From: an uncultured Bacteroidales bacterium
Lineage (GTDB): Bacteria > Bacteroidota > Bacteroidia > Bacteroidales > Bacteroidaceae
Assembly: GCA_945787885.1 (NCBI GenBank)
Contig: CALZJF010000022.1
Span: 1 to 37,700 of the forward strand
Length of the DNA stretch: 37,700 nt
Direction: 5' to 3'
Part shown: positions 1 to 37,700 of the stretch, in pieces
How the letters are laid out: every line of letters starts with the position of its first letter
How positions within the stretch are numbered: position 1 is the stretch's first letter
Translations under genes and position numbers: made by a program
Notes under the pieces: model-generated
Seen by the model: the letters and a program-made list of their open reading frames with translations, nothing else
Databases searched by the model: none
What the model was told of the DNA's origin: nothing

Positions 1-52
1 AGTAAAACAGAAACACTGCCTTACATTGAAAACTAATTTATAGAACCTACCT

Positions 53-610
53 TTACACGATACGACTGCCAGAGCGGATGGCCTCCTTGGTAGAACGTTT
101 GGGCTTTTCCTTTATCTGGATGGTCAGCGTGGAGGTTTTAAATTTTTGCTGAACCTCTTTGTATTTTCTCTCTTTCGGGGCAAAGAAGTCGAATGGGGAG
201 AAGAAATCCTGATAGGGCGTTTGCTCATATATGGCCAAGCGAGCCTTGCACTCTAATGCTGGCAAAACAACTTCTCCCACGGTTTCGCTGCTAATTCTGT
301 AGGACGCAACGACAACGGCGTAGGCAATGCCATTCTCCGTTCGCACGCGCTGCTCGCGGAGCGGCTGCTGAGGCAGTTTGCGGGCTTTCGCACCTTTTAT
401 CTTGAGATTCTTTGTCGTGATGCCGACCTCTAAGAATGGCAGTTCGCTGTAGGCCACGATGTGGACGGTCAGGCTGTCGCCGACAATCATTTCACTACTG
501 CTGCATTCATAGCGCGCATAGCAGGGAGCATCGGCAGTGCTGCCCTCCACGTTCGAGGAGGGAAAAGAGGGCAGCAGGCATAGGAGGCAGGTGAGGATAT
601 GGAGCATCAT
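53..610 (-). CDS. Short BatD-like secreted/periplasmic protein
   Basis: About 185 residues from the ATG at 610. The frame is open to a TTG at 637, but the ATG start gives a clean hydrophobic signal peptide (MMLHILTCLLCLLPSF). The rest resembles one domain of the BatD oxygen-tolerance family: an early 'VGDSLTVHI' strand, a central 'RTENG..YAVVVASYRI' stretch, and the typical end with F/P-rich 'FFSPFDFFAP' followed by 'YKEVQQKFKTSTLTIQI'. BatD proteins are normally several times longer, with repeated Ig-like domains and a C-terminal membrane segment, and lie beside batA/B/C; none of these is present here. It follows nadE on the same strand with a 51-nt gap and may be co-transcribed. The family call is from motif memory; function is unknown. 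Confidence 0.65.
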   Translation of the reverse strand: MMLHILTCLLCLLPSFPSSNVEGSTADAPCYARYECSSSEMIVGDSLTVHIVAYSELPFLEVGITTKNLKIKGAKARKLPQQPLREQRVRTENGIAYAVVVASYRISSETVGEVVLPALECKARLAIYEQTPYQDFFSPFDFFAPKERKYKEVQQKFKTSTLTIQIKEKPKRSTKEAIRSGSRIV

Positions 611-661
611 TTTAGGTAGGTGTGCAAAATCTGGCAAAGTGAATTGATAGCCCCCATCTTA

Positions 662-2632
662 TTAGTTGCGGGCGGCAATCAGGTTGCTGATTTCTTTCAG
701 CCATTCGGAGCTGACGGCATCAGACGGCATACGCCAGTCGCCACGTGGTGAAAGGGAGCAACTGCCGACTTTCGGTCCGTCGGGCAGGCAGGAGCGTTTG
801 AACTGCTGGTTGAAGAAACGGCGGTAAAACACTGACATCCATTTGAGTATCGTCTCTTCATCGTAGCAGGCATTTCGCTCGTGGCCATCGAAGGCGCGCT
901 TCGCCATATTGAAAATCTTTGAGGGCCGGAAGCCGAAGCGCAGGACATGGTAGAGGAAGAAGTCGTGGAGCTCGTAGGGACCAACCAAGTCTTCCGTCTT
1001 TTGTGTGATATTGTCGTCCTTGTCGGCGGGAATCAATTCAGGACTGATGGGCGTGTCGATGATGTCGAGGAGAGTTTCTCGGCTTACGGGGTCAGCCACA
1101 TTGCGAGCAACCCAGCTGACCAAGTGTTTGACGAGCGTCTTCGGGATAGACACATTGACGCCATACATGCTCATATGGTCGCCATTGTAGGTGGCCCAAC
1201 CTAAGGCTAATTCAGAGAGGTCGCCCGTGCCGACCACCAAGCCATTCATTTGGTTTGCCACATCCATGAGGATTTGTGTGCGTTCGCGTGCTTGGCTGTT
1301 TTCATATGTCACGTCGTGAACGCTGGCATCGTGGCCGAGATCAAGGAAATGCTGGGTGACGGCGGCAGAGATATTGATTTCGCGTATGGTGATGCCGAGT
1401 GCCTGCATCAATTTGATGGCATTGTTGTACGTGCGTCCCGTAGTCCCGAAGCCAGGCATGGTGATGCCCACGATTCCCTTGCGGCTAAGACCGAGGCGGT
1501 CGAAAGCGTTGGTGCAGACGAGTAGTGCCAGCGTAGAGTCGAGTCCGCCGCTGACGCCAATCACCACGGTCTTGGCATTCGTGTGTGCAAGGCGTTTGGC
1601 CAGACCTTCGCTCTGAATGCAGAGAATCTCCTCGCATCGAGCATCCAACTCCTCGCCGCGCGGCACGAAAGGCCAAGGGTCGAAGGTGCGCGTGGGGACA
1701 GCGATGTCAGGGCGATAGGCGTCGGCAGAAATTTCTATAAGCGTTGTGCTGTCAGAAAGGGGGGCGAACAGCTCCATGCTTTTGGCGAAGGAGGTGTTCT
1801 GGCGACGTTCGCTGCGCAGCCTCTCGACATCAATTTCCGATACGGAGATTTGAGCCTCCATTGAAAAGCGCAGGCTTTCGGCAAGGAAACGCCCGTTTTC
1901 GGCGATGATGGCCTTTCCGCCATATACCACATCTTGTGTGCTCTCGCCATAGCCCGCAGAGGTATAGACATATCCGCAGATGGCGCGCGCACTTTGGCCT
2001 GACACTAACGAGCGGAGATAGCCGTGCTTGCCGATGATGTCGTTAGAAGCTGAGAGATTGAAGATGATTTCGGCACCATTGAGGACAAGGAGAGAACTGG
2101 GCGGTATGGGAGCCCAAAGGTCTTCACAGATTTCCACGCCAAACTTGACATCATCGATGCAGAAGATGAGATGGGAGGAAATGGGGACATTCTGACCGCA
2201 GAACTTAATCGTGCTACCGCCACGGACGACGGTTGAGGAAGCAAACCAACGCTGTTCGTAAAACTCCTTGTAGTTTGGGAGGTAGGTCTTGGGCACGATG
2301 CCATGCACCTTACCGCCCTGAATAACAGCAGCACAGTTGAGCAGAACCTGTTCGTAGCGGAATGGTACGCCAACGATGACAGTAAGGTTGAGGTTGCGGC
2401 TGAACTCAATCAGTTTGAGCATGGCCTGTTCTGCCTCATCGAGCAGCAGTTGTTGCGCGAAGAGGTCTTGGCAGGAGTAGGCCGTCAGCGAGAGTTCGGG
2501 GAAGCAAAGCACTGCTACTCCCATACCCTCAGCACGCGCCATGATGTTTTCTATCTCATTAGTATTGAACGCCACGTCTGCCACTCTCACTTGAGGTATA
2601 GCAGCCGCTACTTTTATCATTCCGTCTGTCAT
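662..2632 (-). CDS. nadE: Glutamine-dependent NAD+ synthetase
   Basis: A 656-residue two-domain enzyme that converts nicotinate adenine dinucleotide to NAD+ using ATP and glutamine-derived ammonia. The N-terminal nitrilase-type glutaminase has the catalytic triad Glu46 (CFPELS), Lys115 (PKTYLPN) and Cys169 (EICEDLW). The C-terminal synthetase domain carries the ATP-pyrophosphatase P-loop SGGLDST at 361-367 and the later 'GTGDLSELALGWATYNGDHMSMYG' NAD-site block around 468-491. Length and domain order match the long bacterial form. It starts at an ATG 11 nt downstream of a small secreted-protein gene, suggesting co-transcription. Confidence 0.97.
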   Translation of the reverse strand: MTDGMIKVAAAIPQVRVADVAFNTNEIENIMARAEGMGVAVLCFPELSLTAYSCQDLFAQQLLLDEAEQAMLKLIEFSRNLNLTVIVGVPFRYEQVLLNCAAVIQGGKVHGIVPKTYLPNYKEFYEQRWFASSTVVRGGSTIKFCGQNVPISSHLIFCIDDVKFGVEICEDLWAPIPPSSLLVLNGAEIIFNLSASNDIIGKHGYLRSLVSGQSARAICGYVYTSAGYGESTQDVVYGGKAIIAENGRFLAESLRFSMEAQISVSEIDVERLRSERRQNTSFAKSMELFAPLSDSTTLIEISADAYRPDIAVPTRTFDPWPFVPRGEELDARCEEILCIQSEGLAKRLAHTNAKTVVIGVSGGLDSTLALLVCTNAFDRLGLSRKGIVGITMPGFGTTGRTYNNAIKLMQALGITIREINISAAVTQHFLDLGHDASVHDVTYENSQARERTQILMDVANQMNGLVVGTGDLSELALGWATYNGDHMSMYGVNVSIPKTLVKHLVSWVARNVADPVSRETLLDIIDTPISPELIPADKDDNITQKTEDLVGPYELHDFFLYHVLRFGFRPSKIFNMAKRAFDGHERNACYDEETILKWMSVFYRRFFNQQFKRSCLPDGPKVGSCSLSPRGDWRMPSDAVSSEWLKEISNLIAARN

Positions 2633-2643
2633 AGTATAAAGAT

Positions 2644-3093
2644 TTAATTGTGGAGACTACCTGATGTCTTCTTCAGAGTAAACTCTGACGCTATCTTTTC
2701 CAATTTGTTGCCCACCACCTTGCGGATGCAGTTGCCGCCGACGGTGTTATAGCGAAACGTAGAATCGTTGATATAAGTCAAAACAATTTCCTGCGTATCA
2801 GAGCCTATATCGTTCGTCACACGTATTTTCGCCTTCTTATCCGTCGATTCGCAACGAGTAATCATCCAGACACCATAGACATGATTTCGGGTTTTGCCGT
2901 CCAGATACCCGTTCGTCGGTCCTAAGAACGACATCCCGGGGATTTCAATGGTTTCGTTGTCGAAATCAAGATGTAATCTTACTCCCGTCTCTTCATTGAC
3001 GAGTGTGCCATTGAAAGGATTTTGTGCTTGCATCGTCGGCATCCCCAATGCAAGGAGTGCGGACGATAGTGTCAAACTATGTAGGATATTCAT
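2644..3093 (-). CDS. Small secreted protein of unknown function
   Basis: 149 residues from an ATG. A signal peptide is clear (MNILHSLTLSSALLALGMPTMQAQ, probable cleavage after AQA/Q). The mature part of about 125 residues reads as alternating beta-strands ('GTLVNEETGVRLHLDFDNETIEIPG', 'DSTFRYNTVGGNCIRKVVGNKLEKI'), suggesting a small beta-barrel or beta-sandwich; a lipocalin-like fold is only a guess. One Cys pair is possible. The gene sits 11 nt upstream of nadE on the same strand. I do not recognise the family. Confidence 0.7.
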   Translation of the reverse strand: MNILHSLTLSSALLALGMPTMQAQNPFNGTLVNEETGVRLHLDFDNETIEIPGMSFLGPTNGYLDGKTRNHVYGVWMITRCESTDKKAKIRVTNDIGSDTQEIVLTYINDSTFRYNTVGGNCIRKVVGNKLEKIASEFTLKKTSGSLHN

Positions 3094-3116
3094 ATTCGTA
3101 TGTATGAGGGAATAAT

Positions 3117-3167
3117 AAGTAGGCCATGGAAATTAGTTTTGCTACAGCTAATTTTCATTACCTACTT
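3117..3167. repeat. Dispersed 3'-flank repeat, copy 1 (short hairpin form)
   Basis: Inverted repeat: left arm 3117-3136 (AAGTAGGCCATGGAAATTAG), 11-nt loop, right arm 3148-3167 (CTAATTTTCATTACCTACTT). The arms pair at 17 of 20 positions. It lies 66 nt past the stop of the FHA gene on the minus strand and is followed there by ATTATT, so it may act as its terminator. The same 20-mer recurs at 10330, 19267, 23861 and, in a diverged form, at 29931/30090. Confidence 0.85.
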
Positions 3168-3232
3168 ACTTCGTATAATGGATGGGAGTAATCTTCCTGC
3201 TTGGGTATTGATAGTCGTTTCATCATCTCTCT

Positions 3233-3757
3233 CTAATCATGTTCGCGCAAAATCATCGTGGTGGCTCCGATGGTAATGACAGAACCATCCTCAATGTTCA
3301 CCCTGTCGCGTTCTCCCAACAGTTCGTTCATAAGGAAAGTTCCTGTGCCCGACGGGCCATCGCTCAACACAAATGTAAATCTTCCTTCGGTTTCTTTCTT
3401 CACAAAAATACGACAATGAGTAGTATCGACGCTTGGATCGACGGTCTTAATGGGCGAAGAAGTCTTCGTGCCTCTCACAAAGCGTCCGATGGTGTTTGCT
3501 CCCTCGTAGAGCGGAATCTCTTGGCGGAAGTGGAAAGCATTCTCAATGACGATGAGCCATCCCGCAACCTCACGTTCCTCGCTCTCATGGCTATCGTCGG
3601 TGTCAACCATAGCAGGGGGATTCGCACGCTGTCCTATTCGCAGTCTGAACTGTTTATGACACTCTGGACATTCAAATACGAGCGAACTTCCGGCCTGATA
3701 ACGGCTGTCATCGAATACTATTGGCTCGTCGCATTTGGGGCATCTTATTCGCTTCAT
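3233..3757 (-). CDS. Zinc-ribbon FHA-domain protein
   Basis: 174 residues from an ATG. The N-terminus is a small zinc ribbon with Cys6/Cys9 and Cys30/Cys33 (RCPKCDEP...FECPECHKQ), like the MJ0042 type. After a linker, an FHA domain covers roughly residues 66-172: 'NTIGRFVRG', the 'DPSVDTTHCRI' block in place of the usual S..H motif, and 'SGTGTFLMNE' followed by 'EDGSVITIGATTMIL'. FHA domains bind phosphothreonine peptides, so a Ser/Thr kinase partner is expected elsewhere. It follows the HU/SPOR gene by 14 nt and is almost certainly in one operon with it. Confidence 0.88.
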   Translation of the reverse strand: MKRIRCPKCDEPIVFDDSRYQAGSSLVFECPECHKQFRLRIGQRANPPAMVDTDDSHESEEREVAGWLIVIENAFHFRQEIPLYEGANTIGRFVRGTKTSSPIKTVDPSVDTTHCRIFVKKETEGRFTFVLSDGPSGTGTFLMNELLGERDRVNIEDGSVITIGATTMILREHD

Positions 3758-3771
3758 TGTTAAGGTTCTTG

Positions 3772-4890
3772 TTAGTCGTTTATAGCAGACTCATTGAAAT
3801 CATCTTTAATCACCCATGCTTCTTCAAACACGTTGTTCTCTGTGCGCAACTCTCGCAGAGCCATCTGCGCAGTTTCCTGTGTTTCGTAGTGCCCATAGAT
3901 GACGCGCGTCATTTTTCCGCGCACGGCAACACGTGCAGAGCCATCGCCAAGCTGCCGGAGTGTCTCGACCATTTGCTGCGCACCACGTGGAGCAATGGCA
4001 CTTGCCAGCACGATGGCATAGCCTTCCTCCTTGGCAGGCGGCGTTGCAGTCGGCAGGTCTGCCTCTTCTGCTTTCAGGGTAGTCATGGTATCAATGCTTG
4101 CAGTCTGATGTTCTTCCAAAGTTGTGCAAGCATTCATGGCAGAGTCCGCCTTTGCCTCAGACTGTGCAGGGGATGTCTGCTGAACCATCTGCGAGGGAGC
4201 AGCCTCTAAGCATTCTCTCTCTTCTTCGGCAGAAGCCATTGCAGGTGCGAAGAGCGCAGTTATCTGCTGGAAGAATCCGGCTTCAGACGTCCCATGATGG
4301 ATGGCCGTTTGCAAGGGAGCAATGACAATGAAGTAGAGCAACGTTGCCACAGCCACGGCTGCCGCATGGCGCAGGGTGTTCATGCCGATTCTGAGCGTGA
4401 TGGTCTCCTCTTCATCTTCAACGTTGGGTGTGGCCTGCTGTTTCACCTCTTCTTCCGAAGCAGTCTCTGCATGAAGAGATGGGGCGTAGAGGCTATCCAA
4501 ACCATAGTGACGAGGCGAAACGATGCCGCAGAGCAGGGGAGTAAACTCGTAGGAGCGGGCGGTAGTGCTTTTCAGCGTGCCCACACCACCTATGATGGCC
4601 GAGCCATCGCGGTCAATGGCAGTGCGCAGTTCCTCAACCATCTGTTTCACGGCAGCCATCGCATCGTGATAACTCATGTCGCCAACTTCTGCCACGCGCT
4701 GCACGAGCAGCCCATCGTTCATCGTCAGACGAGGATTGAACGATACGCCACGAAAGGGAGGGAGGAAGGTGTCCTCCTCCTCTATATATATTGCAGGACA
4801 ATCGTGAGCTACGAACCCTCCCAATCCTGGGACGATTACGCAGTCATGACATAGCAATAGTTGTTCGATATGTGTAGAAAGTGGTGTCAT
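3772..4890 (-). CDS. CCDC81-type HU-domain / SPOR protein with one membrane segment
   Basis: 372 residues from the ATG at 4890; the frame is open to a GTG at 4950, but the ATG matches the usual family opening (HIEQLLLCHDCVIVPGLGGFVAHD) and lies beside a promoter. Two N-terminal HU-like domains of the prokaryotic CCDC81 type cover about residues 1-65 and 66-125. A single transmembrane helix lies near 172-193 (LRHAAAVAVATLLYFIVIAPL), followed by a low-complexity linker. A SPOR-like domain covers about 290-363 (YAIVLASAIAP...VIYGHYETQETAQMALRELR). SPOR domains bind denuded septal peptidoglycan, so a role at the division site or envelope is inferred. It heads an operon with the FHA gene. Confidence 0.85.
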   Translation of the reverse strand: MTPLSTHIEQLLLCHDCVIVPGLGGFVAHDCPAIYIEEEDTFLPPFRGVSFNPRLTMNDGLLVQRVAEVGDMSYHDAMAAVKQMVEELRTAIDRDGSAIIGGVGTLKSTTARSYEFTPLLCGIVSPRHYGLDSLYAPSLHAETASEEEVKQQATPNVEDEEETITLRIGMNTLRHAAAVAVATLLYFIVIAPLQTAIHHGTSEAGFFQQITALFAPAMASAEEERECLEAAPSQMVQQTSPAQSEAKADSAMNACTTLEEHQTASIDTMTTLKAEEADLPTATPPAKEEGYAIVLASAIAPRGAQQMVETLRQLGDGSARVAVRGKMTRVIYGHYETQETAQMALRELRTENNVFEEAWVIKDDFNESAIND

Positions 4891-4897
4891 GTGGCTG

Positions 4898-4928
4898 CAA
4901 AAGTAATCATAAAAGGTGAAACTTCCAA
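4898..4928 (-). promoter_or_regulatory. Bacteroidota-type promoter for the HU/SPOR-FHA operon
   Basis: On the minus strand, TTGG (4925-4928), a 19-nt spacer and TACTTTTG (4898-4905) fit the TTTG-N19-TAnnTTTG consensus. The -7 element ends only 7 nt before the ATG at 4890, so the transcript would be nearly leaderless. Confidence 0.65.
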
Positions 4929-5033
4929 GTTTTCCCCTTTTTTTCTCCACACGCTCTACGCATTATCAGTGGGTGTGGGCCATCTGCATTTGAAATGATG
5001 GTCTTCACTTCTCAGAAAGGAGGTGTGGGGATT

Positions 5034-5804
5034 TCAGTCGTGAGAGTTCCAAATATCCCATGCTGCCAATGCCTGAAGGTGGAGCATTTGAAGCCCGTTT
5101 TGCGTAGTAGCCCCTTGCTGTCGTGCGTGGCGTAAAAGGCACGTTTCTTCAGGATTGTAGATGAGGTCGAAGACGATATGACTTGACGTGAGTGGCTCGA
5201 AGGGGATGGGCGGCATCGAGTCTGTGTGTGGCGACATGCCTAATGGGGTGCAGTTGATGATGACGGTGTGAGAGGCAACATCATCAGCGGTGAGACTGTC
5301 CCAAATGCAGACAGGCGCGCCGCAGAAATCCGTCTGAGCATGACGACTGACGCACTGTACGGATAACTTCAGATTTTCCAACGCCGCTATGACCGCACGC
5401 GCAGCACCACCTGTTCCCAACACTAAAGCTGACGTATGGCAAGGTTTTAATAGAGGGCGAAGACTCTCTGTGAAGCCAATGACATCCGTGTTGTAGCCTT
5501 TGAGGAAAATTCCGTCAGGCATTGCCTGTGAATGCTTGATGGCGATGACATTGACGGCTCCCACGCGTTGGGCCATGGGGCTCAGGGCATCAAGGAGAGG
5601 AATGACGTTCTGTTTGTGGGGTATGGTGACATTGAGTCCGCAGAGGTCAGGGCGCGTAGTGATGAGTGTGCGCAGTTCGGAGACGCTCTGCATGGGGAAG
5701 TTGGTGTAAACGGCATTGATGCCCTCGCGGCTAAACTTTTCGTTGAAGAATGCAGCGCTGAAGCTATGGCCGAGAGGATAGCCTATGAGTCCGAATGTTT
5801 TCAT
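5034..5804 (-). CDS. aroE: Shikimate dehydrogenase
   Basis: 256 residues. It reduces 3-dehydroshikimate to shikimate with NADPH in aromatic amino-acid synthesis. The shikimate-binding 'GYPLGHSFS' opens the protein (8-16); catalytic Lys64 is in 'NVTIPHKQ' and Asp107 in 'GYNTDVIGF'. The nucleotide-binding loop GTGGAAR is at 130-136, followed later by 'NCTPLGM' and, at the end, 'NGLQMLHLQALAAWDIW'. Length is normal. The ATG overlaps the ubiE stop (TCAT on the plus strand), showing translational coupling. Confidence 0.96.
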   Translation of the reverse strand: MKTFGLIGYPLGHSFSAAFFNEKFSREGINAVYTNFPMQSVSELRTLITTRPDLCGLNVTIPHKQNVIPLLDALSPMAQRVGAVNVIAIKHSQAMPDGIFLKGYNTDVIGFTESLRPLLKPCHTSALVLGTGGAARAVIAALENLKLSVQCVSRHAQTDFCGAPVCIWDSLTADDVASHTVIINCTPLGMSPHTDSMPPIPFEPLTSSHIVFDLIYNPEETCLLRHARQQGATTQNGLQMLHLQALAAWDIWNSHD

Positions 5805-6553
5805 GAGGAGAGGGCGTCGGGCGTATGGGGTTTTGCTGCAGTGTAAAGCGTGGAGAGTCCGAAGGTGAAACGCTTGAAATAGACATCCGTAAATCCCACT
5901 CGCTCAAGTATTTGCGACATGACTTCTCCCTGCGGGAATGCCTCCATCGTAGCAGGCAGATAGGAATAAGCCTTGGCATCGCGGCTGACGATTTTTCCGA
6001 TGGCAGGCATGAAGAAATGACTATAGAAATGGAAAAGCTGGCGCATGGGGAAACGCGGAGGGCTGGTGAGTTCGATGATGACGAGCCGTCCGCCAGGTCT
6101 AAGCACGCGGAGAAGCTGAGAGAGTCCGCGTTCGAGGTCGGGAAAGTTGCGTACGCCATAGGCCACGGTGGCAGCATCGAAATGGTTGTCGGGAAGATTG
6201 AGCTGCATGCAATCGTGTTTTTCAAAACGCAGCCCTGCTATGTCTTTGGCTTTGCTGCGTGCTACTTGGAGCATGCCTTCTGAGAGGTCAGCCCCGAGAA
6301 TCTCTTGGGGTTGCAGCAAGCGCATGGTCTGAATGGCGAAGTCGCCAGTGCCTGTGGCCATGTCGAGTATTCGCTGTGGCTTGAAGGGCTTGAGGGAGAC
6401 GATTGCTGCCCGACGCCACCGACGATCTATGCCGAAAGAGAGGAGATGATTGAGGAGGTCGTAGCTATGGGCGATGTTGTCGAACATACGCTCCACCTGC
6501 TCGCCCTTTTCGCCCTCATTGCTGTAGGGCTTGATAGTCTCTTGGGTGTACAT
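5801..6553 (-). CDS. ubiE: Demethylmenaquinone methyltransferase
   Basis: 250-residue class I SAM-dependent methyltransferase of the UbiE/MenG family, the last step of menaquinone synthesis. Visible signatures: the N-terminal 'VERMFDNIAHSYDLLNHLLSFGIDRRWRR', motif I 'RILDMATGTGDFAIQ' at 61-75, 'GADLSEGML', and 'YGVRNFPDLERGLSQLLRVLRPGG'. It lies between the ClC gene (17-nt gap) and aroE (4-nt overlap) in a minus-strand operon. Since Bacteroidota generally use menaquinone, menG would be an equally good symbol. Confidence 0.95.
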   Translation of the reverse strand: MYTQETIKPYSNEGEKGEQVERMFDNIAHSYDLLNHLLSFGIDRRWRRAAIVSLKPFKPQRILDMATGTGDFAIQTMRLLQPQEILGADLSEGMLQVARSKAKDIAGLRFEKHDCMQLNLPDNHFDAATVAYGVRNFPDLERGLSQLLRVLRPGGRLVIIELTSPPRFPMRQLFHFYSHFFMPAIGKIVSRDAKAYSYLPATMEAFPQGEVMSQILERVGFTDVYFKRFTFGLSTLYTAAKPHTPDALSS

Positions 6554-6570
6554 ATTTTATAGAGGGGGAT

Positions 6571-8328
6571 TTATTCTTGCGAGAAGTCTTTCATGATTTC
6601 TCGATATTGGCTGAAGAGTCTGTTGCGTGTGATGAAGCCGACGAGGATGCCTTGCGTATCTACGACGGGAAGTGTAGAGCAATCGTGGCTATTGAAATGT
6701 GCTACGACTTCCGTCATTGGATAGTCAGTCTGGATGATATCTTTAGGGGCTTTCATCAGTTGTTTGACCGTGAAAAAGCTATAGAGTTCAGAACGGAAAA
6801 TAATGTCTCTCAGCTCATTAATGTTGATGATTCCCAGCAGTCGCCCTGCTGCATCGACTACTCCAAAGTGCAGATGTTTCGAGGTAGCCACCACTTGTAG
6901 CATTTTTCCCAGTGTCATGTCGGGGTCGAGTGTGGGGCGGTGAGTGTCGGTGAGCTCGTCTAAACGCATCAGGGTGATGACGCTTTGGTCTTTATCATGC
7001 GTGAGGAGTTCGCCGCGCCGTGCAAGACGCATGGAATAAATGCTGTGGGGCTCAAAAGTACGAATCGTGATATAGCTGACTGCGGCAACGATGATAAGCG
7101 GCACGAGCAACTGATAGCCTCCTGTTAGTTCGGCAATGAGAAAGATGCCTGTAAGCGGAGCGTGAAACACGCCGCTCATGACTCCCGCCATTCCGAGTAA
7201 GGCAAAGTTTGTGCAGGGCAGGGTGATGCCAAATGGTTCTGCAGTGTTCCAAAGCACGGCAAAGACATAGCCGCCAATGCAACCCAAAAACAAGGAAGGG
7301 GCAAACGTTCCGCCGCAGCCTCCTCCGCCATTGGTGGCAGTAGCGGCAAAGACTTTGACTAAGACGATGAGGGCGAGATAGACAATCAGAAGCGATGAAT
7401 GTCCGTAAAACCAAGAGTTGTTGAGCACTGCCTCGGCTTCTGCCGTGGTGTTGGCATTCAGGAGTGTGGAAATCGTGGTGTAGCCTTCGCCATAGAGCGG
7501 TGGGAAGAGATAAATGAGCAGGGCGAGCACGCTACTTCCCAAGAGGAATTTTACATAGAGATTGTGTATCTTCGAGAATACGCGCTCAAAACTATTCATC
7601 ACGCGCGTGAAATAGAGCGAGATGAGGCCGCAGGCAATGCCAAGGAATATATACGCTGGCACGCGTGAGACAGTAAATTCCGAGACAAGATTGAAATCGA
7701 ACATCGTGCTCGTGCCCGAAATGAAATAGCTGACACAGGCCGCCGTAGCACAACTGACGAGAAGCGGGACGAGCGATGCCATCGTAAGGTCAATCATCAG
7801 CACTTCAATGGTGAAGACCAGTCCGGCAATAGGGGCTTTGAAAATGCCTGCTACAGCACCAGAAGCTCCGCAGCCGATGAGAATCATCAGTGTGCGATGG
7901 TCCATGCGTGTGATACGGCCGAAGAAACTACCAATGGCAGAGCCTGTCAGTACGATAGGCGATTCAGCTCCGACTGAACCACCACAACCAATCGTGATGG
8001 CTGAGGCTACGACCGATGACCAACAGTTGTGTCCCTTAATGAACCCTTGATTGCGGGAAAGGGCATAAAGGATTTTCGTGACACCATGACCAATGTTGTC
8101 GCGAACGATGTATTTGATGAAGAGGGCAGAGAGCAATATGCCTATGCAGGGATAGACGAGATACAGGAGGTTGCCCTGCGTGGTGATGAAGCCTTGGGTG
8201 AGGAGGCGTTCGATGGTGTGGATGAGAAATTTCAGCAGGTTGGCAGCCAGCCCCGATGACAGACCGATGCAAAGACTGAGAAGAAGAAGGAACTGGCGAG
8301 GAGAGAGCCGACTTTGAAGCCAATTCAT
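6571..8328 (-). CDS. ClC-family chloride channel/transporter with C-terminal CBS pair
   Basis: 585 residues with about ten membrane helices to residue ~430, then a CBS pair (about 465-580). ClC signatures: GHGVT at 80-84 (the GSGIP position), GAESP at 120-124 with gating Glu122, and GGTFAP around 339-344 (GxFxP). At the position of the E. coli proton glutamate (second Glu of IIEEM) it has Val176 in 'FTIEVLM', as in eukaryotic channel-type ClCs. This suggests passive anion conduction rather than Cl-/H+ exchange, but that is inference. The CBS domains may sense adenine nucleotides. The gene lies between tsaC-like and ubiE on one strand, with short gaps. Confidence 0.93.
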   Translation of the reverse strand: MNWLQSRLSPRQFLLLLSLCIGLSSGLAANLLKFLIHTIERLLTQGFITTQGNLLYLVYPCIGILLSALFIKYIVRDNIGHGVTKILYALSRNQGFIKGHNCWSSVVASAITIGCGGSVGAESPIVLTGSAIGSFFGRITRMDHRTLMILIGCGASGAVAGIFKAPIAGLVFTIEVLMIDLTMASLVPLLVSCATAACVSYFISGTSTMFDFNLVSEFTVSRVPAYIFLGIACGLISLYFTRVMNSFERVFSKIHNLYVKFLLGSSVLALLIYLFPPLYGEGYTTISTLLNANTTAEAEAVLNNSWFYGHSSLLIVYLALIVLVKVFAATATNGGGGCGGTFAPSLFLGCIGGYVFAVLWNTAEPFGITLPCTNFALLGMAGVMSGVFHAPLTGIFLIAELTGGYQLLVPLIIVAAVSYITIRTFEPHSIYSMRLARRGELLTHDKDQSVITLMRLDELTDTHRPTLDPDMTLGKMLQVVATSKHLHFGVVDAAGRLLGIININELRDIIFRSELYSFFTVKQLMKAPKDIIQTDYPMTEVVAHFNSHDCSTLPVVDTQGILVGFITRNRLFSQYREIMKDFSQE

Positions 8329-8401
8329 GGTGTGTGGGGTGTTTGTATGTTTTTGTGCATGAGTAGGTTGCGTTAGATGAAATGTCTGTTTTGCATCCCC
8401 T

Positions 8402-8977
8402 TTAGCGTATCACTTTAATCTCGTTCGTAGCAGAAATTTTGATGATGGACGATGGCTTGCCATCGCTTTTTTCATTGCGTCTGGAGGTGCAGATGTAATC
8501 TACGGCTTCGAGGATTGCAGGTTCTATATCCTGAAAACCAGTAGGAGAAGGATGACCGCTGATGTTGGCACTCGTAGAAACGATAGCACGCTTGCAGCGT
8601 TGGCAGAGCGTCTGGCTAAATTCCTCCTTTGTCACGCGGAGCCCAACGCTCCCATCGTCTGCCATTAGTGTAGGTGCGAGATTCCTGGCACGGTCAACTA
8701 TCAGTGTAAGAGGTCGTTCGGAAAATTCAATGAGGTCGTATGCTACGTCAGGAATGGCATCAGAGTAGAAGGGGAGCATGGCATCGCTCGCCACTAAGCA
8801 GATGAGAGCTTTGGAGTCTGCCCGTTGTTTGATGCGATATACTCGCTCTACAGCTTCAGGGTTGGACGCATCGCAGCCGATGCCCCAGATAGTATCGGTG
8901 GGATAAAGGATGACTCCGCCGCGACGTATGACATCGACGGCACGAGAAATGTCGGCAAGGGATTCTTTGGAAAGCAT
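8402..8977 (-). CDS. L-threonylcarbamoyladenylate synthase (Sua5/YciO/YrdC family)
   Basis: 191 residues, the short TsaC-type length without the C-terminal Sua5 domain. It makes threonylcarbamoyl-AMP from threonine, bicarbonate and ATP for t6A37 in ANN-decoding tRNAs. Signatures: 'GGVILYPTDTIWGIGCDA', 'VERVYRIKQR', 'LTLIVDRA...SVGLRV' and 'IVSTSANISGHPS'. A YciO-like paralogue with another role is possible; the strong KR/SxN pattern favours the synthase. It begins 5 nt after the GT2 stop. Confidence 0.88.
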   Translation of the reverse strand: MLSKESLADISRAVDVIRRGGVILYPTDTIWGIGCDASNPEAVERVYRIKQRADSKALICLVASDAMLPFYSDAIPDVAYDLIEFSERPLTLIVDRARNLAPTLMADDGSVGLRVTKEEFSQTLCQRCKRAIVSTSANISGHPSPTGFQDIEPAILEAVDYICTSRRNEKSDGKPSSIIKISATNEIKVIR

Positions 8978-8982
8978 GGTGT

Positions 8983-9969
8983 TCAGTGTGAGGAGTGATG
9001 GGCTTTCTTGAGCAGATACCGATAGTATTCGGCACAGGATATGGGGAAAAAGAGGGCGCGCAGGCGCGTCAGAATGCTGTCTGGCTCATGAGCGTGGAAC
9101 AGACGGGTGCGGTTCTTGTAGCAGAAGAGTGTGAGGCGTAAGTAAGCCAAAGGTCCCTTTGCCACTTGTAATCTTGCCATTGTCCGTGCGCGTCGCAGCG
9201 AAGGATTGTCAGCAGGAATCTGATTGAAGAATTTTTGCCATTCTTCGAATCGTTTGCAGATGTGGGGGCGTGCCTTTCTGTAAATGATGATGGCAGATAA
9301 AGCAGAACGCAGGATGTTGGCTATGCTATGACTGCGTGAGCGTGGCAGTTGATAGGTGGCGGCAGAGGCATGGCGTCGCTGCATGACGACCGTCTCAGGC
9401 AGAAATGCCACTTGTTCGTAAGCGGCAGCCGTAGCTTGCGTTTGGAGGTCATACATGAACCATTCGCAATGGGGAAGGAGGTTCAATAGCGAACGGCGCA
9501 TCAGCTGGGTATGTCCGGGCATCATCCCGACGAACATCATGCGTAGCAGGTCAATGTTAGGCAGGCGTTCATCGTCGCTGGCAGGCGTGTTGTCATCCTC
9601 AGAGAATGGTGTACTGCGTCCGCCGATGAGGAGATTCTTGCCGATAGCTTTTTCCTGCCGTTCGAGTTTCGTGGCAACCCATACATCATCTTGGTCGCAA
9701 ACGGCAATCAAATCGCCCGTGACCTGATGCAGCGCAGAGAAGAAATTAGGGTTTACACCATGTTCCCCCATGTTTTGTAGGATGCGGAAGTTAGGATGCC
9801 GGCAGGCATATTCTTGGAGGATGTCTATCGTATGGTCGGTGCTGCCATCGTCTTGTGCTATGATTTCGTCTGGTATGCGCGTTTGTGACAGCAACGAGTC
9901 AAGTTGCTGGCGCAAATAGCGTTCCCCGTTGTAGGTACACAATACGACGGATATTTTCAGGTGTTGCAT
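8983..9969 (-). CDS. Family 2 glycosyltransferase
   Basis: 328 residues from the ATG at 9969; the frame is open to a GTG at 10011, but the GT-A fold begins directly at 'MQHLKISVVLCTYNGERYLRQQLDSLLSQT'. The 'AQDDGSTDHT' and 'CDQDDVW' motifs are the nucleotide-sugar and metal (DxD) sites. 'MMFVGMMPGHTQLMRRSLL' and 'MYDLQTQATAAAYEQVAFL' fit the rhamnosyltransferase-like group that builds O-antigen or capsule chains. No membrane helix is evident. It heads the run tsaC-like, clc, ubiE, aroE. Confidence 0.9.
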   Translation of the reverse strand: MQHLKISVVLCTYNGERYLRQQLDSLLSQTRIPDEIIAQDDGSTDHTIDILQEYACRHPNFRILQNMGEHGVNPNFFSALHQVTGDLIAVCDQDDVWVATKLERQEKAIGKNLLIGGRSTPFSEDDNTPASDDERLPNIDLLRMMFVGMMPGHTQLMRRSLLNLLPHCEWFMYDLQTQATAAAYEQVAFLPETVVMQRRHASAATYQLPRSRSHSIANILRSALSAIIIYRKARPHICKRFEEWQKFFNQIPADNPSLRRARTMARLQVAKGPLAYLRLTLFCYKNRTRLFHAHEPDSILTRLRALFFPISCAEYYRYLLKKAHHSSH

Positions 9970-10096
9970 AGAATCATGGAAACAGGAGAAGAATGGGAGA
10001 CGCCTCCACACATATATATAAATAGGTGATAAAAACGATACAATAAGTAGAGGGTGAAGATTCGTTTACAGTAAGATGCCTTACTTCTACGGCACA

Positions 10097-10115
10097 TTTC
10101 GTCTCAGAGTGACCA
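10097..10115 (+). repeat. Second dispersed motif, copy 1
   Basis: TTTCGTCTCAGAGTGACCA. The same 19-mer, with A for G at one position, appears on the opposite strand at 19447-19465. Both lie in gene-free DNA. Confidence 0.6.
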
Positions 10116-10138
10116 TTCTGAAGGGAAAAACAGCCATT

Positions 10139-10208
10139 TATAGGGGGCATAATAATCACTTATAGGGATGAAAATGATTACTTGTATAGGGATGAAAATG
10201 ATTACTTG
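10139..10208. repeat. 24-bp tandem repeat, two exact units plus a degenerate one
   Basis: Units at 10161-10184 and 10185-10208 are identical (beginning TATAGGGATGAAAATG and ending ATTACTTG). 10139-10160 is a shortened, diverged unit beginning TATAGGG. The core ATGAAAAT resembles the left arm of the dispersed repeat (AGGTAATGAAAATTAG), so it may be a decayed, tandemly duplicated arm. Confidence 0.85.
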
Positions 10209-10267
10209 GGAAGTGGGAGCTCCGTAGAAGGGTTGCAAAGCCCTAATAATATAAGCTCGCTTCTTTA

Positions 10268-10349
10268 TTTCAAGACTAAAACCTGCATCCAAACAGAGCA
10301 TTCAAACAAATTCACCTATTATCAGATGACTAATTTTCATTACCTACTT
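10268..10349 (-). repeat. Dispersed 3'-flank repeat, copy 2 (half element)
   Basis: Ends in the exact 20-mer CTAATTTTCATTACCTACTT (10330-10349), 14 nt past the stop of the minus-strand acyltransferase gene. The preceding stretch (10275-10308, from ACTAAAACCTGCATCC) matches the reverse complement of 29956-29989 at 31 of 34 positions, and 'TTTCAAGACTAAAA' at 10270 matches the right half of the long copy at 29931-30103. Confidence 0.8.
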
Positions 10350-10363
10350 ATGAGTGATTATGC

Positions 10364-11500
10364 TCAATGTGGTCGGCGGTTGATAACGTATTGTAGGAGA
10401 AAAGCCGCTATGATGCTGATAGCCAGATATAGAGCGATATGAGCATAGGTGGCCCACCATTCTCCAGCCCGTTCAGCGGCTTTTGCCGCAGGGATGGTGA
10501 TAGCTCTGGCAATGGGGTGAAGGGCGAAGATAGAGGCAGAGATGCCTCCTGCCCATTCTAATGGTTTCCGCCATAGCGGTGATTGGACAACGAATGCTAA
10601 GGGCAATGTTGCGAGAAGCAAGTAGAGCGGCGAAAGAAGCCACTGAAAGGCATTCATTGCAGAGAGGACGAGGAGTATGGTCCCTGCGAAACTTCCTGTC
10701 AAGAGTGCGACTCGCGATATGTGGCAACGCTCCACACGGCGGCTGCGGGCAGTCAGAACCCCAGCTGAAAATGGGAGTAGCCATGCCAGTGCGTTGTAGC
10801 GGCTATAGTTGAAAAGGTCGGTATGATAAGGGTCGGTGTCGAATATAGCCAGTCTGCCATCAGGTGTGAGGCGTACATCAGCGAAATAGAGGAAGCACTG
10901 CAGGACGAAGAACCCCAAAGTGACTGCCATGAGTAGGCCGTGGCTACGGAAATGGTAGAACACCAGGCGGTAGATGATATAAAGTTGCAGGATGAGGGAG
11001 AAAAACCACCAAGGTCCCAGAATCAGATTTCGCTTGATGAAAAGATTGGAGGTGAAGGTCAGCATGGCGAAAAGGTCGGAGCCGCTAACATCCCATTCCC
11101 GTCCGCTCCAATTAATGTAAGCCCAATATATGGCGATGGCGGGAATCATCAGATACCAAAGTTTCACCATGTGCGACAAAACGAAGCGCACATCGGCTAC
11201 GGCGTGTTGCCAGAGGGTGAGGTTGGGGTGTGGTGCCTTTTCATATTTGCACACAAGTCCGTAGCCACTGAGAAAGAGAAATAGTGGGACACCATAGTGC
11301 CCAAAATGACTGATGGTGTTCAGTACGACGTGAGGACCTCCGTCGATGATGTAGCGGCAGAGTTGCTGAAAACGTAAGGGGGAGAATGTATATTCGTTTT
11401 CTGTCACGCTAAGGGGCAGATGGTGGCAAAAGTTGTGAAGGACAATCATGAGGATGGCGATGCCCTTCAGAAAAGCAGTGTCAGACTTTGTCAGTTTCAT
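10364..11500 (-). CDS. Acyltransferase family 3 membrane protein
   Basis: 378 residues from the ATG at 11500; a GTG 21 nt upstream would overlap the upstream stop. The AT3 pattern is clear: 'DTAFLKGIAILMIVLHNFCHH' with the conserved His in helix 1, 'GVPLFLFLSGYGLV', a 'GPWWFFSLILQLY' block and about ten hydrophobic helices to the end. Such enzymes O-acetylate sugars of lipopolysaccharide, capsule or peptidoglycan at the inner membrane. The start lies 17 nt past the phosphoethanolamine-transferase-like gene, so both are probably co-transcribed and modify the same surface glycan. Substrate unknown. Confidence 0.85.
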   Translation of the reverse strand: MKLTKSDTAFLKGIAILMIVLHNFCHHLPLSVTENEYTFSPLRFQQLCRYIIDGGPHVVLNTISHFGHYGVPLFLFLSGYGLVCKYEKAPHPNLTLWQHAVADVRFVLSHMVKLWYLMIPAIAIYWAYINWSGREWDVSGSDLFAMLTFTSNLFIKRNLILGPWWFFSLILQLYIIYRLVFYHFRSHGLLMAVTLGFFVLQCFLYFADVRLTPDGRLAIFDTDPYHTDLFNYSRYNALAWLLPFSAGVLTARSRRVERCHISRVALLTGSFAGTILLVLSAMNAFQWLLSPLYLLLATLPLAFVVQSPLWRKPLEWAGGISASIFALHPIARAITIPAAKAAERAGEWWATYAHIALYLAISIIAAFLLQYVINRRPH

Positions 11501-11517
11501 GGTTTTAACGCTTTTGC

Positions 11518-13428
11518 TCACTTACTTTGCATGATGTCTTCATAAAAAGCTGTGTCTTTGACGATGCGTTTATGGGGAACGAATGATGGCGAAAGAATGT
11601 CGCGCTGAGGCGAATAGTAAGAACTCTGCGTCTCGGCAAGCCCGAGAATCAGGTGTGACAAGTCGTCAGATGCGAAAGGCCGGTGGGCAGCATCGGCTAT
11701 GCGTTGCACGACATCGGGGTGATGTCGGCGGAAGGCTCGCGATGTCCAAATCATCAGTGGAATTTCGTACTCATAGCGCAGAATGTCCGGGGTGAGGGTT
11801 GAAGAGTGATTGCGTCCGTACATTCGTGTTGTTCCGTCAAACACCTCATCGCCATGGTCGGCCAGATAGATGACGATTGCATCGCGTTGTTGAAACAGGC
11901 GGATGATTTTTGCCACGACTGCATCGTTGTAGCGAGTGGCATTGGCATAGTCTGCCACGATGGTTCGCTCTTGTGGACTGAGGTCTGTACGCTGAATATC
12001 CGTCTCATTGAAGATGGCATGGCTTTTCGGATAACGCTCGTTGTACATCACATGTTGCCCCATCAAGTGGAATATATAGAAATTATGAGCAGCAGGAGTG
12101 ATGCGCTGGTTTTCTGCCGTGATGCCTCCGTCGTAACGATAGCGACGGCGGTTGCGATAGTCGAAGCAGAGGGAGTCCAGCTGCGAATTATTTAAGAAGA
12201 ATGAACCATTGAAGTCTGAACGGTTTTGGCGTTTCGACGGGGTGAACTGGTTGGTGATGAAAGCCACCCTCCATCCTTCAGCTTTCAGGATAGCAGGAAA
12301 CAGCACTCCGTCCGTCCAAGTGCCGGGAGCGTCTGCCGAATGAGTAGAAAGCATGTGTTTGAATGCGCTGGCAGTGACGTTGAACGGGGTGACGGCATCG
12401 TGGAATAACGTCATCTCCCCTCTACGGCTTAAACTGTCAGTGTGAGGCGTCGTCTGAAGGGCATAGCCATAGCAGGAGGCATGGTGTTTATTGTAACTTT
12501 CTCCGATGATAAGCACGATGTCGGCAGGAGCATTCTTTGAAACTTGTGCCTTCTTGCCCTGTTGCTCGTGCAGCGTGTTGCCGGAAGCTGGTTTGCCATC
12601 GTATTCCCCATCGTATTCCCCGTCAGTGAGTAGGCTCATTCTCTCGATCAGGCGTTTGATGTCATTCTGTGCGATGAGAGCAAATTTTAGAGCCCAAACG
12701 ATGCGATATACAGGAGAGTAGAACACGTTGCCGCTGATTTCTTCGGCTTGCATGCTTTCTTCCAGTTGCAGGAACTCCATCATCTTGCGTTTTTCTGCCG
12801 TCCATGGTGGCAGTGTCGTTATGAGTAGCAGTAGGGCAGCTGTGGGGAAGACAAGATTTTGCAGGAAGCGCGCTGTTCGTCGTCGGACACCATATCCCTT
12901 TCTCAGCCTTTTCCGTAGCCATCGCCATGCTTGTGTGTAGCACAGGTAGCCCCATCGCCCTGCGATGATGTTGGCAAGAAGCAGCAGACCGTATAGTTCT
13001 ACGATTGTGGTAAAATGGGGAGACTGCACCGCACTTGTCAGAAATTCAGATGCTTCGCGACCATCCGTTTCCAGCACGAGATTGATCATGGTGGGCGAAA
13101 AGGCGAGGTAGAAGCGTTTGTAGAGGAAGGCTTCTGTGATGCAAAGCAGGTAGCTGACAGTGTATGCCGCATATTTTAATCCCAGCATCAAGCGGCGTGG
13201 CAGGATGCAGAGAATCGCACAGAAGATATAGAGGTCTGTGAGAAACTGCAGGGCATAAAACTCTGGATGCCGTGTCCGGGGTTCACCGACGATATGATAG
13301 GTGAGACCTAAAAGGAGGGTGATAAAAATCATGAACACCCCATGACGAAGAATGGGGCGTCCGAGCATTTGGAAGTATCGCCATAGGCGAAGTTGGCTGA
13401 TTTTATGGTAGCTCACTGGCATCTTCAT
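11518..13428 (-). CDS. Phosphoethanolamine transferase-like (EptA/CptA family) membrane enzyme
   Basis: 636 residues. About five N-terminal helices (to ~205) are followed by a periplasmic alkaline-phosphatase-fold domain from ~300. Visible catalytic features are Glu310 in 'IVLIIGESYNKHHASCYGY', candidate nucleophile Thr352 in 'TPFNVTASAFKHML', 'HLMGQHVMYNERYP', and the metal-binding 'YLADHGDEVFD'. The family transfers phosphoethanolamine from phosphatidylethanolamine to lipid A, core sugar or glycan. 'DGEYDGEYDGK' near 269-279 arises from a 12-bp tandem duplication in the linker. It heads a two-gene unit with the acyltransferase. The acceptor cannot be told from sequence. Confidence 0.87.
   Translation of the reverse strand: MKMPVSYHKISQLRLWRYFQMLGRPILRHGVFMIFITLLLGLTYHIVGEPRTRHPEFYALQFLTDLYIFCAILCILPRRLMLGLKYAAYTVSYLLCITEAFLYKRFYLAFSPTMINLVLETDGREASEFLTSAVQSPHFTTIVELYGLLLLANIIAGRWGYLCYTQAWRWLRKRLRKGYGVRRRTARFLQNLVFPTAALLLLITTLPPWTAEKRKMMEFLQLEESMQAEEISGNVFYSPVYRIVWALKFALIAQNDIKRLIERMSLLTDGEYDGEYDGKPASGNTLHEQQGKKAQVSKNAPADIVLIIGESYNKHHASCYGYALQTTPHTDSLSRRGEMTLFHDAVTPFNVTASAFKHMLSTHSADAPGTWTDGVLFPAILKAEGWRVAFITNQFTPSKRQNRSDFNGSFFLNNSQLDSLCFDYRNRRRYRYDGGITAENQRITPAAHNFYIFHLMGQHVMYNERYPKSHAIFNETDIQRTDLSPQERTIVADYANATRYNDAVVAKIIRLFQQRDAIVIYLADHGDEVFDGTTRMYGRNHSSTLTPDILRYEYEIPLMIWTSRAFRRHHPDVVQRIADAAHRPFASDDLSHLILGLAETQSSYYSPQRDILSPSFVPHKRIVKDTAFYEDIMQSK
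12597..12620. repeat. 12-bp in-frame tandem duplication
   Basis: CATCGTATTCCC occurs twice in tandem (12597-12608, 12609-12620), adding DGEY twice to the linker between the membrane and catalytic parts of the phosphoethanolamine-transferase-like protein. Confidence 0.8.
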
Positions 13429-13435
13429 TGTCGGG

Positions 13436-13443
13436 CAAAATTA
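13436..13443 (-). promoter_or_regulatory. Putative -7 element (TAATTTTG) for the phosphoethanolamine transferase gene
   Basis: TAATTTTG on the minus strand, 7 nt before the ATG at 13428. No good -33 TTTG was seen at 18-20 nt, so support is partial. Confidence 0.4.
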
Positions 13444-13574
13444 CGAAAAAAATCAGAAAGATGGGATGCGATAAGAAAAAATCACAAAAACTCTCTCTTG
13501 GATGAGGATTAGATGCTGTGTGTGACAAAAAAACAGCAAAAGTGTAAACTATGAATTTTGAACTTCGGGGGACG

Positions 13575-13615
13575 AAAAAGGCGGCTGCCCCACATCATCG
13601 TGTGGGGTAGCCGCC
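13575..13615 (-). terminator. Rho-independent terminator of the grpE-dnaJ operon
   Basis: Stem 13580-13594 with 13601-13615: 15 bp, G+C-rich, one G-T wobble, 6-nt loop. On the minus strand it is followed by five Ts (13575-13579). It lies 27 nt past the dnaJ stop. Confidence 0.92.
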
Positions 13616-13642
13616 AATACTGTAAAGGAGGGGATTACCTAT

Positions 13643-14812
13643 TTATTGAAAATACGTGCGGAAACTATCGAAAATTTTCTTCTTTATCTTCTCGCCCGCA
13701 GTCAGGTTGGGGCTTTGCTTCATGCTTTCAAAAGCCTTCTTCTCGCTGCTGGAGAGGTTTTCAGGGATATAGACGCTGATATTGATGACGATGTCGCCTC
13801 GTCCGTAGCTGTAGCCGTTGCTGCTCACCTGTGGCAATCCCTTGCCTTTCAGCCTCATGCGTGTGCCAGGCTGAGTGCCAGGCTTGATGCTGACGCGTAC
13901 GGGGTTCTCCAGTGTGGGGATTTCTACGCTATCGCCCAACGTTGCCTGGCTGACGGTGAGGAGAAGATTATAGATGATGTCGTTGGCATCGCGGATGAAA
14001 GTGTCGGAAGGTTCTTCCTCAATGAGCACTTGGATGTCGCCAGGGATGCCCCCACGGCGTGCTGCATGGCCCTTGCCCGGCACATTGAGAATCATGCCCT
14101 CCTGTACGCCCGCAGGAATATTCACTTCAACCACCTCTTCGCCGCTGATGATGCCTTCTCCCTGGCAGCGCCGACACTTATTTGTGATGATGGTGCCTTC
14201 ACCTTGACATCGTTGGCAGGCCACCTGCTGCTGCATGATGCCGAAGATGCTCTGCGCCTGTCGCAACGTAAAGCCTTGGCCATGACAGTCGGGACAAGTC
14301 TGTGGTGAATGTCCATGTTCACAACCGCTGCCGCCGCAGTCAGGACATGTAATTTTCTTCTTTATCTTGAATTTCTTGGTAGTGCCTGTGAGGATGTCTT
14401 TGAGCGTCAGCCGTACCTTTACTCGCAGGTCGCCGCCCTGATGTCGCTGTGCTCCTCTGCCTCTGCCTCCGCCAAAGTCAAATCCGAAGCCTCTGCCTCC
14501 GCCGAAGATGTCACCGAAGGCGGAGAAGATATCATTGATGTCGGTGAAGCCTCCGAAGCCTCCACCACCTCCGAAGCCTCCCGCGCCATTCACGCCCTGT
14601 TTGCCAAACTGGTCGTAGCGAGCGCGTTTGTCGGGGTCATGGAGCACATCGTAAGCCTCTGCGGCTTCTTTGAATTTTTCCTCGGCCTCCTTGTCGCCAG
14701 GGTTGCGGTCAGGATGATATTTGATGGCGACACGCTTATAGGCTTTTTTGATTTCTTCGGCACTGGCATTTTTGTCAACGCCGAGAATTTCGTAATAGCT
14801 TTTTTCTGCCAT
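13643..14812 (-). CDS. dnaJ: Chaperone DnaJ (Hsp40)
   Basis: 389 residues, a full type I DnaJ. J domain 1-70 with HPD at 33-35; a Gly/Phe-rich region ('[12 protein letters not shown]', '[13 protein letters not shown]'); four CxxCxGxG zinc motifs ([32 protein letters not shown]); then the client-binding C-terminal domains ('[11 protein letters not shown]', '[12 protein letters not shown]'). It stimulates the ATPase of DnaK and delivers unfolded clients. grpE ends 25 nt upstream; dnaK is not in the window. Confidence 0.98.
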
Positions 14813-14837
14813 AACTTTCTATTATTGTCCGACTTCT

Positions 14838-15416
14838 TTATTGTCCGACTACGACCTTTGCATGGCGCAGCACTTTATCGTTGAGCATGTAGCCTGCCTG
14901 CACGGTGTCGATGATTTTGTCTTTCTTCTCTTCTCCCATGGGCAGAATGGCAACTGCCTCATGGAAATCCGTGTCGAACGCTTTGTCGGCAGTGTCAATC
15001 TTCTGCAAACCATGTTTACCCAAAATGCCTTTGAGCTTTTGGAATATCATTTGTAAGCCTTCGCGTGCCACATTGATATCTTCGTTGGTAGCGATGTTTT
15101 GCTCCGCGCGCTCCATATCGTCGAGCACGGGAAGTAGGCTTTCGATGACTTTTGAACCGCCGTTGAGGATGAGATCTGCAATGTTTTTCTGCTGCTGGCG
15201 GCGATAGTTCGTGAAGTCTGCCACTTGTCGTAGTAGTTTGTCCTTCAGCTCTGCTATTTCAGCTTCGGCATCTTCCAGCGTTCTGACATCGGGCTGAGCC
15301 TCGCCTTCCTGCTGTTCAGTCTGCTCATTAGTTTCGGGGTTGGTTGTATTTGTTTGTTCTACGGGAGTTTCCTCCATCGTGTCTTTGGGTGTTTCAGTCG
15401 TGTTGTTGTCTTTCAT
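14838..15416 (-). CDS. grpE: Nucleotide exchange factor GrpE
   Basis: 192 residues. An acidic, Thr/Gln/Glu-rich tail (1-45), a coiled coil ('LEDAEAEIAELKDKLLRQVADFTNYRRQQQKNI', 46-80), then the helical and beta domain ending in 'VQAGYMLNDKVLRHAKVVVGQ', the conserved GrpE end. It releases ADP from DnaK. It follows the ABC-F gene by 33 nt without a recognisable promoter, so transcription may come partly from the ABC-F promoter. Confidence 0.97.
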   Translation of the reverse strand: MKDNNTTETPKDTMEETPVEQTNTTNPETNEQTEQQEGEAQPDVRTLEDAEAEIAELKDKLLRQVADFTNYRRQQQKNIADLILNGGSKVIESLLPVLDDMERAEQNIATNEDINVAREGLQMIFQKLKGILGKHGLQKIDTADKAFDTDFHEAVAILPMGEEKKDKIIDTVQAGYMLNDKVLRHAKVVVGQ

Positions 15417-15449
15417 CTGTTGTGGGTTTTGTAGTGTGGGGCGTAAAAA

Positions 15450-17084
<1,635 letters not shown>

Positions 17085-17113
17085 TTATTTGTCTGTTGGG
17101 TATGGGTCGTTCG

Positions 17114-17121
17114 CAAAAATA
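17114..17121 (-). promoter_or_regulatory. Putative -7 element (TATTTTTG) for the ABC-F gene
   Basis: TATTTTTG on the minus strand, 44 nt upstream of the ATG at 17069, giving a leader of roughly 38 nt. The -33 element is weak. Confidence 0.45.
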
Positions 17122-17257
17122 CGATATTTTTTGCAAAATCTTCCTCCTTTCGTGTGTCGAACGCCTGATGTCAAGGTTTTTTGAAAACCCTTGCCAAGCG
17201 TAGTTTCCAAGATGATGAATTGTTGCTCGCTTTTTTTTATATCTGTCCCTCGCCGTC

Positions 17258-17287
17258 TTGTTGTCTGAAAAGTAATCAGTATTTTTG
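17258..17287 (+). promoter_or_regulatory. Bacteroidota-type promoter upstream of panB
   Basis: TTGT (17258-17261), an 18-nt spacer and TATTTTTG (17280-17287). Transcription would start near 17294, giving a leader of about 205 nt that contains the C-tract and a small reading frame. Confidence 0.55.
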
Positions 17288-17339
17288 CAAGGAGTCTGCA
17301 GTCGGGCTCAAGGTGTCCGTCTTGCCTACGATGTGTTGT

Positions 17340-17349
17340 CCCCCCCCCC
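17340..17349 (+). repeat. Homopolymeric C10 tract in the panB leader
   Basis: Ten consecutive Cs between the likely promoter and panB. Such tracts are prone to slipped-strand length change. It is outside panB, so any effect would be on the leader. Confidence 0.8.
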
Positions 17350-17366
17350 TATAGAGCTGCCACACC

Positions 17367-17477
17367 ATGGACTATTCTCATTCTGACAGACAGGCAAAGC
17401 TTGAACTCGTTGGAATGTTTTGCCATGGCGAAAAACTGAGGGTTGAATGCCGACCTTATGAAATATCTGAAATATAA
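17367..17477 (+). CDS. Possible small leader ORF (36 aa)
   Basis: An ATG-started frame ([10 protein letters not shown]... to ...RPYEISEI, stop TAA) within the panB leader, ending 23 nt before the panB ATG. An in-frame TAG at 17352 sits just before it. No family is recognised and the frame could be chance; position in the leader is the only argument. Confidence 0.25.
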
Positions 17478-17500
17478 TCCCCTATAAAAACAACAACGTT

Positions 17501-18322
17501 ATGCCTGCATATTTGGTAGAAGATACACGCAAGGTGACGACTAAGCGCCTTGCTGAGATGAAAGCACAGGGTAAGAAGATAGCCATGCTCACCTCTTATG
17601 ATTACACGACGGCATCCATCGTCGATGCTGCTGGAGTAGATATCATATTGGTGGGCGATTCCGCCTCCAACGTGATGGCGGGCAATATGACGACCCTGCC
17701 TATTACGCTCGATCAGATGATATATCATGCCCGTTCGGTGGTTCGTGGTGTGCAGCGTGCCCTCGTCGTCTGCGATATGCCCTTCGGCACGTATCAGGTG
17801 GATGCCACGAGTGCCGTGCGCAATGCTATTCGCATCATGCAGGAGTCTGGCAGTGATGCTGTAAAGCTGGAAGGCGGACAAGAAATCATAGAGGCTGTGC
17901 GGAAGATACTTGAAGCAGGCATACCCGTATGTGGTCATCTCGGACTGACTCCGCAAAGCATCTGTAAATTCGGGACGTATGCCGTACGAGCCAAAGAGCA
18001 GGCAGAGGCTGAAAAACTTTTGTCTGATGCAAAGCTGCTGGAATCTGCGGGCTGTTTTGCTATCGTGCTTGAGAAGATTCCTGCCGAACTTACTCAACGT
18101 GTGGTTGAGGCCGTCAGTATCCCCGTTATAGGTATTGGTGCTGGCCCATCTGATGGGCAAGTGCTTGTGGTTGATGATATGCTGGGAAAGAACAAAGGCT
18201 TTTCGCCCAAGTTCCTGCGTAGATATGCCGACTTGCATACCATTATGACAGATGCTATCGGACAATTTGTCAGTGATGTCAAGACGGGAGATTTCCCTAA
18301 CCGCGAAACAGAAAGTTACTAA
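17501..18322 (+). CDS. panB: 3-methyl-2-oxobutanoate hydroxymethyltransferase
   Basis: 273 residues. It adds a hydroxymethyl group from methylene-THF to alpha-ketoisovalerate, the first step of pantothenate synthesis. Visible: '[33 protein letters not shown]' with the metal-binding Asp53, '[10 protein letters not shown]', 'AVKLEGG', '[10 protein letters not shown]', 'FAIVLEKIP' with catalytic Glu, and '[19 protein letters not shown]'-like C-terminal block. Length is normal. It is followed by a GH25 gene 47 nt downstream on the same strand. Confidence 0.97.
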
Positions 18323-18369
18323 TTCTTTCGCTCTATGGCTTTCCTCCTATCCCCTTCAAAAAAATCATC

Positions 18370-19224
18370 ATGAGACGACTCTCTTATCTATCTATATCTA
18401 TAAAAATATTATTATTATTATTTATATTATTGTTAATATTATTATTTAGGGGCGGTTCGCTCTCGGTCTTGGCTGCTGCTGCTACTACTCCCTACGATGC
18501 TGACCGCAATCGGTCTGTGCGGAAGGTTTTGCTCCAGCCGGAAGCTCTGCCACGCCCAGCAAACAAAGAGCGCGTCGTTTGCATACAGATGCCCGTGCTG
18601 AATGTGAAGCCGCATGCAGGCAGAGTACCCCTTGTAGAGGGAATTGATGTGAGTCATTATCAGGGACGAATCGACTGGGGCAGAGTGGCTACGGAGGGCG
18701 GAGCCAAATATGCTTATGTGAAAGCTACGGAGGGAGGCGATATGGCCGATGAATACTATTCCTATAACATTCGCGAGGCAAAGGCTGCCGGACTTCTTGT
18801 GGGGGCCTACCACTTCTATCGTCCGCAGCGCGGCGTCGATGCCAACTTCAAGAATATGGTTTCCGTCATTAAGCGTCGAGACATCGATCTCCTGCCGATT
18901 ATTGATGTTGAGACTGTGGGAGGAGTGAGTCGCGAACAGTTTATTGCCGACCTTCAGCAGTTCGTGAAGCGTGTGGAACGGCATTATGGATGCCCCCCTA
19001 TGCTTTATACCGGACAGAACTTTTACAATAAGCATTTTCAGGGTGTCCTTACCGACTATTGTTGGATGATAGCAAAATATCAGGAGGAACCGCCTATTTT
19101 GCTCGATGGCCACATTCCCTGTATGTGGCAATACACGCAGCACGGCAGTGTGTCGGGCATAAGGGGGAATGTTGACCGATCGCGACTGCTGAATGGATCG
19201 CTACATCATTTGAAGATCAAGTAA
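18370..19224 (+). CDS. GH25 family lysozyme (muramidase), paralogue 1
   Basis: 284 residues. The N-terminal hydrophobic segment (about 12-36, 'IKILLLLFILLLILLF') is coded by an AT-only run of ATT/TTA-type triplets and acts as a signal or anchor. The GH25 barrel starts at ~88: 'VEGIDVSHYQGRIDW' with Asp93, 'YAYVKATEGGDMAD', 'GLLVGAYHFYRP', and the catalytic 'PIIDVE' with Asp179/Glu181; it ends 'MWQYTQHGSVSGIRGNVDRSRL'. The enzyme cleaves the MurNAc-GlcNAc bond, probably in self-wall turnover. The window has a second copy at 30161-31057. Confidence 0.92.
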   Translation: MRRLSYLSISIKILLLLFILLLILLFRGGSLSVLAAAATTPYDADRNRSVRKVLLQPEALPRPANKERVVCIQMPVLNVKPHAGRVPLVEGIDVSHYQGRIDWGRVATEGGAKYAYVKATEGGDMADEYYSYNIREAKAAGLLVGAYHFYRPQRGVDANFKNMVSVIKRRDIDLLPIIDVETVGGVSREQFIADLQQFVKRVERHYGCPPMLYTGQNFYNKHFQGVLTDYCWMIAKYQEEPPILLDGHIPCMWQYTQHGSVSGIRGNVDRSRLLNGSLHHLKIK

Positions 19225-19240
19225 ATGTTGGGTAATAAGT

Positions 19241-19286
19241 AGTAGGTAATGAATCTTAGTGCAGAACTAATTTTCATTACCTACTT
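19241..19286. repeat. Dispersed 3'-flank repeat, copy 3 (hairpin, probable terminator)
   Basis: Left arm 19241-19259 (AGTAGGTAATGAATCTTAG), 7-nt loop, right arm 19267-19286 (CTAATTTTCATTACCTACTT), followed by TTT. It lies 16 nt past the GH25 stop, so it could terminate the panB-GH25 transcript. It also forms the left flank of the DUF262 gene pair. Confidence 0.85.
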
Positions 19287-19446
19287 TTTAATCTTACTTG
19301 TCAGGCAATTTTCAACCGCATTTTGGGGTCAAGTCAGAACTGTGCTGTTGGGGTGAAAATACTTAGCTACGCTCTCTTTTTACATAGCTTACGCCTTTCA
19401 AGTGACCATTTTCCACCCTCAGGCTGACCATTTTCAACCTTCTATG

Positions 19447-19465
19447 TGGTCATTCTGAGACGAAA
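19447..19465 (-). repeat. Second dispersed motif, copy 2
   Basis: TGGTCATTCTGAGACGAAA on the plus strand, the reverse complement of the 10097-10115 motif with one difference. Upstream, 'GTGACCATTTTCCACC' and 'CTGACCATTTTCAACC' are related units in the opposite orientation. Confidence 0.55.
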
Positions 19466-19573
19466 AATGCCGTTGAATATAGCCCAAAAATGGTGAGAAA
19501 ATAGCCTTTTTGGCATCAAAAGTGGGGAATATTCATCGTGCACTTTGTCTGATATAAAATTGTCATAATACGC

Positions 19574-21892
19574 TTATTCTACACTTTCAGTAATTTCAAA
19601 CGCTTCCAAGAAATGATCAATCAAAGCGATAATATAATCATTCATGGATGTTCGATCTTCATCTGTCAAATGATGTTTGTCTTTATTGTAATAGTTACCA
19701 ATGAAGGCTATTGGATATAGTGGGCTGTCGAGGTATTCCCGGACTTTCCAGTCATATTTATTTTTTGCAGGGAAAATGGTGTAACTCCAAGAATAACCTA
19801 ACAAAACATTTCCCCATGAGAAATCATCAGAAGGGATAATATTATTATCAGGAAGATTCTTGTATGCTGACACAGCTCTATCTCTGAAATAATCAAGTAA
19901 GTAACCTTCAGAAGTAGCTTTCAGGGTCTTTAATGTAAGCCATGATTTGATTAGTTCAATATGGTCATTTGGAGATTTTATATAATCCTTAACCTTCAGG
20001 AATACATAATTCTTTATGTAAGACAGCATGTCAGGAGCTTCCAACAATCTTTCAACCTGTGGTGATTCCAGCCACCAAGGAGAATCTGGGAGTTTTGAAA
20101 AATAGCATCCTTCAAAGTCATAAGAGCAATAAGGTATATGACCAAAATTGACAAGACCAGATACGACCCGGAATAGTCTAAACCAGTTAGCAAGCTCGTA
20201 GTCGGATTCTTTAGTTCTGCTCCTATGAAGAGCACTACACAATTGGTTTATCTTCATGTATCTGTTAGATAACATTTCGTACGTTATGGTAGCGGTGTCA
20301 ACGGATTTCCATAATGGTGTAATATCCCCCATAAGATACTCGTTATCTTCCCACTGATTGACAGATTCTGCATAGCCATCCTTGCGGAGCTTATCCTTTA
20401 TTTGTTCCTCCTCATCATACCAAACTGGCAGAGATATTAGTGGAATCTTTGTAATGGATAACTCCGATATGTCAGCATTCAGAAGGTTTTCATCTGAAGT
20501 CTGGTTGATGATTTGAACAAGGTAACGCCAGTCCATCCTGCTGTTGGCTCTTCTTGTCAGCTCTCCTTGCTCATTTTTAGACCAAACTAAGTCAAAATAG
20601 TTTCTTCTTAGACGTCTTGTGAAAGGAACTAATAACTGGGTGCCCTTGTGCTCGGCCAATAATGTAATCAGTGGAAGTACAATATCCAAGTCGCAGTTAC
20701 GCAGCCAGTTCCATACGGAGCTTGTATTTGAAAGACTAATATTTGAACCTTTCTTCTTAACGTGCATACTCAACAATATACCACGTAATTCTCCATTGTC
20801 AACAATAGCATCAACAAGTTCTTTTAATGCAAGGAAATATTTGTTTATATTGTCAAGAGAACAGAATTTCTTATAGTTGTCAAAACTCAACTTTATCTCA
20901 TTTGCATTCTCTGTAATTTTTGTCGGGGCACTTACAAAAAGTTCACGAGGGTTCAAGGAAACAGGTTTTCCATCCTTCCACGCTTTCTCTTGCATCAAGC
21001 CTATTTGCCAATACCAGATAAAGAACTCATTCAGTCCATTGTCAGCAGTATTATCTTTACCTCTATTCTGCCAAAACCATTCTTCTCGTTCTTCCCATTG
21101 GTCTGAATAAGTCTCAATCTCTTGTTCGGACAAAGACGGTTTTCCTAAAAGTATAGGTTTGATGTTTTCAGTGGAAGACAAGGGCTCTCCTGTAGTGTTA
21201 ATGACTACATATGTTTCTTCGCCTCTTGAACGGTTTCCCATATCATAATACAGAACCTTCAAATTGTTCAAAACAAACTTGCCAAAGTCAACGAAATCTA
21301 TATGATCATTTTCTTTAAGAACATCATCTATTCTTTGAAGAGCAGAAACCATACTTTGAATAGAAGCATCAAAATCATATTCATTAAAATACCAGCTTGA
21401 AGCCTTAATATCTGTAATGGACGTGTTTTGCGAAATAAAAACATTACGAGCTAAATCACTCAAAAAATACAGTGTACTTTCCCGGATGGCATATTGTAAA
21501 TGTGGCTCAAAATCATCGTTTCGTTCTTTCTTTGATATTAAATAATCATCAAAGCAACCTCTTGCTTTGGTATTTATTACGCCCAACAGTAAGAAAAGCG
21601 TAGTTAATCTCTGCTGACCATCGCATATCTGTATATGATTATGAGGTTGCTCATAACCATAGACCAATCCCATCGTTAAAATGGTGTTAGACTCATTCTC
21701 AAAAAGGTCTATAATATTTTTAACGAAATCTGTGACAAGTTCTCTTGTTTTTTTTGACTTCACGTCAACAACAGCCTTATCACCCCAGCAATAATCGCGC
21801 TGAAGGTCTGGAATAATGACCTTTGTATTTCCTCCAAACAAATCGGAAAGTGAATACTCATTTCCGCTTATGAAACTGACAACTCTATTCAT
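19574..21892 (-). CDS. Large DUF262-domain protein (second gene of a DUF262 pair)
   Basis: 772 residues. The N-terminal DUF262 (ParB/Srx-like fold) has 'IIPDLQRDYCWGDK' (26-39), 'ICDGQQRLTTLFLLLG' (89-104) and 'EETYVVINTTGEPLSSTENIK' (225-245). The rest (about 250-772) is helical and aromatic-rich, with no convincing DUF1524/HNH motif; a terminal 'FIGNYYNKDKHHL' only faintly recalls one. The start overlaps the end of the upstream DUF262/HNH gene by 8 bp, showing tight coupling. DUF262 proteins include GmrS/GmrSD, BrxU and SspE, where this domain binds NTP and controls DNA cleavage. Composition is visibly more A+T-rich than the neighbours. A defence role is inferred. Confidence 0.85.
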   Translation of the reverse strand: MNRVVSFISGNEYSLSDLFGGNTKVIIPDLQRDYCWGDKAVVDVKSKKTRELVTDFVKNIIDLFENESNTILTMGLVYGYEQPHNHIQICDGQQRLTTLFLLLGVINTKARGCFDDYLISKKERNDDFEPHLQYAIRESTLYFLSDLARNVFISQNTSITDIKASSWYFNEYDFDASIQSMVSALQRIDDVLKENDHIDFVDFGKFVLNNLKVLYYDMGNRSRGEETYVVINTTGEPLSSTENIKPILLGKPSLSEQEIETYSDQWEEREEWFWQNRGKDNTADNGLNEFFIWYWQIGLMQEKAWKDGKPVSLNPRELFVSAPTKITENANEIKLSFDNYKKFCSLDNINKYFLALKELVDAIVDNGELRGILLSMHVKKKGSNISLSNTSSVWNWLRNCDLDIVLPLITLLAEHKGTQLLVPFTRRLRRNYFDLVWSKNEQGELTRRANSRMDWRYLVQIINQTSDENLLNADISELSITKIPLISLPVWYDEEEQIKDKLRKDGYAESVNQWEDNEYLMGDITPLWKSVDTATITYEMLSNRYMKINQLCSALHRSRTKESDYELANWFRLFRVVSGLVNFGHIPYCSYDFEGCYFSKLPDSPWWLESPQVERLLEAPDMLSYIKNYVFLKVKDYIKSPNDHIELIKSWLTLKTLKATSEGYLLDYFRDRAVSAYKNLPDNNIIPSDDFSWGNVLLGYSWSYTIFPAKNKYDWKVREYLDSPLYPIAFIGNYYNKDKHHLTDEDRTSMNDYIIALIDHFLEAFEITESVE

Positions 21893-23681
21893 TGTTATCT
21901 TGTATGTTATAATCCTTTTTAAATCTTTCTATGAACAAATCTGCATTAGTTTCAATCTCTTCAATGTCCCATTTGCTACTTGCGAATGATGAGATTGTAT
22001 GTAGCAGATTGCGGCTCTCAAACGTTCTTTCGTTATGGAAGAACTTGAATTTCTTCTCCTCGAACGGCAGGTTGCTAAATTCGGAGTTGTTCTTACCATA
22101 TAACAAAACAAGATTGCCTATACAGTGTTCGCTATATTTGGATGGATTAGAAAATTCCGTATCAGAGTTTCTCAGATTTTTTGCTTTTTCTAATGTGATT
22201 TCTGTGCCATCCCCTCGAACAAACCGTATTTCTTGTGTCTCTTCGTTCACAACCGAATGGTAGAACATTGATTTTGGGTAGATATGTTCCAATGACTTGT
22301 TGTCCCAGATAGAAAAATCAAACTTTACACCTTTATTATCGTTCAGTCTGTTGTATTCAATGACATTAAGACGTAGCAACTGTTTGTATGCCTCAGAATC
22401 AATAACATTATACACATGAGGCTTGCAGAACTTTTCAAGTAAATTCCTTGCACGTTCGCTTCTGCGTTGTTCGTTGGAAACACGTTGATTCTCATTTTTT
22501 AGGTCAATAGTAAATTCTTCTGTTATTTCCTTATGAGTTGACCCAATCAGCCTCCATCGTGAATATTCTTCCAGCGTTTTGTAGTTTCGCTTATTGACAA
22601 TGAAGAACATAATTATATTATACTTGTCTTCTGCATCACCATTAGAAGAAATCATAGCTAACTTCAGATTATTGAAAGAAAGAGGATTGTTGAATATATC
22701 TTCAAAATCTTTCTGCAAATCTCTCAATCCCTTGAAGACCTCTTTGGCTTTTCTCTTATCGCCATCAGGAAGCAGTTGTTTGAATGTTTTGAATGAAAAA
22801 CTCTCATTGTGGTTATACTTAATGAAATAGTATTCAAGTAACAATCCCATAGGCTTTTTAGTATTGAAGAATGATGAAACATCATCTCTATACCACCAAT
22901 AAAGCCATTTATCCCATTCACGAGCATATTTACTACGGAGAGCATTTGTTTCCCAGTCAACTGCGACAATCTCCTGAAGTATAGCATATGTGTCATCTAT
23001 AGTCTTAATGGCGGGAACACCGTTGAGTGTGTCTGGCAAAGAGATGATGTGAAGAATCTCTGCTTTAACAAGTTCCTCGTCGTGCATAGCAGCCTTTTGA
23101 CCATTCATCATTGTGAACGTTCTTACAGCCTTTGAACGACTGATTACTATGTATAAAAGGCTAATCTTGTTTAGAAGGTAATTCAAGAAGCCAAGACGTT
23201 CTTCTATGGCAGGCAACTTGTCGTTAATTTGTTTTATCGCCTCCTTGAAATAGTAGATGTCTTGTATTTTGTTGTCCTCATCAAAAGAGTTATAATCAAA
23301 ATCCGGATCTTTCAATCTTGCGATAAAATCCCTTGACAGGGTGCGAATAGAATAATCAAGATTTATATCTTTGTTTCCACTGATGTTTTCGCGTCCCAGA
23401 CACCACAATAACAAATATATGGTTGTTGTTCGTTGCTGTCCGTCAATTAGAATGATATTTTCACTGTCTTCTACTACAGTTACACCTTGCAAGAAATATT
23501 GCTGTGTTGGGTTACTGTGAAAGGCATTCAGCAGACTGGATAATAGATATTCAACTGACGTTTCTTCTTTACCATTTCTCACAGACCATTTATATCCCCT
23601 CTGGTAATTGGGGATGATGAATTTTTTCTTTCCATTGTCTGGATAAAGATATTCTTTCAGTGTTTTGAAATTTGTTGCCAT
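21885..23681 (-). CDS. GmrSD-like DUF262 + DUF1524 (HNH-type) protein
   Basis: 598 residues from an ATG. The N-terminal DUF262 has 'IIPNYQRGYKW' (22-32), 'ILIDGQQRTTTIYLLL' (77-92) and 'FTMMNGQKAAMHDEELVKAEIL' (189-210). The C-terminal DUF1524-type nuclease has 'SLEHIYPKS' (His466) and 'EHCIGNLVLLYGKNNSEFSN' (518-537), the EHxxP ... IGNL ... NS..SN pattern of the HNH fold. This is the single-chain layout of type IV enzymes that cut modified DNA (GmrSD, BrxU) and of SspE. It is first in a two-gene minus-strand operon with another DUF262 protein. The DNA is A+T-rich against its surroundings. The target modification cannot be told from sequence. Confidence 0.88.
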   Translation of the reverse strand: MATNFKTLKEYLYPDNGKKKFIIPNYQRGYKWSVRNGKEETSVEYLLSSLLNAFHSNPTQQYFLQGVTVVEDSENIILIDGQQRTTTIYLLLWCLGRENISGNKDINLDYSIRTLSRDFIARLKDPDFDYNSFDEDNKIQDIYYFKEAIKQINDKLPAIEERLGFLNYLLNKISLLYIVISRSKAVRTFTMMNGQKAAMHDEELVKAEILHIISLPDTLNGVPAIKTIDDTYAILQEIVAVDWETNALRSKYAREWDKWLYWWYRDDVSSFFNTKKPMGLLLEYYFIKYNHNESFSFKTFKQLLPDGDKRKAKEVFKGLRDLQKDFEDIFNNPLSFNNLKLAMISSNGDAEDKYNIIMFFIVNKRNYKTLEEYSRWRLIGSTHKEITEEFTIDLKNENQRVSNEQRRSERARNLLEKFCKPHVYNVIDSEAYKQLLRLNVIEYNRLNDNKGVKFDFSIWDNKSLEHIYPKSMFYHSVVNEETQEIRFVRGDGTEITLEKAKNLRNSDTEFSNPSKYSEHCIGNLVLLYGKNNSEFSNLPFEEKKFKFFHNERTFESRNLLHTISSFASSKWDIEEIETNADLFIERFKKDYNIQDNNE

Positions 23682-23783
23682 TTAATCAACATGTTTATGA
23701 GTCTGTAAATAAAATGATTGGTAATCAATACATTGGTGGAATGTTTTGAATAAATTGAACCTTTGTGGTAGAAATCATGGACT

Positions 23784-23818
23784 CTTTTGTCCGCAGCATC
23801 GGATGAAGCGGACAAAAG
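23784..23818. promoter_or_regulatory. Perfect 11-bp inverted repeat upstream of the DUF262 operon
   Basis: CTTTTGTCCGC (23784-23794) and GCGGACAAAAG (23808-23818) with a 13-nt spacer, 103 nt upstream of the DUF262/HNH start. Neither strand shows a T-run after the stem, so an operator or mRNA structure is more likely than a terminator. Confidence 0.5.
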
Positions 23819-23860
23819 CATCAAACGCCCTGGCCAATCTTGTCTATAACATATCCAGAT

Positions 23861-23935
23861 AAGTAGGTAATGAAAATTAGTTTTATGTTTGAATGGCCTA
23901 TTTGGGTACAGATTGCCAACTATCATCCACAAATT
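23861..23935 (+). repeat. Dispersed 3'-flank repeat, copy 4 (half element)
   Basis: Begins with AAGTAGGTAATGAAAATTAG (23861-23880, exact). It continues 'TTTTATGTTTGAATG...CTATTTGGG', matching the left half of the long copy (29951-29975). It lies 84 nt past the licD stop on the minus strand and forms the right flank of the DUF262 pair, in inverse orientation to the right arm at 19267-19286. Confidence 0.8.
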
Positions 23936-23963
23936 ATCACCTGCAAGGGATAACAGTTCTTTA

Positions 23964-24773
23964 TTACCTCCTCATCAACTCTGGTACGACAAAGACGGCG
24001 TGGATTTGACGTTTCTCAACAGGGGGGATTTGCATATAATCACCGAATAAGGCAGTGAGGTAGGCATCAGAATTTCCGGGGACGGGAAACTCGCGTCCTT
24101 CAAACGTGGCTGTAGAAAGGGGGAAGATATCGGTGACATCATAGACCACTCCGTATCCGTTGTTCTCCGGGATAACGCACATTTTGCGATTTCGAGGCAG
24201 GACGCAGCATGCCGCCTGCCATACAGCAGAGCAGACGAGGTATTTCGCCCCAAACCATAGAAGTTCGGCAAAAGCGCGGAATGAATAGGGATGGTGCTTG
24301 CACAATATGGATTTGCTGCGAGAAAGTCCACGTACGAAGCGGCGGGTGAATTTCTTCGATACAGCAGGGTAGGGGATGAAAGGAAAAATATCTACATAGA
24401 CGCCCTTTTCGTAGTCAGCCGAAAAATCATCGCCGCCTTCAACGTAGAAGGAGTTGAGATTGCGCACCTTGACGATGGGTTCTTTAGTGGCTTCTACTTC
24501 TGGGGTTTGGACAAAAAGATTTTTGGGGAGTTCGTGCTGAGCCACTTCAATAAAGCGTGCAACATCTTCCTTGCGCATGGCAATATCAATGTCATCGTCC
24601 CAAGGAATGAACCCCTGATGGCGGATAGCTCCGAGGAGTGTGCCGCCGTCGAGCCAATATTCAATGTGGTGTTTGCGGCAGACTTTGTCAATCTCCACGA
24701 GAATGGCGAATTGCTGAAGTTGGCATTGACGCAGGGTGGTGCGACGATATTCTTCTAAAAAGGGGTTGTGCAT
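23964..24773 (-). CDS. LicD-family phosphotransferase
   Basis: 269 residues. The nucleotidyltransferase-fold core is clear: 'YWLDGGTLLGAIRHQGFIPWDDDIDIAMRKEDV' at 39-71, with the metal-binding 'DDDID' at 59-63. LicD proteins transfer phosphocholine from CDP-choline to glycans; the related human FKTN/FKRP transfer ribitol-phosphate from CDP-ribitol. A divergent TarI/IspD-like cytidylyltransferase 231 bp away makes a polyol-phosphate donor plausible here, but this is inference. No choline kinase (LicA) is in the window. A basic stretch (RRFVRGLSRSKSI) and a hydrophobic segment follow near 130-195. Confidence 0.92.
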   Translation of the reverse strand: MHNPFLEEYRRTTLRQCQLQQFAILVEIDKVCRKHHIEYWLDGGTLLGAIRHQGFIPWDDDIDIAMRKEDVARFIEVAQHELPKNLFVQTPEVEATKEPIVKVRNLNSFYVEGGDDFSADYEKGVYVDIFPFIPYPAVSKKFTRRFVRGLSRSKSILCKHHPYSFRAFAELLWFGAKYLVCSAVWQAACCVLPRNRKMCVIPENNGYGVVYDVTDIFPLSTATFEGREFPVPGNSDAYLTALFGDYMQIPPVEKRQIHAVFVVPELMRR

Positions 24774-24840
24774 AGCTGTTAGGATGGGGTGTATATAGAA
24801 TTGGATATGATGAATGTGAAAAACAGAGGTGGAAACAAGG

Positions 24841-24848
24841 CAAAAGTA
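24841..24848 (-). promoter_or_regulatory. Putative -7 element (TACTTTTG) for licD
   Basis: TACTTTTG on the minus strand, 67 nt upstream of the licD ATG. The -33 position has only TTCG. It is divergent from the promoter at 24892-24921. Confidence 0.45.
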
Positions 24849-24891
24849 CAGAAAAATGCCATTATCGAAGAGAAAGAAGGTGGCTTATGTC

Positions 24892-24921
24892 TTGGTATCT
24901 GATTATTTTTCTCTAATTTTG
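24892..24921 (+). promoter_or_regulatory. Bacteroidota-type promoter for the cytidylyltransferase operon
   Basis: TTGG (24892-24895), an 18-nt spacer and TAATTTTG (24914-24921), with about 77 nt of leader before the ATG at 25005. Confidence 0.6.
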
Positions 24922-25004
24922 CATTTAGCAGGTTCTGTTTGTAGGACTTCCCTTTCCTGCAAACGGTTTCTTGTCGTATATCTTCTCCCAAGAAAATAGG
25001 AATC

Positions 25005-25739
25005 ATGAATATTGCAGTGATTTTTGCAGGCGGCAGCGGTAGCAGAATGCACACGAAGTCGCGCCCCAAGCAGTTTTTGAATTTGAACGGTAAGCCAATT
25101 CTGCTCTACACGATAGAGCTGTTTGAAGACCACCCGGAAGTGGATGCCGTGGTCTGTGTGTGCATTGAATCGTGGATACCCTATTTGCTGCAGACGCTGC
25201 AGAAATACGATATCAAAAAAGTGGTGGCTGTCGTCGCTGGAGGAGGAACCGGGCAAGAGTCAATCTACAAAGGCCTGTGTGCAGCAGAAGAGTATGTGCG
25301 GTCGAAGGGTGTGGAGGCCGAAAAGCATGTGGTGCTTATACACGATGGCGTGCGACCGCTGATAAACGAAGAGACCATATCGGCAAATATCAGTAAGGTG
25401 AAAGAATGCGGCAGTTGTATCACGTGTGTGCCTGCCATAGAGACCGTCATCATCAGTCAGGAAGATGGGGCTCTGGAGATTCCCCGACGGTCAGAGTGCA
25501 AGATGGCCCGAGCACCGCAGAGTTTCTTCTTGCATGATATTTTGGCGGTGCATCGCAGAAGTAGGGAGGAAGGACGCACTGACTTCATAGATTCCTGCTC
25601 GATGATGAACTACTATGGGTATAGTTTAGGCACCGTCATGGGACCGATGGAGAATATAAAAATCACGACTCCTTCGGACTATTACGTCATGAGGGCGATG
25701 ATAGAAGTCCGCGAAAATCAGCAGATATTTGGGATTTAA
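25005..25739 (+). CDS. IspD/TarI-family cytidylyltransferase, probably TarI-like
   Basis: 244 residues. CTP-binding 'IFAGGSGSRM' (6-15) and 'PKQFLNLNGKPI' (21-32), 'GQESIYKGL', 'IHDGVRP', and the end 'MENIKITTPSDYYVMRAM'. The family makes CDP-methylerythritol (IspD) or CDP-ribitol (TarI/Bcs1). The 'VPAIETVIIS' and 'ENIKITTP' patterns and the setting beside licD and an extended SDR favour a polyol-phosphate role for a surface polymer over isoprenoid synthesis. This was judged from motif memory and remains uncertain. The next gene starts 11 nt downstream. Confidence 0.8.
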   Translation: MNIAVIFAGGSGSRMHTKSRPKQFLNLNGKPILLYTIELFEDHPEVDAVVCVCIESWIPYLLQTLQKYDIKKVVAVVAGGGTGQESIYKGLCAAEEYVRSKGVEAEKHVVLIHDGVRPLINEETISANISKVKECGSCITCVPAIETVIISQEDGALEIPRRSECKMARAPQSFFLHDILAVHRRSREEGRTDFIDSCSMMNYYGYSLGTVMGPMENIKITTPSDYYVMRAMIEVRENQQIFGI

Positions 25740-25750
25740 CTATACTATAT

Positions 25751-26797
25751 ATGGGTATTCTGCAAGATGATGCCAGGGAATTGGCACAAGGTTTTGCTCT
25801 TGCAAAAGAGTTGGAAGGCTGCCGTGTGCTCATCACGGGAGCCACGGGACTGATAGGAAGCGTATTGGTAAGAAGTCTGCTGCAGATGAACGAATATCGA
25901 GCATTGGGGCTGCAGCTGGTATGTCCGGTCAGAGACTTGCATAAGGTTTGGCGGATGTTTCCAGACATGCCCGTCGATGCCCCGATAGAGTGGGTTGAAT
26001 GTGAAGACATAGCATCGTTCGAAATCGCAGATTACGCCCCCCTCGACTATGTGTTTCATTTGGCAAGCCCTACTGCTTCGGGTTTCTTCGTCGCACATCC
26101 TGTAGAGACGCTTACGGCAAGCATTCTCTCCACTAATCATTTGCTGGAGAGCTTGAAGGGTGCTATTGGGATTCGGGCTTTCGTCTATGTTTCCTCATTA
26201 GAGAGTTATGGAGCCGTGGAAGCCGGAGCAACCGAACATATCAGTGAGGAGCGGCAGGGGTATGTAGATCCCCTCTCGCCACGGAGCAGTTACCCTATGG
26301 GTAAGCGGACGGCAGAATGCCTCTGTGCAGCGTATGCAGAAGAGTATGGGTTGCCCACGCGAATAGCACGCCTCACACAGACGTTTGGTGCAGGCGTTTC
26401 CGCTGATGACAGCCGAGTCTTCGCACAGTTTGCAAAGAGCGTGATGAGGGATGAGGATATCGTCTTGCACACGGAGGGCAAGAGCGCAAAGCCTTATTGC
26501 TACGTGACAGACTGTGTGGCTGCACTTTTGTATATAGCCTTAAAAGGTACTGACGGAGTGGCCTATAATGTGGCAAACGCTTCGACGTATATCAGCATAC
26601 GGGATATGGCTGAGCAACTGCGGAAGAAATTCAATGAGCATATAGCGGTGAGACTGGAACTACACCCTGAAAAAGGCTATGCTCCTACCACACAGCTGCC
26701 TTTAGACACTCACAGATTAGAATCGCTGGGATGGAAGCCCAGGGTAGATTTAATGGAGATGTTCGGCCGACTAATGCGGTGGTATGCTGAAAAATAA
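25751..26797 (+). CDS. NAD-dependent epimerase/dehydratase (extended SDR)
   Basis: 348 residues. NAD-binding 'VLITGATGLIGSVLV' (26-40) with GATGLIG at 30-36; 'FVYVSSLESYG' gives the catalytic Ser near 148; 'YPMGKRTAE' gives Tyr181 and Lys185. 'RLTQTFGAG', 'KPYCYVTDCVAALL' and 'YNVANASTYISIRDMAEQL' are as in UDP-glucuronate decarboxylase and dTDP-glucose dehydratase-like proteins. It follows the cytidylyltransferase by 11 nt, in an operon. It may alter the sugar or polyol before or after CDP activation; the substrate is unknown. Confidence 0.88.
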   Translation: MGILQDDARELAQGFALAKELEGCRVLITGATGLIGSVLVRSLLQMNEYRALGLQLVCPVRDLHKVWRMFPDMPVDAPIEWVECEDIASFEIADYAPLDYVFHLASPTASGFFVAHPVETLTASILSTNHLLESLKGAIGIRAFVYVSSLESYGAVEAGATEHISEERQGYVDPLSPRSSYPMGKRTAECLCAAYAEEYGLPTRIARLTQTFGAGVSADDSRVFAQFAKSVMRDEDIVLHTEGKSAKPYCYVTDCVAALLYIALKGTDGVAYNVANASTYISIRDMAEQLRKKFNEHIAVRLELHPEKGYAPTTQLPLDTHRLESLGWKPRVDLMEMFGRLMRWYAEK

Positions 26798-26880
26798 CAA
26801 GGCTGAAGGATTAGTGATATACAGATTTGTAATAGCTTGTTTTATAGTTGATTGAATTTCGATATCTAAACTGTTGCGCG

Positions 26881-27981
26881 ATGTCTGAATGGCATACTAA
26901 TAATCGCATCTTGCTGCTGGACTATATGCGGGTTGTTACGGCCTTTTTGGTGATTTTTGGTCATTTGTACGACCCTACGCCCGACAATTATGTGCGTATG
27001 TTCATCTATCAGTTCCACATGCCGCTGTTCTTTGTCGTGAGTGGTATGCTGCATCGTGCGAAGCCCGTAGGCTATTTGGCGAAACGATTGCTTTGGCCCG
27101 TTGTGATATTTGTGTGGTTCTATTATCTGCTGTGCTATCCCCTGTATCATTGCGGAATATGGCAAGGGGCCACTCAGACACAACAACTGCCTTTTTTGCC
27201 ATTTATCGGGGCAACTTGTAAAGATTTAATGCTGTATTTTATAGACTGCAAAGGGTGGGGACCCTCGTGGTTCATCATAGCTCTCTTCTATGTGAAGTTG
27301 ATGACGATAGGAGCCGATGCCTTGACGGCAGACTGCAAACAGCGCATCCCAAGTCAGAAGAGAAGTATCAACCGACTATGGCGCGGATGTCAAGTGTTCA
27401 TGATGTTGATACCTGTGGGCATCGGTTTTTTCATCGTTTCTCAATACGGGCGATGGCAGGGCTATCCCACATGGCGCAATGTGGGATATTTGGCAAATGC
27501 CCTGATGGCATGGCCTTATTATCAGATAGGACGACTGTTTGCACCTTGTCTGGGGCAATATGTCGTACGATGGAAAGCAAAAAGCAAGAATCTCGTAGTG
27601 GCACTCCTGTGCTGCGCTGTTGTATGTCTGTTGGTGGCTCTAAACGGTGGGACCTCTATGTTCGCCATTCTCTTCGGACATCTTGCTCGGCCATGGAATT
27701 TCGTTTGCTGCTATTTGAGCGGAGTGGCTGGTACGTGGATGCTGCTGCACAGTTGTTTGCTTTTCCCCCAGCAACTCGGAGCAAGGGGAACCCGATTCGT
27801 GCGTTTGGCTGCCACATCGCTGATGGGAGTCGTGGGATTTCAATATTTCTTCTGTGAGGTGGTGCGACATACCATCGGTTTGGAACAGCCCTATTGGTTG
27901 AGTTTTCTGCTGTCTCTGCTGATATATGCTATTTGTGTGTGCCTTTGGCAATTCTGCCGCTATCTGCACCTTGCTGAATAG
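26881..27981 (+). CDS. Acyltransferase family 3 membrane protein (second copy)
   Basis: 366 residues from the ATG at 26881; the frame is open to a TTG at 26848. 'NRILLLDYMRVVTAFLVIFGHLYDP' holds the conserved Arg and His, followed by 'QFHMPLFFVVSGMLHR' and about ten helices. 'GPSWFIIALFYVKL' is the usual mid block. This resembles fucose/sugar O-acetylases (NolL-like). It lies 83 nt past the SDR gene on the same strand and may acetylate the same polymer as the licD cluster. Confidence 0.85.
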   Translation: MSEWHTNNRILLLDYMRVVTAFLVIFGHLYDPTPDNYVRMFIYQFHMPLFFVVSGMLHRAKPVGYLAKRLLWPVVIFVWFYYLLCYPLYHCGIWQGATQTQQLPFLPFIGATCKDLMLYFIDCKGWGPSWFIIALFYVKLMTIGADALTADCKQRIPSQKRSINRLWRGCQVFMMLIPVGIGFFIVSQYGRWQGYPTWRNVGYLANALMAWPYYQIGRLFAPCLGQYVVRWKAKSKNLVVALLCCAVVCLLVALNGGTSMFAILFGHLARPWNFVCCYLSGVAGTWMLLHSCLLFPQQLGARGTRFVRLAATSLMGVVGFQYFFCEVVRHTIGLEQPYWLSFLLSLLIYAICVCLWQFCRYLHLAE

Positions 27982-28096
27982 GACATGGAAGGACATTGTG
28001 CAAGTAAGAAAGGAGGCTGAGGTTAAGAGAATTTCATGGCAAAATAGGGATTTGAAAGCAAAATGCAGAAAACTTGTTTGGTTTTTTCAACTTTGT

Positions 28097-28127
28097 TTTG
28101 TTGCGCCGCCAAAAATTTCTATCTTTG
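28097..28127 (+). promoter_or_regulatory. Strong Bacteroidota-type promoter for the PPi-PFK gene
   Basis: TTTG (28097-28100), exactly 19 nt of spacer and TATCTTTG (28120-28127): a full match to TTTG-N19-TAnnTTTG. The leader is about 61 nt to the ATG at 28195. Confidence 0.75.
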
Positions 28128-28194
28128 CTACCCCATAGAAGGACAACTAACAGACAAAACATTCCATATAATTTCATTTTTCAACATCAAGACA

Positions 28195-29841
28195 ATGGAA
28201 AAAAGTGCACTTCAGGTAGCTCGCGCTGCCTATCAGCCCAAACTTCCCAAGGCTCTTCTTGGACCCGTAGTAGCCGTTGAGGGTGCTCCTACTCAGAGCG
28301 TAGGCAATCAGGAAGAAATCAAGGCTATGTTCCCGAACACATATGGCATGCCTGTTATCACGTTTGAGGCAGGCGAAGCAAAGACGCTGGAGCCGTTCAA
28401 TGTAGGTATCATTCTTTCGGGCGGTCAGGCTCCTGGTGGACACAACGTCATCAGCGGTCTGTATGACGGTGTGAAGTCGCTCAATAAGGATTGCAAATTG
28501 TATGGCTTCCTGATGGGTCCCGGTGGACTGGTAGAGCACAAGTACGTGGAGTTTACCGATGAGTTCATTGATGAGTATCGTAACACGGGTGGTTTCGACA
28601 TCATCGGCAGTGGACGTACGAAACTGGAAAAGAACGAGCAGTTCGAGAGTGGTATTGAAATCCTCCGCGAACTGGGCATTAAGGCGCTCGTCATCATTGG
28701 TGGCGATGATTCTAACACGAATGCTTGCGTGCTGGCTGAATACTATGCTGCTAAGAATTATGGCGTGCAGGTAATCGGTTGCCCCAAGACTATAGACGGC
28801 GACTTGAAGAATGAACAGATTGAAACCAGCTTTGGTTTTGATACCGCTTGCAAGACGTATGCTGAACTTATTGGTAATATTCAGCGTGACTGCAACTCTG
28901 CCCGTAAATACTGGCATTTCATCAAGCTGATGGGACGCAGTGCCAGCCATATCGCTTTGGAGTGCGCCCTTCAGACTCAGCCCAACGTTTGCCTTATCAG
29001 CGAGGAAATTGAGCAGAAGGCCATGAGTCTTGACGATGTTGTAAGCTACATAGCAAAGATTGTGGCAGAGCGCGCTGCAGACGGCAATAACTTTGGTACT
29101 GTGCTCATCCCTGAGGGCCTGATTGAATTTATCCCTGCTATCAAGAAACTGATTGCAGAACTGAACGAGGTGCTGACTGATCCCGCAACGGGCGAGAGCC
29201 GCGAGTTCAGTGGTGCAGAAGAGCAGATTGCCTTCGTCAAGAGCTCGATCGCTCCCGAAAACCTCGCTATCCTCGAAAGCCTGCCTGCTGACGTTGCTCG
29301 CCAGCTCTGTCTGGATCGCGATCCCCACGGAAACGTGCAGGTTTCGCTCATTGAGACGGAGAAACTGCTGAGCCGCATGGTGGCTACCAAGCTGGCACAG
29401 TGGAAGGAAGAGGGTAAATACTGCGGAAAGTTCAGTGCACAGCACCACTTCTTCGGCTATGAAGGACGTTGCGCTGCTCCCTCAAACTACGATGCTGACT
29501 ACTGCTACAGCCTCGGCTTCAACGCCAGTCGCCTCATTGCCAATGGCAAGACTGGCTATATGTCTATCATTAAGAACACCACCGCTCCTGCCGCAGAATG
29601 GATTGCTGGCGGTGTGCCTATCACAATGATGATGAACATGGAGCGTCGTAATGGTGCGATGAAGCCCGTTATCCGCAAGGCTCTCGTTGAGCTTGAAGGT
29701 GCTCCCTTCAAGTTCTTCGCTGCACATCGTGAGGAATGGGCTAAGAAGACTGCTTATGTCTATCCCGGACCGATTCAGTATTGGGGACCCTCAGAGGTTT
29801 GTGACCAGTGTACCAAGACGCTGGCTCTTGAGCAGGCATAA
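28195..29841 (+). CDS. pfp: Diphosphate-dependent 6-phosphofructokinase
   Basis: 548 residues from the ATG at 28195; an ATG 132 nt upstream falls before the promoter and would add a non-family stretch. It phosphorylates fructose-6-phosphate with pyrophosphate, reversibly, in glycolysis. Motifs: 'GGQAPGGHN' (76-84), 'GGDDSNT' (169-175), where the second Asp marks PPi rather than ATP use, and 'PKTIDGDLK' (197-205). Length is that of the long plant-beta/Bacteroides-type enzyme. G+C-rich, regular codon use and a strong promoter and terminator suggest high expression. Confidence 0.96.
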
Positions 29842-29886
29842 GACTTGGATGGCTGGAGAAATTCCGACCTTATGATTGATGTATTC

Positions 29887-29923
29887 CACACCCATCTTGG
29901 CACTGCCAGATGGGTGTGTTTTT
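29887..29923 (+). terminator. Rho-independent terminator of pfp
   Basis: CACACCCATCT (29887-29897) pairs perfectly with AGATGGGTGTG (29908-29918), followed by TTTTT (29919-29923). It lies 46 nt past the pfp stop. Confidence 0.92.
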
Positions 29924-29930
29924 GCCTGAT

Positions 29931-30103
29931 AAGTAGGTAATGAAAATTATTTTTATGTTAGAATGTTCTATTTGGATGCAGGTTTTAGTTTGTGCTATGT
30001 GAATGTTTTCAAGGCTAAAAGATGCGCCAAAGAGAGCGTTCAAACATAAAAACCATAAAATAAATCTTGCTGTACTTACTATAAAAAAATTCATTACCTA
30101 CTT
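29931..30103. repeat. Dispersed 3'-flank repeat, copy 5 (long, MITE-like palindrome)
   Basis: About 173 bp. The left end AAGTAGGTAATGAAAATTA (29931-29949) is mirrored by TTCATTACCTACTT (30090-30103). The inner left part (29951-29989) is mirrored by 30014-30050 ('GCTAAAAGATGCGCC...GTTCAAACATAAAAA'). It fills most of the gap between pfp and the second GH25 gene. No coding capacity; no clear target-site duplication seen. Confidence 0.8.
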
Positions 30104-30160
30104 GCCTCTTAACCAATTTCTTCTCCTTCTCAAACAAATAATTTGTAGAACACTCCTAAG

Positions 30161-31057
30161 ATGACGACATCAAAACCTATCCGCAAGAAAAAGGGAAATA
30201 CGCGTAGAAAGAAGAAAGGGAGTGGGCAAGGATGGCTGCCACGTGTGAGAAATCTGCTGTTTGGCAATCGTTACAAACGTGTATTCTGGGTGGCTGCAGT
30301 GTGTATCACCCTCTTCTACATCTTTCTCTTCTATACTTTTTTAGTCATACCTTCTTCAGTGCGTAGCAGATGGCTTGCGCTTTATGGCGATATTTCTTAC
30401 CCTGCGGGGTATAGCATCCACGGTATAGATGTCAGTCACCATCAGGGACGGATAGACTGGAAACGAGTGGCAGAGGCAAAGGTGAACGATGAGCCTATTG
30501 TGTTCGTCATCATCAAAGCTACAGAGGGGAAAAGCCTGCTTGATGAGAATTTTAATGATAATTTTTATCAAGCGCGGGAGTATGGACTTGTGCGTGGAGC
30601 CTATCATTATTTTACTCCCTCGGTGAAAGGGAAAATTCAGGCTCAGTATTATCTGCACCAAGTTCATCTCGATGAAGGCGACCTTCCGCCTGTGTTGGAT
30701 GTGGAGGAGCGCGGAAAACTGTCGTGTCAGGAATTGCAGCGAGAAGTCTTGGAATGGTTGCGTATAGTAGAGGAGTGCTATGGAGTGGCTCCTATTATAT
30801 ATACAGGACTGAAATTCAAGGAAGCCAACCTTTCTACTCAAGAGTTCGCTAAATATCCCTTCTGGATAGCGCATTATTATGTAAAAGAGGTGGGTTATAA
30901 AGGCGAATGGCGTTTTTGGCAGCATACTGACTTAGGTCAGGTGGATGGTATTCGTGGGCCAGTTGACCTCAATATCTACAATGGTTCGATGTATGATCTC
31001 CGACAACTAACTATTGGAAAAGGCGAAGAACCCATAGAGGAAGATTCCGCAGAATGA
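30161..31057 (+). CDS. GH25 family lysozyme (muramidase), paralogue 2
   Basis: 298 residues. The N-terminus is strongly basic and cytoplasmic (PIRKKKGNTRRKKKG), then one membrane helix at about 41-63 makes it an anchored type II protein. The GH25 barrel follows: 'IHGIDVSHHQGRIDW' (Asp90), 'VIIKATEGKSLLDENF', 'GLVRGAYHYFTP', 'LPPVLDVEE' (Asp180/Glu182), 'IYTGLKF', 'FWIAHYYV', and 'FWQHTDLGQVDGIRGPVDLNIYNGS'. Likely a wall-remodelling enzyme held at the inner membrane. It is clearly related to paralogue 1 but has a different N-terminus. Confidence 0.93.
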   Translation: MTTSKPIRKKKGNTRRKKKGSGQGWLPRVRNLLFGNRYKRVFWVAAVCITLFYIFLFYTFLVIPSSVRSRWLALYGDISYPAGYSIHGIDVSHHQGRIDWKRVAEAKVNDEPIVFVIIKATEGKSLLDENFNDNFYQAREYGLVRGAYHYFTPSVKGKIQAQYYLHQVHLDEGDLPPVLDVEERGKLSCQELQREVLEWLRIVEECYGVAPIIYTGLKFKEANLSTQEFAKYPFWIAHYYVKEVGYKGEWRFWQHTDLGQVDGIRGPVDLNIYNGSMYDLRQLTIGKGEEPIEEDSAE

Positions 31058-31094
31058 GGGTTGAAACTCTTTCTGTGGTTGATTCATAGCCGAA

Positions 31095-31122
31095 GAAAGC
31101 CCCCTGCGGTGAGGAGGCTTTC
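31095..31122. terminator. Hairpin between convergent GH25 and YgbA-like genes
   Basis: GAAAGCCCCCT (31095-31105) and AGGAGGCTTTC (31112-31122) pair with one mismatch and a 6-nt loop. It lies 37 nt past the GH25 stop and 30 nt past the minus-strand stop. The T-run is poor on both strands, so the terminator call is moderate. Confidence 0.5.
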
Positions 31123-31152
31123 AAAAAAGTCAGTTGATGTGTATGCAGCTGG

Positions 31153-31446
31153 CTATTTCTGTAAGTAGTGGCGAAGCGTGATGAGAGGATGATAGAAAAG
31201 CATACGGGGACCGCACCAACGCATCACTTCACGCATGCGATTTCTCATGTCGGGAGCATAGCAGTGAATGGGACATTTCTTGCAGGAAGTCTTGTCGTTG
31301 CCGAATTTGCATCTGTCTAATCGTTTGTGGGCATATTCTAATAGAGCTTGATAGGCTGGAGGCAGTTGCTGAGTCTTCAGATGGCGGCGGCAATATAGCC
31401 GTATCATCAGTTCGATGATGGCTTTCTCCTGTTCTATTATCGTCAT
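31153..31446 (-). CDS. YgbA-family protein (nitrous-oxide-stimulated promoter family)
   Basis: 97 residues from the ATG at 31446. The frame is open to a GTG at 31506, but that lies in the Skp terminator hairpin, so the ATG is chosen. Four Cys (46, 55, 58, 62) in 'RCKFGNDKTSCKKCPIHCYAPDMR' and the end 'MREVMRWCGPRMLFYHPLITLRHYL' match E. coli YgbA, whose gene responds to nitric oxide via NsrR. The Cys cluster may bind iron-sulfur or zinc. Function is not firmly known. Confidence 0.88.
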   Translation of the reverse strand: MTIIEQEKAIIELMIRLYCRRHLKTQQLPPAYQALLEYAHKRLDRCKFGNDKTSCKKCPIHCYAPDMRNRMREVMRWCGPRMLFYHPLITLRHYLQK

Positions 31447-31500
31447 GTAATGGCAAGTTAGTTGTTCTGGATGCTCAGTTGTGATGGGAAACGTAAAGAA

Positions 31501-31539
31501 AATCACTACCGTCGCTTATATGTGCGAGCAGTAGTGATT
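31501..31539 (-). terminator. Terminator of the Skp-like lipoprotein gene
   Basis: AATCACTAC (31501-31509) pairs perfectly with GTAGTGATT (31531-31539). On the minus strand it is followed by a T-rich TTCTTT. It lies 67 nt past the stop of the Skp-like gene. Confidence 0.7.
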
Positions 31540-31605
31540 GGATGAGATGATAGCCTGTGTGTGGCTTTGTAGCTCTTGGTGAGTGAGAGAGAATATGGAA
31601 AGAGC

Positions 31606-32199
31606 TTATTTCTTCTTTCTCCAGCGTTTGTTCATGCCTGCCACCACTTCTTTCGTAATGTCAAAGGCAGGGTCGGCATAGAGGATGTTATCTCCAGATT
31701 TAGCGAGAATCATGCTGTACTGACCATCCTTGTTGAGGATTTTGATATAGTTTTGCAGGCTGTCGTGCAGACTGAGATTGAATGCGTCTTGTTCCTTCTG
31801 CAGTTCGATAGCGTATTTTTCCTGAAGATTTGCTCCTTCGGTTTGCATTTGCTGTAGGCGTTGCTGTGCAGCTTCATACTCTGCCTGAGAGGGGTAGCCA
31901 CTGCTCTGCATCTTTTTGGCAAAGTCGGCGTATGCCTGCTGGAATGCACGCTCTTTGCTTGCTACATTATTGCTGTATGTCTGGCTTTTGGCTTCCAGAC
32001 GAGCTTTTGCCTCTATGCACATGTCAAGTTGTGTCATCAGACTGTCCACATTGACGTATGCTATGCGGAGCGATTCTGACTGCATCGTAGTGTCTGCCTT
32101 GGGCATTCCATTGGCTTTGGGAGTTGCTTGCTTTCCGTTGCAACCACAGAGGCAGAAGGTGGCACATATCATCAGTGGGATGAGAATGTTTTTTTTCAT
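31606..32199 (-). CDS. OmpH/Skp-family lipoprotein
   Basis: 197 residues. Lipoprotein signal 'MKKNILIPLMICATFCLCGC' with lipobox L-C-G-C and lipidated Cys20. The mature part has the Skp pattern: 'LRIAYVNVDSLMTQLDMCIEAKARLEAK' then a long coiled coil to about 150 ('RAFQQAYADFAKKMQ...LQQMQTEGANLQEKYAIELQKEQ') and the end 'MILAKSGDNILYADPAFDITKEVVAGMNKRW'. Skp proteins chaperone outer-membrane proteins; classic Skp is soluble, so membrane anchoring is a departure. A 67-residue membrane-protein gene lies 76 nt upstream on the same strand. Confidence 0.9.
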   Translation of the reverse strand: MKKNILIPLMICATFCLCGCNGKQATPKANGMPKADTTMQSESLRIAYVNVDSLMTQLDMCIEAKARLEAKSQTYSNNVASKERAFQQAYADFAKKMQSSGYPSQAEYEAAQQRLQQMQTEGANLQEKYAIELQKEQDAFNLSLHDSLQNYIKILNKDGQYSMILAKSGDNILYADPAFDITKEVVAGMNKRWRKKK

Positions 32200-32275
32200 T
32201 TTTTCTTACTTTGGAGAGATAGGGATGAAGTTCTATCGGTTTTTTGTTATTATAATCTTATGTGAGATATTAGGC

Positions 32276-32479
32276 TCAGCTACGTTCCTTGACGGCATGC
32301 AAGTTTGGAGTTCGGGCTTCGCGATCCTGCTGTCGAGCACAATGAATGCCCTGCTTTCGCAAATAGCGATTGCCGCTGACGTGTGAATTGACAAATCTGC
32401 CACGAATGATAATGCCGAGGGAAAGCAAGATAACGGCTACTGCTACTATAATAAAAGTTAAGACAAGGATTTTTTCCAT
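32276..32479 (-). CDS. Small membrane protein, conserved type
   Basis: 67 residues. One transmembrane helix at about 3-25 (KILVLTFIIVAVAVILLSLGIII), then 'RGRFVNSHVSGNRYLRKQGIHCARQQDREAR'. I recall similar short Bacteroidales proteins with a GRFxNxHVxGN...G..C...QDREA tail, but cannot name a function. It has its own promoter (32523-32553) and lies 76 nt upstream of the Skp-like gene. Confidence 0.75.
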   Translation of the reverse strand: MEKILVLTFIIVAVAVILLSLGIIIRGRFVNSHVSGNRYLRKQGIHCARQQDREARTPNLHAVKERS

Positions 32480-32509
32480 ACTATAAGCATTGATTTTCAG
32501 ATTTTGTTG

Positions 32510-32517
32510 TATCTTTG
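32510..32517 (+). promoter_or_regulatory. Plus-strand -7 element (TATCTTTG) facing the minus promoter
   Basis: TATCTTTG; the best -33 (TTGA, 32490-32493) is at only 16 nt. It would start a transcript near 32524 through the structured region toward pepD. Confidence 0.45.
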
Positions 32518-32522
32518 CGCTG

Positions 32523-32553
32523 CAAAATTAAGCTAAAACGGTTGATTTTCCAA
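32523..32553 (-). promoter_or_regulatory. Bacteroidota-type promoter for the small membrane protein
   Basis: On the minus strand TTGG (32550-32553), 19-nt spacer, TAATTTTG (32523-32530). Leader about 37 nt. Confidence 0.65.
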
Positions 32554-32704
32554 GAAAAACGCCCTTTTTCAGTAGAAAATAGGGCTTGCCCATTGGGGCT
32601 GGTAATGTTTGCTGATGGGCTTTGCTGGTTTCTTTGCCAGATGAAGGCTTATGGCCCTGATTCGGGAATAATGCTTTGGTCATGCCCCGGCAACAAAAGG
32701 CCGT
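32524..32704 (+). ncRNA. Candidate structured RNA or pepD leader
   Basis: Two structures are visible. A hairpin at 32561-32585 (GCCCTTTTTC / GAAAATAGGGC, loop AGTA). Then a long irregular hairpin: TTGCC (32586-32590) with GGCAA (32689-32693), GGGGC (32595-32599) with GCCCC (32684-32688), GGGC (32617-32620) with GCCC (32654-32657) and CTGG (32625-32628) with CCAG (32637-32640). A promoter lies just upstream; no T-run terminator was seen. It could be a 6S-like RNA or a 5' leader; not identified. Confidence 0.35.
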
Positions 32705-32744
32705 AGATACCTCTGATAATTATATCTTAAATAGACTATAAAAA

Positions 32745-34202
32745 ATGAGCCAATTGCAACCGCAAATTGTTTTTGACTGTTTCGCACAGGTCAACAAAGT
32801 GCCTCGCCCTTCAAAACGCGAGGAGAAAATGATAGAGTTCCTCCGTAATTTCGGTGTGCAACTCGGATTAGCAACTCGTGTTGATGAGACGGGAAACGTC
32901 ATCATCTGCAAGCCTGCTACCGCAGGATATGAGAATCGTAAGACCGTGATTCTGCAAAGCCATATGGATATGGTCTGCGAAAAGAATAAAGATGTAGACT
33001 TCGATTTTGATCATGATGCCATTCAAACTTATGTTGATGGCGAATGGCTGAAGGCGAAGGGTACTACGTTGGGAGCTGATGATGGTATTGGCGTTGCCAT
33101 GCAAATGGCTGTTTTGCAGTCAGATAGTATTGAACACGGACCAATAGAGTGTGTCTTCACGCGTGATGAAGAGACGGGACTGACGGGTGCTGAAGGCATG
33201 CAACCCGGATTTATGTCTGGCGATTATCTGATAAATCTTGACTCGGAGGACGAAGGTGAGATGTTTGTTAGCTGTGCGGGCGGAGTCCGTACGGAAGGCC
33301 GTTTTGCCTTTCCTCTTTCTGAGTGGAAGCCAGTTAGTGATTACTTTGTGGCAAATGTATTCGTTAAAGGTCTGACGGGAGGTCATTCTGGAGATGATAT
33401 CAATAAGAATCGTGCCAACGCCAACAAACTTTTGGTGCGTCTGCTCTGCGAGGAAATGGAAAAGACTGATTTGCGCCTTATTGACATTCAGGCTGGCGGT
33501 CTTCATAATGCGATTCCTCGTGAGGCACATGCGGTAGTGGCTGTGCCTATGGCATATAAGGAGCAATTGCGCGTAGATATAAATGTATTTGCAGCAAACG
33601 TACGTGATGAGTTCTCTGTGACAGAACCTGATGTCATTGTTGATATGGATAGCACTACTGCAGAGGGACGTTTGGCCTTGCCACAAGAGAAGGTGGTCCG
33701 TATGCTCAAGTGTCTGCTTGCTGTACATAATGGAGTCTTTGCCATGAGCCAAGACATGGAAGGACTGGTAGAGACGAGCAGTAATCTGGCGAGCATACAT
33801 CTTGAAGGCGAAGAAGTGGTGGTTAATAGTAGCCAGCGCTCCAGTATGCCTTCAAATATTCCTAACATGGCACGAATCGTTCGATGTGCCTTGGAACTTG
33901 GTGGCGCGCGCTGCGTAACGAACGAAGGTTACCCTGGCTGGAAGATGAATCCTAAGAGTGAGATTGTAAATATCGCACGAGAAAGCTATGTACGCCTCTT
34001 TGGTAAGGAACCTAAAGTGAAGGCAATACATGCAGGTCTGGAGTGTGGACTTTTCAGCGAGAAATACCCGCATCTTGATATGGTCAGCTTCGGACCTACG
34101 TTGCGTGGTGTGCATTCTCCTGATGAAAAACTGCTCATCCCTACCGTGCAAATGGTTTGGAATCATCTTTTGGATATATTGAAGAATATTCCTCAAAAAT
34201 AG
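32745..34202 (+). CDS. pepD: Aminoacyl-histidine dipeptidase (M20C peptidase)
   Basis: 485 residues, a cytosolic two-zinc dipeptidase with broad activity on Xaa-His dipeptides. Zinc and catalytic motifs: 'QSHMDMVCEKN' (His73, Asp75), 'LGADDGIGVAM' (around 109-119), 'DEETGLTGAEGM' (Glu142/Glu143 pair), 'HSGDDINKNRANA' and the late 'GVHSPDEKLLIPT'. Length matches PepD. No clear Shine-Dalgarno. A lipoprotein gene begins 13 nt past the stop. Confidence 0.96.
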   Translation: MSQLQPQIVFDCFAQVNKVPRPSKREEKMIEFLRNFGVQLGLATRVDETGNVIICKPATAGYENRKTVILQSHMDMVCEKNKDVDFDFDHDAIQTYVDGEWLKAKGTTLGADDGIGVAMQMAVLQSDSIEHGPIECVFTRDEETGLTGAEGMQPGFMSGDYLINLDSEDEGEMFVSCAGGVRTEGRFAFPLSEWKPVSDYFVANVFVKGLTGGHSGDDINKNRANANKLLVRLLCEEMEKTDLRLIDIQAGGLHNAIPREAHAVVAVPMAYKEQLRVDINVFAANVRDEFSVTEPDVIVDMDSTTAEGRLALPQEKVVRMLKCLLAVHNGVFAMSQDMEGLVETSSNLASIHLEGEEVVVNSSQRSSMPSNIPNMARIVRCALELGGARCVTNEGYPGWKMNPKSEIVNIARESYVRLFGKEPKVKAIHAGLECGLFSEKYPHLDMVSFGPTLRGVHSPDEKLLIPTVQMVWNHLLDILKNIPQK

Positions 34203-34215
34203 AAGTTTTTTTGTT

Positions 34216-35685
34216 TTGAACAGACTCCCCATTCTCTTTTTTATGAATATGCTCCTTGTCCTCGCTTCGTGCATGGGCGAGGAGCAGTATTCTGTGTCGG
34301 TACACGACACGATGGTCTTCTCTGCTGATACCGTAGCTTTTGACACAGTCATTGCAGGGCAGAGCACAAATACCTATACGTTTCAACTGTTTAATCGTGG
34401 AGAAAAGGCGCTGAGAATACAGAAGGCGAACCTTGGACTGGGACAGGCATCTCCTTTTGTAGCCAATGTCGATGGCTTATGGCTCTCTGATGGTGAGGGC
34501 GGACCTTTCACAATATATGGAAAGGATAGCTTAAGAGTTTTTGTGAAGCTAAATGCGCCCTTGACAGATTTGGACGAACCACAGTATTTAGAGGATTTTC
34601 TTGAGTTTTCTCTTGAAAGTGGTGTAAAACAGAAAGTTATACTTACGGCTTCAAGTCAAGATGTAAACATTTTGACAGGTGAGGTCTGCTCAGGATTAAC
34701 TGTTTTGGACAGCCCAAGACCCTATCAGATTTTTGATAGCCTTGTTGTAGAGAGGGGCGCAGTGTTGCAGCTAATTCCGGGAGCACGATTGTATTTCCAT
34801 GCAGATGCTTCGCTCATCGTTCATGGCACATTGGTGGCGCAGGGTACGGCAGAAAAGCCCATTGTCATGCGGGGTGACCGTTTGGGGTATATGTTTTCCA
34901 ATCAGCCCTATGACCGCATTCCCGGGCAGTGGGGAGGGGTAGTGTTTACGGCTGAAAGCTATGACAATGATATGACTTGGTGTGATGTTCATTCGGGAAA
35001 GTTCGGTATTCAGTGTGATTCTTCGGATGTGCAACAATCAAAGTTGATTATTGATAACAGTGTCATTCATAATACGATGGGGCATGCTTTCTTTGCCAAG
35101 AATTGCAGGACGTTTGTCGGCAATTGTCAGATTACGAATGCTGGTGGGAATTGCGTGACACTCTTGGGTGGAGACCATACTTTCGTGCATTGCACAATAG
35201 GGGAATTCTACCCATTTACTGGCGGACGAGGAGTCGCGTTGAATTTTACAAATTTCGAGGGGACTACTCCTTTACCCCTGACTCGGTGTCAGTTTATAAA
35301 TTCTATCATTACAGGTTATGCCGATGATGATATTATGGGTGAGGCTGCAACAGACTTTGAAGATTGTGCTTTCAATTACATTTTCAAAAACTGTCTGCTA
35401 AATACGCCGAGGGTAGAAAACGAAGCACTAATAGATTGCATCTTCGAAGAAGATTGTGAGGACAGGGAATTGCGTAAGGCTGGAAATTTTTATCCTGCTT
35501 TTGACAATGTACAGTTGATTTACCCTTTCACGCTTTCTCCCCATAGTAGTGCGGTTGGTAAGGCTGATGCTGCACTTACACAGCAGTCTGGATATATTTT
35601 TGATCTTCGTGGCAAATCTCGACTGGAGGATGATGCTCCGGATATAGGTGCTTATGAAGCACAACAGGAAGAGGAGCAGAAGTGA
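34216..35685 (+). CDS. Lipoprotein with right-handed beta-helix domain
   Basis: 489 residues from a TTG start. Choosing TTG gives a proper signal (MNRLPILFFMNMLLVLASC) with Arg3 and lipidated Cys19; the ATG at 34243 would leave a signal of only 9 residues without a charge. An N-terminal Ig-like part (20-150) is followed by 'GARLYFHADASLIVHGTLVAQGTAEKPIVMRGDR' and beta-helix turns with 'NSVIHNTMGHAFFAKNC', 'NCQITNAGGNCVTLLGGDHTFVHCTIGE' and 'NSIITGYADDD', ending in 'DIGAYEAQ'. Probably a surface or periplasmic carbohydrate-related protein; function unknown. 13 nt after pepD, likely co-transcribed. Confidence 0.82.
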   Translation: MNRLPILFFMNMLLVLASCMGEEQYSVSVHDTMVFSADTVAFDTVIAGQSTNTYTFQLFNRGEKALRIQKANLGLGQASPFVANVDGLWLSDGEGGPFTIYGKDSLRVFVKLNAPLTDLDEPQYLEDFLEFSLESGVKQKVILTASSQDVNILTGEVCSGLTVLDSPRPYQIFDSLVVERGAVLQLIPGARLYFHADASLIVHGTLVAQGTAEKPIVMRGDRLGYMFSNQPYDRIPGQWGGVVFTAESYDNDMTWCDVHSGKFGIQCDSSDVQQSKLIIDNSVIHNTMGHAFFAKNCRTFVGNCQITNAGGNCVTLLGGDHTFVHCTIGEFYPFTGGRGVALNFTNFEGTTPLPLTRCQFINSIITGYADDDIMGEAATDFEDCAFNYIFKNCLLNTPRVENEALIDCIFEEDCEDRELRKAGNFYPAFDNVQLIYPFTLSPHSSAVGKADAALTQQSGYIFDLRGKSRLEDDAPDIGAYEAQQEEEQK

Positions 35686-35804
35686 AGTGGACTTTATATA
35701 TAGTTCTACTCTGGAATGTTGTTGAGCAGATAACACGATACGTTTTTTTTGTAAGATTAGCTATTGTACTTGTATGTATTGTACGCGCATAAATCATTGT
35801 TTTT

Positions 35805-37355
35805 ATGGCTGTTAGTAAGAATAATTTCAAGAAAAAAAGTAATACAACTGTTCCTGAGCAAGATGGTTTCGGCAGGCTGCAACCGCAGGATATCAATCTT
35901 GAGAAGGCTGTCATTGGAACGCTGTTGTTGGAGAAGGAAGCTTATGCCGAGGTGAGTGAAATACTCAAACCTGAAAGTTTCTATGACAGGCGTCATCAGA
36001 TGATTTATGAAGCCATTCGGCAACTGAATATTGAGGAAAGGCCTGCAGACCTTTATACCATCATCGATCAGTTGCAGAAGATGGAGATGCTGGAAAAAGC
36101 TGGTGGAATGCCTTATATTGCACAGCTGAGTAATGAGGTTTCCAGTGGCGCGCATATTGAATTTCATGCCAGAATCATTGCGCAAAAGGCTACGGCGCGC
36201 CAACTTATTGCTTATACGGCAAATATTCAAAGTAAGGCTTTTGACCCTACCAGCGATGTGGATGTTTTGATGCAAGAGGCTGAAGGTAGTCTGTTTGAAC
36301 TCTCTCAGCAGAACCTTAAAAAAGACTATGTGCAGATAGACTCTGTCATCAATGCGGCCTATGATATGCTCCATAAGGCATCCAAGCGTGTGGATGGTAT
36401 GAGCGGAACGGCCAGCGGATTTTATGCGCTCGACAAGATGACTTCGGGATGGCAGGATTCTGACCTTATCATACTTGCTGCACGTCCTGCAATGGGAAAA
36501 ACGGCATTTGCGCTGTCAATGGCAAAAAATATAGCTATTGATCAAGGTGTGCCTATGGCTTTATTCTCGTTGGAAATGAGTAATGTGCAGCTTGTAAACC
36601 GTCTGATTGTAAATACGTGTGAGATAAAGGGTGAAAAAATAAAGTCTGGACAACTTGAACCTTATGAATGGGCGCAACTGGACAAAAAAATAAAAGATTT
36701 GTATGGCAAGCCTCTCTTTATTGATGATACGCCTTCGCTTTCTGTGTTTGAATTAAGAACAAAGGCTCGGCGTCTGGTGAGAGAGCATGGTGTGCGCATC
36801 ATCATGATTGATTACCTTCAGTTGATGAATGCCTCTGGGATGAATTTTAACAGCAGACAGGAAGAAGTATCCACTATCAGTCGCTCGTTGAAAGGATTGG
36901 CAAAAGAATTAAACATTCCTATTATAGCCTTGTCGCAGTTGAATCGTGGTGTTGAAAACCGTGAAGGAGCGGAAGGAAAGCGACCGCAGTTAAGCGACTT
37001 GCGTGAGTCGGGTGCCATTGAGCAGGATGCTGATATGGTGCTTTTTATCCACCGTCCTGAGTATTATCATATCTATAAGAGTGAGAAAGGTGAGGACTTA
37101 CGTGGAAAAGCTGAGATTATCATTGCCAAGCATCGTAACGGTTCTGTCGGCGATGTCTTGCTGACCTTCAAAGGACAATATGCTCGTTTTGAAAATCCTG
37201 AAGATGGTTCAAGTATTCCTCTTCCGGGAGAGCAGGCTGGTACTCCGATGGGGGCGGCAGCTGCCGCTTTGCAGCAGGCGGGTGGCACTCCTCCAGCTTC
37301 TCCTTTCCCTGATGTTCCTTTTATTGCTCCCACAGATAATGTAACTCCATTTTAG
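35805..37355 (+). CDS. dnaB: Replicative DNA helicase DnaB
   Basis: 516 residues. N-terminal helical domain ('PQDINLEKAVIGTLLLEKEAY' to about 130), linker, then RecA-like helicase from ~195: 'GFYALDKMTSGWQDSDLIILAARPAMGKTAFALSMA' with Walker A at 226-233, 'LFSLEMSNVQLVNRL', Walker B 'IIMIDYLQLMN', 'LSQLNRGVENR', 'SDLRESGAIEQDADMVLFIHR' and 'IIAKHRNGSVGDVLLTF'. A Gly/Pro/Ala-rich tail (about 470-516) is typical. No intein is present at the usual P-loop or DnaB sites. Confidence 0.97.
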   Translation: MAVSKNNFKKKSNTTVPEQDGFGRLQPQDINLEKAVIGTLLLEKEAYAEVSEILKPESFYDRRHQMIYEAIRQLNIEERPADLYTIIDQLQKMEMLEKAGGMPYIAQLSNEVSSGAHIEFHARIIAQKATARQLIAYTANIQSKAFDPTSDVDVLMQEAEGSLFELSQQNLKKDYVQIDSVINAAYDMLHKASKRVDGMSGTASGFYALDKMTSGWQDSDLIILAARPAMGKTAFALSMAKNIAIDQGVPMALFSLEMSNVQLVNRLIVNTCEIKGEKIKSGQLEPYEWAQLDKKIKDLYGKPLFIDDTPSLSVFELRTKARRLVREHGVRIIMIDYLQLMNASGMNFNSRQEEVSTISRSLKGLAKELNIPIIALSQLNRGVENREGAEGKRPQLSDLRESGAIEQDADMVLFIHRPEYYHIYKSEKGEDLRGKAEIIIAKHRNGSVGDVLLTFKGQYARFENPEDGSSIPLPGEQAGTPMGAAAAALQQAGGTPPASPFPDVPFIAPTDNVTPF

Positions 37356-37700
37356 AATAGTTTAATGAAGGCAGCCAGAATGTTGGTATATTAGTCTCCT
37401 CTGCCTCTGTTCTCTCCGTTATCGCCTGAAAGCCCCTGCCAAGCTTCATCCGCAGAGCTTCAGCCTCCCGCATGGCCACTTTCGCCCCCGGTTGTGCCCA
37501 TTTCCTACCCCAAATGTGGCCATAATGCCCCCTCTAAGTGTTCACTTTGACCCCCAAAATGGTCATCCTGAGCCTCTCCTCCCATAGCCTCTGTTCTCTC
37601 AGTCGGCGGTTGAGAGCCCCTGTCAGTCCTTTCCGCCGCCCACATCCATGCCCTTTTCTCCGTTTCCTCCCTCTTTTCCCTATTATATATATAGGAGCCC
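37356..37700. other. Gene-free tail of the window with diverged repeats
   Basis: 345 bp with no gene. A 39-bp unit (37403-37441, starting GCCTCTGTTCTCTC) recurs diverged at 37587-37625. Between them are C-rich units 'GGCCAC', 'GTGGCCATAATG', 'GTTCACTTTGA' and 'ATGGTCATCCTGAGCC' (about 37470-37575) that recall the GACCATT units at 19.4 kb. It ends in a TA run (37682-37692). Confidence 0.5.

Follow-up and report, generated by a model that had tools for sequence, protein, structure and literature searches.

A DUF262 gene pair of an uncultured Bacteroidales bacterium as a probable distant branch of the GrwAB kind

The gene pair and its setting

The window, that is, the whole stretch of 37,700 nucleotides that was analysed, contains two co-directional genes on the minus strand, to which all gene, domain and motif coordinates given below refer. 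Gene A (GrwA-like; 21885..23681) encodes a 598-aa protein that is composed of a DUF262 domain, a linker and a C-terminal DUF1524 His-Me (HNH) nuclease domain, and it has a counterpart in 94 pairs. Gene B (GrwB-like partner; 19574..21892) encodes a 772-aa protein with a DUF262 domain and a C-terminal region of ~490 aa. The end of A overlaps the start of B by 8 bp (21885..21892), which may provide translational coupling, and since A is the upstream gene of the pair, the nuclease gene is transcribed first. The original prediction gave the coordinates, the lengths and the overlap exactly and placed the motifs DGQQR, EHIYP/His466 and IGNL correctly, and its division of labour between a DUF262 + DUF1524 protein and a DUF262 protein without a nuclease was borne out by Pfam, which detects GmrSD_N in both and GmrSD_C in A only.

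In A, the GmrSD_N (DUF262) domain spans aa 17-209 (23055..23633; Pfam E 2.2e-22) and includes DGQQR at aa 80-84 (23430..23444), for which the published counterpart in GrwA of Vibrio cholerae is R81. The GmrSD_C (DUF1524) nuclease domain occupies aa 433-584 (21930..22385; Pfam E 9.1e-10), with EHIYP at aa 465-469 (22275..22289), where His466 corresponds to the published H431 of GrwA, with IGNL at aa 521-524, and with the His-Me motif residues Asn523 to Asn532 (22086..22115), whose published counterparts N521 and N530 have the same spacing of 9. DGQQR is invariant in three alignments of A homologues, its arginine is present in 91 of the 94 A proteins and falls in a gap in the remaining 3, and the nuclease H, N and N are all kept in 94/94, with an N-N spacing of 9 in 93 proteins and of 10 in one. 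The invariant DUF262 residues of the A alignments are Q27 R28, D80-R84, F189 and N193, and GmrSD_C was detected in 21 of the 22 A proteins scanned and missed in one. The H-to-N spacing varies between 17 and 158 across the family and was therefore dropped as a discriminator. Among solved structures, window A alone had no match with the E cut-off at 1 and a single one with the cut-off at 10, namely 7dri_A, a DUF1524-domain chain (E 1.3); a profile of 22 A proteins matched six solved sequences, including SspE and a 9jfl chain.

The GmrSD_N (DUF262) domain of B covers aa 15-248 (21149..21850; Pfam E 1.3e-22) and contains DGQQR at aa 91-95 (21608..21622), the published GrwB counterpart being R86, and this motif is invariant in two alignments. 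Q31 R32, D91-R95 and N232 are invariant in the B alignments, and Y228 (not F) is nearly so. No nuclease domain was found in B, and Pfam returned no GmrSD_C there at E up to 1. The C-terminal region harbours a conserved block (aa 434-522; 20327..20593), where alignments of 62 and 58 homologues show hardly any variation at R434, N438, E496, E515 and G522; an alignment of the C-terminus only (n = 18) has an invariant G522, with E496 and W570 nearly so. Window B itself aligns weakly in this block, and its C-terminus scored 11.0 bits, over partial length, against a profile of the family from which its own clade had been left out (best shuffle 8.3 bits); with the same profile, the clade mates L061 and L080 reached 63 and 58 bits. 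This divergence from the wider B family is a trait of window B and not of the whole clade. The idea that B is a decayed copy of A was rejected, as the profile-profile alignment of B with A covers DUF262 only (B 11-279), and the B C-terminus searched alone against A found nothing. In addition, B had no match in the phage collection.

The pair has a foreign composition, being AT-rich in the midst of housekeeping genes. GC content is 36.1% in A and 36.8% in B versus 44.7-54.3% in the 17 other window genes measured, in agreement with the predicted A+T-richness relative to the neighbours, and GC3 is 0.38 and 0.35, respectively, versus 0.42-0.65 in the other window genes. The description of the pair as interrupting housekeeping genes is upheld by one close relative, G727, in which the flanks dnaJ-grpE-ABCF-panB-GH25 ... 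LicD-ispD are collinear at 74-95% protein identity, and the A-B slot is taken by a different ORF of 317 aa, oriented like A-B, which, read by eye, resembles an EamA-like transporter. The A-B genes were probably acquired. At the left border of the pair lies a 47-bp palindrome (19240..19286) left over from a MITE-like repeat that occurs throughout the genome, and at the right border a single terminal repeat of the same element (23861..23880, minus strand). These border repeats were rejected as the ends of a pair-carrying element, because the repeat is genome-wide and its orientation is opposite to that of an enclosing element. An Rfam scan of the window found nothing, and a Bacteroidota promoter consensus had one match in the window, close to chance expectation and not upstream of A.

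Pairing of A and B across genomes

Co-occurrence was surveyed in one scan of genome contigs, with 80 named loci among the matches listed. These loci comprise 71 with both genes, 1 with a fused ORF, 6 with a partial or frame-split A upstream and 2 starting inside B; 78 of the 80 were decidable, and A or an A remnant lies directly upstream of B in all 78. Both genes are present in 94 pairs, one member being short or cut in 8 of them; L084, in which A is frame-split, comes on top of these. A is directly upstream of B in the 94 pairs, of which 62 overlap and 32 have a gap of 0-50 bp. Among the loci recruited by B similarity alone (n = 55), A was found upstream of 25/25 B-type ORFs, with profiles that had been trained on pairs from partly the same genomes. 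The matched pairs come from many bacterial groups, and relatives also occur on plasmids and viral contigs, where A followed by B was seen at 15 of the 79 viral-contig loci.

The two proteins show correlated evolution. The A and B distances have a correlation of 0.83 (the largest of 2,000 permutations gave 0.33), a value that fits co-function and simple co-inheritance alike, and the nearest neighbours of A and B agree in only 55/89. In the tree, the A proteins form one clade (89/89, support 0.84) and the B proteins another (94/94, support 0.99), and both are separate from the 8 DUF262 proteins used as outgroup; the support of the B split is 0.994 on the tree as built, and midpoint rooting displayed 0.354 and 0.994. 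In 82 of 88 loci the pair has a higher AT content than the flanking sequence. Furthermore, some relatives are embedded in type I R-M operons, and hsdS and/or hsdR directly adjoin the pair in 11 of the 80 eligible loci (7 with both), versus 0 of 20 control loci.

A two-component module, as originally predicted, is thereby well supported. Its assignment to GmrSD-like defence, which was part of the same prediction, is supported by the fixed-order pairing, the correlated trees, the conserved catalytic residues, the occurrence on plasmids and viral contigs and the R-M embedding.

A putative modification-dependent nuclease and the alternatives

The two proteins are probably the subunits of a type IV restriction module of the GrwAB kind, one that depends on DNA modification. 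Produced from one overlapping operon, A and B would probably form a complex, by analogy with GrwAB, and their two DUF262 domains would bind nucleotide, hydrolyse it and recognise a chemical mark on the DNA of an incoming phage, which would license the His-Me nuclease of A to cut that DNA. B would supply the second DUF262 domain and a large, family-specific C-terminal region, which would probably, as a matter of conjecture, set target recognition and hold the complex together. In the original prediction, the large partner was put forward as a sensor or regulator. The need for both proteins and the dependence on modified DNA are likewise expected from GrwAB, and any exact modification named as the one that is read would be a guess. 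As the C-terminus of window B has diverged even from its clade mates, its target may differ. A rather speculative extension, which we regard as doubtful, treats the B C-terminus as a recognition module that changes quickly: DNA modifications found in phages of this host, and invisible to V. cholerae GrwAB, may then be read by the A-B complex, with the nuclease half unchanged.

Alternatively, A might act by itself as a complete, single-chain nuclease similar to GmrSD/BrxU, and B, instead of contributing to recognition, might restrain it in an antidote-like manner or block phage inhibitors of A. A does carry the full single-chain GmrSD layout, the two-gene GmrSD of ECOR17 is reported to be toxic when both genes are induced (PMC12373910), and the evasion of phage inhibitors has been raised as an option by the authors of TgvAB and GrwAB (PMC11411939, PMC12137116). 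This is nonetheless unlikely, given that both genes are reported to be required in GrwAB (PMC12137116), TgvAB (PMC11411939) and ECOR17 GmrS1/GmrSD2 (PMC12373910), and that B keeps its DUF262 motifs. Moreover, the GrwB R86A variant is reported to lose activity (PMC12137116), which suggests that GrwB is more than a passive accessory in GrwAB.

The distribution of the pair is patchy, B-type genes being present in 5 of 58 congeners, and frame-split A copies occur elsewhere (L099, L126, L084, L101), both of which would fit a pair that is intact and no longer functional, or that targets plasmids rather than phages. In the window, however, both ORFs are open over their full length and keep the alignment-invariant DUF262 and His-Me residues, and such a state of the pair is quite improbable. 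Sensing of DNA phosphorothioation, a mark on self DNA, in the manner of SspE is more improbable still: among solved structures, SspE and an 818-aa DUF262 protein come closest to B, but these matches lie mainly in the DUF262 domain, and the DndB and DndC models had no match in the host genome (91% complete), in a search that lacked a positive control, as the cut-off was not reached in any of the 14 control genomes. The least probable reading, a pair of the TgvAB or ECOR17 GmrS1/GmrSD2 type, has in its favour that just one of the two DUF262 proteins carries a nuclease and that both kinds lie between hsdS and hsdR in some genomes, but it was rejected on the reversed gene order (nuclease gene second) and, from one representative pair (L165), on a 472-aa partner versus 772 aa in window B, DUF262 domains that the tree places in neither the A nor the B clade, and similarity to the A and B family profiles that is strong only in DUF262. 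L165 is an hsdMS-embedded E. coli plasmid pair with an EH at 582-583, in agreement with the published GmrSD2 residues.

The published tests consulted on two-gene GmrSD-like restriction were confined to cholera and E. coli systems. The A-B pairs gathered here make it easier to test why a complete-looking nuclease needs a second DUF262 protein, a question that arises from the GrwAB and TgvAB papers, and the conserved, unnamed block in the B C-terminus offers a defined starting point for mutational and structural studies.

Relation to described DUF262 systems

Single-chain GmrSD, BrxU (HEC-05), HEC-06 and SspE are described as one-protein systems (PMC4619093, PMC10952713, PMC11411939). They share the DUF262-linker-DUF1524 layout with A, but A has a DUF262 partner gene in the window, in the 94 pairs and at 25/25 B-type loci. 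PADLOC models also matched A and B, with the best stretches located in the DUF262 domain.

GrwAB, described in V. cholerae in 2025, consists of a DUF262 + DUF1524 gene followed by a DUF262 partner and acts on phages with modified DNA, and its escapers were published alongside the mutants; the long C-terminus of GrwB has no assigned function (PMC12137116). Like A-B, it has two co-directional genes, with the nuclease gene first and a DUF262-only partner with a long C-terminus second, DGQQR in both proteins, and an H...N...N arrangement with the two N nine residues apart. The latter spacing is non-discriminating, because it is also 9 in the TgvB-like protein of L165. As deduced from the published residue numbers, the R-H, H-N and N-N distances are 350, 90 and 9 in GrwA versus 382, 57 and 9 in window A. 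Recognition of V. cholerae GrwAB by residue spacing was abandoned, as none of the 94 A proteins matches the exact published GrwA spacing and no Vibrio is among the 80 loci listed. The layout and the published residues, rather than an alignment to GrwAB, would place the pair on a distant branch of the GrwAB kind. The original prediction knew of no named system with exactly this pair, which does not hold at the level of kind, since GrwAB has the same gene order and domain layout; at that level, the match to a named system that the prediction listed as refuting it does exist. To conclude, the arrangement already has a name, GrwAB.

Architecture of the gene pair and its slot

Gene A (21885..23681, minus strand, 598 aa) carries the Pfam domains GmrSD_N (DUF262) and GmrSD_C (DUF1524), and is followed, after an overlap of 8 bp, by gene B (19574..21892, minus strand, 772 aa), in which Pfam recognizes GmrSD_N only. 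The original prediction of a two-gene DUF262 module was exact in its coordinates, lengths, overlap and domain content, and the higher A+T content that it ascribed to the pair is borne out by a GC of 36-37% (GC3 0.35-0.38) versus 45-54% (0.42-0.65) in 17 other measured genes of the window. An NCBIfam search returned no match for B and, for A, nothing above chance level, and the best stretches of the PADLOC-DB 2.0.0 matches of both proteins lie within the DUF262 domain. Pfam detected GmrSD_N in 22/22 A and 22/22 B proteins and GmrSD_C in 21 of the 22 A proteins, with no further family present in more than one of the 22 B proteins, and profile comparison confines the homology between A and B to the DUF262 domain. 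The window pair is a real, full-length two-gene putative restriction module.

The C-terminal region of B contains the near-invariant residues R434, N438, E496, E515 and G522 (window numbering). The window copy is diverged in this region: a profile from which its clade was left out gives it 11.0 bits (best shuffle 8.3), compared with 63 bits for L061 and 58 bits for L080, two members of that clade. The nearest relative of the window B (L060:5126-6145) is 57% identical over 324 aa; it is only 339 aa long, ends near the contig end and may be truncated.

The genes around the pair are ordinary chromosomal genes. In G727, a genome of the same genus, the flanks occur in window order (dnaJ, grpE, ABCF, panB, GH25 ... 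LicD, ispD and three further genes) with 62-96% protein identity, and a 317-aa transporter-like ORF (L190:6517-7470) sits between GH25 and LicD in place of A-B. This alternative occupant comes from one genome, and no LicD or ispD match was found near the GH25 gene in the other 19 stretches fetched. Elsewhere in G727 (contig C33) there is an A-B pair, different from that of the window. The GH25-LicD slot is variable, and the window module was probably acquired. The window has two GH25 (lysozyme-like) genes, at 18370-19224 and 30161-31057, less than 13 kb apart.

Two remnants of an abundant repeat bracket the pair; copies in the window lie at 3117-3167, 10330-10349, 19240-19286, 23861-23880 and 29931-29950. 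Its 20-base terminal sequence occurs 112 times in the 2.7-Mb genome with at most 2 mismatches (reversed control, 0). Most of nine longer copies (L210-L218) are 194 bp long, with inverted ends and TA on their flanks, which we take to fit a Tc1/mariner or IS630-type MITE.

Co-occurrence of A and B

Loci were collected by similarity to B from genomes, plasmids and named genome contigs, giving 106 entries (the window, L060-L084 and L085-L164). Both genes are found in 94; in eight, A is incomplete or the contig ends, and in three (L079, L082, L083) there is a lone DUF262 protein that does not belong to the B type. In the one remaining entry, the Victivallis MAG locus L162, a 1262-aa ORF (L162:1878-5666) encodes an A-like protein continuous with most of a B-like one; this fusion could be either natural or an assembly error. 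L079 represents a third DUF262 gene in the window's own genome (G000, contig C23, 2703-4520); its 605-aa product has no nuclease domain by Pfam, and there is no paired gene in the 12 kb read.

The search for pairs was confined to the region upstream of B, and the two genes overlap in 62 of the 94 pairs and are separated by 0-50 bp in 32. In some of these pairs one member is not intact: there is a short A in L087, L101 and L149, a frame-split A in L084 and L101, a short B in L060, and a B interrupted by the contig end in L123, L125, L127 and L146.

A survey of the two families had been suggested by the original prediction, and their co-occurrence proved consistent. The best 80 of at least 99 confirmed genome-contig relatives include 71 with both genes, one fusion, two with a frame-split A (L099, L126) and four in which, close to the contig end, A is represented by its C-terminal portion alone (L139, L159, L164 and L106, where B is also split); two start within B (L102, L161), therefore A is present in 78/78 decidable loci. 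Since the genome-contig query was made from paired B proteins, loci from searches with the window B only were also checked. The 55 best-matching loci from two such searches, weaker matches being left out, comprise 25 B-type loci, 4 A-type, one without a match and 25 of other kinds, and A lies upstream in all 25 B-type loci. The profiles behind this classification had been built on pairs, part of which derive from these genomes. Three of the other kinds (L029, L032, L047) have an adjoining second DUF262 ORF of neither A nor B type, and possibly represent further two-gene DUF262 arrangements. A followed by B was also found in 15 of the 79 viral-contig loci retained, two of which (L220 and L264) look identical in sequence. 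Judged by genomics, the A-B pair is one unit.

Correlated evolution, distribution and genomic context

The DUF262-domain tree contains 191 domains, namely 89 of A, 94 of B and an outgroup of 8 (one TgvA-like, one TgvB-like and six other DUF262 proteins); 5 of the 94 A proteins (L072, L084, L087, L101, L155) were excluded because of a short DUF262 match. All A domains form a single clade (support 0.84) and all B domains another (0.99), both apart from the outgroup. Furthermore, patristic distances in the A tree track those in the B tree across 89 pairs (Pearson 0.83; largest of 2,000 permutations 0.33), the nearest neighbour is the same in both trees for 55 of them, and in each tree the window clusters with G018, G175 and a Segatella hominis plasmid (0.997 and 1.0). 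The relatives include Prevotellaceae records, which suggest a Bacteroidales host for the window.

Within the genus, 11/58 genomes have a B-profile match and 5/58 a B-type gene, with A upstream in each. Patchy occurrence is typical of defence genes. Among the 88 loci that offer 3 kb or more of flanking sequence, 82 have a pair richer in AT than that sequence. Of the 80 loci in which 700 bases or more were available on each side, 11 have an hsdS-like gene as immediate upstream neighbour, an hsdR-like gene as immediate downstream neighbour, or both (9 hsdS, 9 hsdR, 7 both). The queries, confirmed by Pfam as HsdS or HsdR proteins, came from six of these 11; none of 20 GH25 control loci has such a neighbour. 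The window pair itself lies outside any R-M operon. The commonest Pfam neighbours are WYL-domain regulators, with 9 of 118 neighbour proteins hand-picked from 171 of at least 170 aa.

Comparison with known systems

DUF262/GmrSD proteins are covered, in the available parts, by two reviews (PMC12409362, PMC10952713) and a family study (PMC4619093); among open-licence papers, none joining GmrSD and Prevotella was found. TgvAB (PMC11411939) and ECOR17 GmrS1/GmrSD2 (PMC12373910) are two-gene systems which, in the accessible sections of these papers, have the reverse gene order to the window pair. An E. coli plasmid pair of this kind (L165) is arranged as hsdM-hsdS-472 aa-677 aa-hsdR, with EH at 582-583, the position given for GmrSD2 in the accessible text (PMC12373910). 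A TgvAB/ECOR17-type identity was rejected for the window pair, as the L165 proteins fall outside the A and B clades and the order is reversed.

The original prediction knew of no named system with exactly such a pair; as regards the kind of system, one exists in GrwAB of V. cholerae, which has the same gene order and domain layout in the available portion of its description (PMC12137116). According to the same portion, protection requires both genes and is lost when the DGQQR arginine of GrwA or of GrwB, or the GrwA nuclease residues, are changed; escaping phages are altered in DpdA, a DNA-modifying enzyme; and a survey yielded 471 hits, in about 1% of genomes (PMC12137116). The kind of system is thus already known, and the window branch is unstudied in the open-licence literature searched. 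By gene order and domain layout, the window pair is best described as GrwAB-like.
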